A stretch of DNA of 64,000 nt from Prostheceraeus crozeri (lineage: Eukaryota; Platyhelminthes; Polycladida; Euryleptidae), in contig CAJQUW010015614.1 of the NCBI GenBank assembly GCA_907163375.1, positions 186,001 to 250,000 on the forward strand, given 5' to 3'. The position numbers and the translations under genes were made by a program. The notes below the pieces were generated by a model that did not search any database, was not told the origin of the DNA, and was given only the letters and a program-made list of their open reading frames with translations. This document shows positions 1 through 64,000 of the stretch, piece after piece; within the stretch, counting starts at the first letter, position 1; every line of letters begins with the position of its first letter.

Positions 1-1480
1 AATTATCAAAACTTTTTGTATTGACTTACCTGTTAAATAAAATATAATTGAATATGAAAAGCCGTTTATGATTTCAGGTTGCCGCTCATTAAACTTATAA
101 ATCCATTAATAAACGCACTTATTATCACTACCGATTAAAAACAATATCATTCAATTGAAAACGCTGCTGATTAGCAGAAATACCGTTGTTGCATCTTAAA
201 ACATATTCTTTAATCTGATAGTCGCATTGTCGAACTGGAAAACCTGTTGCGGACAGGGATAATAGACATCTCTAATATTTCTATCAACTGCTAATATGTG
301 CAAAACCCATTCCGTTTTTTGAGAAATTGTGAACATTACGTTTTCGGTTCAATCGTCTACGGTCCAACGCTGCTCGACCAGCTGCGAATCTTCAATGGCC
401 TATGAGAGTCCGCCATCTGCGCTTGTGGACACATGCCTCAAGCTGTGGAGCACATCGTCGCGGACTGCAGAGCAGCAATTCCGGACGGGAGAACAGGTGC
501 GCAATTCCAATGAACATCAACTGACTTGGTTAACCCCCCACTGCTTACATCCGAAACTATTGCACCAGTTTCGTCAAACCACACATCAATCGAGAAGGCA
601 TTGAAAGATGATTCTGAAAAACATCATTATTTTTATTTTTGACGGTCATCCCTGGACTGAGGTGAATGTCGAAGGTCAACCAACGTCAATTTTTAACAAA
701 TTTTCATTAGATCACAATTAGAAATGCAAAATAGCAACAAACTAATAAACTAAACACTGATCGAAAGATCTGGTCAAGGCGGTTTATAAAATTATGATTA
801 TTAACCGTTGTGAGACTACATCATCGCATTAGATGAGGTCAAAAGTCAAATTATTCAAACTTTTAGTCCAACTGGAATAGCTCTAAAATCGCGCACTTTT
901 ATTATTATTTAGTTTCCTCAAGTGAAGAAGCAGTCCAATGCGATGAACTTTATCGAGACACTGAGGCTAAAACCAACATGATCCTGACAATGTTCAATAA
1001 TTTCCAGGCATGCCGTTGGGATGAATTTTCAGCCCATTATGTATGTACGAGCTACAAACACACTTGGCATTAATCAGGCCTATATCGGATAATGCGGTGT
1101 TAATAAACAGCTCGCCATACGGGCTCTTTTTGAAGCCATTGCTTTTGCGCAGTGTGACACTTTTACAGCGTTATACTATTACCCGTTTCAATTAGTGCCT
1201 CATACGCATGTACAAAGCACGAGTCGAGGCCCAAGAAAGCCTCCGAATCAAGTCACTATTTTTAACAACTAGGGAAGTTAAAGCCATAAAGTAAGGCTAA
1301 AGCCGACTGTGTGAATTTATGTGAATTACACCAAGAGCTCTCAATGCTCGAATTCGAGAGAGGCAAGGTCAGACTGAAGACGCAGCAAGATGAACTGCTC
1401 AGTACAACCCGAGAACATTTGCAACGTACTGACTAATGTCAACGATTACATGTATACTTGTTGGGAGAGGGCTTATTGGG
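1..1480. other. Left-edge sequence without a recognisable gene
   Basis: I see no conserved domain, TIR pair or RNA gene here. A 91-codon open frame at 329-604 has low-complexity composition and no family resemblance. Around 905-965 a stretch of about 57 bases resembles 41458-41520; both can be read as an acidic peptide with the pattern EE..Q...RDT.A, which may be a decayed transposon-coding remnant. This is weak. Confidence 0.4.
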
Positions 1481-1486
1481 ATTTAT

Positions 1487-1524
1487 TGGGATTGGGGTGA
1501 TCCTAATTGTGATCCCAATCCCAA
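1487..1524. repeat. G-rich inverted repeat (hairpin)
   Basis: TTGGGATTGGGGTGATC faces GATCCCAATCCCAA across a loop of about 8 bases, giving a near-perfect stem of about 14 bp. It may be a transposon end or an excision scar. No matching partner was seen elsewhere in the window. Confidence 0.5.
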
Positions 1525-1669
1525 CGGCAAGCCTGGTAATTGCTGATCAGATGCAAAACTAAAGAGAACAAAGATACTAAAAAATCACATTTGAAATTTG
1601 AATTTAACCATGCAGACATAATAAGCATAAAATTTCAAATTCAGAAAGTTAGTATTTGTGAATATCTTT

Positions 1670-1945
1670 ATATAAATAGGAAGAATCCTTTATGTAATCT
1701 CAACTTATTTCATCAAGGATTGATATCGCAATATGCATCAGAAGTGAATATACCGAAATCAGCTGAAATATTCTAAACATTCAAATTTTAAAATAGCTCT
1801 CACGCCAAAAGTATTGTACTAAGTTTATTTTCCTTCTGTCAAAATTTGCATAATACGTAGAAAGTAAGCTGTTAGAAATCGTGTGGCCATAGGCTGCTTG
1901 GTTCAAAAGTAAATTCAAAAGATTCACCTGGGGGTTACAGTTAAA
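1670..1945 (+). mobile_element. Fragment of TTAA-type MITE (copy of the 58.3 kb element)
   Basis: About 260 bases align well with the reverse complement of 58330-58600, sharing AGAATCCTTTAT near the left and GTGGCCATAG near the right. The right end reaches a TTAA (in ACAGTTAAATAT), which matches the TTAA boundary of the better preserved copy. The left G/C-rich end is missing. Non-coding. Confidence 0.6.
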
Positions 1946-2700
1946 TATCCTTACAAGCTAAGTGATGTACTTTTTCTGCAGAAGTGCTGTAAAATTGAGT
2001 GAATGGAACATAACCATGCATCCTCTAAGCTCCTGCCAATTGTCACATAGTTGTTGTTGCGTAAGTGAAGTTGTGAATTTGATTAGCAATTGAAGGTTTG
2101 TTTGAGTTGATCTCATTTTTACACGTTTGATATTTAATGTAAACCATTTGATTTGTTTATTCAAAGGAGTGATGATCTGATTGTATTTGGTCTACATTCC
2201 AAAGGTAAATATAAACATTGCGTTCTGTCAGTTATCCAACTAAACTGGCTCTTAGACGTTTTGTATCGACCGATTTCTTTCATCAAATAGCAACCAATTT
2301 TCGAGATTGTATTCATTATCCAAGCAAGTGCCTCATCGGCCAGGATTTGTAGCTGCCGGAATATTAATGTAGAAGTAGCATGTAGAATTTATGCAGCACA
2401 TGGAATTTAAACATGTTAATCATAAACTAGTAGGTCTAATTGTATGACATTGTGTTAGTAAATTCATTAGTTATTGCTATCATTTAAACATCATACATGC
2501 AGGTATTGGTGTGCCTAAATTTCCTAATATTTAAAGGGGAATCCCTCTCTGAGATGTACACCTCCTTACAATGGACAGTCTTAGCTACAAAATTTGATGT
2601 CCAGTACAAGCAGGTTTCATTGTAATTACATTGCCAATCGTAAATCTTTGTGTAGGTTAAAGCGTACACATGTCGCTCCCCTGCCCTTTCAAGTGTCGAT
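1946..2700. other. AT-rich sequence, nothing recognised
   Basis: Only short open frames with many stops. No TIRs or RNA motifs were noticed. Confidence 0.4.
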
Positions 2701-2727
2701 ACTCAAAGCCAAAAGTACAGTGGAACC

Positions 2728-2762
2728 AAATATATTTCGGTCTTGCGACCTTCTTCAGTGGT
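2728..2762 (-). repeat. Penelope-like 3' end remnant with hammerhead-like core
   Basis: On the minus strand the sequence reads CTGAAGA, then GGTC-loop-GACC, then GAAAT. This is the layout of a hammerhead core (CTGATGA, stem II, GAAA) but with CTGATGA changed to CTGAAGA and no stem III/GUC. Such degenerate motifs are common at the 3' ends of Penelope-like elements. Probably catalytically dead; family assignment is inference. Confidence 0.35.
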
Positions 2763-2804
2763 GAAAAACACAGAAACTGGTATATTCACTTGCAGCTATT
2801 GTAT

Positions 2805-3511
2805 TAGTCCGGCAACCAGAACGAGTTTCTGCAGGGAACGAGGCCGAAAGTGAGACTTTCACAGAATGATGTGCACCCTATGTCTACTACGAATCGGCAC
2901 GTCTGCCGAGTTCTAGTGAGTTCCTCTTGTTGTCAGACAGGATCAAAGAAAAACACATGTAAATCCAATGGGACGCAGATTGTAGTTTTTAACTAAAATG
3001 AAATTTTGTATGTTTTCTCTGATTAAACGAAAAGTACTAAGTCTAGAGTCATAATTTTTGTCATGGAATGTCTTCAGGTCATTTCCTTTGATGTGCATGT
3101 GCTATTATCATGCTTCTGATCGACCATGTATGTGAGAATGTGGTCAAAATGTTTGTGTTTGCCGACATTAAGAGGCTCGCCAAACCTGAATGTGTCTAGC
3201 TTCATAGACAGGTTTGCATGAAAATAAAAGGAAATGACCTGAAGACATTCCATGCCAAAAATCATGACTCTAGACTTAGTACTTTTTGTTTAATCAGAGA
3301 AAACATACAAAATTTCATTTTAGCCAAAAGTTGTAATCTCCATCCCATTGGATTAACATGATTTTTTCTTTGATCTTGTCTAACAAGAAGAGGAACTCAC
3401 TAGAACTCGGCAGATGTGCAGATTCGTAGTAGGTATAGGGTGTACATCATTCTGTGAAAGTCTTACTTTCGGCCTCTTTCCTTGCAGAAACTCGTTCTGG
3501 CTGCCGGACTA
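2805..3511. mobile_element. Foldback (palindromic) element, TAGTCCGG family, copy 1
   Basis: The element starts TAGTCCGGCAACCAGAACG and ends with the near-complement CGTTCTGGCTGCCGGACTA. Complementarity runs for over 300 bases inward from each end, so nearly the whole 707 bp folds on itself around a short centre (about 3100-3190). There is no coding sequence. Flanks are TAT on the left and TAA on the right, compatible with a 3-bp TWA target site as in PIF/Harbinger elements, though this copy is not exact. Sister copies lie at 18778-19516 and 36115-36852; diverged or single-arm copies lie at 11056-11690 and 55182-55402. Confidence 0.85.
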
Positions 3512-3762
3512 TAAATGTCAGCAGTCAATCACGTCAACATGGACATTACATGTTGTAAAAGACACAATACGCAAAGTCCAGCACTATTCAAGCATGGATT
3601 CGATCAAGAATACGCAGTGGTTCAATAAACAAGACCATAGCTTTCTATGCGTAACTTGTACCCATGGCGTCAAGCGCATGGAATTCACATGGGTCGTTGA
3701 ATACAATAAAGCAGGAATTTCCGAACGGATGAAAGCCAAAAATAGAAATTGATCAGTCAGAT

Positions 3763-4018
3763 CATAGAAATAAACTGTTTATCTGAAGTTCGCTAGAATG
3801 GAAGTTGACTCAAGGTCGCGGCACATCCGGGGGAACTAAGTTGGGGCATGAAGAACCAATTAGAAGCTTCGATTTACTCATGTGACTGATTCTAACCCAA
3901 TGATGCAGACGTTGGCAGGTGCATCTAAGTGAAAATGCGTGCGATTTATGTGCCGTTATTGTGCATTGCATGAAGCTTAATTTCCATTCTAGAGGTTTTA
4001 TTGTTGTCAATTTCTATG
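3763..4018 (+). mobile_element. hAT-type MITE, CATAGAAAT family, copy 1
   Basis: Begins CATAGAAATAAACTG and ends CAATTTCTATG, with sub-terminal TAGAATGGAA matched near the other end by TTCCATTCTAGA. It is flanked by a perfect 8-bp duplication AGTCAGAT (3755-3762 and 4019-4026), which fixes both ends and points to a hAT transposase. At 256 bp it carries no credible gene. Other copies: 5432-6217, 46574-46829 and 51999-52875. Confidence 0.85.
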
Positions 4019-4026
4019 AGTCAGAT

Positions 4027-5265
4027 GGCTCACCAGATATTGTCTGAAGGACTTAATGAAGGACTTTAGGTTAAATGGGTCAAACAAACCGAAAACAAAG
4101 AGAACATTAGAACGGGATGTGAGTATGAGGGTTAGTCTCGGCTTAGGAATGCATGTTGATATTGATGTTTCGCTTTGTGTTCCAGGCGACGGGAAGCGCT
4201 GGCGTGTGTTGGAGATAGGAATCCGATACTATAATAAAAGACCAAAACAATAGAACGTCGTGGACATGCATTGTCACAACAACGGTACCTAAACGGGACG
4301 ATAGTGGCTTCCAGTGGCTGACAATAGAGGCAGCTTATCAGTGGTCTTTGTAAATACTCGAGGTTGCTAATATTTCTCTCTGTATTGAAAATAATTTTGA
4401 TAAAATAACTTACAAATAGATCGCCTTACAGCAAGAATCTGCAACTGTTGCATATTTCAGGAAATTGATTCTTCTAAAGATCTGGAAACAAAATGATCGG
4501 CTAAAATGACCATCAACAAACCGCTGTTGGTCCTTTGGGGAATTTCAAAAAAATGAGATGGGTTTAGACTAAAATGATTAAAATAAGAATATTAACTTGT
4601 ACCGAATTCTCCGCGCGGACAATGAAAGGAGACCGATGTTTAACATTCGACTTCTATAGCTCATGCCATGTAGATTTGAGAACGAGTGAAACGCTTTTGC
4701 ACATTTTCAATATGATAACCTCAGAACAGGACACCAAATGGTACTTCCAAATTCCAAGATTATCCGTACATATGATTTGCAGGACTGTCGTGATGACATG
4801 TCCGTTTGATCATCCTTAATACCACATTAGCTTAGCAATCATACTTGAAATGTGACCGGCGAAATTGAAAGGCTGAGCAATAAGTATGACAAGGTCTTAA
4901 ATTCATTTCGATTCAAGGGTAGCACCATTGACTATGTAGTTGGAAGCGTTGTTCAAACTCCCGAAACTTATCGCTTTACATATAGCAAAATTGATTTGCA
5001 AAGCGTTCACCGAAGTTAGCTGCAAAATTATCTATCGGGGCACTTCTGATGTGTTGTCGAATCTATTAAAATAATCTTTATCAAAATGACCCTGCACTCA
5101 ACCGCACTTCAGGATATAACACTAATTCGTTCTTCTTAAAAATATTTAGTTGCTTCGTTTATCTTCTGTGTTTCTATCGACTATCAGGAAAACGTTTTTG
5201 TGAGCTCGAAGTTGCCACGTGTATTATGACGGGCGGAGCCTTAATACACTGAATACCTAAAGAGA
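4027..5265. other. Sequence without recognised features
   Basis: No domain or terminal repeat was seen. A stretch of about 28 bases at 4513-4540 (AAAATGACCATCAACAAACC onward) recurs at 6218-6245, directly after a CATAGAAAT MITE, and suggests a further low-copy repeat. Confidence 0.4.
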
Positions 5266-5269
5266 AAAT

Positions 5270-5392
5270 ATTAAGTCAATAAAAGCAACCAACATCGTTC
5301 ATTCCCTGACCGCACTCGCCCGACCCAGGAACCGAACCAAAGTCCGCGGTGGAGACGAGCTCGCACCTTCTTTACTACGCCACGCTGACGGT
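5270..5392 (-). mobile_element. tRNA-derived SINE (pol III head)
   Basis: Read on the minus strand, an A-box-like TGGCGTAGT lies at 5382-5374 and a B-box GGTTCGGTTCC at 5338-5328, at tRNA-like spacing. The head is much more GC-rich than its surroundings. The body continues toward 5240 into AT-rich sequence. This is the usual build of a tRNA-derived SINE. The tail and target duplication were not resolved, so boundaries are approximate. Confidence 0.6.
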
Positions 5393-5431
5393 TCGAAAGG
5401 AATGCGAATGAAGGCAGAAGTCATCTCCAAG

Positions 5432-6217
5432 CATAGAAATCGACAACAATAAAACCTCTAGTATGGACACAGAATTAGATTGTTTATCTGTGTCACTTTG
5501 CTAGAAGTGCAAACTGATTCAAACAAATGGCACATGCAGGAACTTAATAAGTGGGCAAAAAGAAATTTTTAATACCTTGCAGAGATAGGAAAAATAGTCG
5601 TGCGTTGCTTGCGGATTGCTCTAAATTCCTTCAAAATGCTCCGATCGCCATGATTCCTTCAGATTCGAAGAATTCAGATCATTGCGCAAAAGTTTTCTCG
5701 ATAATGTTGGGCCCTCCGATCATTTTAAAAAAAGTTAGCAGGCGCATGAAAAAACGTTCACAAACTTCTCTGTAGAACTTGACATCGACTGTGTCTCTTT
5801 GCTGTGTGATCCGGTTGATAACAGTCACAGAAACTTTGTACAATTTGTCGTTTTTAATGCTGAACTGGCTTCTCATTGTTCGATTGCTATGGTATTTAGT
5901 CAGCAGATTGTGCCATTTCAATAACGTTGCACGTTCCAATGCTTCCCTTCTAGTCAAACGGAAGAAGAGACGACCTGTCTAATTCTGTGAGTATGGAGGT
6001 TAAGCTTCATGCAATACACAATAGCGGCACATAAATCTCACGCATTTCCAATTAGATGCACTTGTCAACGGCTGCATCATTGAGTTAGAATCAGTCACAT
6101 ATGCAATTATAAGCTTTTCATTGGTCATTCATGCCCCAACTTCGTTCCCCCGGCGGTGCCGCGACCTTGAGTCAATTTCCATTCTAGTCAACTTCAGATA
6201 AACAATCCATTTCTATG
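5432..6217 (-). mobile_element. hAT-type MITE, CATAGAAAT family, copy 3, split by another MITE
   Basis: The two halves are 5432-5459 and 5998-6217 and together give one reverse-oriented copy of the element at 3763-4018, with ends CATAGAAATCGAC and CATTTCTATG. The CACAGAATTAGA MITE sits in the middle with a perfect 8-bp duplication, so this copy is the older of the two. Its own flanking duplication is no longer visible. Confidence 0.8.
5468..5989 (+). mobile_element. hAT-type MITE, CACAGAATTAGA family, copy 1
   Basis: Terminal inverted repeats CACAGAATTAGA / TCTAATTCTGTG are exact over 12-13 bases, and the element is flanked by a perfect 8-bp duplication AGTATGGA (5460-5467 and 5990-5997). 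Length 522 bp. A minus-strand open frame of 92 codons (5957-5679) lies inside and is largely retained at the DNA level in the copies at 45.2-45.7 and 46.4-47.2 kb. I do not recognise that peptide; it could be a captured exon or chance. The element lies inside a CATAGAAAT MITE. Confidence 0.88.
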
Positions 6218-6481
6218 AAAATGACCATCAACAAACCGCTGTTGTTAATTCTGGTTTTACTAAATTTAGCAAAGTGGAAAGTCCATAGAGGGCAACTGCA
6301 ATGTATACAGTTATCGTATTGGCTACATGAATGATATTTTTTGCTTTTCACGATGTTTAACTTTAAAATAAAGTTAGTCAAGCCAGGTGCTGCCAGAAAT
6401 ATCAGCTATCAGGTGCTGCCCAATATATCTAGGTGTTGTGGGAGAAATGTGAGAAAAATTACAAATCCCACCTTGAGTTAA

Positions 6482-7190
6482 TATAATAATAATATGTTTA
6501 TTCAATACTAGACAGCAGAAGCTGATCATTTTACAAAACAGTGAAAAGTAGAGGATATACATGTATACACACTAAAAATCAATTACGAGAAGTTCTGTAC
6601 TGCAGATGGCAAGAAGGAGTTTTTATGCCTGTTGGTGTTACAAAAGATCATATTTGTTTTACGTCTCAATATTTCTGTTTTTTGTGGACGATGTGAAATT
6701 CTTTCACTCAAAGCTTTTGGCAAATTGTTAAAATAATTCCGAGATATTCATACGTCGTGAACTAAGTGTTTCCAGTGAATATTTTTGCAGAAGACGGTCA
6801 TAATCATAATCATGATAATCATATGGAATGTGTTCCATCATTCTTATCAGTCGTCTTTGAACAGATTCAATAGCAATTGATTGAGCTTTGGTGATTCCAA
6901 AGTACCACACTGGAGCACCATATTCGAGGATGCTTCGGACACAAGCACAGAAATACCGTATAATATCCTCATTTTGAAGTCTACATCCCATCATTTCACT
7001 TATAAAATGCATTCTCATTTGTGCTTTCTTTACCATTTTTTCAATGTGATCAGTTCAGGACAAATTTTGGTTTCTTATGAAGCCGAGAATTTTTGCTTTC
7101 TGAACAGGAGTATTTTGAATCACAATTAGTTCTATGCCCTTGAATAATTGGTATTAGGTGAGCGTTTTGGCAGGTATGTTCCAAATTCCT
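6482..7190 (-). pseudogene. LINE 3' end: reverse transcriptase C-terminus and 3' UTR
   Basis: Minus-strand fragment of a non-LTR retrotransposon ORF2. From about 7130 the peptide reads VQKAKILGF, then LS(stop)TDHIEKMVKKAQMR, then CACVRSILEYGAPVWYFG and IESVQRRLIRM, the typical thumb/C-terminal region of RTs in the Jockey/CR1-like clades. A frameshift near 6725 leads into LPKALSERISHRPQKTEIL, ending NSFLPSAVQNFS at about 6583. The 3' UTR has AATAAA and an ATT-microsatellite tail near 6482. The 5' part is missing, as expected for a 5'-truncated LINE insertion. Stops and a frameshift show it is dead. Confidence 0.82.
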
Positions 7191-7423
7191 AATTTTCAGC
7201 ATAAAAATGTGTCCTTTGATACATCTTTTCAGTCCAGTACATCCTAGAGATCTTATTCTTTGTAACTCATTTGGTGTATAGGTAATGCGTTGATCTAATT
7301 CCGCCATAGATATGCTTACGAGCAGATGCATAGTTTGCAAGAGCCGCAGAGCAATCCGACCGTTAACCATGAAAGCCAATGATCGAGTTATTCAATGAAT
7401 AATCCAACATTCGGAGTAAATAC

Positions 7424-7689
7424 ACTGTAAACCTTAAATATCCGTAAAAACAGATGTTTGTTTTATCTGCGCACTGTAAACTGTGAACTGTAAATATCCG
7501 TTCAAATAAACAGCTACAAATATTTTCTCGGATTTTTACAGTCTGAACTTTTGTTTTCATACAACAGCAGACGTTTGGTTTATCTGATATGAACGTTGTG
7601 ACGTCGTCATTTTAACAGATATTTACGGATATTTTCTGTGAAGTTTAGCGGTTATTTTAACTGTTTTTAACGGTGTACAGTTTACAGTG
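7424..7689 (+). mobile_element. CACTGTAAACTG MITE (one full copy plus a partial copy)
   Basis: The full copy runs 7472-7689, from CACTGTAAACTGTGAACTG to AACGGTGTACAGTTTACAGTG. A partial copy of the left end (7424-7470, CACTGTAAACCTTAAATATCC) directly precedes it. The internal repeat AAATATCCGT and a TGACGTCGTCA motif are shared with the copy at 24538-24787. No coding capacity. Confidence 0.75.
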
Positions 7690-7691
7690 TA

Positions 7692-8461
7692 GGGTGTAGA
7701 CTCAAAAAGTATCAGCATACAGTGAACATTTATATATCAAAGGATTAAGTTTTTTGCGGAGATTGCGTTCCTGCTGTCGAGTAAAATATTTGATCAATCA
7801 TTGAGAAGCTAAAGTTTTGCAAATTATTCCTGTGTTTATACACTATCGATTTTTGGTACCTCGATAAAAGTAGTATGAAACTTATTGGATATGAAAATGA
7901 ATGGAAATTTGCTGACAGGTGTCTTGATTCAACGGAAATTAATCTGAATATCACAGAAATTTAATGAATTATAATGCAAGTCATCATGGAAAAGTTGAGA
8001 TCTTATTGTTCTTCTTGGCTGAGATCTCAAGTTTTTTATTTAATTCTCAACAGTATGATTTTATGATTCACTACTAAATTTATGTTTCTTTTCTTGAATC
8101 TGAATGATATTGTGGGCCCATTTGCATCTTTAAAAGTTATAATCATTGTCTTTGAGTGTGTTATTTTTTTGAGTTTGTGATGTAATCACTCTGTAAGAAA
8201 CACGCTTATAAATATGGCTGTGCATTTAACCCATCGAATTGCTAATTTAACAAGCATTAACTCTCCAAAGTTGTGATGACACGGAAAATTTGCAAGAAAC
8301 TATTATTCCTTCTGTATTGCTATCATGATCAGTCAATTCCGTTGTGATTTCCTCAAAAGAGGAAAACTTTGCATATCTCGGATTTGGTACTGGGTCTCAA
8401 ATCGAGTTCATTTAATAAAATCGAAGCTGCACACATTGAGGATTTACTTACTCTATGGGTA
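7692..8461 (+). mobile_element. CATAGAG MITE family, copy 1 (nearly complete)
   Basis: This copy carries the family landmarks in order: ACTCAAAAAGTATC, a TTTTGCGGAGATTGCGTTCC block, AGTAGTATGAAAC, CATCGAATTGCTAATTTAAC, GCTATCATGATCAGTCAATT, and the terminal CTTACTCTATGG at about 8460. The left TIR is lost against the neighbouring MITE. The family consensus is about 840 bp with TIRs of the form CATAGAGTAGG.ATAT. Nine copies occur in this window. Non-coding. Confidence 0.8.
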
Positions 8462-8804
8462 GAGAGATGAGAATTCTCATATTTATGATCGTCCCAATCA
8501 CAGCATTACGTCGGAGGAATGAGAAGTAGAGGTCATTGCCAAAATCAGTCATTTAGAAAAATATGTTGCAATTTCAATGGCCAAACGTTCCCCTGCGCAA
8601 TAGTTCCCGATGTTTATATTGCAATGTAAACAGCACTTGCATTATCTACACATCAAGGCAATCCTTGAGTCTCAATGGGAGGATCAGCAAGTCAATCTTC
8701 TACAAATATATGATCGCATATTAATGGTAGATTTCCATCGTCAAATTTTGTGGGAGATCATTGAAAGATATCGTGACCACTTTTCCATTGTTCTACCATT
8801 CATG

Positions 8805-9772
8805 TCGGCCGTGAAAAGCCAAAACAACGTATTTTAAAATACGTTGTTTTGCCTTAACATGGTCATATTGGTTTCAGCATGTGTATTTTCGTCTGAGATT
8901 TGTCAGCTATTTTAAACAAGTAAAAATAATGCATTTTCAGGATAAAACAATTTAGAATTATAAGCTACACGTCAATAGAACTAACTACCGGTATCTAACT
9001 ATCGAGATGCGATGAAATATATTTTCTAATGAAACTATAAAGCAACGTATTTCAAAATACGCTTAATCTAATTGGCATTTTGTTAAACTATTAATAGGCA
9101 AAACAACGTATTACAAAATACGTTGCAATGAAGCTTTTCATACTTCTGAGTCTGAAAAACGCATTTTAGAAGGCGTTGTTTTAGCTCTTCATACTTTTGA
9201 GTCTGAAAAACGCATTTTAGAAGGCGTTGTTTTAGCTCTTCATACTTCTGAGACTGAAAATCGCATTTTAAAATGCGTTGTTTTAGCTTTTCATGCTTAT
9301 GAGACTGAAAAACGTGAAATACGTTGTTTTGGCGCTTCATAACGCTGAAACTGAATAACACATTTTAAAATACGTTGATTTAGCTTCATAACGCTGAAAC
9401 TGAATAACACATTCTAAAATACGTTGTTTTGGCGCTTCATAACGCTGAAACTGAATAACACATTCTAAAATGCGTTGTTTTAGCTTCATAACACTGAAAC
9501 TGAATAACGCATTTTAAAATCCGTTGTTTTAGCTTTTCATACTTCTGAGACTGAAAATCGCATTTTAAAATACGCAGTTTTAGCTTTTCATACTTATGAG
9601 ACTGAATAACGCATTGTGAAATACGTTGTTTTGGCGTTTCATGCCTCTGAAAATAAATATCGTGTTTTGAAATACGTTGTTTTTTTTAGTTTGAAAGTGC
9701 CTGTTTGATTTTACCATGGATTTCTCAAAACAGCTATTTTCAAACTACGCTGTTTTGCCTTTTCACGGCCGA
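8805..9772. mobile_element. TIR-bounded minisatellite element (AAAACAACGTATTTT repeats)
   Basis: The outer ends are inverted repeats of about 33 bp: TCGGCCGTGAAAAGCCAAAA at 8805 and its near-complement ending CTTTTCACGGCCGA at 9772. From about 9040 to 9700 there is a degenerate tandem array of about 12 units of 48-58 bp, each with an ACGTTGTTTTAGCTTTTCAT-like segment and GACTGAAAAACGCATTTTA. The unit is related to the TIR itself, as seen in the perfect palindrome at 8820-8850. A minus-strand open frame over part of the array (9361-9083) repeats LKQRLLKCVFQTQKYEE because three units are 57 bp; I regard it as a by-product. Confidence 0.75.
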
Positions 9773-10335
9773 TATGAATGTTGCTGTAACAGGATCACCG
9801 GTCGCATGCTGTGTTCCTCTAGAAGCCAAACCGTCTTTTAAAATCGTTTTAATACATTGAATGCTTTGTATCTTCGAAAACGCAGAATACGAGTATAATG
9901 TAAAAAATTATCTCCATTCGAAAGATTGCATTCGGAATGTATCATAACCTTGTCTTTACAGCGAATAAGCTACTGGAACGAGACAGTTGTGAAGATAGAA
10001 AAATGCAATAATACATAAAATGACGATATTTATGTTCAAATGTCAAATTGCTATTTATAGTACTTTAACGTAGAATATTATACTTATAACATCATATAGA
10101 TATGCTTTAATAAAAATTTGCAGAAATACTTAAGTTGTAATGAGGAATTTTTGACGAGTGAAAAAAGATACATCCATTCATAAAATTTGAATAAATGAAT
10201 GATAATTGAATTTAAATAGATATTCAATTTTTAAATTAAAATTTTTGGAGTGAAGGTCTTTGAATCATGTAAATTAGGTACTGCCATTACTGCAACTGTC
10301 TGTGCCTGGCCCACACCTCTATAGATAGTTTGTGA
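9773..10335. other. AT-rich sequence, nothing recognised
   Basis: No domain, TIR or RNA motif was noticed. Confidence 0.4.
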
Positions 10336-10597
10336 TATGATCACGCTTAATCTTATTAATAAGGCTGATCATTAAAGTAATAAATAGTCATCCATCGAAT
10401 TGCTAATTTAGCAATCACACGCCTTCTTTACTGCTATCATGATCGGTCAATTCCGTGATAATTGCTTCAAAACTGCAAAAATCTCACATTTTGTATTGGG
10501 TGTCAACTCGAGTTCATCTAATAAATATGAAACTGTATACACATTGGGGATTTAATTAATTCTGAGTTGCTACTCTACATAATATACTTACTCTATG
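10336..10597 (+). mobile_element. CATAGAG MITE family, copy 2 (3' third only)
   Basis: The copy starts near GATCACGCTTAATC, includes CATCGAATTGCTAATTTAGC and GCTATCATGATCGGTCAATT, and ends TACTCTACATAATATACTTA then CTCTATG. The left two thirds of the element are absent. Confidence 0.78.
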
Positions 10598-10598
10598 A

Positions 10599-11050
10599 TC
10601 TTCTCTTTTTTGTCCTCTAATCAAACAATCGGGCAATCTAATCTCCTAAACACTGCATCATTTCATATGACCCATAGCTCTGATGCTCGCCAGCGCTGCG
10701 CCACTTGAACAGCCCGCCAAAACCAGACAAAGCAATAAAGTCAGCCCGACAAACACGCCACTAACATGTCGCGAAGTCATTTGGCTGTTGCCCAAAGCGT
10801 TCTCCACAGCTTTTGTGTCGTTACTAGACAGATGGACTAGCAGTCAAGATTATAAAGATGATCAGGTCATCACTGGGCCGTTTGATAGCTAATCCTGCAA
10901 TACGGCTTTACAACAGATCCGATCAAAGTATCCTGTGTTACAGCGGGACGCTCCGGGTGATCTGCTAGCTTCAAGTACATCTGATGGTCAAGTTAGTTAA
11001 TCTCACCGGTCACGCCGATAAACTTGTTTTGTTATTTGTCGGTGTCGAGG
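10599..11050. other. GC-richer unassigned segment
   Basis: The base composition is higher in G+C than its surroundings around 10680-11050, with short open frames on the + strand (10683-10892 and 10984-11178). I recognise no protein family. It may be an old transposon body or single-copy sequence. Confidence 0.35.
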
Positions 11051-11055
11051 ATTGC

Positions 11056-11690
11056 AGTCCTGTCTACAGAACGAGTTTCTGCAGGTTCGAAATGAGACTT
11101 TCACAGAATGATGTACATTCCATCGCCAGTACAAATCTGCGGGTATACCGAGTTCTATATGATTCCTCTTCCTGTTAGACAGGAGCGAGGAAAAATACGT
11201 GTAAATCCAATGGAAAGCGGATCAAAGTTTTCAGTAAAATGGGATTTTCACATTCCTCTAATTAAGGAATGACTAGCATGAGGACAACCATAATTTTCGA
11301 CGTGGAATATGTTGAGGTCATTTCTTATCATGTTCATTCCTGCGGGAACGTGGCTTACTAGTATCAAAAATTTATCTTATGAATTAGTGATTTTGTAGTA
11401 ATTTGTAATGATTGTTGTGGTGGTAATGATTGTGATGGTAAAGTAGTGATTTGTTGTAATGACTTGAAGACATCCCATGTCCAAAATTGCAGCTCCAAAC
11501 ATTTGTGTCTGAGAGAAAATATAGAAAGCCTCAATTTTACCGAGAACTTGAATTTGAGTATCATTGTGTGTTTCCTTCATGCGGTCTGACGAGAAGAGGA
11601 ACCAGGTAGAACTCGATAGACGCACAGATTCGTAGTACATAAGGTTTATATCATCGCATGAGTCTCATCCCTGTGGGAATGTCGCTCGCT
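11056..11690. mobile_element. Diverged TAGTCCGG foldback element, copy 4
   Basis: The left arm retains ACAGAACGAGTTTCTGCAGG and GAGACTTTCACAGAATGATG. The right arm retains ACTCGATAGACGCACAGATT and GAAGAGGAACCAGGTAGAAC in complementary order. It is clearly related to the copy at 2805-3511 but the termini are eroded, and an AT/GT-rich insertion of about 100 bp lies at its centre (11360-11460). Confidence 0.65.
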
Positions 11691-11699
11691 AATATTAGG

Positions 11700-12765
11700 A
11701 GGAGTATCTGGTGAGTAGCGACTTTGTTGCTAAATTTGTTTTTTGATTAATTTTGTAACGAAATTATCGCAAGATGCTAAAGTCGCCTGTATTTTTTAGA
11801 ATTGCGTCTAAAATCCAAAATCGTTAGGTAGCGAGTAAGTTGCTATAACTACTTCATGGATGTATTTTGCTAATTTGAGCTGATTTTTCTCCAACCGACG
11901 AAATGGGAACTACTGTAGCAACTTATTAGCAGTAAGTAGTAATGCTTGTATATTGCTTTCATATGAAAATACATTGTATACTCAGTCAGATCTGTTAAAA
12001 AGGGATCTCTTTTGAATTCATGAAAAAAACAAAAAATTACGTATTGCATACTACTGTCAAATAACTTTTTTCAGTAATACCAGTCGTAAATATTTCTTTT
12101 TGATAGTGTGATATTTAACTAGATTAGATCTACTGGGAATTTTATGCTCCACGAGTATGTCGTCGTTGCTGCTTGCCGAGCAACTTTAACAGGACGCTTA
12201 GTTCGCTCTACTTCATGTATGAACCAAATTGATTGATATCAGTTCATTCAAGCGATATTTTTTGTTCAATCATGTTGACTTATATATCTCAAACATAACT
12301 ATTTTTGCGTTCATGAATTATAATGTGTTTTTATTTCGGATTGATAATATGATTAATTTCAAAAGTACATAATGCATAATTGTTGATAGTTGAAAACTTA
12401 TTGATTATTTATGAAATGCCTTAAACCTACATGTATTAAAGTCGAATTCAGTATTGAAAGCATGATTGTTGAATGTCATTATCTCATTACTTGCAAAGCA
12501 GTAGTAACATTAGTGGGATCTTTATTGTGTGACAAAAGGCCTTAAATCAACATATATTAGAAATCATTGATGCTCTCCTTTAACATTGTGCTAGTATGGC
12601 TTTAGTATGTAAAGCATACCACATTTGAAATAACATACGAAAAGCATACAAATATATACCAAGAGAATACAGAAATATACCAAAAAATATTTTGGTATGC
12701 ATCCTTCGTATGTGATTGGTATTGAGCGATTTACAGAGTAAGCATATATAGAGCTTATATAGAGT
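11700..12765. other. AT-rich sequence, nothing recognised
   Basis: There are no convincing open frames. Around 12590-12720 repeated AGCATAC / ATATACCA words form a short degenerate inverted pattern. Confidence 0.4.
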
Positions 12766-12989
12766 AGCATTCTATAGAGTCAGCATATGAGGTAGAGTAG
12801 AAACTCAGCATTCATTAAATCCCCAATGTGTATGCAGTTTCGATGTTATTATATGAACTTCAGTTGAGACCCAGTGTCAATGTGAGATATGGAAACTTTT
12901 ACACTTTTGGATACTACACGGATTTTACTGATCATGATAGCAATACAGAAGGAATGGTGGTATTTTACAAATCAGATAGAGAAACTTGA

Positions 12990-13700
12990 TATGTTCTCTA
13001 TCAAGTGTTGGAGAATAATGGTTATCCTCGCTGGTTTATAGAGAAGCACTCGGCACCACCACCACCTAGCCAAGCTGGAGTCCCGAAGAAACCATTCTAC
13101 TTTGAGCTCCAATATTATGGCAAAGTAAGCGAATTGATAGCGAAGAAAGTGCGCAATGATATTGAAAGTGGATTCTACCATTTGAAGGCAATCCCTGTAT
13201 TTAGAACAAAAATGCTATCTCCTGGCATTGTGAAAGACATTGTACCGTCGTACCACAAACCTCTTATAAAACGATATTTTTCTTGTCCTTGCGGAGCATG
13301 GTACTGTGGGAAAAGCGAGCGATGTCTCTCAGTCAGAAGAAAGGAACACATTACCAACTGGTTGCCTACCTCAAATTCGCGGCCCAAATCAAGAAAGCCG
13401 ATACAATCAGACATAACTCGCCATTTAACTGACTGTCAACGCAAACCGAATGTCCTGAACTCGAATGACAAAGGCTTTCAAGTCCACAAGCAGGCTTAAG
13501 ATCCCCTCCTTCTTTCCATCAATGAAAGTGTGACAATACGTCAGATGAAACCTGATCTTTGCTGCCAAAAGGACCGTTTATTCCTTCTCCGACTTAGTTG
13601 AGTTTCTAGGATTATTGTCTGATATTTATTCTCTTACTGTCAATTTCAAGTTATTCAGTATTACTATTTACTTTCATTGATAAGTAACTTGATTGTACAT
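12990..13700 (+). mobile_element. Penelope-like element, 5'-truncated
   Basis: This is the 3' part of a Penelope-like retroelement carrying the GIY-YIG end of its single ORF (next entry) and a short AT-rich trailer. The left junction with MITE sequence lies near 12990. The right end is uncertain between 13600 and 13930. No hammerhead motif was seen in this copy. Confidence 0.75.
13005..13600 (+). pseudogene. Penelope-like ORF C-terminus with GIY-YIG endonuclease
   Basis: In intact relatives the ORF joins a telomerase-like RT to a GIY-YIG nuclease. Here only the end survives. ENNGYPRWFI marks the RT C-terminal connector, VFRTKM and IVPSYHKPL lead in, and YFSCPCGAWYCGKSERCLSV..KEHI is the GIY-YIG core (here WYC / CGK), followed by ITRHLTDC. 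An in-frame TAA interrupts after VHKQA, but the frame continues with LLLSINESVTIRQMKPDLCC to 13600, matching the usual Penelope C-terminus. So it is truncated at the front and carries one nonsense change. Confidence 0.85.
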
Positions 13701-14140
13701 GAAATTTTTCATTTTAGAGTCCCAACAAGACGCGTATTTTTCATATCTATGACTTTATTGTCTCTTAATGATTAATACTAACTTCCTTTCTAACGCATGT
13801 CCCGTTGATGTACTTCACATTCATGGTGTATTCTGCTTAGAGAACAAGCGTGGCCACAGATATCCGAAGTTTTCTCTTATTTCGATTCATTTTCAGTATT
13901 GCACCAATCAAAGGAATATAAACATAAATATAATGAATCACAAAATTATGCCGATGAAAATTGAATTAAAAACGTGAAATTTCCGACGATGGAGACTTGT
14001 ATTGTAATATGGTTCATGAAATTTCCTTGATAATCAGCTTAATTTCCGCTTAATTAAGATAACCGCTAGTAAATATTCTTTCCTTTTGATATCTAATAAG
14101 TTTCATACTACTTATGTAGATGTTTCACGTCGCTAGTATA

Positions 14141-15714
14141 CAGGTTTTTGCGTTTAATAGAGGCAGTTGTGCATTACAGAGTGGCATAATGCGCAATATT
14201 AACGGCTTTAATCACAAATTAATGAAATCGGTTCATTTGTTAACGACGAATACTGTTAAACACTCCGTCAATTTCAAATTTAACGACTTATTAACTAAAC
14301 AGCAGCATTTGTCAGTTATAACGGCGGTTCATCTAAATACTACGTCATTTTGCAAAACTCAATATATCCAAGACAGTTTTTATTCAAATTATGCATGTCA
14401 TTATGTCACATCATTATGCATGGTCATCACTTATGTCCTGCATCTGAATGCATGCGGTGAAGATGCGTCTTGTTCGCCGATGGGCAGCACTACAAGCAGC
14501 TGGAGTGATTTCCACCAAATTTTGCTCAGCAAGCTGAGTAAGAGTTGCCAGTTGCCCTTGATATGGCTGGCGAAGTAACTGTTCCCTCACCTCTTCCAAT
14601 TGGCGTCGTAGACCCGCCTTCCAAATGCTGAAACAATTTTCTGCTGCGTTTAGGAAAGGTGAATAGGGTGGTAGATAATGTAAATCAGCGTTGGCATGTT
14701 GATCGCTGACGTCCGTGGCACGGCGATGACAAGGTGCATTGTCAAGGAGAAGGACAGCCTCTTCATTGGGAAGGAAGTGGCCGTTGATAAGGTCCGCCAA
14801 AAAGTCGTTCTCCGTCACGGATAGTGTGATGTACTAAGCCTCGTTGGCTGGACACTCCCAGAATGAGGGTAAAATTTGGGCATTGTCTAGCTCCGACGAT
14901 GCGCTGTGCACGATGTCCTCTTGCAGACCGTCCTCGAGATCGACTCGTCCATAAGTTAAAACCTGATTCATCAATGTAGATAATGTGAGGATCCGCTGGT
15001 GTGAGCCATTCCGCGTGGGCTCGGCGAGCAAATTTGACATCCATTCTGTTACGATCTGCAGGTGGTGACTCCAGCTTCATTGTGATGAGGCTACCTCTTA
15101 ACACGCGATGGACTGTGGACTCACTGAGACGAGGACTGTCTGGTAATTGGAGTCGAAACTCTTCGCTGAGTTGTCGCAACGTGTAATTAGGGTGTTGTTC
15201 GACAGTTCGAACAAGGCAATCAATCATCTCTTGAGTTGCAAGCTGTCGTCGTCCACCCCCTCTTTTCCGTACCATTACCTCACCATCTTCCAGATAGCGA
15301 CGTATGATTGACCAGGCTGTCCCTCGCGGAATGTTAAGCGCCGCAGCTACCTCTACATAGTCAGAGTTTGGATTCTCATAGGCATCCACAATTCTCTTTT
15401 TATCCAGCAACGGTATCATTCTTCTTCGTCTCATTTTTCCAACTGTGCGCGCTCACAGTGCCGGCTGTCCTTAAATACTGCATCATGTCGTAACGTTCTG
15501 ACATTTACCGATCAACACTCACCTTATTGCCATTCAGTTTTGCAAGCGCCAGTAAAGCAATGGGCCTACGTCGTAATAAAGTACAAAAGGACGGAATGTT
15601 TTGTTTGTGCCGTTAGTCTCTATTGTTATGCCGTTAATCATTGCATATTGACGATATTCTATGCAAAATGACGTAATCAATTGAGGAAACGCCGTTATTT
15701 CCTGCAAAAACCTG
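14141..15714 (-). mobile_element. IS630/Tc1-mariner superfamily transposon
   Basis: A 1574-bp element with ends CAGGTTTTTGCG on the left and TGCAAAAACCTG on the right, and a TA dinucleotide duplicated on both sides (14139-14140 and 15715-15716). The sub-terminal regions carry repeated AACGGC / TAACGAC words, probable transposase binding sites. It sits exactly at a TA inside a CATAGAG MITE, and the MITE can be read across the junction. It encodes one transposase, now frameshifted. Confidence 0.9.
14414..15434 (-). pseudogene. IS630-type DDE transposase (frameshifted)
   Basis: It starts at 15434 with MRRRRMIPLLDKKRIVDAY. Residues about 25-50 form a first helix-turn-helix, GGGRRQ is the hinge, and LRQLSEEF plus LSESTVHRVLRG form the second. 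The catalytic core has IYIDESGFNLW (first D, about residue 155), LLLDNAPCHR (second D), and PPYSPFLNAAEN with E as the third acidic residue. I count 33 residues between the second D and the E, one fewer than Tc1 (DD34E). A single frameshift near 14815 separates the N-terminal frame (15434-14763) from the C-terminal one (ending 14414). All three catalytic residues survive, so inactivation looks recent. Length otherwise fits the family (about 340 residues). Confidence 0.9.
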
Positions 15715-15877
15715 TAAAATGGCACAGGAATGATTTGCAAGCATTTAGCTTCTTTAAGAGTGATCAAACATTTTTAGACATCAGGAACATAATCTCCGTA
15801 AAAAACTGAAACTTTTGATTTAACAATTTTCACTATTCTGACAATTTTTTGAGTCGACACTCTACCGACTATACACT

Positions 15878-16557
15878 TACTCTATGGATGGTCCGCTTTG
15901 TATGATCAGCTCTGAAGTTCAGTCGGTCCCCCGGAATATTGATGTGCTTCTGAACACGGCATGGCACAACATAGTATGTTAATTCGCTATAAATTCTCTG
16001 TATACAATGAAATTTTTAAACCAAGGAATTTTGAAATCGCTCTTGGAACACGTCCTCTAAGAGTGTGCATGTGTTCACCGCTTTCTTGACGCTTGGGCAA
16101 AGCGCTTTCCGAACTTCATCGTGATATTTCTCCGCCAAGTTTCTATCATTTGAATCGGGCTCTCTCACGCCGGGATATTGAGGTCGTGGGTGTCACATTC
16201 TCTATTTGATAAAAAGAATTTCAAGCAGGTGGTGTGTTTAGATGACGAATGTCAGGTAGACTATCCACATCCTTCGATACATGATGAGTTTGCAGTGAAT
16301 TCTAAACATCATCTCTTCATCGTATACACGTCTCAGCACTAACAGTCGCCGCAGCAAGATGGAAGGTCAGCGATGAATTACAGTTGCATGGCATGTGCAC
16401 TCGGCATTTACATTATATCCTGTTAAAGATTTATAACAAAAGTACGGAAGAGATCTCTGTGACAGCTCTTCCGCTATCAAGCATTGATTTCGGTCAGCAT
16501 AGAGATCCCTCCTCCACTTCTAAATCATTGCTCCGAATCACATGAGAAAATATGACA
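15878..16557. other. Sequence without recognised features
   Basis: Six-frame reading shows only short pieces and no family I know. No TIRs were found. Confidence 0.4.
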
Positions 16558-16561
16558 TTAA

Positions 16562-16783
16562 CCCTTACCGTACCAAGGGTTTTTGTAACGCAGAATACCA
16601 AGGCTGGCCAAAAGTGTCCAGGCAGCCAATTTCTTTTATTGGAAGAAAATAAAGCAAAAACAAGACTATTTGAAATGTCATTCTAAAACAAGGAGCAGTT
16701 CAATATTTGAAACCCTCTACAAAAATGTGGCGCATTGCTAAAAACTAGGTGGACAAATATGGCCAGGCTTGGCACGGTAAGGG
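16562..16783 (+). mobile_element. piggyBac-type MITE, CCCTTACCGT family, copy 1
   Basis: A 222-bp element flanked by TTAA on both sides (16558-16561 and 16784-16787), with TIRs CCCTTACCGTACCAAG and CTTGGCACGGTAAGGG (15 of 16 complementary). TTAA target sites and C-starting TIRs are diagnostic of piggyBac mobilisation. Non-coding. A second copy in the same orientation lies about 1.2 kb downstream. Confidence 0.88.
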
Positions 16784-16889
16784 TTAAAATAGGGGCAGCA
16801 CTCCGCACATTGCTTTTCTATGATTTCCGCAACATATTGAAAAGACACTGGGCAATATTCTCACAATTGATGACCGCCAGCTCCTCGTC

Positions 16890-16985
16890 TATAATGGAAA
16901 TTTTTTTATATGGAAATATACATATGGAAATTATATGGAAATATAATGGAAATAATGGAAATTCCTCGTCTATAATGGTGATTTC
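16890..16985. repeat. Degenerate ATGGAAATA minisatellite
   Basis: Repeats of ATGGAAAT with variable A/T spacers occur between two copies of CTCGTCTATAATGG. Simple-sequence origin. Confidence 0.65.
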
Positions 16986-17340
16986 TGTGAAATCACAATA
17001 AAATCAGCAAAAAGAAGTCGATTTTGAAAATGAAATAATAGCACTTTCTGTGTACTAATCAAGTCGATTAATTTATATGCGTGTCTGAGAGCCTTCACAG
17101 AAATGAGGTGAAACTGTAGGAATTTCACGATTTTTAGTTCAAGGCCAATAGGATTATAACAACAAACCAGAATGTGGAAAATCTGTTGCTTTGCCATCTA
17201 TTGACGGTGCCATTATTTTCATGCTAAAAATCGTCTTCTTTTTGACAATTTTACCAAAATTTAACGCACAGAAAAGGGTAATATCATGATCATCTATTAG
17301 ATCATAGATATCGAGCAGCTTATTAGAAAATAAATTGCTA

Positions 17341-17494
17341 CACCAAGGTGACATGCCACGTTGCGATTCCAAAAGTGCATGTACTTGCATTTAAAACTGA
17401 TACATGAATTTTGAAGATGCTAAAAATTATTTCGGAATGACAGCAAAATATTTTGTAGAGTCGCGCCGGGTTTTGCGCAGCATGTCACCCAGTG
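17341..17494 (+). mobile_element. Short copy of the CACTAGGTGACATG MITE
   Basis: CACCAAGGTGACATGCCACG on the left faces GCATGTCACCCAGTG on the right across only about 120 bp. The terminal motif matches the larger copies at 27702-28137 and 54698-55167. It is probably an internally deleted and diverged member. Confidence 0.55.
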
Positions 17495-17755
17495 ATGAAA
17501 TATCACAATCAATTGACTGAAATATCACAAATCTAGAAGGCACTACACAGTCTTGTTTCGTCCAATGATTTTGATTTCGGTTCACCCTATCACTGAGTTA
17601 GGACTTTGGAAAATTAGAGCAGCTACACGTAAGAGTATGAGAATGAAGATTAATGAACAAACGTAAAATGTGCCTCACGAAAGATGTAAAATGCACAATC
17701 AATTAGCAGCTATTGCATTTTGGAGTCATAAATTAGAAACAAGAATATTTCAATT

Positions 17756-17979
17756 TCGACACCATGGGTTTTTTTTGCACAACGTAGCCAAAAGTGTCCA
17801 GGCAACCAATTTTCTTTTGATTAGAAGAATATAAAACAGAACATTAAAAGCAAAAACAATACTAGTTGAAACTTCATTTATAAACATGGAGCAGCTCAAT
17901 ATTTGAAACCCTCCACAAAAAAGTGGCGCATTGTTGAAAACTAGGTGAACAAAAATGACCAGCCTTGGTACGGTAACGG
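17756..17979 (+). mobile_element. piggyBac-type MITE, CCCTTACCGT family, copy 2
   Basis: Aligns along its whole length with 16562-16783 (shared AAAAGTGTCCAGGCA, AATATTTGAAACCCTC and GTGGCGCATTG). The right end, CTTGGTACGGTAACGG followed by TTAA at 17980-17983, is intact. The left TIR has decayed. Confidence 0.8.
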
Positions 17980-17983
17980 TTAA

Positions 17984-18770
17984 CATGGGTTTTTGAGGAC
18001 AATGATGCAGAACATTTGAGGGCGCATAGACATCAAACCTTAGACTTCAAACCAATGCTTCGTCAAGATGTCTTCCCATTTATAATTGGAATTTGCTTAA
18101 AAATGCGGCTGATTTTTCTTCGAATGGCTTCAACAGGGTATATAGTTTCAATTACAACTAATTTACGAATGCCAGTCACAATTAATGACTTGAAACGAGC
18201 AATCGAATTGCAATCAATTTTTGACAATCGCAGCTGAGTGGCGCCCTCTTGCATCTGTGGAGAAGCGGATCACGAATTTGGTAACTCGTGCTCCGTCAGC
18301 TTCACTTGCATTTTTCTATATACACAATATTTCAGTACATGAAGCTCTGCAGTAAATGAGGTCGTACCGACACCTAAGATCCTCTTCAAAAGCACACAGA
18401 GCTAATGCACTGTGAACTAGAGACATCACATGCGTTGTGAGTCGATCGAAACGTTTTCAACACTTTTACGACCGAAAGTTTTGCATAACGTCACTGAGAA
18501 TGGAAAGAGGTTATTGCATTATCTTAACCCTTTAATGTTTAAATTATTTTCAAAACTGATATTTTTGAAAAAAATCAGTTACAGTTTTCGAACGATTGAA
18601 TTACACGAAGTTGTGAGTGGTGTCATTGGAGTCGCATTTCTCCTCTTCCCTTTGGTTATAGATTTTTGCTACGCAATGTTGTCCGAAATGATGCGGTTCC
18701 AAATGTCAACAAAAAGACACAATGTGCTTGAAAGGGTTTATAGTAGACAGGACCAGAAAGTTTCGATAAG
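17984..18770. other. Sequence without recognised genes
   Basis: Open frames at 18016-18237 and 18430-18777 lack similarity to any family I know. The second has a hydrophobic stretch (VVSGVIGVAFLLFPLVI) but no start context or splice signals that would make it convincing. Confidence 0.35.
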
Positions 18771-18777
18771 ACAATAA

Positions 18778-19516
18778 TAGTCCGGGAGCTAACGCAAACT
18801 TGTGCAGGGAACGAGGTAGTACATAAGACTTTCACATAGCATAGTACAGCTCTGGCCTACTGCAAAACTTCGCGTCTGTCGGATCAGATCATTTGCTTTT
18901 AAGAAATAGAAAGGATAACAAAATTCTATGTATTTGAAATGGTAAAATTGTGACATCTATGGCGTTGACTCCATTTTTTTCGAGTTTTTGCTTATAAAGA
19001 ATATACAAATTGGTATTTTGTTGAGATGGTTATTATAGAAATCATCTACAGATCATGATCTTTCAAATGAGTTATCATTCAAAGACAGAGGATGAAGTAA
19101 AGTGTGCAAACAGACACTTTTCGTTGGTGTAACTGCAAATTTCAACATAGAAATTTCAGGAAAATTATTGATTTAATCTATGACAAACAGTGTCTGTTTG
19201 CAGACATTACTCCATCCTCTGTCATTAATAGCTTATTTGAAGGTTCATGATCTGTAAATGATTTCTATAATAACCATTTCAACAAAATACCAATTTGTAT
19301 ATTTTTTATGAGCAAAAACTCGAAACAATGCAGTCAACAGCTTGGATGTCACAATTTTACATGCATAGGATTTTCTTATCCTCTCTATTTCTGAAAAGCA
19401 AATGATCTGATGCGGCAGATGCGAAGTTTTGCAGTAGGTTAGAGGTGTACTATGCTATGTGAAAGTCTTATGTACTACCTCGTTTCCTGCACAAGTTTGC
19501 GCTAGCTCCCGGACTA
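18778..19516. mobile_element. Foldback element, TAGTCCGG family, copy 2
   Basis: Begins TAGTCCGGGAGCTAACGC and ends GCGCTAGCTCCCGGACTA. The arms are complementary for about 330 bases, with a loop near 19100-19180, so transcription through it would give a long hairpin. It is a close paralogue of 36115-36852. The central part reads GACAGAGGATGAAGTAAAGT and its complement. Confidence 0.88.
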
Positions 19517-19570
19517 ATATCTAAGATTGCTTCGTTTAGTTGATAGCCTTATACGGGAGGGTGTTCATGG

Positions 19571-20122
19571 TGTTGTGAGTCTTCATTCTTACAAGTCTTC
19601 AGTTAGACATGATTTTTTTCGTTCATTGACGGCAGGCAAATCTATTGATTCGAGTGAGATCAGCGTTACGCCAGCTCTCGACATCAGGGTGACGTCAGTA
19701 TAATGAAGCTCATCGTGATCCCTCATAAACAATAGTTGAAGAGTCAGCGACACACAATAGCCTTTCACGCGAGTCAGTCGGCATCCCGCTACGAGTGAGG
19801 AAGAGGCGGATCAGAGGACAAACAATCGCGGCAAGGGTGGCCGAGAGATCAGCGTCCTGCTAGTAGAAGGGCAGAGGCAAATCAAGTGCGGCAAAGGCGG
19901 CTGAAGTGTGGTGACAGTGACCTATCAATTCCCTGCTGCTGCTGATCTCTTGGTGTTGATGATCTCCTGGACTTATAACATTGTGTTGACGTGAACGCTG
20001 AAAAGGTTCTTTTAAGGACCATCACCTGCCCTTTACATTTATTTTAAACTCACATTAAACAATAAAGTTGTTTAATCATCTTCCATCTTTTATTTTGGGT
20101 AATACGGAAGCGTAGCGTAACA
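19571..20122 (+). mobile_element. Solo LTR of an LTR retrotransposon
   Basis: A 552-bp segment starting TGTTGTGAGTC and ending GCGTAACA (TG...CA rule), flanked by a 4-bp direct repeat ATGG (19567-19570 and 20123-20126). Internally there is a possible TATA (TATAATGAAG near 19699) and an AATAAA at 20061-20066. It is GC-richer than its neighbours. There is no internal gag-pol sequence beside it, so it is best read as a solo LTR left by recombination. The 4-bp duplication would suit Ty3-like elements; clade is inference. Orientation is judged from the polyadenylation signal. Confidence 0.7.
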
Positions 20123-20126
20123 ATGG

Positions 20127-20281
20127 TGATGATGAGAAAATAATCGGCACTCCCTTTAGTAACGGCTTTAATAAAATGGAATAGCTAAAAAGTATTTACT
20201 AAAAAAAGTAAATCCTTTTAATAATTCTATTTAATTAAAGCTGTTATTTAAGTGAGTGCCGATTTTTTTTCTCATCGTCAC
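20127..20281. mobile_element. Small palindromic MITE
   Basis: TGATGATGAGAAAATAATCG on the left faces the near-complement ending TTTTTTCTCATCGTCA on the right, and the pairing continues through CGGCACTC and AGCTTTAAT-like words to the centre. About 155 bp, fully foldable. The solo LTR directly abuts its left end. Confidence 0.7.
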
Positions 20282-20341
20282 TAAGATCGCTTCATTTGCA
20301 ATAAATCGTTTCCTAAAATTTCGGAATTGTTCTTCGCTTAA

Positions 20342-21283
20342 CCCTATCCATACCGGGTCCGGGGGGGAATCGGCCCTGTCGCATTTTTGTTGTGGAGCTT
20401 TTAAAACTGAACCGATTGACCCAGGCCCTTGTGACTTTTAGTTTCTGGGTATTTCCCAACTTTTCGCCGAAAATCGTTGCATTTGGTTTATGGGAAAGTT
20501 AAATTTATGGCCCGTTTTGAAAAGTGCATTTTTTGAAAGTCTGAATTTTGCCTGATTTTGCAAACATTTGGTGTGCTAAGTTTTGACAAAGCAAGCTGAA
20601 TATCAATATTTTGCATCGCATCACAACTAGGTGTCCATAAATTTCACCATCAAGATACTATAGACATCGATAAGAGTCATCCAAACTTGAATGTCATGTA
20701 AATACTACTTATTTGCTTTTCAGTAGAAATGAGTCAACTAAGTTGCAACTAAGTAGTGTTCGTTCATATTGTTTTGAAAACTTCTGCTTATTCAGTGTCA
20801 TTGTTAGTCTTAATTACATTATTGGAAGGTAGCAAGACCTCTTAAATTGTTTCTACAGATGAATAAAAATAGCTAATTTTGAGTGAAAACTTTCCCTTTT
20901 CTGCTTATGATTTATTTCTGTTATTAGCAATATCACATATTCAAATTTTGAATTTAAATTCATGATGTGTAGACAAACAAGTTTAGAGCATCAGATGGCA
21001 TCATTCTCCTGATCATTAATTGTATGTGTCACCACCGTCATTGAACTAAAAGCACTGAATCTATATTTGCAGTCGATGAGAAGAAAACATAAAAAATCCG
21101 CTTAATTTTGAAGTTCAAGTTTTAAATCGCCATTTAAACATCAAGATGGACGAATTAGAAAAAACAGATACCACCGTTAGAAAGATCACACGCAGAATAT
21201 TCTACCCTAAAATTTCATGTACAAGGGGGCGAATCGGCCCCCCCCGGAATGGCGATGCGCTTGAGAGCCCGGTATGGATAAGG
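20342..21283. mobile_element. TTAA-type (piggyBac-like) non-autonomous element
   Basis: Bounded by TTAA (20338-20341 and 21284-21287), with TIRs CCCTATCCATACCGGG and CCCGGTATGGATAAGG (15 of 16). Just inside each end is a G- or C-run next to GAATCGGCCC, so the sub-terminal parts are inverted too. At 942 bp it has no transposase remnant. Confidence 0.85.
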
Positions 21284-21287
21284 TTAA

Positions 21288-22595
21288 TAATGATCTTTGC
21301 GGATTTTAACTCAATGTTTTAATTTCTGTTAACTGACGTGACGTGAATGAGAACACTCCATTTTTCTCCTGGAGCTGTGCAAGAGATGTTGCTGGCAATG
21401 CTCACATATCAAAGTTTGTGTTACGAAGAAATAACATCATCGATATTGTTTCTTTTAGCATCAGAAGCTTTACATAAAAAATATCCATTCTTGCATCAAC
21501 ATAGAACTAATTCAGGCTAACCGCTGTGTTTCTCTAAAAAGCAAGTTATTAAAGATCAAAGAAAAGTGTAGCTGAAGATCGTTTTGAAAGCTGGCACATC
21601 TTAACTATTTTCGTATTCAATATGGCTGTTGTCATATCATTTACAAGGCCTTGTTTGTGTAATACGTTCTGCTGAATATTATTGTACACGTGTCTCTGAC
21701 TTGACAAACAAACATAGATTGGTTTTATAAATCAGACTGCTTCAGAGGACAGCGCCATTGAACAACGACGTTAATATGGGCATAAAGGTAGGCGAAATGC
21801 TTCATTATGTTCAAAGTAATGATTTAATCTGCATTGTTGAGTAAAATCATGCGTACGCCGTGTAATAAAAGTTCCAATAAAGGTTTATTGGATACATGAT
21901 CTGCATTAATTGCTCGTTATTATAAAAGATTTGTCCAGATGCAACAGAATAATTGCTAATATGAGCAATAAACTCTAATATTAATCTGACACGCGTAAGA
22001 AGGATATATTCCAAATTCACCAATAAGACAATAATTTGGTGTAGTCCGCTTTAAATGATGACATATTTCATAAAATTGAAGCTGAATCTGATCTAAGCTT
22101 TTTATGTTATTAAAGAAGCAGAACTCAGCACAGTGAAAGCATTTTCAATTTTCAAAATTTCTCCAGTGGCTACCCAAACTCTCATCTGTTTAGCTCTTTG
22201 CATAAGCAGCTTGTTTAACTAAGTCTTCAATTCCTCGAAATGATGTCCATATTTTTTTGATGTCCACAACCCTATACTTATTTTTATCAGCAACTTTAAT
22301 GGATATACTTGTGCGGCTAAGATGGACATTGAAGTCACATTCTTCTTCCAAATTCTTTTGTTTCCCTTTGCCATCAAAATTTCAGAAAAAATTATTTTCG
22401 GTTAAGTTTTTGCAATGTTTCCTCAGGCATGGAGAGACCTTCCTTATAGTGCATTCGATATGGTTGGCCTGGCCCCGCCATGTGATACACATTGAAGGTT
22501 AGGGACCGAAAAATTGCTTCATACAGCATATGGTTCCTCCCTGATTACTGCATACATAGGCCTAGCAATAATCTTATTTTGGTTTTATGGGTTTC
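21288..22595. other. AT-rich sequence, nothing recognised
   Basis: No domain, TIR pair or RNA gene was seen in 1.3 kb. Confidence 0.4.
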
Positions 22596-22599
22596 TTAA

Positions 22600-23707
22600 C
22601 TCTTTCACTGCCAAACACGTATATCTCTGTTTTACCATCCATGCCCGCTGCGGCCAAGCACGTAGATCTACGTTTTTGGTAATTTTCTTTTGCGATGCAA
22701 GAGTGACAAAGGAATTCACTCACCACATGATGTAAGTACAACTCATCTGTGTCATCTGCCATGATATTACGATGCTCGTGCAGGATGACTCATTTGTGGT
22801 GATCATCGTCGTTCTGCAAGGATCGAAATGGCATCGTCAAGTAGAGCACGAAGTCGTGCATATTCTGTGGAGGAAATGGCAGAAATAATTGGAAACTCTG
22901 ACAGTGAAGAGGACATCGTGGAAAGTAGTGATGATGATGAAGACCAATCTGATTATAATACAAGTGCCTCCGAAGACGATATGGATGAAGATGAAAAACC
23001 GGAATATGTTCCACATGCAACAAACTGGAGTCCAGCAGGCCGTAGTTCTAACATACACCACTGTTCGGCGACCAATCCTGGTCCACGCGGAGAAGCGGTT
23101 ATGAATGGGTAACAAAGTCCCATGAGGCATTTTCAGTTATTCTTTTCGGATGAGCTGTTGGAAACTGTTGTTCAGCAAACGAATTTGTACGCTGAGCAAT
23201 ACTTTGAAGGTCTTGAAACAACTCTATCTCCACATTCAAGGATGAAACGCTGGAAGGACGTGACAATACCGGAGATGAAAGTGTTCTTTGGACTGACACT
23301 GCTGACAGGGATAACAATATCTGTAAAGTATAGTAAATACTGCTAACAGTATTTTTAACTAGACACAAAGTTGACTGTGTTTCCTATAAAGTACATGTGC
23401 ATGTCAAATATAAATATGTAACTGATTGCATTTTTTGTTTTTGTTGCACCAATTCAGTGTAATTATATAAAATCAATTAAGATTAATTTTTGATTTAAAT
23501 TAATTCAATTAAAAACAATTAAATTTGATTTAACACCCTTTTATTGCCTTTGACAGCAAATACTTTAAATACAATAACATATGACTAGCATTTGTAATGA
23601 TAGAACATGAAAAAACATCATTGAAAATAGGTTTGCCCAGGTGTAAAGATGTGCAAAAACTTGGGCCACAGCAGGATGTCATTGAAAAATCGTGGGCAGT
23701 GAAAGAG
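22600..23707 (+). mobile_element. piggyBac transposon, internally deleted
   Basis: A 1108-bp element between TTAA sites (22596-22599 and 23708-23711) with perfect 13-bp TIRs CTCTTTCACTGCC / GGCAGTGAAAGAG. It encodes the first third of a piggyBac transposase. The catalytic part is gone. Confidence 0.92.
22828..23346 (+). pseudogene. piggyBac (PGBD) transposase N-terminal remnant
   Basis: The frame opens with MASSSRARSRAYSVEEMAEI and runs into a strongly acidic segment (SDSEEDIVESSDDDEDQSD), the usual N-terminus of PGBD transposases. A frameshift and stop near 23110 separate it from a second frame reading LLETVVQQTNLYAEQYF, then MKRWKDVTIPEMKVFFGL and TLLTGI. This is the start of the DDE_Tnp_1_7 domain. 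The sequence stops at 23346, before any catalytic aspartate and the C-terminal zinc-binding region. Confidence 0.88.
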
Positions 23708-23899
23708 TTAATTTTCACCATATATAATTTTTAGTTAGCTTCTCGTCATGTCCATGACGAACTCTCCTTTTAGTTCTTAGATTGTAAAATAAAATTCATT
23801 ACAAGTTTAAATTTATTTCCCTTCCCATCTTAAATTGGTCGGCTAGCCTCTATGTGTATTTTGTTTCCTACTCTATAATGGAGTAGGTTACTCTATGTA

Positions 23900-24050
23900 G
23901 TTAGCATTAATTTATATTCATTCGCTCTTGACTTTAAGTTACCTATTTATTTATTGGATTCTCCACTGGGGTGGTTGTTTAACTTTGGTATCTTCCGTTT
24001 CCTGGATTCTTTGAACTTTTTGACATGTCTTGTTTTTTAATTTAATCATC
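23900..24050 (+). repeat. Dispersed repeat (family K), copy 1
   Basis: About 150 bases (TTAATTTATATTCATTCGCT, then CTTCCGTTTCCTGGATTCTT) match the reverse complement of 44355-44490. Ends are undefined. No coding capacity. Confidence 0.6.
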
Positions 24051-24537
24051 GATTTTCAAATTGAGATTGTGAGTCATAATTTTAGTTTTATTGTAATTAA
24101 TGCTAATGCCATGTATGTAAAATATTTGTAAAATCTTTCCGTTTGATTATTCAAGCCATGTTTGCTTTCACTCAATCCAAATTTCCAAATCAAATACTCT
24201 GATGTAATTAATCAAATGATGAAATGTGATTCTCATGATAAAACAATGAAAGAACATTTTCTAATGTAATTTCAATTAGATTCTTCTTTTGATCTTTATT
24301 GACGAAATTTAGAGGGTCCAATCGGTAAAACTGACTTGCCAAGAATTTTCCACTCGATGGATACCGCTCAATGCAGGTAATATGCAGACTGCTTTTATGT
24401 GCCCATAAAATTGGGACAATACGTTAAATGCTGACATTTTTTTCCAGACCGCCGCAAGATGCTGCGTTTCGCAAAAGTGGAATAATATTCTCTATCAAGA
24501 GATCCTATACAACCACTTAAAATCGTTACTATGTAAT

Positions 24538-24787
24538 ACTCTGTAAACTGTAAATCGCAAATATCCGCTAAAATTAACAGCTAAAATTAGTTTCACGGTT
24601 TCTACAGTCTGAACTGTAAATATCCGTAAAAACAGACGTTTGTTTTATCTGATATGAACAGGTTTTAAGTGTTACGTCATCACTCATCACGTTGTGACGT
24701 CATCATTTCAACAGATATTTACAGATATTTTCTATTAAGTTTAACAGTTATTTTAGCTGTTTTTAACGAAGTATAGTTTACAGTGTA
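24538..24787 (+). mobile_element. CACTGTAAACTG MITE, copy 2
   Basis: Runs from ACTCTGTAAACTGTAAATCG to TATAGTTTACAGTGTA, about 250 bp. Internal words AAATATCCG, TGACGTCATCA and AACAGATATTTAC are shared with 7472-7689. Non-coding. Confidence 0.78.
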
Positions 24788-25234
24788 GCTAAACTAAATA
24801 TGAAATGTTGCTACATTTATGCCCCAATGCAGATTATATCTGATTGCCGTGTGTTAAACTTCCGAAATCACATTCAACGTGTTGTGAGGAACACACTTGT
24901 CCAAACCACTTTCGCTTCATTAGAAACATTTCTTATTCTGAGGAAGTTGCTGTTTAGTATCCTGCACCCAGACAAATAAAACATTAAGAGATAAATAGGT
25001 TATATACAGAGCTATGAGAATGAGTCTGTGTATTGTAATGAGCGATCGACATGTTTAGATAAATATATATTGAAATATACAAACTGATTTTGTCAACTCC
25101 TCATGGCTTTAACCCTAGGACTACCAAGGTAATAGCCAACCTAGAATGACCAAGGTGTGATAAATTTATCGCACCTAGATTTTAAGCTCTTATCTTGCAA
25201 ATACCTCTAAAAGTGATGAAAATTTCATCCCAAC
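24788..25234. other. Sequence with a lone piggyBac-like end
   Basis: At about 25110 the sequence TTAACCCTAGGACTACCAAG resembles the TTAA + CCCTTACCGTACCAAG end of the elements at 16.6 and 17.8 kb, but no opposite end follows. Otherwise nothing is recognised. Confidence 0.4.
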
Positions 25235-25990
25235 CATAGAGTAGGGATATATAAGTAGAGTGTCGACTCAAAAAAGTATCTGTATACAGTGAAAATTTTT
25301 ATATCAAAAGATTCAGTTTTTTGCGGAGATTACGTTCCCGTCGTCCAAAAAATTATTTGAGCAGTTTTAAAAAACTCAAAATTTGCCAATTTATATACTA
25401 CCGAGATGACTCTCCTAAATAAGTAGTATGAAACAAGTTGGATATCAAAAGGAATGAATATTTGCTGGTTATCAAGGGAATTTGATGAATTGTATTATGA
25501 TGAAAGTCTTCATGAAAAAGTCGCGATCTTATTCGTGTTTTCTCGGCTGAAATTTTAAGTTTTTAATTCAATTTTCACCGGCATGATTTCATGATTCACT
25601 AAATTTAAGTTTCATTTCTTGAATCTTCATAATGATGTGGACCCATTGACATCTTTCAAAGTTAATTGAAATCATTGTCTTTGATTATGTGATTTTGCTC
25701 TACCAGTGGTAGGTTGCTTATGATCACGCTTAAGAAAATACTCTTGAGGTTGAGCATGAAGGCAATATAGCAGGTCATCGAGTTCCTTATTTTACAAACA
25801 TTACCTCTCCAAGGCTGTTATGACACAGACGATCTGTAAAATAATATCATTTCCTTCTGCTTTATGCTATCATGATCAGTCAATTCCGTTGTAATTTCTT
25901 CAAAACTGCATAAATGTGTATATCTCACATCTGGAAATAATTCCGACTGCAGCTCATTTGAGTTCATTTAATAAATTCGAAGGTGTATAC

Positions 25991-27205
25991 CAGGAATCTG
26001 GAGCGGGCATGGAAGTGAAGCGGAGTGGTCGATAGTTTATTTGATGAAAGATGGAATACGTTGGAAATCATAAAACAAATTACTACTATTTTTTGCATGT
26101 TGACGTGTGTTTGTTTGATGAAATCCCGAATAATAGCTTGAATGCTATCCAACGCTCTTCGTGAAAGTCTCCTAAAGAGAACATCTCATTATTGGGAAGA
26201 CCCAGAGTTAGTCATGGCTTCGTTGTTAGACCCTCGATTCAAGGACGGATTCGTGACAGACGTGGAAATGCGACGAAAACTGAAAGACAAGGTACTTTCG
26301 GAATTAAATGCGAGAAAGTTAAAGACATCTACGAAAGTGAGCTGTCCAACGTTCAGCGACAAGTCATCTACGTCTTCTTCATCCTTGTTGGATGATCTCC
26401 CTTGTGATTTTGTTCCCAATCCAGTAACATCGGCAAAGGAGGAGCTTGAAATTTACCTGGCGGAAAGAACTATTCCACATACTGACTGCCCAATGAAGTA
26501 TTGGAGGGAAATTTCAAATAATCGGTTAACCCTTCGCAAAGCTGCGGAAGAAGTGATAGGCGTTCCAGCGACTTCAGGTAGCTCTGAAAGAATGTTCTCA
26601 ACCGCAGGATATCTAAGCACATCGCTTAGAAATCGAATTTCGCTTCATCTTCTTGATATGAAGGCTTTTATAAAGCGCAATAATGATATCAGAAACCAAA
26701 TACTGATGAACTGTATGTACTGCTGTAGTTTGTAATTGGTGGCGCTGTTAGTAAAGAATAAAAGTTTGTTATAAATAATTTGTATCTATGTCTATTTTTA
26801 GTGACATAATAACATAAAAGAACTTTGTTTCCTATTCCTAATACTTTTTACTTCTCTTACATTGTCTAGAAGCTAAGTTAAGTAATTACATCATATTATT
26901 TTTTCAAAATTACAAACTTTGGTAATTGCATGGGTATAGGCCTACCAATATGATACGTAGAACGGCTAGCCTCACATAAAACTCAGACCATCGCAATTCG
27001 TAAGCTCACCCATACAATCAATTTATGTTTTAATTAGGTAGTAGGAGAGGGGCCTACAGTATTGAGATGGAGCGGAGCGGAGTGGAGCGGGAAAGGGCCT
27101 TGGAGCGGAGCGAAGTGAGATATGGGGTTTGACGGAGCGGAGAGGAGCGGTTAAAGAGGTGGCATGGAGCGGAGTGGTTAAAAATCGACCGCTTCAGATC
27201 CCTGG
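25991..27205 (+). mobile_element. hAT transposon, internally deleted
   Basis: A 1215-bp element with 16-bp TIRs CAGGAATCTGGAGCGG and CCGCTTCAGATCCCTG (14 of 16 complementary) and an 8-bp target duplication GTGTATAC / GTGTATAT (25983-25990 and 27206-27213). The right sub-terminal region (27068-27176) is packed with GGAGCGGA words and the left with GAAGCGGAGTGG, as expected for hAT transposase binding clusters. It carries the last part of a transposase gene. Confidence 0.93.
26142..26735 (+). pseudogene. hAT transposase C-terminal part with dimerisation domain
   Basis: A 197-codon frame covers the end of a hAT transposase. LVMASLLDPRFKD is the classical block before the C-terminal domain. After a serine-rich linker come ELEIYLAERTIP, CPMKYWREI and VPATSGSSERMFSTAG, the hATC dimerisation motif. 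The BED finger and the RNase-H-like catalytic core are absent, so it cannot be an active transposase. It is open to its stop, so the deletion rather than point decay disabled it. The first Met may simply be internal. Confidence 0.9.
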
Positions 27206-27269
27206 TGTATATACATTGGGGATTTCATAAATGCGGAGTTACCACTGTACCTAGTATACCTACTCTATG

Positions 27270-27701
27270 ATCCCTACTTTGAGAAAATTATGTTGAGACT
27301 TGAATGAAAGCGTAGGGGAGGTGGGGGGCACAACTCGGATGAAAAGTTGAGGGCGTGCAAGGAGGAGTCTCTGAGTTGTTGGACACTTCCGTGACACTCA
27401 ATCTCGTCTCAATTTGAATTTTAAATATTTTGACAAAGTGGTTTAATGTAGGATATCTTATGTGAGGGGCACACTGAGCCACTTTTTCTTATTGCCAAAA
27501 AGTCTAACTTCATTAGACTTTTATGCATCAGATCTACTCTACATGTATAGCTTCAAGTAGTGAATTGTCAAAGTCTTAAACAAAATTCATAGTTTAAGAT
27601 TTCCAATGACAAAAATGATGTCATATGCTTGACATGAAAAGTAGATACTAATTTGAAAGTAAAATGTTCATAGACCATCGGAGTTCTCAGCGCATACGCT
27701 C
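27270..27701. other. Sequence without recognised features
   Basis: No TIRs, domain or RNA motif noticed. Confidence 0.4.
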
Positions 27702-28137
27702 CACTAGGTGACATGCCACGCTCAATTACGCGTAATTCACACGTAATTACACATGACCCTAAACATCCGTGGCTGTGCGTGACATTGCTGCAACATCTGT
27801 CGGCCGTCCTGTTATAAAGACCTTGCGTCTCATGTTTTTGTATGTATCAGAGGCCAAACAATGTGATAGGACCTCAATTTCATGCTGAGGGAAGACAGAA
27901 CATGCTTAGCGGTTCATCTTAGTGGTTCAAGCGGCAACGCAGACAACCGTGGACGACGCGTAAACTATAAACGCTCGCCCGCGCGTGTTCATAGACATTC
28001 CCCATGTTTTAACAGCATCAGATCAAGTGATTTCTGACTCTTAGTGCAGCGCGTATGTACGCGGGTAGAAGAATAGAATGTCTTTAACCACGAATGTTTG
28101 GAGTGCTCCTTTGTTACGCGTGACATGTCACCTAGTG
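27702..28137 (-). mobile_element. CACTAGGTGACATG MITE, copy 2
   Basis: Ends CACTAGGTGACATGCCACGC and GCGTGACATGTCACCTAGTG. The 436-bp body aligns in reverse orientation with 54698-55167 (shared TCAAGTGATTTCTGACTCTT and AAACGCTCGCCCGCGCGT, or their complements). Unusually GC-rich with many CG steps (ACGCGT). Non-coding. Confidence 0.85.
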
Positions 28138-28139
28138 TT

Positions 28140-28628
28140 GCGTATGTTCGTCCTTCCATCACACGCCCTCTCGCATCACCTCTGGTTACTGCTCTGGTGT
28201 TCTCCAAGTTGGACTATAGTAGTTCTGTTTTGTCGGATCACGGGTTCAACGTGTAATTCATGCCAGTGTTTGTCTCGTCTACAATCTCCTTAGAGCAGCT
28301 CGTGTCACACCTGCTCTCAATGAATTGCGATGGCTACCTGCGACTTCACCAGTACATCTTCGGCTTGTGACTCTTCTGTATAAATGCTTTCATGGTTGTG
28401 GTCCGGGTTATCTTTGTGAATTAATCATATCGGTCAATTCCTTGTCCAATCGCTCGCATCTGCGCTCGTCATCAAATCACTAATTGAGATAACAAGATTC
28501 CGCCTAGAAACTGTGGCAAAGAAGCACTTCTCTGCCTCCTCTGCTAAATGTTGGAATAGACTGCCCAGTGAAATTACAGAAGTTAAATCTGTGCGTCTTT
28601 TCAAAAGATCAGCGAGAGACTTTTATGA
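28140..28628 (+). pseudogene. LINE reverse transcriptase C-terminus (decayed)
   Basis: With two or three frameshifts the plus strand reads LVTALVFSKLDYSSSVLS, then TPALNELRWLPATSPVHLRL, LLYKCFHGCGPGYLCELI, then RFRLETVAKKHFSASSAKCW and NRLPSEITEVKSVRLFKRSA, ending FYD and a TGA at 28630. This is the conserved tail of CR1/Jockey-type RT ORFs. It starts right after a MITE and is 5'-truncated. Confidence 0.8.
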
Positions 28629-28639
28629 CTGATCATGTA

Positions 28640-29830
28640 TGCACTGAATTTGTGTTTTCATTTTTTGTGTACAGTGGCCTTGAAGCAATATGTCATAATG
28701 CTATTTTCAAATAAAATCGGAAGCAAATTAAATCAACACTGTAAACTGTGCGATACCAAAGCTACTTACGAAACCGAGGTACAAAACGAGAATACCGAAA
28801 TGTACGAAGCCTCTATTGTTCGTGCTCATACACTACGAAAGCGATTTGTAATTTGCGTGATAAAAGTCCAAGACCGCTGTTCTAGTCCGAACAATAAAAG
28901 TACAGCTGTGCAGATACCGACTAACAGATTGGTCAGTAACGGATTCGAACCGAACACTTTAAAACGCAAAGAGCCTAAAAAATTAAAGATAAATAAAAAA
29001 AAGTCAATTTAACGCTTGACTTTATCAACGACAGTTTCACTCGCAAAATAAACGATATTCAAACTAGATACGACATCCCCGCTAGAATTACCTGTCGACC
29101 AGGAAAGAAGATAAGTACTACAGCGAAAAATAAAATAGAGCATAAAAATAAATGTTCCTGTGAGATCTGTAAATCTATTGGCCCTAAATATAGTTGCAAT
29201 GACAAATACATACTCTATGAATTTAGTTGCAACTTCTGTAATATGAAATACATCGGAGAAAGTTGTCGCCCTTTCAGGCTTAGATATCGCGAGCACGTTA
29301 ATAGTATGAAGAACAAGAGCAGTACAAGTGCACTTAGTGAGCACCACTTAACACAACAAGCCGATAAAGTGATAAAAATTAACGACTTTAGTTGCAAAAA
29401 TCCTGTCTAAATATTGTAAATCAGCGATATCTACTAGAATTACATCAATATTTTTGCAAAATTCTTTCTTCATCTCCCTGAATTATATAATAAGTCCAAA
29501 CATTCGTGAATGATAAAATGTAGGTCCGATATCTCCCCGACATTGCATTGAAGTTCTCTGTTGACATAAAAGTTTCAATAGTCGCTACTTGTAAAACTAA
29601 AAGTAGTAGCATAAATAGAAATTACCTGAATTATGAAAAAATATCTTGGAAAGTCGGCAAAATTCATTGATTACATTCATTCGACACAAAAACGACTTAA
29701 TTTTTCCCACAGGGTAGTCTTATTTAAACGTAGTGACTGACCTGTGCCATTCGCTCTTGAAACTGTCCTGAGAGATGAAACGCGTCGGGTAACGCTATTT
29801 TACTAAGAATAAAGAATCGTCATAAAAAAG
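28640..29830 (+). mobile_element. Penelope-like element, second lineage
   Basis: The region contains the GIY-YIG end of a Penelope-like ORF (next entry) and a trailer to about 29830. In the trailer, at about 29770-29795, CCTGAGAGATGAAACGCGTC resembles a damaged hammerhead core; GAAACGCGTC has the palindromic short stem III and the cleavage triplet. Upstream open sequence (28635-29012) has a CxxC pair (HCKLCDT) but no certain assignment. Confidence 0.6.
29012..29409 (+). pseudogene. Penelope-like GIY-YIG endonuclease domain
   Basis: The frame follows LDFINDSFTRKINDIQTRYD, then CSCEICKSIGPKYSCNDKYI with several cysteines (a zinc-knuckle-like block seen before GIY-YIG in some Penelope lineages), then YEFSCNFCNMKYIGES, RPFRLRYREHVNSM and SALSEHH. 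KYIGES is the YIG half of the motif. It ends at a TAA at 29409. The RT domain is missing or unrecognisable upstream. It is clearly a different lineage from the one at 13.0 kb. Confidence 0.82.
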
Positions 29831-30052
29831 GAAGAGATTGCTTTTTCTGTTTTCCGAGTGGATGATGAAGATAATCCAATAGGAAAACAAATCGTAGTGT
29901 ATGAACACGAAGAATAGTGCTTTCGTACATTTTCTTACTCTCGTTTTGTACTTCGGTTGCACTTTACTGTGAAGATGTAGTATGCATAAATATTAGGTAC
30001 AAACTATCGATTTTTCTCTGTCAAATTTCATGCTGATAAATTTTCCCTTTCA

Positions 30053-30272
30053 GATTCTCTTTCTTTGCTCTTTAGCAGTGATGCTGATTGGAATTGCTGA
30101 ATCCAGTAATTCTTTCCAAGATGCAATCGACACAATGAAAGCTAACGTTGAAAATTGCGTACAAGAATGTGGAGGTGGCGATTCATACAAAGCTGAATGC
30201 GAATCGAAATTACTGAAGCTATTAATGGCTTATGATGCATTAAGGACAAATGTTGTGATCAAAAAGAAATGA
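30053..30272 (+). CDS. Terminal exon of a small secreted cysteine-containing protein
   Basis: A pyrimidine-rich acceptor TTTTCCCTTTCAG ends at 30052. The exon then encodes ILFLCSLAVMLIGIAES, a signal-peptide hydrophobic core with a plausible cleavage after AES, followed by a mature part of about 55 residues with NCVQEC, a GGG turn and a third cysteine in AECESK, ending NVVIKKK at the stop (30270-30272). AATAAA follows at 30369-30374, about 100 bases downstream. The initiator Met may lie in an upstream exon; reading from the in-frame ATG at 30030 is also possible. No known family is recognised. It is one of very few non-transposon coding segments here. Confidence 0.6.
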
Positions 30273-30368
30273 ACCACTTCTTGTTCATCTAATGGAGAAA
30301 AGCAGTGAAGACGGAACGATTCAGAAGGACAGAAAAGACTATATGATTCAGAGTTGAATCAAAGCAGA

Positions 30369-30374
30369 AATAAA
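30369..30374 (+). promoter_or_regulatory. Polyadenylation signal for the secreted-protein gene
   Basis: AATAAA lies about 100 bases after the stop codon at 30272, followed by a T-rich stretch near 30392. Confidence 0.55.
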
Positions 30375-30989
30375 CGCTCTTTAGAAGAACGTCGTTTTTT
30401 AATATTATTTAAAGACTTCATGGTTTTATAGAAATTCATGTGATAGCAAAATGGCTTTTGGGATTGCCATGTTCATACATAGACTCGTTGGTTGGGAGGC
30501 CAACGACACTCACTCTCCATCTTATAGTTCTCCTACCCAAAATGTCAGCATACAGTGAAAATCTTTATATCAAAAGATTCAGTTTTTGCGGAGATTACGC
30601 TCCTGTAGTCTAAGAGACATTTGATCAATTTGTAGCACTAGAAAGACCGTTGGGTCAATTGACCCACCATGTATAACTCCTCTCTTCTTAATTTCTATGT
30701 TTTCTCTCTAACTCCATTACTTTTTCCTGATTTTTTCTATATTTCTAAGATGCATAAGAACTTGAACAAGAAAATAATTTGTATGCTTATCTGTTTTTAT
30801 CAAAAGCTACCCATTGTACACCAAAGACCACTGGGTCAATTGACCCCGCTGATATTTGTCTTCAAATATTATACCGTGATTCTGTTCGATTGATGTGAAA
30901 TAAATGAAATGTGAGTACTATACACATAATTATTTAACAACAAAGTGTTCATATCGTCACTCATATTGTTTGGTAGTCATCATCAAAAG

Positions 30990-31530
30990 TTATCTGTCCT
31001 AAGGCAGGTCTCTCACGACCTTTCGCCACTCTTCTCGATTCTCCGCTCCTCCCTTTAGATGTTCGTAGCTTCTTCCACCCTTGACGTTATCCACCATCTT
31101 GATTCTTTTTCTTCCTCTTCGACGTTTCCCGTCCATTCTTCCTTCCAATGCCAAAAGGAGCAAGCTGTCATGTCGCATGCTGTGACCCAACCATCTCATT
31201 TTTATTCTTTTTATTTCATTCATCAATCTTGGTGTTTCATTTTCTAGCCTTAGGACTTCTTCATTGCTCTTCTTATCAGTCCATTTCACTTTCTCCATTC
31301 TTCTACATACCCACATTTCAAGTGCTTCTAGCCGGGCAACGTCAACTTTTTGCATCGTCCACGTTTCTGATCCATATATCACCACGCTCCACACCAGAGT
31401 CTTGAACAATCTTTTCTTTAGTTCTCACTTCAATCCACCGGTCATTACACTTCTAATCTTTTTAAAGGCAGTTTTGGCCATACCGATCCGTACACGAATA
31501 TCTTTCTCAGAGTAGATATTATATTCATCG
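30990..31530 (-). pseudogene. LINE reverse transcriptase C-terminus
   Basis: The minus-strand frame reads RIGMAKTAFKKI, a stop, then LFKTLVWSVVIYGSETWTMQ, MWVCRRMEKVKWTDKKSNEE, MRWLGHSMRHDSLL, GRRRGRKRIKMVDNVKGG and ENREEWRKVV. This YGSETW...RRM...WTD...GHxxR order is the widespread endonuclease-reverse-transcriptase tail found in many animal LINEs. The open part is 31409-30999. It is 5'-truncated and nested in the piggyBac element. Confidence 0.85.
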
Positions 31531-31587
31531 CTTGCGTATGTTCGGATCTATGTAGGCTGAGAAAGCAACAAATTTCAATTCAGTGAA

Positions 31588-32200
31588 GATGCCTTCTCGA
31601 TTAAGACGTCACACGGCTGTCGCAGTGGCTCAACAACTGCTAGCAAAATTGAATAGGATGAAGAACGCCATCGATGCCTTTCCGATCCTGAATCTGTCGT
31701 CTTGAAATTGAATGAGCCTTGAACCAAAAGTAGTATCTCAGTCACAGTTGATAACTATTTTACTTCCATCTCTTTAGCTAAAAGTCTTCTTCAAAGGAAG
31801 ATTACTTTGTTGGGAACAATTCGCCTGAATAGACGAGAAATCCCCACAGAAGTTGAGCAATATCTTGTTCAAAGGAAAATTACTCTATTGGGAACTATCC
31901 GCCTGAATAGAAGAGAAAAGAATGCCGTCAATACCTCGGACAAGATACTCATATCATACTCCACCAAGTGCGCGTCAGGGAGATGGCCACTTGCTGTCTT
32001 TCACAATTTCTTGGATATACTCGGATCTATTGTGCCTGAATTCCGGGATCCTTGCATGAACATGCAAAGTGCAAAACACAAAATTTTCTGCTGCACATGG
32101 GAAAATTGTTTTACTTCAAATCATATCGATCCGCACGCGGATACCTCATTTCAATCTTCCCACGTTACGCTGACAAGCCCTGTAAAGCGGATCACATGAT
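31588..32200 (+). pseudogene. piggyBac transposase, heavily decayed
   Basis: MPSRLRRHTAVAVAQQLLA at 31588 looks like the PGBD N-terminus, and a frameshift leads to the acidic DEERHRCLSDPES. Further on, LLQRKITLLGTIRLNRREIP is the well-known VGTLRxNRKxIP block. It is followed by a tandem partial duplication of the same block, then LISYSTK and GRWPLAVFHNFLDI, which matches the RRWPxxVFxNxLDL block of the C-terminal half. The central catalytic region is deleted. Confidence 0.8.
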
Positions 32201-33000
32201 CAGCGGACACGATTTGAAATGTGTAAGTCTGATGTGACAAAGGTGTGTCAACCACATGGTGTGGGTGTCCGAAGTTTGTCTGTGGCAAAAGAATTCCGAA
32301 TGACTCATTGAACATTATTTGTTTCAAAAATGTTTCAATGAGAGTTCTTATTACCAATAACAAATTTGCTGTCATACACAAAACAAGACAGAGGACAAAA
32401 CAATATTGCATGTTGAACCTTTTTTTGGTGTGTAAGTACAAACATATAAGTCATAAAGTTTCTTGACATTATTTTACGTTTTCATCAAAAATGGGTCAAT
32501 TGACCCAACGGCATTTAGTGGTAAAAAATATTCGGTCTTTCTAGTGTTAAGAGGATCATAATGTTTGCTAATTATTCTTGTGTTTGTATACTAGCGATTT
32601 GATACCTCTATATGAGTAGCATGAAAATCATTAGACTTCAAAAGGAATGAACATTTGCTAACAGATATCATAATTAAGCAGAAATTAAGCTGATTATCAA
32701 GGAAATTTCATAAACCGCATTATAATGCAAATCTTCATGGAAAAGTTTAGATCTTATTGTGCTTCTTGGCTGAAATTTCAAGATTTTGAAATCAATTTTC
32801 ATCGGCATGCTTTCAAGATTCACAAAATTTATGATTCATTTCTTGAATCTGAATCATGTTGTGAACCTACTTACATATTTTAATGTCAACTATGATCTTT
32901 GTCTTTCATCAATATATTTTGCTCTTTCAGAGGCAGGTAGCTTGCGATATGTTCACGCTTAAACTGAGAACCAAAGTAACATAAACAACAGTGGCGTCTT

Positions 33001-34070
33001 CTCCGTACCTGCAAGGCCTTCGGAGCATCCTCAAAAATTATTGACCAACATTTAGAAAAATGAAAAGTGTCATCATTCATTTAAATTCGATAGCTTCTCG
33101 TGATAGCCTCCGTCTCAAAATCATACGCTCAACCTCAAGAGTGAACAGTTATGTAGCACGTGCTTGAATCACAGCTGTTTTCTTCGAACAATTAAACACA
33201 CAAGCTAGTCGTGTGTTCAGACGGAGTACTGATGTTCAGACAGCAAAAGAGAGTTGTATGCGTGTGAGGCAGTAACCGCACGCGCCAATAATGGCTTTCC
33301 TGATAGACATGATGCTTTGCCTTCTCCAATTTTTGCAATGAAATTCTACACAATTCTTGATCGAGGCGCGGTGCCTAAATATAGTAAGGGAAGCGCAACC
33401 CAATTGTTCCTAGCTTCGCTTAATGTGAGAGAAGCCAATACGTCAGCAGTGGCAGATAGACGACGTCCAGACAAGACTGCGATCAGATGATGAGCGTTCT
33501 CCAATGAATGCAGAGTAATGCATCTGACTCGAACACCCAGATTCGGTAGAATTCTATAATTTGTTTTTGCGTGATTGATGTAACGCTATGTTTAGTACTG
33601 CAGATGAGATCATAACCACGCCTTTCGTCCCAAGAGAATATACTGAAAAGATGACAGTCGGCAAGCAAGGTAGGCCAACACCTGATTTGAAATTGAAAGT
33701 CACACATAAAGAAATAAGAAATACACAAGACATTTTAATGCATCAAAATTTCAAACATATGTGAGCGGCTGACCAGCCGTGAGAAAGGCAAGAAACTGTT
33801 GGCCTTGCCTCCTTTTTTCTCAAGAAAATGTGGTCTGGACAGAGAGGGGATATAGTGATCTCAGCTCCTTGAGTAAGGCGGTCTAGTGACATGAGCAATC
33901 ACTTCTCATGTGCACTTTCACTTGACCTTAAAAGATGTTCGAAAAATTGTCATTAAAAATTCAGATTTTATGAAAATTAATGATATGACATAAAAGTGCT
34001 TTGTATAGAAATAGTATCCCAATGCCGAGTGGTCCCAATGCCGAGTGAAGGCCTATGGCCAGGGAGCACG
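33001..34070. other. Sequence without recognised features
   Basis: Short open frames only. A hairpin GAGAAAGGCAAG / CTTGCCTCCTTTTTTCTC lies at about 33781-33822. Confidence 0.4.
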
Positions 34071-34074
34071 CGAC

Positions 34075-34353
34075 GCCACTGATAGACAACCATCGGATTG
34101 CAAATTTAACAAACATTACCTCTTCAAGGTTGCCCTGACACGGAAGATTTGCGAACTACTATTTTCCCTTCTGCATTGCTATCATGATCAGTCAATTCGG
34201 TGTACATTTCTCCAAAAAGTGTCAAAAGTTGCATATTTTACATACAGTATGGTAGTGGGTCTCAACTCGAGTTCATTCAATAAAATCGGAGCTGCATGCA
34301 CATTGGGAATGTGAGGTGCTAAGATGCTACTCTACCTAATATACTAACTCAAA
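34075..34353 (+). mobile_element. CATAGAG MITE family, copy 6 (3' third)
   Basis: Starts near CAACCATCGGATTGCAAATT and runs through GCTATCATGATCAGTCAATT to TACTCTACCTAATATACTAA. It abuts the next copy, so two members stand in tandem. Confidence 0.78.
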
Positions 34354-34355
34354 GG

Positions 34356-35194
34356 CATAGAGTAGGGATATATAAGTAGAGTGTCGACTCAAAAAGTATC
34401 TGTATACGGTGACAATTTTTATATCAAAAGATTCAGTTTTTTGCGGAGATTACGTTCCCGTGGTCCAAAAAATTATTTGAGCATTTTTGAAAAAGGTCAA
34501 AATTTGCCAATTTATATACTACCGAGATGACTCTCCTATATAAGTAGTATGAAACAAGTTGGATATCAAAAGGAATTAATATTTGCTGACAAGCATCCTA
34601 ACTAAGCGGAAATCAAGCTGATTATCAAGGGAATTTCGTGAATTGTATTATAATGAAAGTCTTCATGAAATTGTCGCGATATTATTCGTGCTTTCTTGGC
34701 TGAAATTTCAAGTTTGCAATTCAATCTTCACAGGCATGATTTGATGATTCACTAAATTCATGTTTTATTTCTTGAATGTGAATAGTGATGTGGGACCATT
34801 TACATCTTTTAAAGTTAATTGAAATCATTGTCTTTGATTATGTGATTTTGCGCTGCCAGTGGCAGGTTGCATATGACATGATCACGCTTAAGAAAATGCT
34901 CTTGAGGCTGAGCATGAAAGTAATAGGAATACATCGAATTTCTCATTCAGCAAGCATCAAATCTCCAAGACTGTCATGAGAATCTGTGAAATACCATCAT
35001 TCTTTCTGCATTACAATCATGATCACTCAATTCCGTTGTAATTTCTGCAAAACTGCAAAAATATGCATATCACACATTTGGTGACAATACCACCTGTATC
35101 TCCCTTGAGTTCATTTAATAAAATCGAAAGTGTATACAATTTGGGGATTTTATAAATGCAGAGTTACCACTCTACCTAATATAGCTACTCTATG
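34356..35194 (+). mobile_element. CATAGAG MITE family, copy 7 (complete, reference copy)
   Basis: An 839-bp full-length copy from CATAGAGTAGGGATATATAA to TACCTAATATAGCTACTCTA TG. The TIRs have the form CATAGAGTAGG.ATAT...AGTAGAGT and pair over about 26 bases with mismatches. It has no long open frame and no protein similarity, so it must be mobilised in trans. Superfamily is unclear because no clean target duplication is seen at any copy. Confidence 0.85.
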
Positions 35195-35198
35195 CTCT

Positions 35199-35900
35199 AA
35201 GGGATGCGGAGTTAGAGTCCCGAACTCCTATCATTTTTACCGTAGTCGGAGTCTGAGTCCTATCAAATGATGGGACTCCGGAATCCGGCCTATAACTAGA
35301 CCCGAAACATAATACAAGCAAATTATTTATTCTCATGCATAGCTGTCACTGTCTTGATGTCAACTTTCTCTATCAAACAAAAGTACAGAGACACTGCTGC
35401 ATGCAAAGCTTGTAATAGTTGAGGGAATGAACCGTGATAGTGAAAAAAGGATTGTCGTTTCACTCGGTGATTTAAAAGAGAAGACAAGCCTTCCTAGCCT
35501 CGATCACACCTACGCACCAAAGGTCACATCGGAGACAAAACTAAAATATTAGTTTGCTTGAGAACATTGCTTCTTACCCTAACGTCAATGGTGTTTGATG
35601 GCTCCTCCAAAGCGCATATTAGAATCGAAAGTGTACTTATATTTTTTGGAGAAGGATGGGGGATTTTCCTGCCTGGTAGAGACTGGAGAAAAACCGTGTG
35701 AAGCACAAGTGATGTGCAAAGTTGGTAAACTTTCATAGGAAATGATTTTTTGATACAGTAATGATCACTAAAGATAGGCTCCGGTAAGCCTATAATGATC
35801 TATGATGTAGGTTACGAGAACTAGGCTGATATACTTGCCACCTGGAGTTGGAGTCGGAGTCTTATCAAAGTGATAGAACTCTGCATTCCGGCTGACTCCA
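35199..35900 (+). mobile_element. GGATGCGGAGTC hAT-type MITE, copy 1
   Basis: Aligns along most of its length with 55663-56392 (shared TGCATAGCTGTCAC, GCTGCATGCAAAGCTTGTAA, GATGGGGGATTTTCCTGCCT). The left end GGGATGCGGAGT directly follows a CATAGAG MITE. The right end lacks the CCCTG terminus and meets another TIR element at 35902. Confidence 0.8.
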
Positions 35901-35901
35901 G

Positions 35902-37347
35902 ACTGTAAACTGTAGACAGCCATAATGATCAGACAATTGCAACAGACAGCATCAGACAATGAACAACCAAAAGTGGCTGTTCAGAGCAGACAAGATGAGA
36001 CAATTATTTGCCAAAATATCAGACAATTCTGTCTACTTTTTTAGAAGTATTGTCTCTCAAACTCAAAGTGTTTAAATATGATCAAACTGTTCAACATCAG
36101 CTAATAGTCCGGGAGCTAGCGTGAAGTTGTGCAGGGAACGAGGTAGTACATAAAACTTTCACATAGCATAGTACACCTCTAACCTACTGCAAAACTTCGC
36201 GTCTGCCGGATCAGGTCATTTGCTTTTCAGAAATAGAGAGGATAACACAATCCTATGTATTTCCAGTGGTAAAATTGTGACATTTAAGGTGTTGACTCCA
36301 TTTTTTCGAGTTTTTGCTCACATAAGTTACACAAATTGGTATTTTGTTGAACTGGTTATTAAAGAAATCATCTACAGATCATGATCTTTCAAATGAGTTA
36401 TCATTCAGTAACAGAGGATGAAGTAAAGTGTACAAACAGACACTTTCGTTGGTGTAACTGCAAATTTTAACATAGAAATTTCAGGAAAATTATTGATTTA
36501 ATCTCTAACAAACAGTGTCTGTTTGTACACTTTACTTCATCCTCTGTCACTGAATGATAACTCATTTGAAAGATCATGATCTGTAGATGATTTCTTTAAT
36601 AACCAGTTCAACAAAATACCAATTTGTGTAACTTTTGTGAGCAAAAACTCGAAAAAATGAGTCATCACCTTAAATGTCACAATTTTACCACTGGAAATAC
36701 ATAGGATTATGTTATCCTCTCTATTTCTGAAAAGCAAATGATCTGATCCGGCAGACGCGAAGTTTTGCAGTAGGTTAGAGGTGTACTATGCTATGTGAAA
36801 GTTTTATGTACTACCTCGTTCCCTGCACAACTTCAAGTTTGCTCCCGGACTATAATGACAATTAGTCACTCCTAATCACATCTAATCACATAGGTTCTGA
36901 GTCTCCTCCACTCATTCACACTCGCATTATGAACAGCTCTGATACTTTGCAAGTCCACTGTGTCAATGTCAACTTTAGGGAAGTATATAGACCCTTAAAA
37001 ACTGTAAAAAACATTGTAAAAACAGAATTAAAAGATGGCATCAGTACGTCAAATATTCAGACCTGTTATTGGCATGACTCAAGGTATATACAAAGAACCC
37101 TACTTATTTACAACATTGTATATCCTATATTTGAAAATTATCAAGGATACCATCCAATTTCAATAAAAGTGTGTATATTAGTCATAAGTAGTATAATAGG
37201 GAGTAAACGCAATATTGTAAATTAGTTCGTGCGATGAGACAAAAATTGTCTGACAAGCAGGAAATTTGTCTGATAATACGCAGTAAGTGCCAAAATACTG
37301 ATGTGCCTCACAATCTGTCCGATAAGCGGCTGTTTGCAGTTTACAGT
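35902..37347. mobile_element. ACTGTAAACTG TIR element carrying a nested foldback
   Basis: 20-bp TIRs ACTGTAAACTGTAGACAGCC and GGCTGTTTGCAGTTTACAGT (18 of 20 complementary). Sub-terminal AGACAATT / AATTGTCT words are repeated near both ends. The foldback at 36115-36852 accounts for half of its 1446 bp. A + strand open frame (36929-37225) has no recognisable similarity. The terminal motif is shared with the smaller MITEs at 7.5 and 24.6 kb. Confidence 0.7.
36115..36852. mobile_element. Foldback element, TAGTCCGG family, copy 3
   Basis: Begins TAGTCCGGGAGCTAGCGTG and ends GCTCCCGGACTA. The two arms of about 330 bases are near-perfect complements around a loop at about 36450-36510. TAA stands on both sides (36112-36114 and 36853-36855), the best target-duplication evidence for the family. 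It is nested in the TIR element at 35902-37347. Confidence 0.9.
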
Positions 37348-37792
37348 GCATACATGCAACCTAAATGATATCAAAATGAATGGAAATTTACTAAAAGATG
37401 TCTTAATTCAACGGAAATATGCTGATTATCAAGGAATTTTCATGAAACTCATCATAATGGAAGTATTCATGGAAAAGTTGAGATCTTATTATGCTTCTTG
37501 TCCGAAATTTTTCCTTATAACCGAAACTGGTTTTGACTTCAATTTTCATTGGCATGATTCTATGACTCACTAAATTCATGTTTCATTCCTTAATTAAATC
37601 TGAATAGTTATGTGGACCCACTTACATCCTTAAAAATTAATTACGATTACTGTGTGTCCTGATTGTGATGATTTGCTGTTTCAGTGGCAGGTATAATCAC
37701 GCTTAAGAATATACTCTTACATTTCTAAAGCTGAGTATAGTAAATCAGTTACCCATCGAATTGCTAATTTTATATACATTACCTCTACTAGG

Positions 37793-39296
37793 TAGTGTTT
37801 GGATCCCGGGATCCCGACGTATTTTTCTTGTCCCGAATCCCGGGAAACAGAGACGGGAAATCCCGGGATTCAATTTTCTTGAAAAAGAAGTTATTAAATT
37901 ACATAGTAGTTGTGGGAATCTGCGTTTATCATATTTTAGTTAATGATTGGCTACATAGTCTGTATAGAGTCGTAAAAGGCTAGTAAGTAGCATCGTAAGC
38001 TGTGTAGTACATAGCACAAAAGCTAGCTATTCTGATTATGCATAATACATTTGTCGTCTCATCTGACGTCTAAATATAATAGCAGTCCTTGTCTGAGGTC
38101 ATTTTTCGCCGCGTCATTCGGCAGAATGACTCATGTGTTGCACTGTTGGTCAGTAAATTGTATGATAGCATGATGTTAGAACTGAGTGATCGTGTGTGAC
38201 GTCTTGGGTGTGACGACAGTATTCTGTGCATGATTCTGTGCCACTTCTGTGTTATGATTCTGTGTGTGTGACTGCTACCGCAAGGCTTGCGCAAGGTCAC
38301 GATTGGTGCGAGAAGCCAGATGACTGTCACCGTTTCCTTCCTTTTCCCATCTCTATGGAGATGAAAATTGATTTTGGTGTTAGCGCTCAAGAAGAATGCC
38401 CGTAGTTTATAGACTACTCCTTCGAGTTGAGAGTTCAGTGCAGTGCAACGTTTAAGCCATGGATTCACCCGCCTGGAACTATTTTACGAAAGACGCTACT
38501 GGCTTGAAGGCCATCTGCAATATTTGCAAAGCCTCTATCGGCTGCAAAGGATCATCGACTAGCGGTTTGCTAAGACATTTAAAGAACATTCATCGTGAGC
38601 TTGTGCCCCAGAAACGCAAAGCAGATGAAGACATGGCTGATCAACCGTCACAGAGGAAGAAAGTGAAGCAACAAACTCTAGATCGAGCTTTCATGTCTGC
38701 TAAGCGATCATCACTAGCAGAAATACTGGCAAGACTAGCAGCAGAGGACGGCATTTCAATACGCGCAATCACAAGGAGTATGAGGTACATGTAGGCCTAG
38801 GTGTAATACAACTAATTACATGTATATCAAACACAACTGGTTCACAACTCAATAGGCCTACTAACTACTTTCGTAACTTTGTACCGGTACCGTACAAGAA
38901 TTGCCGCAGAATTTGTACCAAAATTAGAAATAATTCTATCAGTAAGCAACTGTAGCAGTTAGCAATTTTGACAATACAGCTTTCCCAGGCATTAATCGTG
39001 ATTAAAACAGCTTGCTTGATCAATTGCATCTCAGATATACGGTACCGTAATTAAAGTGTCTCTAAATGCTATTACCTTTCCAATACAACTCAAAAATAGC
39101 CACCAGTAAAATAAATTGGTAAATACAAACCCTTCCAATGCACCTAGAAAATAGTCGAGCTAGCAAAATTGCCAACAACATGGCACTTTTTGGGAAATTC
39201 GGTTTGTCCCGGGAAAAATCCCGTGATCCCGGGATTCGAAGAAGCTTTGTCCCGAATTCCCGGGATCTGAAATTGTCCCGGGAATTCCAAACACTA
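37793..39296 (+). mobile_element. hAT transposon, internally deleted, BED-finger type
   Basis: A 1504-bp element starting TAGTGTTTGGATCCCGGGAT and ending CCGGGAATTCCAAACACTA, with an 8-bp target duplication CTACTAGG / CTGCTAGG (37785-37792 and 39297-39304). Sub-terminal CCCGGGA words are repeated at both ends. It keeps the BED-finger exon of the transposase but not the catalytic part, the opposite deletion to the hAT at 25991-27205. The termini differ, so these are two hAT families. Confidence 0.9.
38459..38794 (+). pseudogene. hAT transposase N-terminus: BED zinc finger
   Basis: MDSPAWNYFTKDATGLKAIC opens the BED domain, with W6, the pair C-N-I-C (residues 20-23) and LLRHLKNIH supplying the two histidines. 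A basic tail (KRKADED, QRKKVKQQTLDRAF) follows, resembling the linker before the catalytic domain of hAT transposases. The frame ends at 38794 and no DDE core follows. Inside a 1.5-kb hAT element. The BED finger would bind the element ends; a stable truncated DNA-binding protein is conceivable but unproven. Confidence 0.88.
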
Positions 39297-39450
39297 CTGC
39301 TAGGTTGCTATGAAGCGGAGGATTTGCATAATACTATTCTTCCTCCTGTATTGCTGTCATGATCAGTCAAATTCGTGTAGATTTCTACAAAAGTGCAACA
39401 ATTTGCATATCTCACATGTGGCATTGGGTCTCAACTCGAGTTTATTTAAT

Positions 39451-39985
39451 GTCATCGATTATTTCTTGCGATTTATCTCTGGTCTCAGATTACTGACTTT
39501 TTTACCATCAGTGGAGTTATTTTTCTTTGTTATTTCTTTAGCTAAACAATGAAACCATGATGAAAACGTGTATATTTCGGACAAGACAAAATCAATGGTA
39601 ACATCCCTTTTCAGAATCATAGATATCCATGCTAAAAGCAACATAAAATTTAAATCTGTATAATTTCGGAGAACCCCTCTTTCTTAAATAAAGTTTTTAA
39701 AACTGCCTGTTTTGATTAGAGTTATATATCTATGATAAATTCTACATCATCTTGACATTGAATTTGACAAATCATATGCGAATTCTTCAAATCCTGGCTG
39801 ACGCATCGAAATCCAAACTCTAATTTTTCAGTCCAGTAAAGAAAATGAAAATGACATCAACATACAGAGGAAACTTCGTATTTATTCGAAAATAAAGCGA
39901 AACTATGTAAAAAGCAATGATACGTCGAATAAACGTCGAATAAACTAAATAAATCTTGCAATCCGTAGATTTGTCATCTTATACA
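39451..39985. other. AT-rich sequence, nothing recognised
   Basis: No motif noticed. Confidence 0.4.
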
Positions 39986-40416
39986 TATCTATGATGGGCA
40001 ATGATATCATTTTATTTTTTATGATGAAAATATACAATTTTTTAGTGAAATATCCGTAGACCTACATCATAAATAGATCTACACTGTAGTTATCCGAGTA
40101 ATTCAATTTACACTGCTACCATGTTACTTTTGCTGCTCTTAGCAATGAAATTGAAATTAGATTGCATGCAGCATCGATATATTCCAAATAATGGAAGACC
40201 AAAGACATCAGTTTAATCATACAAAGCTTCTTGTATATCAAAAGTTAGGTAGTTCCTATGGCTTATACATTAAACATCGCAGGTTATGATTTAAGCTTTA
40301 TACACTCGAATTGCAAATAAGCCTACAATGTGCAGCTGGTCAGGCCAACAGTATGTAAAGTTTAGACAAGTAACCTGGCAATTGATAAATTTATCAAATC
40401 TCAACAGATGTAACCA

Positions 40417-40459
40417 CCACGAGACATGTTTCGGCCTGTTGGGCCTCATCAGTCGTGGG
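40417..40459 (-). ncRNA. Type I hammerhead ribozyme (minus-strand copy)
   Basis: Read on the minus strand from 40459: stem I CCCACGA, core CTGATGA, stem II GGCC with loop CAACA and GGCC, core GAAA, stem III C-AT-G-T, C17, then TCGTGG closing stem I. Predicted cleavage is between + strand positions 40423 and 40422. Stem III has only two base pairs with a two-base loop (ACATGT), which favours a dimeric fold by pairing of the palindrome. All conserved core residues are present. Confidence 0.88.
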
Positions 40460-40647
40460 TAGGTTTGAACCAGCGACGTTGGAGCTAGAGGACGTGCAAT
40501 CATACCCTCTGACAACAAGGCCTTGTTCTCTGCAAGGCTGATCTCGGATGCGGTATTAAGTGATTGCAGAATGCAGTCCGCCCTCCACGTGCCTGCGTTA
40601 AAGCAGTGCCTTCCTGGCTAATTCACGCTCTCAACAGATGGTCCGGT

Positions 40648-40708
40648 GGCCTTGTTGTCAGAGGGTATGATTGCACGTCCTCTAGCTCCAACGTCGCTGG
40701 TTCAAACC
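40648..40708 (+). other. tRNA-like head with pol III B box
   Basis: GTTGTCAGAGGGTATGATTG resembles the D-arm/A-box region of tRNA-Pro or tRNA-Asp, and GGTTCAAACC (40699-40708) is a good B box at the spacing seen in tRNA genes. The acceptor stem is missing and the anticodon arm is poor, so it is not a functional tRNA. The B box lies two bases before stem I of the ribozyme. The mirror copy occupies 40522-40462 on the minus strand. Confidence 0.65.
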
Positions 40709-40710
40709 TA

Positions 40711-40753
40711 CCCACGACTGATGAGGCCCAAAAGGCCGAAACATGTCTCGTGG
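40711..40753 (+). ncRNA. Type I hammerhead ribozyme (plus-strand copy)
   Basis: Stem I CCCACGA (40711-40717) pairs six bases with TCGTGG (40748-40753). CTGATGA is at 40718-40724, stem II GGCC-CAAAA-GGCC at 40725-40737, and GAAAC from 40738. Stem III is A-C/G-T with loop AT, then C17 at 40747. Cleavage is predicted between 40747 and 40748. Every invariant residue of the family is in place. It differs from the minus copy only in the stem II loop. Confidence 0.9.
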
Positions 40754-41067
40754 TGGTTACATCTGTTGAGATTTGATAAGTATGTAAAGTATTACTATTA
40801 GTATAGTATATACTAAGCATATATTTAGATTACAGTCAAGACTTGAAAAACATCAAGACAATGTTATTAATGAGTCGCTTGACAATTTGTGTGATAGACA
40901 GACTGTCAGACAATAGCATGTTGCTTTCCGCTACATGAATCAACCAGTGGGGAAGGACAATGGTAGAACAAGCGAAAGAGACTAAATTTGCTTCAATACA
41001 AAATGCAAGGAATCTATGATTAGAAAATATAATGGAACAAAATTTTTTGATGATATCATTCTATATC

Positions 41068-41440
41068 AGGGGTGCGCAACCTTTTACATTTTTCGGCCGT
41101 CATTTCGAAGGCCATAAGAATCACGGCCGCTCTTAATATGTGTGCACACAAGTAGGTCAATAGCCAATCCTTTTTATATTCCACCACTCAAATTAGCTTT
41201 CCCTGATGAATGACGCAGTGAAAGTCACATAAAGGCCTACTTCGTAAATAATGAATTAGCAAGTTAGCCCATATACGACCGACGGTCATTTTTGACCAGA
41301 AAAGATTTTAAGCTTAAGGTGTTATTAACACTTGCATCCTTCTTCAGGTCATGGACTTGAAGCTAACTCGCGCGAACAATTCAAGCAAAGTACAATTGTC
41401 CCTTTTGTTTCTTTTGGCTAGATGACTCTAGCCATGAATG
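41068..41440 (+). mobile_element. Possible left end of a hAT element
   Basis: CAGGGGTGCGCAACC at 41068 has the form of hAT termini. No opposite end was found before the next element, so it is a fragment at best. The remaining sequence to 41440 shows nothing else. Confidence 0.35.
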
Positions 41441-41444
41441 CACA

Positions 41445-41873
41445 TGAATGTAGTTTTTGCAGGTGAAGAAACAGCCCAATTCGCTGACTCTTTTCGAGAT
41501 ACTAAGGCTGAAAGCAATATGAGAACATTACCTCTCACTTTAACGTCAATCGTGTGTGATGGCTTCTCTAAGGCGCATACAAAAATCGAAGGTGTACTCA
41601 CATTTTTTGGAGAAGAATGGGGATTTTCCTACCTGGTAGAGACTGGAGAAAAGACATCAAGAAGATGAGAGGAGCCGAGCCGCATGCATCTAATTGAAAG
41701 TGACATTTGATCAACTTTCATCGAAAATGATTGATAATTGATACAGCAATGATCACTAAATATAGGTTCAGGTAAGCTATGATGTAGGTTACCAGTTAAT
41801 TTTTCAAGAAAGGCTTTATATTTTGTCAGCCGGAGTCGGAGTCCTATCAAAATGATAGGACTCCGCATCCCTG
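41445..41873 (+). mobile_element. GGATGCGGAGTC hAT-type MITE, copy 3 (right half)
   Basis: Shares GTGTGTGATGGCTTCTC, GGGATTTTCC.ACCTGGTAG and the right end GGAGTCGGAGTCCTATCAAA ... GGACTCCGCATCCCTG with 55663-56392. The left half is missing or replaced. Confidence 0.75.
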
Positions 41874-42039
41874 TGCTAAAGTCTCTGTTTATTGGAAACT
41901 CTTCCAGAAAGTCATAAAGATGTTGCTATGAAGGTGCACAGAATAAATGTCATTTTGGAAAATAGTCGTTTAAAGATAGCTTATAAATACAAATCCCAAC
42001 ACTTATGTCGCTAGAAAGATCCTATTCCGATTAGCGAGC

Positions 42040-42345
42040 ATTCCTCCTTAACATACAAATACAGTTGTGAGCACTGTCAAGAGTGCTATATCGGGGAAAC
42101 TCGTCGCCACTTATACACAAGATCAAAGAGCATGTCAAAGATCAAAGAGCAGACCAACCGCTCATGAATACTCAGACGCAGACTGATCAATTGTTGTTAT
42201 TGTAGTTGTTTTTCTTTGTTATTGTTATTATTGCTCGCGCTCCTTTTGAATGAACTTTCGGATGTATTTAAGTCTGCGCATGTATCACTTTTTCTATTCA
42301 CTGATGATGGTTCGTTTCGAATATTAAAACATGTTTGTCAATAGA
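42040..42345 (+). pseudogene. Penelope-like element remnant (GIY-YIG and 3' end)
   Basis: LTYKYSCEHCQECYIGETRR at about 42050-42105 is a GIY-YIG core, with decay after it. A 3' segment at about 42303 reads CTGATGATGGTTCG, the usual downstream block of these elements, retaining CTGATGA of a hammerhead but not a paired stem II with GAAA. A third Penelope lineage in the window. Confidence 0.7.
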
Positions 42346-42603
42346 ATTATTTGATCATGTAAGATAGTAAAAATCTGTTGCCCACAGCTTCTCGGTTTGA
42401 AAATATACAAAATATTCCCCAGAGGATTCGAAAAGCCCCCCTCCTCCACCAGTGGGTCGAGGACTAAAGAAAGCGGAAAATCAGATTTCTATGGATGCGT
42501 TATCCTGAATTCCAACTAAAAGTGCGAATCAGCAATTAGATTGCATAATTCATCGCATTTTGACAGCAATTTGCCTTCCCTGAGGTTGTCTGAAGCATTA
42601 CAC

Positions 42604-42813
42604 GAGTTCTCCTCAAGTCGGTCAGAGAATCTCACCGCTCGCCATGTCCCCAAACTCTCTCCTCAAGTCGGTCAGAGAATCTCACCGCTCGCCATGTCCC
42701 CAAACTCTCTCCTCAAGTCGGTCAGAGAGTCTCACCGCTCGCCATGTCCCCAAACTCTCTCCTCAAGTCGGTCAGAGAATCTCACCGCTCGCCATGTCCC
42801 CAAACTCTCTACT
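42604..42813. repeat. 50-bp minisatellite, four near-identical units
   Basis: CCTCAAGTCGGTCAGAGAAT begins units at 42611, 42661, 42711 and 42761, exactly 50 bp apart, with at most one or two substitutions between them. There are no spacers, so it is not CRISPR-like. It is more GC-rich than the neighbourhood and lies about 240 bp upstream of the RING exon start, so it may sit in that gene's promoter or 5' UTR. Confidence 0.9.
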
Positions 42814-43048
42814 CTTGTCAGATCCGCTCATGTGCACTCCCCTGGCTATCTCTGACGTCAACGAGGGACACATGGCGCGCGTACACCTTCCATCTGACTA
42901 TCTGATCGCTCCTTCAAAACAGCCGTTCACTCGCTGACTTTCCCCAAAACGCCTACCATCCGCTCGTTCATGTAGTCAGCTTCCTCCCATCCTTCGTATC
43001 CGCGTTATGTTCGCATCTCCACTTCGTCTGTAGTCTCAAAACTTCGTA

Positions 43049-43363
43049 ATGGGCGATGTTCGTAGACTTTCAAGGTCAAGCCCTCTGTCTGGAGAACGAG
43101 GGAAACTTTGTAAAGAGATTCAGGATGAATTTCTTGTCTGCAAGATCTGCATGGACACATTGAAGGCGCCCAAGTGTTTGAGTTGTCTTCATACTTTCTG
43201 TGAAGCATGTGTGGAGAAGCATGTACTCGCTGAGTATGCTTCGAAGAAATACGGTGATTACAGGGAATTCAACTGTCCTTTGTGCCGAAAGAGAACGACG
43301 TTGCCGATTGGAGGAGTGAAAAGACTTCCAGACAACTTTCTTGTGTCCAATTTGTCCGATATG
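43049..43363 (+). CDS. First coding exon of a TRIM2/3-like RING E3 ubiquitin ligase
   Basis: The ATG at 43049 has a good context (G at -3, G at +4). The exon encodes 105 residues. A C3HC4 RING finger is complete: C31-x2-C34, C46-x-H48, C51-x2-C54, C76-x2-C79 (CKIC, CLHTFCEAC, CPLC). This would bind an E2 enzyme and transfer ubiquitin. LPIGGVKRLPDNFLVSNLSD after the RING is characteristic of TRIM2/TRIM3/TRIM56-type proteins, just before the B-box. GATATG|GTAAGT at 43361-43369 is a strong phase-0 splice donor, so the reading-through to a stop at 43486 is intronic. No B-box, coiled coil or NHL exon is found downstream in the window; the gene continues beyond a long intron or is broken. Confidence 0.82.
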
Positions 43364-43369
43364 GTAAGT
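43364..43369 (+). promoter_or_regulatory. Splice donor of the RING exon
   Basis: GTAAGT following ATG, a consensus donor. It falls exactly where the TRIM homology ends. Confidence 0.75.
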
Positions 43370-43467
43370 CTGAAACGTCAAACTAGGAAGCAAGAGGAAA
43401 AATATCGAAAAATTAGATATCAGTTATTTACGCAAGTAGTGCAAAGTAACCATCTTTATTGTGTGAG

Positions 43468-43941
43468 GTCAAATACTGAGTGTTAGAGTGCTGGTGTTGA
43501 GCTTCAAGTGTTAACACCAGCGCTGAGCGCCAAGCTGAGTGTTGATTAGCAGCGCTGGGCTGAACACTGGCGCTCAGCTCTGAACTTCAATGTTAAACGC
43601 CTATATTCATCGAGTGTTGACGCTCAGCACAGGTGCCGTGCTGTCATATTCAGTGTTGTGTAACCGTGAAATCAACTGTCAACGCTCAATGCAGGTGATT
43701 GAACACTGGCGCTAAGCGCTGGCCAGTCAATCTTGCTGTCAAGACTGTTGAAAGCGAATCTCAACACTGGAAACCCACCATAGAAACCATAGAAACCTGG
43801 AACCATAGAAATCCACAGTTTCGACACTCGCCCTGAGTGTCAACACCAATGTTCAGATATCAACACCAGCGTTAAGACAAGTGTTGGGTGTCAACGCCGG
43901 TGTTCAACTCAACACCAGCACTCTAACACTCGGTATTTGAC
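43468..43941. mobile_element. Palindromic MITE in the RING-gene intron
   Basis: GTCAAATACTGAGTGTTAGA on the left faces TCTAACACTCGGTATTTGAC on the right; pairing extends at least 34 bases with one or two mismatches. The interior is built of variants of AACACTGGCGCTCAGC and its complement, giving an irregular, strongly structured 474-bp element. It starts about 105 bp after the splice donor, so it is probably transcribed as intron. Confidence 0.78.
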
Positions 43942-44004
43942 TTCACTCATTGTATTTTCGAGATCAACATGTATATACACGAGCGCGAAGACCGAATTAG
44001 TACA

Positions 44005-44605
44005 TGATTCTCCATAGCAGGCCACAAGTTGGATATCTTAAATGCCCGAGCCCGCTAGGTAAGGGGTATTTAAATATTAATGAGTTCGAATGCTTTGATG
44101 AAGCAATCTCATGCACGAGTTGTGTAGAGAATTTTATTTGCCGACGTGCTATGACGATCAAGGACAAATTGTGATTGACATATCTATGATTGTCAAGAGT
44201 ATTTGAATAGAAATTTAGCTTCATCAATTGTGAAAATATCTATTCACATATTTAGTATGTACTAAATCAGGGCAAGAGCACTCATCGTTGCGCAGAGAAT
44301 TTTATTTGAATAGAAATTTAGCTAGATCTGTTCTATAGTAATTAAATCAAAACACGACACGGTTGAAAAATTCAAAGAATCCAGGAAGCGGAAGAAACCA
44401 AAGTTAAACGACTAGCCTAGTGGAAAATCGTGTAAATAATTAGGTTACGGAAAGTCAAGAGCGTATGAATATAAATTAATACTTATAACACAGAGTTAAT
44501 ATTAGAGCAAATATTATCTCCCTCGCCGGCAATAATCTGTTTAACAGGTCAAATAAAATGATAAGATTTCTGCAATAAATGCACGGAGACAAATAAGCGT
44601 TATTA
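44005..44605 (+). mobile_element. Dispersed repeat J, copy 1, interrupted
   Basis: Aligns with 48600-49040 (shared GAGTTCGAATGCT, TGATGAAGCAATCTCATGCA, GTTGTGTAGAGAATTTTATT, GCAATAATCTG, GGAGACAAATAA). Repeat K (44355-44490) interrupts it. Termini are undefined. Non-coding. Confidence 0.65.
44355..44490 (-). repeat. Dispersed repeat (family K), copy 2
   Basis: Reverse-complement match to 23900-24050 (AAAGAATCCAGGAAGCGGAA, AGAGCGTATGAATATAAATT). Nested in repeat J. Confidence 0.6.
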
Positions 44606-44639
44606 TGTAAGCAATAATCATAGAGATCATTGCACTGTG

Positions 44640-45050
44640 CAATATAAAAATGAGGTATAATTGATTTAAGGCAAGGATGAAGGACAAAAATGGAGATAAA
44701 CAGAAAACAGAGAACAATGGTGAAAATTGTGGGAATAACGAAAATACAAGTAGGTGACGGAAGAGAGAAAAATGTGCCGAACAGTGAGATTCAAGGGATT
44801 AAATATAAATAAAAAGCAAACATGAAGGTAGACAATAATAGAGGCCATGTGACAATAGTAGAGATAGTAGACATGCTGGCATAAATGGAAGTAAATGTAA
44901 GTTATGTAGAAAAATGAAATCAAAGGATTCAAGATACATGTATAATGTATATAGAAGGAGAAGACAATGATAGAAATACAAGTGGCAGAAATTGTCGGAA
45001 ATAGAAGCTGATGGGAGAAAATGAGATTAACTGTCAACAGTGCACGATGA
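44640..45050. other. Purine-rich degenerate tract
   Basis: The + strand is strongly A/G-rich over 400 bases, with recurring GAAATACAAGTGG / GAAAATACAAGTAGG words. The minus-strand open frame over it (45037-44666) is a by-product of the composition (F, Y, I, L-rich) and is not credited as a gene. Confidence 0.5.
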
Positions 45051-45085
45051 AATGTTTAGAATGTCTGAAAAGTTATCTTCTATAA

Positions 45086-45772
45086 GTCCAGATAGTCACT
45101 TTATAGGTACCCTGAGGTCCGTATCTGATCAGGATGCGTTCTATTACAGAGTCTGTTTTGAAGACCCGAAATAGTCATCGCACAGAATTAGACTGTTTAA
45201 GCGTGTCACTTTGCTAGAAGTAAAAACTAAATCAAAAAATGGTACATGCACGAACTTGCTAAGTAGGCAAAATGAAATTTTGAATGCCTTACACAGATAG
45301 GAAAAAATAGTCTCGGATTGCTGTGAATTCCTTCAAAATGTTCCAATCGCCATGGTTCTTTCACATTCGAAGAATTCATTGCCCACACGTTTTCTCGATA
45401 ATGTTGTGCCCTCCGATCACTATTTAAAAAGTTAGCAGGCGGACGAAAAAACTCTCACAAACTTCTCTGTAGAACTTGACATCGTCTGTGTCTCTTTGCT
45501 GTGTGATCCGGTTGATAACAGTCACTGAAACTTCGCACAATTTGGTGTGTTTAATGTTGAACTGGTTGCTCATTGTTTGATTGCTATGATATTATGTCAG
45601 CAGATTGTGCCATTTCATTAACGTTACATGTTCTAATGTTTCCCTTCTAGTCAAACAGAACAAGAAACGACCTGTCTACTATCTGTGGTCCAGATAGTTA
45701 CTTTATATGACCCGGAGGTCCGTATCTGTTCAGGATCCGTGCTAATAGAGAGTTCGTTTTGAAGTCCCGAAA
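45086..45772 (+). repeat. 86-bp direct repeats flanking a MITE
   Basis: GTCCAGATAGTCACTTTATA at 45086-45171 and GTCCAGATAGTTACTTTATA at 45688-45772 match for about 86 bases (GAGGTCCGTATCTG, GTTTTGAAG.CCCGAAA). Between them lies the CACAGAATTAGA MITE. This is too long for a transposon target duplication, so a prior tandem duplication is more likely. Confidence 0.7.
45181..45687 (+). mobile_element. CACAGAATTAGA hAT-type MITE, copy 2
   Basis: Starts CACAGAATTAGACTG, aligns throughout with 5468-5989, and ends in a decayed TIR CTACTATCTGTG. No 8-bp duplication remains. The internal minus-strand frame seen in copy 1 is partly kept. Confidence 0.8.
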
Positions 45773-46426
45773 AAATTGTCTAGTCCGCAATGTACACAAT
45801 TTCGTAGAAAACGCAATGAATACTTTAAGCCTATAGATGACATAGCCCATAGTTTTTTATGCAATACAATTTCAAAGGCAGAATCAGCAGACAATAATGC
45901 CAACTGCAGTATAAAGCTGAAATCATATTTAAGATTCAATCGCGATTGCACTAGTTCTTGCAGCATCATACTGGAAATAATAGCATGATATAACAGTTCT
46001 CTGAATTTTATCAGTGCATTTAAAAGGGGTTCCTGCATTGACAGTCCATGTATTGAGTGCATCGAGATATCATTGCAGTTCCTTGCACTAGTTCAATAAC
46101 TCAACATTATGCAGGAAATACGTGTACTGTATAATACTGCATAGCATGGAGATGTGCCTCATGGCGAGGACAACCAGTCAACAATATATCAGTTGTCCCT
46201 GCCATGGTAGTCACCGCAGAAAAAAGAGGAGACTTTTTTAACGTTTTCACTTTCGCTTGTGATATTTTTTATCGACCTTTTGTAGAATGTGTTTTAAACG
46301 ATAGTGTTATTTTAGTTCTGTATTCAATTTACAAATATACAGTTAAATTGGAAAAATGACACCGCATAGCTTGTCTTGCTTCCACCTGTAATTGATCTCA
46401 CTGTTTGTGTTCCTTAATGATAAAAC
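45773..46426. other. Sequence without recognised features
   Basis: An open frame at 45776-45988 (+) resembles nothing I know. No repeats were noticed. Confidence 0.4.
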
Positions 46427-47212
46427 CACAGAATTAGACAGGTCGTATCTTCTTCCGTTTGACTAGAAGGGAAGCATTGGAACATGTAACGTAAATGAAA
46501 TGGCACAATCTCCTGACTAAATACCATAGCAATCGAACAATGAGCAGCCAGTTCAACATTAAGCACGCCAAATCATAGAAATAAACTGTTTATCTGAAGT
46601 TCGCTAGAATGGAAATTGACTCAAGGTCGCGGCACATCCGAGGGAACTAAGTTGGGGCATGGATCACCAATGAAAGGCTTCGATTTACTCATGTGACTGA
46701 TTCTAACCCAATGATACAGACGTTGGCAGGTGCATCTAAGTGAAAATGCGTGCGATTTATGTGCCGTTATTGTGCATTGCATGAAGCTTAATTTCCATTC
46801 TAGAGGTTTTATTGTTGTCAATTTCTATGCACCAAATTGTCTGAAGTTTCAGTCACGGTTATCAACCGGATCACACAGCAAAGAGACGCAGACGATGTCA
46901 AGTTCTACAGAGAAGTTTGTGAACGTTTTTTCATGCGCCTGCTAACTTTTTTTAAAATGATCGGAAGGGTCAACATTATCGAGAAAACTTTTGCGCAATG
47001 ATCTGAATTCTTCAAATCTGGAGGAGTCGTGGCGATCGGAGCATTTTGAAGGAATTCAGAGCAATCTGCAAGCGACGCACGACTATTTTTCCTATCTCAG
47101 TAAGGTATTAAAAATTTCTTTTTGCCCACTTATTAAGTTCTTGCATGTGCCATCTGTTTGAATCAGCTTGCACTTCTAGCAAAGTGACACAATAAAACAA
47201 TCTAATTCTGTG
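46427..47212 (-). mobile_element. CACAGAATTAGA hAT-type MITE, copy 3, with nested MITE
   Basis: Begins CACAGAATTAGACAGGTCGT and ends CAATCTAATTCTGTG, with a perfect 8-bp target duplication GATAAAAC (46419-46426 and 47213-47220). Reverse orientation to copy 1. A CATAGAAAT MITE is inserted at 46574-46829. Once that is removed, length matches copy 1. Confidence 0.9.
46574..46829 (+). mobile_element. CATAGAAAT hAT-type MITE, copy 2
   Basis: Nearly identical to 3763-4018. Target duplication CGCCAAAT / CACCAAAT (7 of 8). Nested in a CACAGAATTAGA MITE, whereas at 5.4-6.2 kb the nesting is the other way round. Confidence 0.88.
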
Positions 47213-47220
47213 GATAAAAC

Positions 47221-48595
47221 ACTCGGTGCTTCGCGTCTTGTGTTCGAATAACATAGACAGTTCGTTCAGTTACGTTGGATGCACTGTAACCTATGCGGTA
47301 ATACATTTCCAATCCAACTGCTTCACATCGTGAAGCGACAATTGAAGTAACGTCAAAACATTGTCTAGATGAAACTCCAATCTCTCATGGAAACTGAAGC
47401 TCAAGTATGAATCCACCTTAGTGTCGGCTGATGGATGCAGAAATCGACTTGATCTTCATCTGCATGGGGCAGATTCCAGAATGATTCACGTTTCGTCAAT
47501 GGAATGAAATTACCTGACATTTTACCACCAACCATGTATATCAACACAGATATCGAAATAACATTGGAATAGTGAAACCGTGAAGATATTTGCATTGATA
47601 ATTACTTTGTCTTCTGTCACCAGCCCTGGAAATCCCATGATACACACTGCACTTGCCTGTAGGTTTTCTCTACTGAGAATCTTTGAATCCGGCAGCTGCA
47701 GAAACCTTACCTGACGTCTTATATTCTTGGCTTGCATTGCGTCACTTGCTGTCTTTGGAATTTACACAGGCGGCATGTCATCTCCGTTACAGGAACAGAA
47801 GGACGAAAAGATGCGTACGTGTGATGAATATAGATAAGAATGTCCAAGTTGATAGTTTTGTGATGTCAGCTGATAAATATTTGGATAATTAACCGTTCGA
47901 GTTATTATCTGTTGTTTCAAGAGCCAGACAACAGCTTTTGGACTGTCCTCTTTGGCCAGATACCTCTTCCTCTAACTTAGATGCTAGAACTCACTTCGTA
48001 TTTGAGTTTCTTAATTCACTATTGAATTTCAATTTCTTGAAATTATGAAGAATGAAATCATTGGATCTTTAAGTCGCATTTGGACAGGTCACTTGTTCGG
48101 ATGAATACACACGTCACATTGTGCGCTCACCATCGATTAAGTAGACAGCAAAAATTCGGTCAATTAAATCCAACATTAGATGATAAAATGCCTTAAAAAA
48201 GCTTACAAAAGGAAATTCCCCTAGATTTGAACAATCTATCCACTGAATTCCTTACAGCAACCGTAATTAATGAGACTATGTAGGACAAAGCGCGCCGTCT
48301 GCCTGTTACTAAAAAACGATATTTCTAGCGATGAAATATATCGTTTTTTAATGCATCGTAAATAGTGTAGCCGTGTAACTGCTGAGTTATGCAATCAGCA
48401 TGTTTAGTGAATAGTTCCGCGGGCATTCATTAAATATATTAATTTCACTTGTAACACATTAATTTCTCTTGACATGCTGATTCGGAACTCAAATTTGCTT
48501 CGGGTACAAACTTTAATACGAAGTTGTGTCGATGTTGAGAGATGTGACCTAGGCCTAGTGGTGATTCCTGATATTGGATCAAATGTGTATTTACG
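47221..48595. other. Sequence without a supported gene
   Basis: Overlapping minus-strand frames at 47737-47522 and 47595-47401 are open but show no family I recognise, and the splice-like signals there are ambiguous. A hairpin is listed separately. Confidence 0.35.
48311..48349. repeat. Perfect 12-bp hairpin
   Basis: AAAAAACGATAT (48311-48322) and ATATCGTTTTTT (48338-48349) are exact complements across a 15-base loop. Possibly a deleted MITE. Confidence 0.6.
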
Positions 48596-48599
48596 CACC

Positions 48600-49040
48600 C
48601 AGTGCATGATTGCTTCATTGTTTTATTCCACGAGTTAGATATCTTAGATGCCGGAACTCGTAGGATTAGGTCGATTTAAATCGAATGAGTTCGAATGCTA
48701 TGATGAAGCAATCTCATGCACCAGTTGTGTAGAGAATTTTATTTGACGACGTGCTATGATGATGATGGACAGATTGTGATTGACATGTCTATGATTATTA
48801 AGAATATCTGAATAGAAATCTAGTCTGACCAATATTGTAGATATCTATTCTCAGATCTTATACCTACTAAGCCGGTCAAAACTCGCCCATAATGGTCATA
48901 GATTACGCTCCTTCCGTGCATTGGAGTTAATGTCACCTCTGCGCGGGCAATAATCTCCTTTACAGGTCAAATAAAGCGATAGGATATCTACATTATGCTC
49001 CCGGAGACAAATAAATCCTATATGTTCCCCTCCTGTATAT
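48600..49040 (+). mobile_element. Dispersed repeat J, copy 2
   Basis: Uninterrupted relative of 44005-44605, starting around AGTGCATGATTGCTTCATTG and ending near GGAGACAAATAAATCC. A short reverse fragment of its middle (GAATAGATATCTATATTGGT) recurs at 49805-49828. Confidence 0.65.
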
Positions 49041-49828
49041 AAAAAATGTCTCCCAACTACAGAGCATCAAAGTTCTTGCTCTGTGTTCTTAGTTGTCACA
49101 TGTTCTCTTTGACTACTGTTCTTCCGCATCTTGATGTTTCTCGCTCATTTTGGAAAGAACATTTGTCGAATACATTTTAGAAATTAAAAGCAGGAGTTGA
49201 ATTCAACGACCCCGTGATCACGATGGGTTTGAACTCGCGTTCCAGATAGGATTAAGCTGAAGAAAACTGTTTGATGCACTCTCATGCACTTTTGATGTTT
49301 CTTCCTCCATATACCAACATCAATTTCGTTCAAATCCAAAGATCGGTGGAAATTTTATGATGCGGTTATTCAGCAGCATGTTATCTAACCTCATGTTTGA
49401 CGAATATTCAAGCATATAATCTGCGTGAGGACATTTTTAATAGATAAGAGGCAGAGGAAAGATAATAGCAATGGCAATAGCAACCGTGAACGAGGAAGAA
49501 AATGAAAAATATGAAGGAATCGAAGGAGAAGTAGAGGAAGTAGGAGAAATATATGTCCAAAAGAATATGTGATACAGCTTGTTTGTCTCCACATCTGTGC
49601 AGTGTCAATCTCATCAATATATTTCACTTGTAAAGCAGATTATAGCCCTCGGAAGTCTAGATTCCTCAGCTTCTCTTCATATGAGCATAATGCCTGTATT
49701 GTCCTCACGGGAGCTAGTATTTACTCCAATACACTGGAAGGAGCAAACTCACATATATGCAAATTTGGACTAACCTTAGCCTGCTTTAGTAAAATTATAT
49801 CCGTGAATAGATATCTATATTGGTCAGA
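49041..49828. other. Unassigned, partly purine-rich sequence
   Basis: 49430-49560 is A/G-rich on the + strand and creates leucine-rich minus-strand frames by composition. Nothing else is supported. Confidence 0.4.
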
Positions 49829-49829
49829 C

Positions 49830-50545
49830 CATAGAGTAAGTATATTAGGAAGAGTAGCAACTCAGAATTTATTATATCCCCAATGTGTATACACTTTCGA
49901 TTTTATTAAATGAACTCAAGGGAGATGCAGGTGGTATTGTCACCAAATGTGAGATATGCAAATTTTTGCAGTTATGCAGAAATTGCAACAGAATTGAGTG
50001 ATCATTAAAGCAATGCAGAAGGAATGATAGTATTCTACAGATAGTGTGTCTGATAGCCTTGGCAAGGTAATGTTTGTTAAAGTAGCAACTCGATGACCTG
50101 CTATTGCTTTCATGATGAATCTCAAGAGAATCCTCTTAAGCGAGATCACATCACAGGTAACCTGCTACTGTAGAGCAAAGAATCAATTGCAATGACTTCA
50201 ATTAACATTGAAAGATGTAAATGGGTCCACATCACTATTCAGATTCAAGAAATGAAACATGAATTTAGTGAATCTTCAAATCATGCCGATGAAACTTGAA
50301 TTAAAAACATGAAATTTCAGCCAATAAAGCACGAATAGTATCGCGATTTTTTCATGAAGACTTCCATTATGATACGGATAATGAGATTTCCTTGATAATC
50401 AGCCTAATTTCCGCTTAGTTAGCATGATTATTAGCAAAGATTCATTCCTTTTGATATCCAACTTATTTTATACTACTTATAAAGGTAGTCATATCGGTAG
50501 TATTTAAATTGTCAAAATTTTGACATTTTTGAAACTGTAGATGTA
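49830..50545 (-). mobile_element. CATAGAG MITE family, copy 9
   Basis: The TIR CCATAGAGTAAGTATATTAG at 49830 is followed by the family landmarks in reverse order, to GGTAGTATTTAAATTGTCAA near 50515. The other TIR is missing. Confidence 0.82.
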
Positions 50546-51770
50546 AAAAATGTACATGTGAAAAATCCATGTGATGTACATTTAAAATGTAGACACGCTG
50601 ACTGAGACTTCTAAAATTTCTTCTGCATGCATAGATACAGATATCATTATTACGGGACTTTTTCCCACATTGTATCCATAGAAGTAGATAATAGTACACC
50701 AGAATAGAAGTTTGATATCTTGCCTATTTACAATGATGGCACATGGAAAAATCTATGGTTTGTAGATCAGATTCGATCTGAAACATTATATCATAGTCAA
50801 AGTATTTGCCAAGTTGGTTGTGGAAGTCGTTGACAGCAAATTGCAGGATTTTCATGAAGAGAATTGCAGGTGAGATGGCGGCATTGTTTCATGTGAAATA
50901 GCCTACTATTCCATGGATTAATATACTGTGTGTATTTGTAGCTGTCATTGACAACTATTTTCCAATTTTTCAATATTGGAATGCGAATTAAAAATTTGGT
51001 TGACAGAGTCATAATCGATAGTGGTCGGTGTGCTGTTTGTAAGAACCTGTCAAGAATTCAAAGATGAAAATTCTAATTATTGGATCATTTCTCCATCTAA
51101 CGGTCAAGAAACCTAGCGCTTTTCTGGAATATACACACTGAAAGTTTCTTTACCGACAATCATTTCTCAAATAAATGAAATGTCGCTGGAACTTTTCAAT
51201 TAATCATTAAATGACATATGTGAGATAGTTTGATGATATTATGGAGGCTCATATTCGAAAGCATGCAAAGGTTTTGAAAATTATTCAAATATAATGAACA
51301 GGAGAATCTTTCAAAATAAAATTAATATTCTAAGATTTCTTGGTCTCTGATTTCAAGTTGGAGTAATGCATGCTCTGTAAATCGACATTACAAGTTGCAT
51401 ATGTGTGTGATTATGCTCTTAATTGATTATAGGAGCGATATTTCAAAATGATGACCATACAGAAGGTTTTAAAGAATTTCCTTCTTTGTCATCCTGTCGC
51501 TGCAGTATTTTGTAAATTCACTATTCTTCTGTGTACATGATCTTTGGACACTGGGCAACAATCCAGATCACAAATTGACTTGATAATTGAAAATGCCAAC
51601 CAGAAAACAAGAAAGCCAGCTCACAAAATTAGCTTTTTACCCCAACTAAGTTTTCCCGGAGTGTGCCATAATTTTCATGCAATTTCCATTCAAGGACTTT
51701 CTATGGTATTGTTAATTTCTATGATTGTATCACAGCTAAATTACGCACAATAACAACGTGTAGATAAACA
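50546..51770. other. Sequence without recognised features
   Basis: Small open frames only. No terminal repeats were seen. Confidence 0.4.
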
Positions 51771-51774
51771 TGCA

Positions 51775-51962
51775 TTCAATTCATTCCTGAATAACAGCAG
51801 TACGTCGGCAAATAAAATTCTCTGGGCCGTGTATAAGAAAGCTTCATTATGTCATTCGAACTCGTTAGACATACTGCAAATGGCCGGTTCGGGTTGCGAG
51901 TTCGGCCAAATGCCGGGCAAAAGATGTCTAGCTCGTGGAATACTATAAAGAAACCACCATGC
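51775..51962 (-). mobile_element. Dispersed repeat J, fragment
   Basis: The minus strand carries the start of repeat J (CCACGAGCTAGACATC, GAGTTCGAATGACATAATGA, GAGAATTTTATTTGCCGACG). Only the first 190 bp or so remains. Confidence 0.6.
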
Positions 51963-51998
51963 ACCAATGGGGTAACTAACTACTCCGATGTGCATGCC

Positions 51999-52875
51999 CA
52001 TAGAAATAAACTGCCTGTCTGAAGTTGACTAGAATGGAAACTGACTCAAGGTTGCGTCAAGCAAATTTTATATCATTTTAGTTTTGAAAAATTGTATAAA
52101 ATGATATCATCAAAATCTTTTGTTCCATTAGATTTTCTAATCATAGATTCTTCGCACTTTGTATTGAAGCAAATTTAGTCTCTTTCGTTTGTTCTACCCA
52201 TGTCCTTCCCCACTGGTTAATTCATGTAGCGAAAAGCAACAGGCTATTGTCTGTCAGTCACACAACTTGTCAAACAACTCATTAATAACACTGTCTTGGT
52301 GTTTTTGAAGTCTTGATTGTAATCTAAATATTTTGAGCCGTTTTTCGTACTTTAGATACTGTTGGCCTAACCAACTGCATATTGTAGGCGTATTTGCAAT
52401 TCGATTGTCTAATGTATAGGCCCTTCCTAACTTTGATATACAAGAAGCTTTGTGTGACTAAGTTGCTTTCTTCAGTCTTGCATTATTTGGAACACATCGA
52501 TGCTGCATGCAATATAATTTTAATTTCATTGCTATGAGCAGTAAAAGTGGCATGGCAGCATTGTAAATTGAAAAATTCGTATGACTAGATCTATCTACGG
52601 TTTAGGCCTACGTATATCTCACTAAAAAATGATATATTTTTGTTATAAAAAATAAAATGATATCTCTTTATATCATTGTATAAAATTCGTAAAATAATAT
52701 CATTTTAGATCATTTTAAATATAAAATGATATCATTACCGATCATAGATTCTAACCCAGTGATGCAGTCGTTGACAAGTGTATCTAAATGAAAATGTGGT
52801 GATTGTTGTGCCACTATTGTGCATTCATGAAACTTTACTTCAATTGTAGAGATTCTACTGTTATCAACTTCTATG
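51999..52875 (+). mobile_element. CATAGAAAT hAT-type MITE, copy 4, split
   Basis: The left block 51999-52059 starts CATAGAAATAAACTGCCTG. The right block 52739-52875 contains GATTCTAACCCAGTGATGCA and ends ACTTCTATG. The AATGATATCATT element lies between. Confidence 0.78.
52060..52738 (-). mobile_element. AATGATATCATT element, copy 2 (empty site for the ribozyme insertion)
   Basis: Aligns in reverse with 39990-41067 but lacks the 418-bp hammerhead insertion: the complement here reads GGCCAACAGTATCTAAAGTA straight into unique sequence. The ends are rich in AAAATGATATCATTTT palindromes. Nested in a CATAGAAAT MITE. Confidence 0.78.
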
Positions 52876-53470
52876 TACATGGTCGTTGTAGTCCATTAAA
52901 TCTATGGAGTGCTGGAATTCTATGCCTCTAACCTGTATTAATAACCGCGCATGCTTTCTTTTGCTTCTTCATAGATATTGATTCGAATTATTCGCAAAAT
53001 CGGTCACAGAATTCTATTCTCTATTGTTTGAGGGCGATATTAAGGTGAATAATATTCTAACCTGCATCACCTCATGAATGCGCTTGATAAGAAGAAGTAG
53101 CTATCTCAGTGGGAAGTCAGAAAGACTGAGGGAAAGTTCAAGCTGGAGGGCAATAAGGTAAACAATATTAACAAGGTCGTCCACACGAGGATGTGAAACT
53201 GAAGAGTTGGACGAATATTTATCTCCATATTGATTCATTCATTCAAATCATACGCCTTCATAAATAACGCAGAATTTGCTGTGAGGTTCAAATAGCTTCC
53301 AAATAATCTGAGAAGTCACAAGGATGAGTATGAGTCCTTGCCATGTACCCAGCAAAGCGATGGACGGTGTTGCATCCATGCTGAAGCGATATCTTCTCAT
53401 GAGACTCAATGAAAAGCAAAGCATCAAAGGAAAATGTTGCTTATGATGTAATAATAAGCGCTTTTCTTAA
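52876..53470. other. Sequence without recognised features
   Basis: No clear motif. It may include decayed upstream parts of the Penelope-like fragment that follows. Confidence 0.35.
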
Positions 53471-53474
53471 ATCA

Positions 53475-53910
53475 TGTCAGGAGCACAGGCGTAATGTGAG
53501 GAATTTGCCTCGCATGTAATCGACACCGGCCACCGAATTGAGTGGGAACATTGCGAGACACTAGATCGGGAGCCGGTTTACCACAAATGCCTCATTAAAG
53601 AGTCCTTATGGTCGAACAAGTTCACAAGTGTAAACACGTGTGAGTGCAATAATGGAACTGCTTGGACTGAAGTCCTTTAAGGTGTGCCTCTTTCTTCTTG
53701 TTTCTCGTTTTGTTTTATCTTTTCTTCATTTTACATTTGACTTTTAGATAGTAGTAAATCTAGTTTCTGTCGTTTTCATAGAGATTTCGAACACTTATTG
53801 CCTATTGTTAATTTATTGATCATGTCTGAACTTAGATTTCGTTCATATATTTAGATTGTGAGATGATTTTGTGATTTCAGACCGTGACTATGCTTACCAG
53901 TGGTAAGCGA
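53475..53910 (+). pseudogene. Penelope-like element fragment, end of GIY-YIG ORF
   Basis: The + strand reads ASHVIDTGHRIEWEHCETLD, then REPVYHKCLIKESLW and WTEVL before a stop near 53680. H..(D/E)TGH.I.W...LDRE....R..KE is the usual C-terminal block after GIY-YIG. A trailer with GCTTACCAGTGGTAAGCGAAA follows, in the position where related elements have a hammerhead-like stem. 5' part missing. Confidence 0.65.
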
Positions 53911-54697
53911 AATGCATTGTGATTTGGCTTAACTTTGCTTTGTCAAAAGCGAACACTTGGTTTACCCTGGCTCCACAACTTATGCCTAAATCATGTTTTA
54001 ATTCACCATTTAATTCTATGCTAAGGACAACAAGATGGTTGAGAATCCCGGCAGCTTTTTAAGCTCTGAAAGTCGGGGGGATATGGAGCTGTGACTTTCC
54101 AAATAAATCAAGGAATCCTCGTATCCGGAATGGAAACGTGATGAAACAGTAACTTACTGCGGATACAAGAATAATTCATTATTCTAACCGATATTTCGCT
54201 TTGGGGTTTATCAAGGTTACAATAAGTAAAGCAGATAGTGGTAAAAGTCAAACCTATCCAAACAATCTTTAAGTGCAGCTAAAGGAGAAACATTAATGGA
54301 TGAACTCGCTACATGACAGTGTCCACATGTAGATCTAGACATCCGTTCATCAGCCCGCATGTCCATAGCTTCCAACGTGAGTTTCTTCTGAGTATTAGTC
54401 AATCCACAATACAGAATCGTCCGTAAAAAGAACAATAAGTTTGGCAACACAAGCAAAGAATCTGAGAAAAATTCACAGACTCTTGTTACAAACAGACTGA
54501 AAAAAGTAAAGAATACCCTACAAGATATCCAGGAAAAATTCAACGCCAGCTTCCTAGAAAATTAAAGTCTGAAACTAGGAATGAGCTTATATCATAACTT
54601 GCGCCATAAGCTCGCCCAGTTACTGCGCTATACAGATATTACTAGATTCGCTGTCCCTTCGTGGATGAAGCCGCAAGGCGCAAAATGATCAATACTA
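53911..54697. other. Sequence without a supported gene
   Basis: The minus-strand frame at 54543-54217 has hydrophobic stretches but no recognisable family. Confidence 0.35.
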
Positions 54698-55167
54698 CAC
54701 TAGGTGACATGCCACGCGTGATTCACGCGTAATTACGGAACACCCCAAACATCCGTGGTTAAAGACATTTTATTCTTCTACCCGCGTACATACGCGCTGC
54801 ACTAAGAGTCGGAAATCACTTGATCTGATGCTGTTAAAACATGGGAAATGTTTATGAATACGCGCGGGCGAGCGTTTATAGTTTGCGCGTCGTCCACGGT
54901 TGTCCGCGTTGCCGCTTGAACCACTAAGATGAACCGGTAAGCATGTTCTGTCTTCCCTGAGCATGAAATTGAGGTCCTATCACATTGTTTAGCCTCTGAT
55001 ACATGCAGACACATGAGACGCAAAGTCTCAGTACTGTCAACTATACTAACTTATATAACTTATATTGCAGCAATATCCCGCATAGCCACGGATGTTTGGG
55101 GTCATGTGTAATTACGCGTGGTTCACGCGTGAATTACGCGTGATTGAGCGTGGCATGTCACCTAGTG
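54698..55167 (+). mobile_element. CACTAGGTGACATG MITE, copy 1
   Basis: Ends CACTAGGTGACATGCCACGC and GCGTGGCATGTCACCTAGTG. TA stands on both sides (…CTA before and TAG after), compatible with a TA target. The 470-bp body aligns with 27702-28137 in the opposite orientation and contains several ACGCGT / AATTACGCG words. Confidence 0.85.
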
Positions 55168-55181
55168 TAGTATTGCCGGAC

Positions 55182-55402
55182 TAGTCCGGCCGCCAGAGCA
55201 AGTTTCTGCAAGGAACGTGGCCGAAACTGAGACTTTCACAGAATGATGTATACCATATGCCTACTACCAATCTGCACGTCTGCCGAGTTCTAGTGAGTTC
55301 CTCTTCTTGTCAGACACAATCAAAGAAAAACACATGTAAATACAATGGGACGCAGATTGCAGTTTTTAGTTAAAATGAAAGTTTCTATATTTTCGCTTAT
55401 TA
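55182..55402 (+). mobile_element. TAGTCCGG foldback family, single arm (copy 5)
   Basis: TAGTCCGGCCGCCAGAGCAA and the next 200 bases match the left arm of 2805-3511. The second arm is absent. Its start forms the 16-bp palindrome GCCGGACTAGTCCGGC with the preceding bases, as if two element ends were fused. Confidence 0.75.
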
Positions 55403-55662
55403 AGCATTTTGGAACATATTGATAAGCAAGTCCTCTAAGTTGTTCGAAGATTTTAATTGGTCCTTCGATTTTGAAACTCATGATTCATTTTAGATATGCA
55501 AGGAACAGCTTCCAAAATCAAAAATTCATTTGTGCTCCTGCCGCTGACAATTTCGTTTGGTTTATAAGCAAGATTGACTCTCGTGAAGTTGTTTTTATTC
55601 AAATAACGAATGCCCATCCGTTATCCTACGTGCATATGTAAGTAAATCATGTCCTCACACTG

Positions 55663-56392
55663 CAGGGATGCGGAGTCGGAGTCCCGGAGTCCTATCATTT
55701 TTGTTGGAGTCGGAGTCCTATCAAATGATAGGACTCCGGCCTATAACCAGACCAGAAAAATAATACAAAAAAATTATTTGTTCTCGTGCATAGCTGTCAC
55801 CGTCTTGATGTCAACTTTCTCCGTCAAACAAAAGTATAGAGACACTGCTGCATGCAAAGCTTGTAATAGTGGAGGGAATGAACCATGATAGTGAAAAAAG
55901 GATTGTCTTTTCACTCGGTGATTCAGTAGAGAAGACAAGCCTTCCTAGCCTCGATCACACCTACGCGCCAAAGGTCACATCAGAGACAAAAATGAAATAC
56001 TAGTTTGTTTGAGAACATTACCTCTTGCCCTCACGTTAATCGTGTGTAATGGCTCCTCTAAAGCGCATATTAAAATCGGAAGTGTACTCATTTTTTTTGG
56101 AGAAGGATGGGGGATTTTCCTGCCTGGTAGAGACTGGAGAAAAACCGTGTAAAGCACACATCAGAGAGGATCCGAGTCGCATGCATCCAACTGAAAGCGA
56201 CATTTGATCAACTTTCATCGTTAATGATTGATAATTGATACAATGATCACTAAAATAGGTTCAGGTAAGCCTATAATGATCTATGATGCATGTTACAAGT
56301 TTTTTTTCAAAAAACTAGGCTATATACGTGTATACTTGCCACTCGGAATCGGAGTCGGAGTCCTATCAAAATGATAGGACTCCGCATCCCTG
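55663..56392 (+). mobile_element. GGATGCGGAGTC hAT-type MITE, copy 2 (complete)
   Basis: A 730-bp element starting CAGGGATGCGGAGTCGGAGT and ending GGACTCCGCATCCCTG. The sub-terminal regions repeat CGGAGTC and contain small hairpins CCTATCA..TGATAGG. Flanking octamers TCACACTG / TCAAACAG match at 6 of 8. CAGGG termini and an 8-bp site indicate hAT. The word GGAGTCGGAGTCC resembles the GGAGCGGA clusters of the hAT at 25991-27205. Confidence 0.85.
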
Positions 56393-56399
56393 TCAAACA

Positions 56400-58272
56400 G
56401 TGATCACTTTCAACCTTCAACAATCAATATGCAGAAGTTCGAGAATAAGTGAGATTTCGTATGAAAAACATGCCAGATATCTGTAAGCGTACGAGAATCT
56501 CGTATTAGATGTTAGTTTAAAATTGTATGTGATTTTGGTATCTGTTTGTATGTAATTTTCGTACCCAGCGATTTAAAGTGTGGATTTAACGAAGTGGATA
56601 TCGGAGAATAAGGAAATTCTGCCAAATATTCTTTAAATATGATGAAGCTTGTTTTACATTAAATGGACTCGTTAAGTGATGCAGCTGTGTGATGAGGGCA
56701 ACCCAGATGCAAAATAGGCATCTCCACTCACTAAAATTTTGCATTTGGATGGTGATTTTTTCCAAATTCAAATCACAGCCGTATTCTTTCGAATCGACTG
56801 TAGATCAAAGCAATTACACCAACATGTTTCGTGATCACCTCATACCAACATGATTGAAGTCCTCATTCCTCGAAGAAGGTACGAGATTTTCTATCCTCGA
56901 AAATCCCTGTAGACCGAAGTAATTGGTCTTGGGGTGTGGTCTTCCCGTGGCCACCGGGGCCTGCCGATTTGTGCCCGTTAGGCTTTTAGGGAAGACTCAT
57001 GTGCATCATCATTTTGTCATAGGATTTATGAGTTGAAGGAGAAAATCTCTGAGGAAATGCACCATCTGATACCAGGCAAGCTTCATGGTACTGTTGGCCA
57101 TTTATTCTCTAGATCGCAGGTTGCTTTCGATGCTCGAGGAGAATTGCATAAACACTCACTGGTTGCATACTTTCAGTGAACCTTGCTTGTGATAGGCTCA
57201 ATTGTAAACTGTCGGAAGGAAAATTGATTTTTGATTTGATCTTGAGCGATACAAATTTCGAAGTTTAAGCTGCTTCTGATGAAATTTAAATATGCTAGTG
57301 AACTGCCAAAAAATTATATTTTACACAGAAAACCCCATGTCTTGGTAATTATTCAGTACTACACGCCATTGAAGTATTGTGTACATTATGACTCACCCTG
57401 TATGTTAGTGGGCAAAACACAAAATTACACAGTGTATTGAATTGCCAATGCAAAATGATATATAATTATTACCTATCAGCTGCATACAAGCGCTAACTAT
57501 CAGACAGCCTCATGGATTTTGTTAACATAATAATATCGCAATGATAATTCAAAGAAGGATATACAGTTGAACAATTTTATATCAGGTAAGAGAAGAGAAT
57601 TGTCTTCAAGACACTCCAGCAGGAAAAAATACCAACAAGAAAAGCATCATGAATTGCTTTCCCTTTTCAGTAAACATGAAAGCACCCCATACCACTCAAA
57701 AAGCAAGATAAAAACTTACAGATATAACTAATAGACAGCATCATAACGAGCAAACGCTAACATTCAAAAAGGTGGCAAAATCAACTTGGACGGGATTGAA
57801 TATCTCAGTCCCACTTGCGTAATTTGCACAAATTTGCAGCTAGTTGCTAGTCTAATGGCCTGATTTAATTGATGTGTTATCATGCTTATTGCAATATTAA
57901 TGGAAGAAATGGCAAATACCTACAGCTATGTTCGATAAAATATGACAGATAATGACTAAAAGAATCGAAATTAGGAAGCAAAAATACTAATATTACACTT
58001 CATAGTACATGAATTTTGAAAGTAGATTTGCAGCAGAATCATAAAAATATATTGTCAAGACTTTTCGCGTGTCGTTTGCGACTTTTCATATGTTCTGATT
58101 TATGGTGCTGTATTTCCAAACATTTAGAGCATCAAAATATCAAATCGTTTAATTGTTAGGATCATATTAATTAATAGGTTAGTGATAATTCTAATGTTCA
58201 AATTCCGCATAAGTGTCTCATATCGTTATATTTATTCTGAAAAAATGGTCTACAAGTCAAATATAATGTAAG
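56400..58272. other. Long stretch without genes
   Basis: AT-rich and without convincing open frames. One GC-rich hairpin (56939-56996) is listed separately. Confidence 0.4.
56939..56996. other. GC-rich hairpin, possible structured RNA or SINE/LINE tail
   Basis: GTCTTCCC (56939-56946) and GGGAAGAC (56989-56996) are exact complements, enclosing a GC-rich segment (CCACCGGGGCCTGCC). It stands out from AT-rich flanks. Function unknown. Confidence 0.4.
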
Positions 58273-58276
58273 TTAA

Positions 58277-58622
58277 ACCCTCTCTCCGCTGGGGTGTTTT
58301 TCGTCCCCCCCCTCTGCGAGTTTTTTGAATATCGTTTTAACCAAACAAGCTATGGCCACCAGATTTCTAGTACCTTATTTTCTACGCATTATGCAACTTT
58401 TGACACGAAAATAAATTTGGCACAATACTTTTAGCATGAGAGCTATTTTAAAATTTGAATGTTTGGAATATTTTGGCTGATTTCGGTATATATTTACTTC
58501 TGATGTATATTGTGGTATCAATTCTTGATGAAATAAGCTGAGATTATATAAAGGATTCTTATTATTCTTATAAAGGACCCCCCCCCCCACTGGGGATCGG
58601 TGGGAAAATACAAGGGCAAAGG
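58277..58622 (-). mobile_element. TTAA-type MITE with C-runs
   Basis: Flanked by TTAA (58273-58276 and 58623-58626), 346 bp. Both ends carry a CTGGGG word near a long C-run (eight or more Cs). TIR similarity is weak (ACCCTCTCT against CCTTTGCCC). A second copy without its left end is at 1670-1945. piggyBac mobilisation is inferred from the TTAA. Confidence 0.6.
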
Positions 58623-58626
58623 TTAA

Positions 58627-59278
58627 CTAACTGCAAGCTTCATATCATCACTGAATCTCTAAAAATTCAGAATCGCTGGGCCAAACGACATGTTTTGATC
58701 AATTTTCACATGAAAGCATTTTATGACAATGTTGTTCATGTCAGCCGTTCTACTTGTGATCTCTGATTGCACTCGCACAATTCATGTGATTCATGTTATG
58801 GTAAAATCTATACAAATGTCATTCATGTCATAATGTTATTCATGTTATGAAATCTTTTCGTGTAGATTCCCAGTAAATTCCACTAGTATGGCATCACAAG
58901 CATACTTTACAAAGTAAGATAGAATTTCAAAACTTTCAAAATCAGTGAGAATTTTATTCATATCTGAATTACATAAATGAATATGTTGAATGCTGCAAAA
59001 ATCGGTTAACTCATTATCTGAGAATGTATCTCTACAGCGAGGGATAGTCATTCTGGTTTGAGCTATTTAGATTTATGCCGGTTTGAACCGCATACTCTTT
59101 TCCTCTGAATGTGTTAAAATGAGCTTCAGGTGAATGTGCGCCGCTGCGTGCTCCAAAAATTATTTCCCAAAACGTTTGGAAATAAACACTTATTGACTAA
59201 TCAGACTTTGAATTTCTATTTAGATTTTGAGTACGATGATTTTGTGACTATCAAATAAACACCATAAATAAAAACCGA
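58627..59278. other. AT-rich sequence, nothing recognised
   Basis: No motif noticed. Confidence 0.4.
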
Positions 59279-59279
59279 G

Positions 59280-59740
59280 CACCAGAATGCAGTTTCGTTT
59301 TATGCCCGCCATTTTGATTTTTTTCTCATTTCTCGAAAAGTGCTAGCCGCATGATATTCCAACAGTGACTAACTGAAAAGAGCGGATCAAACTACATCGA
59401 AAGCTGTTCGTGAAATAATTGAGACTTTTTAATCTCTCCCCAGAATGCAGTTTCGGGTTCATATCCGCCAGTTTGAATTTTCGTTATTTTCTCGATAAAG
59501 GCTAATCGCGGGATTTTTTGACAATTATATTTGAAGAGAGCGGGTGAAATTACATAGGAAACCGCTAACAAAGTGTTTGAGAATTTCTTTAATCCAACAC
59601 CAGAATTCAATTTCGGTTTTTTCGGTCCTCCATTTTGAATTTTCATAATTTTCTCGAGAAGAACTAGTTGCATGATTTTTAAACCATGATTTTTGAAAGT
59701 TTCATACAATAATACACCAGAAACATAATGGGAAATTTTC
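59280..59740. repeat. Three-unit tandem repeat of about 160 bp
   Basis: CCAGAATGCAGTTTCG-like words start units at about 59282, 59440 and 59600, each followed by CCGCCATTTTGAATTTT and TTTTCTCGA.AA. The units are perhaps 65-75% alike. On the minus strand two units are open in one frame with repeated EKI.KIQ.GG peptides (59742-59392); coding status is doubtful. Confidence 0.65.
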
Positions 59741-60159
59741 AAAATGAAACCACCTCTCCTGGTACACCGTGGACGGAAACGGTTGCCAATTCTGTGTCCC
59801 TATGAAATATTCACAAATCTTTGTAATAGTTTCTCTAATACATGTATGTCATGGATGATGCGATTTACATTATTTGATAAACAGACATGTCTTTTTTATC
59901 CATCAGTGGTGCGTGCAGTTCAGTCGCACGGTGCCTTTTCTGGTTGGATCGTCTGTTGAAAACATTACTGAGGCAGGAAATCTTGTCGATAGTCTCAATG
60001 AGACAGCTGTTTGGAATACTGAAAACTAAAAGGGATATTCACACCAGCTATCATAATAGCAAGAGCAGCAAATATACAGTGCAGAACACAGGTGTTAGAA
60101 AGTTGCAAAGTGAATGAATGAGATCTTGATGACATGTTTGAGATGAGATGTAACAATAC

Positions 60160-60480
60160 CCTGATTGGAATAGTGCTGAAAATTGTAGATCTTCAAAAGA
60201 GGGTGGTGCTGACATTTTTCTTTGTGTAGAGACTAGTTTGCGTGTTTCTGTAATGTGTTCAGCGATGGGGAGGACCTCTGCTTCTGTATTTGTTTCGCGT
60301 GTGCATCCTGTGGCGATCTTGAGCGCTCTGTCTTATATTACCTACAGTTTGTCGATGTTTTATTTTTGAGATGATTGGTGACCACGCTGTACATGTAGAT
60401 ATGTATTCCAAGAGGGTCTCTTGCTGTTGTCCCCAATTGGTTTGAAGTGAGACATGAGGAATCACTCAACTTTCCTCCGC
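60160..60480 (-). pseudogene. LINE reverse transcriptase fragment
   Basis: The minus strand, across a frameshift, reads NIDKLQVIQDRALKIATGCT then RETNTEAEVLPIAEH and ITETRKLVSTQ. LQ..Q..ALRIATGC followed by L..E...LP...H is a block found at the RT C-terminus of Jockey/I-type LINEs. Distinct from the three other LINE pieces in the window. Confidence 0.75.
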
Positions 60481-61012
60481 GATAAATTCGTCAAATGGAA
60501 ACATTATTCACATCGTTCGAATCCTCACGATCTAAATTTGCTGACTGCGATTACATTCTGATGCCGGTAATAATGACATACATGTTGAGCTATTTGTGCA
60601 TTTAGTGGTCTACAAGCAATTCGAATTGAAATTGACGATTTCCAAGAAGATATTCTAAATAGAGATTAAAGTTTAAAGTTCATGAAGGCCAACTTTGATG
60701 AAATTTGGATTAATTGTCAGAAAGACGAAGACACTAAAAGTCACAGCAAAAAATAGAGGCGTAGCTACTACAAGTTTTTATCAGCATCAAAAAAATGCAG
60801 GGGGATCAGGAGCATCTCCTCCCCGGTAAAATAGGGTCTAACGCAACATTTACATGTACGGGCATATTGCATTGATGCAGTATCAACATTGATTTTCTCG
60901 GTTTGCAATTATCCCAGTCTTGGGAGACGCCGATATCATTGGACATTGATGGTTAGGATATGGGGTTCACGGAAACACACACATTATCTTCTCCCTGTAA
61001 ATCATGAATGAT

Positions 61013-61701
61013 AAGAGCTGGAACTGGGCTGCTTTTTTCTGGCCGGGCCCGCATTCACTCCAAAGGGTTAGCCCCGGGCCTGGCCCAGATGAATTTTGTT
61101 ATATGTCGTTTTGCGCATTTTATCATCCTTAATAAAATAACGACAGTGCTAGTTGAATGCAGTTGCCTTCAAAACATTCTAAAAAACTGATTATTGATCG
61201 CATGCTGTACGGCCCATGTACCATCTGCAAGCAAATTAGCAGTGAGGTGAATTTTTAACTTCGAATTCAAAGTCAATTTTTGTTTGTTTTAAAAAATACT
61301 GTACATGTCCCCCTTGTCTATCACATTTAACTTGGATCACATTTGATGTACCGATAGCTGACATAAGCTATAATAAGTATTGCTAAAGCGGGGAAAACGA
61401 AGACAGTGAAGACGTGCATCTGGAGAAATGAAGTCACTAGGTCAAAAGTTAAACTAAATATTCAATCCATTCTTGTGACCAAAATTTCAGAGAATTGTCA
61501 TTTTTCAAATCGCCGATCGATTATATGTTTTTTTTCATATCATTACATAAGAGTCATGTTGATAGGACATCACACAAATTGATTCGGAGAATTGAAAATG
61601 ATAAAATGAGATAATTGTCATTCATTTCAGTCATAATAAACATCTGTTCGGGTGCTAGATATTTCAGGCCCAAGCCCGGCCCGAGCCCACTTCCAGCTCT
61701 G
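61013..61701. mobile_element. hAT-type MITE, AGAGCTGGAA family
   Basis: Ends AAGAGCTGGAACTGGGC and GCCCACTTCCAGCTCTG, flanked by a perfect 8-bp duplication TGAATGAT (61005-61012 and 61702-61709). GC-rich GGCCGGGCCC / CCCGGCCCGAGCC blocks lie just inside both ends. 689 bp, non-coding. Confidence 0.88.
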
Positions 61702-62223
61702 TGAATGATGTGTCTGACTGACGCAAAAAACCATCATTACAAACAGTCACACCAAGCAGAAATTCCTTTATGAGAAAGCAACTCAGGATAAAGAGAATTT
61801 GAGTCAACTAGTCATTTGACATGGGAAATTGATGACATCAATTAATTAAAATTGGAACTGCTGAGCAATCAATTAATTGAACGTTAATGAAATCTTGATA
61901 AACTCTGTAACCGTCTCTGCCGTACGTAACTTATCTGATGAACTACTTGGTATTTTATAAGTCTTCAATCTTTTCTGCAGTCTGCAAAGCGCATAATACT
62001 GATATTAAATATACGTTTTCAGATTTGTTTTTAGGAGTCCGCAAGCATTTATAGATTCATTTTTCTCAGCCCCTGATATTTCTGGATTCTTTAATTGAAT
62101 ATTATGTCAAATGTGCAATAATGAATGCTTCAAAAATTATCATGTCGTGCATTGAATCCGCTCCTTTGCATTGTCTACATCGTTTTCCTTCCGACTATTT
62201 ATATTTGACTACAGCAGAAACTA

Positions 62224-63179
62224 AGGCTTCATTTACACTGTGAGCTTCTCCAAACTTTTCAGAGAAAAGCGTTTTGCAGCAAATATTAAGTTTAAGTTGT
62301 GGACTACCGCACAGGGAGCAAAGCATGCAGAGGGATTAATAAGTTGCGGACATACGTTTGCTCGGGACGCTGGTGTTTGCTTTGCTTCCCTCATGATTTT
62401 TCATGAGATTTTTCCTCATATACGTCTCATGAAATTTCATGCGGATTTGGAACGTTTTCGCATAAAATATCTCATCAACTTTCATGAGTTTCTCATAAAA
62501 ATCTCATTAATAAATTCACAGTTGCTCTTTCATACTCCTGAACTTATTTTTCTGGCATTTAGTTATTGAGGCTTTGTCGGCCCCGCCACCTTCCCCTGAG
62601 CATTCCCACGCCATGTCCACAGTGCTGATTCAGTATTTGCAATAATAAGCCATTATTCTACAATAAGATATTGAACTGTGATTGTATATATCTCTATTTT
62701 CAACATCTTGAATTCAACATCCAATTGTAAAGTCAAATCATCTATGCATCATCTAGACACGGCTGTTGTAGATCGTTATGATGTATTCTATACTGTTGCT
62801 TTTTATCCTTTATAGACTAAACTTGGAGATTCTGATCGATTGAATAAGCTTTCTTATGTCTCCTTCCTTTCGCAGCTGACATGCATACCTTACTACTTAT
62901 AAACTTATTTTCACAAAAACCGCATTGAATGCTCTTGATTTTCCCATGAACGCATCATGAGATTTTATCCTCATGAATGTTCTCATTACCACTCACAATA
63001 TTCTCATCAAAGCTTCATGAGAACATCATGAGTTCAATATTTTCTTATGAGAATGTCATGAGATTCATCATAACCTCATGAGCTCTCATAAAAATCTCAT
63101 GAATCCGCATTAAATTTCATGAGTACTCATGAAAAGTTTTCGTGAGGGTTTGCTCGGCTTTTAGTGTGGCTGAGGCCTA
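62224..63179. mobile_element. Candidate TIR element packed with CATGAG words
   Basis: AGGCTTCATTTACACTGTGA on the left and TTTTAGTGTGGCTGAGGCCT on the right are imperfect complements, in the style of hAT ends with CACACT. Sub-terminal zones (62395-62510 and 62945-63150) carry many copies of TCATGAGA / TCTCATGA words with AAATTT, far above chance. No target duplication was resolved. Confidence 0.5.
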
Positions 63180-63452
63180 ATGTTTCTAATAGTCATCCCA
63201 TTGCTCCGACGCCTTTGTCTTCCAAATGCTTTGTCATCTTGAGATTGAAAAGTTGACCAATCTACTGCTCCTGAAAAGTCGGAGAATTTGAACTATTCTA
63301 AATTATCATTCATCTTATATATAAAATGCAAAACGCCGACAAACTCCTCCTAAACCATGAAACTTTACGCCAATATGATACTACCATTTAATAGAACAAA
63401 AAATTTGTAGTTAAAACCGCCCGGTCTCATTTCCCCAAGTATCATAATTGCA

Positions 63453-63632
63453 GAGAAAAGTAGACGTTTGTGTAAATTTTTACCGAAAAAATATTAATTA
63501 CACAAGTAACTACATTAAATTTACAAATGAACTCCTCATTTGCTTTAAAAAAATTGGCTCGCTAGACATGCGTCTCATTGATTCTAATGTTTCACGACGG
63601 ATTCAGCAACAGCTAATGAGAACGCGATCTAA
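63453..63632 (+). CDS. Possible internal exon, unknown protein
   Basis: A stop-free segment between an acceptor-like TCATAATTGCAG and a donor-like GTAAGAC encodes RKVDVCVNFYRKNINYTSNY and continues to RRIQQQLMRTRSK. About 60 residues, no family recognised. Splice signals are only moderate. Confidence 0.25.
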
Positions 63633-63705
63633 ATGGTAAGACAGCCAATCAGTGTGGGCGAATGACTTGGTAAACTTGGCATGCAACAATGTAACTAGCA
63701 CTGTC

Positions 63706-63950
63706 TTAATTTAACATACTTATGCACATAAATCCTGGACGAAGTCCGGGGGCCTTACTAATTCTATTATAAATGGCTACTGGGATGACTTTCATCATCG
63801 TATGAGAATCCTCTCTTTCTTCGTCTTTGCTATCAATTCCTTTAATATGTTTCCTTTCTAAACCAAGTTTTCTCCAACTGTCCGTAAAACCCCTGCGGTG
63901 AAATTTATCATTTTCACATGGGGAAGATCTGATGTTGATTTTCCACTCGA
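63706..63950 (-). CDS. Possible terminal exon, unknown protein
   Basis: The minus-strand frame begins after an AG at about 63953 (AAATGTAG) and reads VYEVEWKINIRSSPCENDKF to LRPGFMCISMLN and a stop at 63706. The composition is protein-like (charged, not low-complexity), but no family is recognised. It touches the window edge, so context is missing. Confidence 0.25.
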
Positions 63951-64000
63951 CTTCATACACCTACATTTCCCGTTATCGTTGCAGGTGACTCGTACGAAGA

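Follow-up and report, generated by a model that had tools for sequence, protein, structure and literature searches.

Head-to-head hammerhead retrozymes with one short and one long end in the flatworm Prostheceraeus crozeri: probable products of Penelope-type insertion

Introduction

The metazoan non-LTR retrozymes described by Cervera and de la Pena (2020, PMC7229834) are non-coding repeats of a few hundred bp that carry a type I hammerhead ribozyme and are found as tandem copies, in high copy number and with target duplications of more than 4 bp. Plant LTR retrozymes, also non-autonomous hammerhead retroelements, are described with direct LTRs of about 350 bp, a tRNA-Met primer site and 4-bp duplications (PMC7761336), while the schistosome SMalpha, as quoted in PMC8490949, is a short SINE-like element with a type I hammerhead. 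LINEs or Penelope-like elements were proposed to carry the animal retrozymes, in accounts that offer no insertion signature (PMC7229834, PMC7761336, PMC11722881), and PMC7229834 considers the Penelope-like elements a strong candidate. A word search of the main text of that article finds no occurrence of "inverted", "head-to-head" or "tail".

Penelope-like elements encode a protein combining a reverse transcriptase (RT) with a GIY-YIG endonuclease. Inverted pLTRs with a 31-bp tail on one of them were reported in Adineta vaga, the head-to-head arrangement being the most frequent; inversion is not universal in this species, as Pen1 is mostly direct (PMC3846280). PMC11167929, which calls the tail signature unique to Penelope-like elements, shows that the protein of the Anolis element PAc cuts and extends both strands of AT-rich targets and initiates at two neighbouring positions inside the RNA, corresponding to the tail. 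According to the same article, the RT start sites were alike on both strands and hammerhead mutants still inserted; insertion in vitro therefore needs neither a separate site for each strand nor processing by the ribozyme, which argues against a strict assignment of one site to each strand in that system. Described copies have 8-10 bp duplications, and PAc also carries a hammerhead (PMC3846280, PMC11167929).

Here we describe a retrozyme of Prostheceraeus crozeri that resembles the metazoan retrozymes in its unit and the Penelope-like elements in the way its copies are arranged. Inverted head-to-head copies and a tail of about 30 nt at one of the two ends are found in both, and the retrozyme unit of 303 bp is non-coding, in contrast to the Penelope-like elements. 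Where PMC7229834 gives no insertion signature for its retrozymes, the present family shows head-to-head units with a short (S) and a long (L) end. We found no description of inverted retrozymes with a one-sided tail in the literature searched, the coverage of which was partial and does not prove absence. The first-pass annotation of this DNA had considered the inverted unit to be without precedent; although it named the Penelope pLTRs, it overlooked the inverted Penelope-like copies already published (PMC3846280).

The insertion in the window

The window is the whole stretch of 64,000 nucleotides that was analysed (C12951:186001-250000), taken from an assembly of 2.05 Gb in 14,165 contigs. The insertion that it contains is confirmed, as one member of a family with many copies (Table 1). 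Two inverted arms had been proposed from the sequence and are indeed present, being identical at 131 of 132 positions. The 132-bp inverted repeat is thus genuine, and it is the part common to a minus arm of 161 nt and a plus arm of 239 nt, the true monomer measuring 303 bp. The apparent 125-bp spacer between the arms consists of a further 107 bp of right arm plus the 18-nt filler. On the left side, the BLAST alignment extends to monomer position 163, into a GT common to the arm and the duplication. The 11-bp target duplication is confirmed, and amounts to a 12-bp direct repeat once the A shared with the right end is counted. No further substantial copy of the arm lies elsewhere in the window.

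Table 1. Features of the retrozyme insertion, in window positions
Feature	Position	Strand	Basis
Left target-site duplication AGTATGTAAAGT	40350..40361		
Left arm, monomer ~161 to 1, outer end type L (long tail)	40362..40522	-	BLAST
Type I hammerhead, left arm	40403..40468	-	RF02275 33.5 bits, below gathering score
Predicted cleavage, left-arm hammerhead	between 40423 and 40422	-	by eye from conserved GUC
Filler, 18 nt, at head-to-head junction	40523..40540		
Right arm, outer end type S (short)	40541..40779	+	
Right arm, monomer 197-303	40541..40647	+	
Right arm, monomer 1-132	40648..40779	+	
Type I hammerhead, right arm	40702..40767	+	RF02275 36.0 bits, below gathering score
Predicted cleavage, right-arm hammerhead	between 40747 and 40748	+	by eye
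Right target-site duplication AGTATGTAAAGT, first A shared with S end	40779..40790		

The window copy alone, with its 141-nt inverted arms and 12-bp duplication, looks like a DNA transposon or MITE with terminal inverted repeats of about 140 bp. Given the multi-unit arrays, the junctions that shift along the monomer and the one-armed copies of the same family, we regard this explanation as extremely improbable.

Remains of DNA transposons were observed in the window: a hAT dimerisation domain (26142-26735, +), a DDE_3/HTH transposase split over two frames (14414-15452, -) and a DDE_Tnp_1_7 transposase (31723-32199, +). The window also contains a RING-finger exon, TRIM-like by eye (43034-43486, +), and two tandem repeats, one of 50 bp in 4.1 copies that are 98% alike (42608-42814) and one of 51 bp in 11 copies (9132-9683).

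Monomer and family

Searching the genome with the arm gave at least 42 listed matches, the best 40 of 235 first-look candidates having been scored. At a locus on C8534, head-to-tail copies of exactly 303 bp flank the inversion on both sides. With at most 3 mismatches allowed, the ribozyme core pattern occurs 3,899 times in the genome, and its reversed control never. No coding frame of at least 120 aa (stop to stop) overlaps 40350-40790.

The unit is therefore short and tandemly repeated, its 303 bp lying within the 150-450 bp of retrozymes; it is present in many copies, with target duplications longer than 4 bp (9-14 bp at seven two-armed loci outside TA repeats), and it carries a type I hammerhead, though RF02275 scores below the gathering threshold. 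Judged by its sequence, this non-coding monomer fits the definition of a metazoan retrozyme. Encoding neither an RT nor a GIY-YIG endonuclease, it is not itself a Penelope-like element. As far as its mapped structure goes, it differs from the plant retrozymes in having no LTRs, no tRNA-Met primer site and no 4-bp duplications. The viral collection searched gave no exact match to the ribozyme pattern. TTTT is absent from the monomer, but this is unremarkable (763 of 2000 shuffles).

The hammerhead and the supposed tRNA-like head

A complete hammerhead had been claimed for each arm. The core CUGAUGA...GAAA...GUC is complete by eye in both, and the covariance model RF02275 recognises the two (E 4.4e-07 for the right arm and 2.7e-06 for the left, for a 1,301-base stretch), yet below its gathering score of 52, a point against our reading; a scan of the whole window at gathering level returned no match. 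As the earlier reading had supposed, a sense ribozyme would be present in RNA transcribed from either strand. By eye, stem III is a tiny palindrome, A[CAUG]U, similar to the axolotl hammerhead Amex1, which performs better as a dimer (PMC7229834), so that neighbouring units may aid cleavage. The predicted fold of the ribozyme stretch is no more stable than that of shuffles (z -0.88).

The tRNA-like head, which had also been proposed for each arm, finds no support. ARAGORN detects no tRNA in the window, cmscan at E<=10 gives no tRNA match on either the window copy or the 303-bp array, and in the monomer no B box is preceded, at a distance of 31-65 bases, by an A box with one mismatch or fewer. 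A B-box-like string, GGTTCAAACC, stands alone at 40699-40708 and overlaps the ribozyme. With no tRNA match and no A box within one mismatch, a tRNA-derived SINE was rejected. The likeness to SMalpha is one of description (PMC8490949), and a pol III-type head is unconfirmed in the present unit.

Head-to-head arrays with one short and one long end

The first-pass annotation had treated the window copy as a special inverted dimer, which would be a one-off rearrangement if the inversion occurred only here. A genome search finds inverted copies at many loci, and the window copy is one among many head-to-head arrays of a 303-bp retrozyme. In the two-armed copies the arms are head-to-head with their tails outward, and the junction differs from locus to locus. 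Among 100 listed exact places of the core, neighbours within 1 kb are -/+ in 13 cases, +/- in 2 and on the same strand in 35. A list-based sample of 27 distinct elements, which leaves out some 20 listed loci on C351-C607 and most of a first batch picked by likeness to the query, comprises 17 two-armed head-to-head elements and 10 one-armed ones. Arms range from 37 to 3,064 nt, up to about ten units. The two arms of an element show no correlation in length (rho 0.21, p 0.26, 31 elements), and although the S arm is the longer one in 20 of 31, the excess is not clear (p 0.15). Among 33 rows of head junctions, 14 overlap by 1-9 nt, 2 are flush and 17 have a filler of 1-43 nt; the short overlaps may be due to chance, because they rely on BLAST end points and duplicates were kept.

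Two loci deserve separate mention. On C46 (L030/L031) the same inverted retrozyme is found three times with a 5,833-bp period, its hammerhead places being 47576, 53409 and 59242, which reflects either a segmental tandem duplication or an assembly effect. On C274 (L040, 13500-23400) two retrozyme insertions lie about 90 bp apart, one of them comprising 7 full units on the minus strand and 9 on the plus strand. Before counting, L031, L044 and the further L030 copies were removed as duplicates, as well as L028 for the permutation of arms described below; the junction and flank tables retain duplicates, and the flank table treats the two neighbouring L040 elements as one row.

The outer ends follow a rule. 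The S end lies at monomer position ~131-133 (...GAGATTTGATAA) and the L end at ~161-163 (...GGTTACTTGTCTAA), and 31 of 35 fetched two-armed elements, duplicates removed, combine one S with one L end; the left end is L in 17 of them and S in 14. None of the 35 is L/L. In two of the exceptions, the second element of L021 and L035, one end is cut elsewhere, and in L036 the far S end is 1.8 kb away. The last, L028, has outer ends at S and ~142 and an internal L end; it was scored as S/S and probably consists of two abutting elements. A placement of S and L in the loops of two small hairpins was discarded (fold z -0.43, 61 of 200 shuffles at least as stable).

An independent list of exact ends agrees. 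The S end fused to TA has 261 genome matches and the L end fused to TA 216, with none for the reversed controls. The comparison used the places listed up to contig C5328, 100 for S and 77 (of 100) for L, and among these all 32 divergent neighbour pairs within 7 kb are S/L; four of these loci (on C99, C186, C274 and C346) are also among the fetched elements. Most listed S and L ends have no exact partner, and the count therefore speaks for pairs only. Two close pairs are convergent, L/L on C274 and S/S on C2654, and look like two neighbouring elements each. With a distance limit of 20 kb, two more divergent pairs appear, one S/L and one S/S; the S/S pair lies on C3752 with ends 14.6 kb apart and is taken as two elements.

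These observations bear on two explanations that place the inversion after insertion or outside the organism altogether. Single-orientation insertions could have been inverted later by DNA events such as fold-back replication, inverted duplication or a second nearby insertion. The one-armed copies (10 of 27) agree with this and count against priming from both strands; likewise, some inverted loci are themselves duplicated (three times at 5,833 bp on C46, twice on C309), so that DNA-level duplication does occur here. We still consider such events unlikely as the general cause, as they predict neither the one S and one L end, nor the duplications that bracket the whole inverted unit, nor the 13 to 2 excess of -/+ over +/- neighbours. 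Assembly artefacts, by which repeats would be folded or duplicated into false palindromes, could be suspected from the three C46 copies and from the near-identical flanks of L043 and L044 on C309, although segmental duplication would account for these as well. The pattern recurs, however, on dozens of contigs with differing junctions, flanks and duplications, and artefactual palindromes would not bear different ends on their two sides, which renders this explanation very improbable.

Identity of arms and units

Units within an array are nearly identical. All 6 full units of L014, from both arms, show no difference and the 12 units of L037 differ by 0-1; in L040 there is none within the 9 plus units and up to 5 within the 7 minus units. 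Between loci, with one unit taken from each of 9, there are 1-15 differences out of 303. Over 27 elements, the arms of one element are closer than permuted arms (0.0152 vs 0.0274, 0 of 5000 permutations), and both arms would therefore often stem from one RNA species. Against this, 19 of 30 rows include some arm from a different locus that is strictly closer than the partner, and for L044 all 73 are. We infer that a circle most simply explains arms of several units without seams; the arrays may also stem from tandem RNA or from later homogenisation.

Target sites

The targets are rich in AT, as for Penelope-type insertion: in 20 of 33 rows, one or both of the 30-nt flanks consist of (TA)n over half of their length or more, vs none of 2,133 30-mers of the window. 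At two-armed loci outside TA repeats, duplications measure 12-14 bp (window copy, L009, L011, L033, L039 and L047) or 9 bp (L043/L044), and the one-armed L019 has a 12-bp duplication. The earlier view of a hammerhead retroelement that entered as a single inverted unit and duplicated its target was right. L015, L024 and L041 share no flank string longer than 6 bp, which counts against our model; where the target is (TA)n, the duplications are hidden in the repeat.

Another source of such insertions would be target-primed reverse transcription by a LINE (non-LTR element), the inversions arising by twin priming. LINEs, too, commonly leave target duplications of 9-14 bp, and to that extent the duplications favour this possibility. 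In classical twin priming, the inverted part is a different RNA segment and its outer end is variable; here both arms repeat the same sequence, and the outer ends are fixed 30 nt apart. Reviews leave a LINE carrier possible (PMC11722881; Discussion of PMC7229834), and the tail signature is unique to Penelope-like elements according to PMC11167929. We find a LINE carrier unlikely.

Penelope-type elements of the same genome

A fragment at window positions 28997-29410 (+) resembles a Penelope-type endonuclease by eye, unconfirmed by Pfam, and was used as a genome query. It yielded 28,688 first-look candidates, of which the best 150 were scored; among these, neighbour pairs within 6 kb are divergent in 19 of 19 cases, and at 8 kb 20 are divergent, one is -/- and one +/+. 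Further remains at 12990-13499 (+) look by eye like a Penelope-type GIY-YIG endonuclease, which Pfam does not confirm.

One locus, L058 on C4990, has a frame of 774 aa in which an RT domain is recognised (RVT_1, E 5.6e-10), together with a weak GIY-YIG match (E 0.077, below the cut-off). Five of its 79 listed homologues are labelled GIY-YIG in Pfam, four of them together with RVT_1. From the order of RT and endonuclease and from familiar motifs, we take L058 to be Penelope-like. A search of PDB sequences with its protein gave no match. In two inverted members of its family, L055 and L056, the ends differ by 31 and 35 nt, only one side carrying the longer end, and the duplications measure 13 and 12 bp; a pair of a related family on C4681 (L051/L054) likewise ends, by similarity, shorter on one side and longer on the other. 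Penelope-type copies of this genome thus also show the published signature of inverted copies with a one-sided tail. Around another inverted Penelope-type pair (L057, C6856:50800-56600) we observed a palindrome of about 5.8 kb with halves 99.4% identical; it reaches the edge of the fetched stretch and provides no usable ends.

Ten Penelope-type loci gave no significant match, so that among them no family bearing the tail of the retrozyme itself came to light, which counts against our model. The L058 family finds no support as the partner of the retrozyme, with no exact ends fused to TA and no shared sequence, and no hammerhead was listed at the end of this family.

A model for insertion

We consider it probable that Penelope-type machinery acts in trans on this non-coding retrozyme, both strands of the target serving as primers for its reverse transcription. 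The twin priming guessed at in the first-pass annotation agrees with the observed structure inasmuch as both strands would be primed. The retrozyme RNA would be cut by its own hammerhead and probably circularised. To judge from the target sites and the 9-14-bp duplications, a Penelope-type endonuclease/RT would then cleave the two strands at a target rich in AT, often (TA)n. The two 3' ends of the target would prime inside the RNA, one at S (~132) and the other at L (~162), the positions being suggested by the one S and one L end found per insertion. Both cDNAs would run toward the 5' side of the RNA, sometimes for several rounds of the unit; the 303-bp period and the near-identical units are observed, and a circular template would account for them. 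The cDNA ends would finally be joined via short homology or filler, a presumed step leading to the head-to-head arrays with outward tails that are found in the genome.

More tentatively, a single two-headed complex may act on one RNA circle, the cut strands being placed on two dedicated start sites 30 nt apart, one for each strand, the two RTs circling the RNA, in some cases for many rounds, and their cDNAs then being joined. Such double-primed rolling-circle reverse transcription would explain both the one S and one L end of each complete insertion and the presence of the same units in the two arms of young arrays; it is a possibility to which we give less than even credence.

Conclusions

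Carriers have been proposed for animal retrozymes without an insertion signature. The rule of one S and one L end provides DNA evidence for Penelope-type insertion, and can be counted in any genome. The retrozymes of P. crozeri also offer a large set of natural products in which the use of both target strands by a Penelope-type enzyme, and perhaps of circular templates, can be studied.
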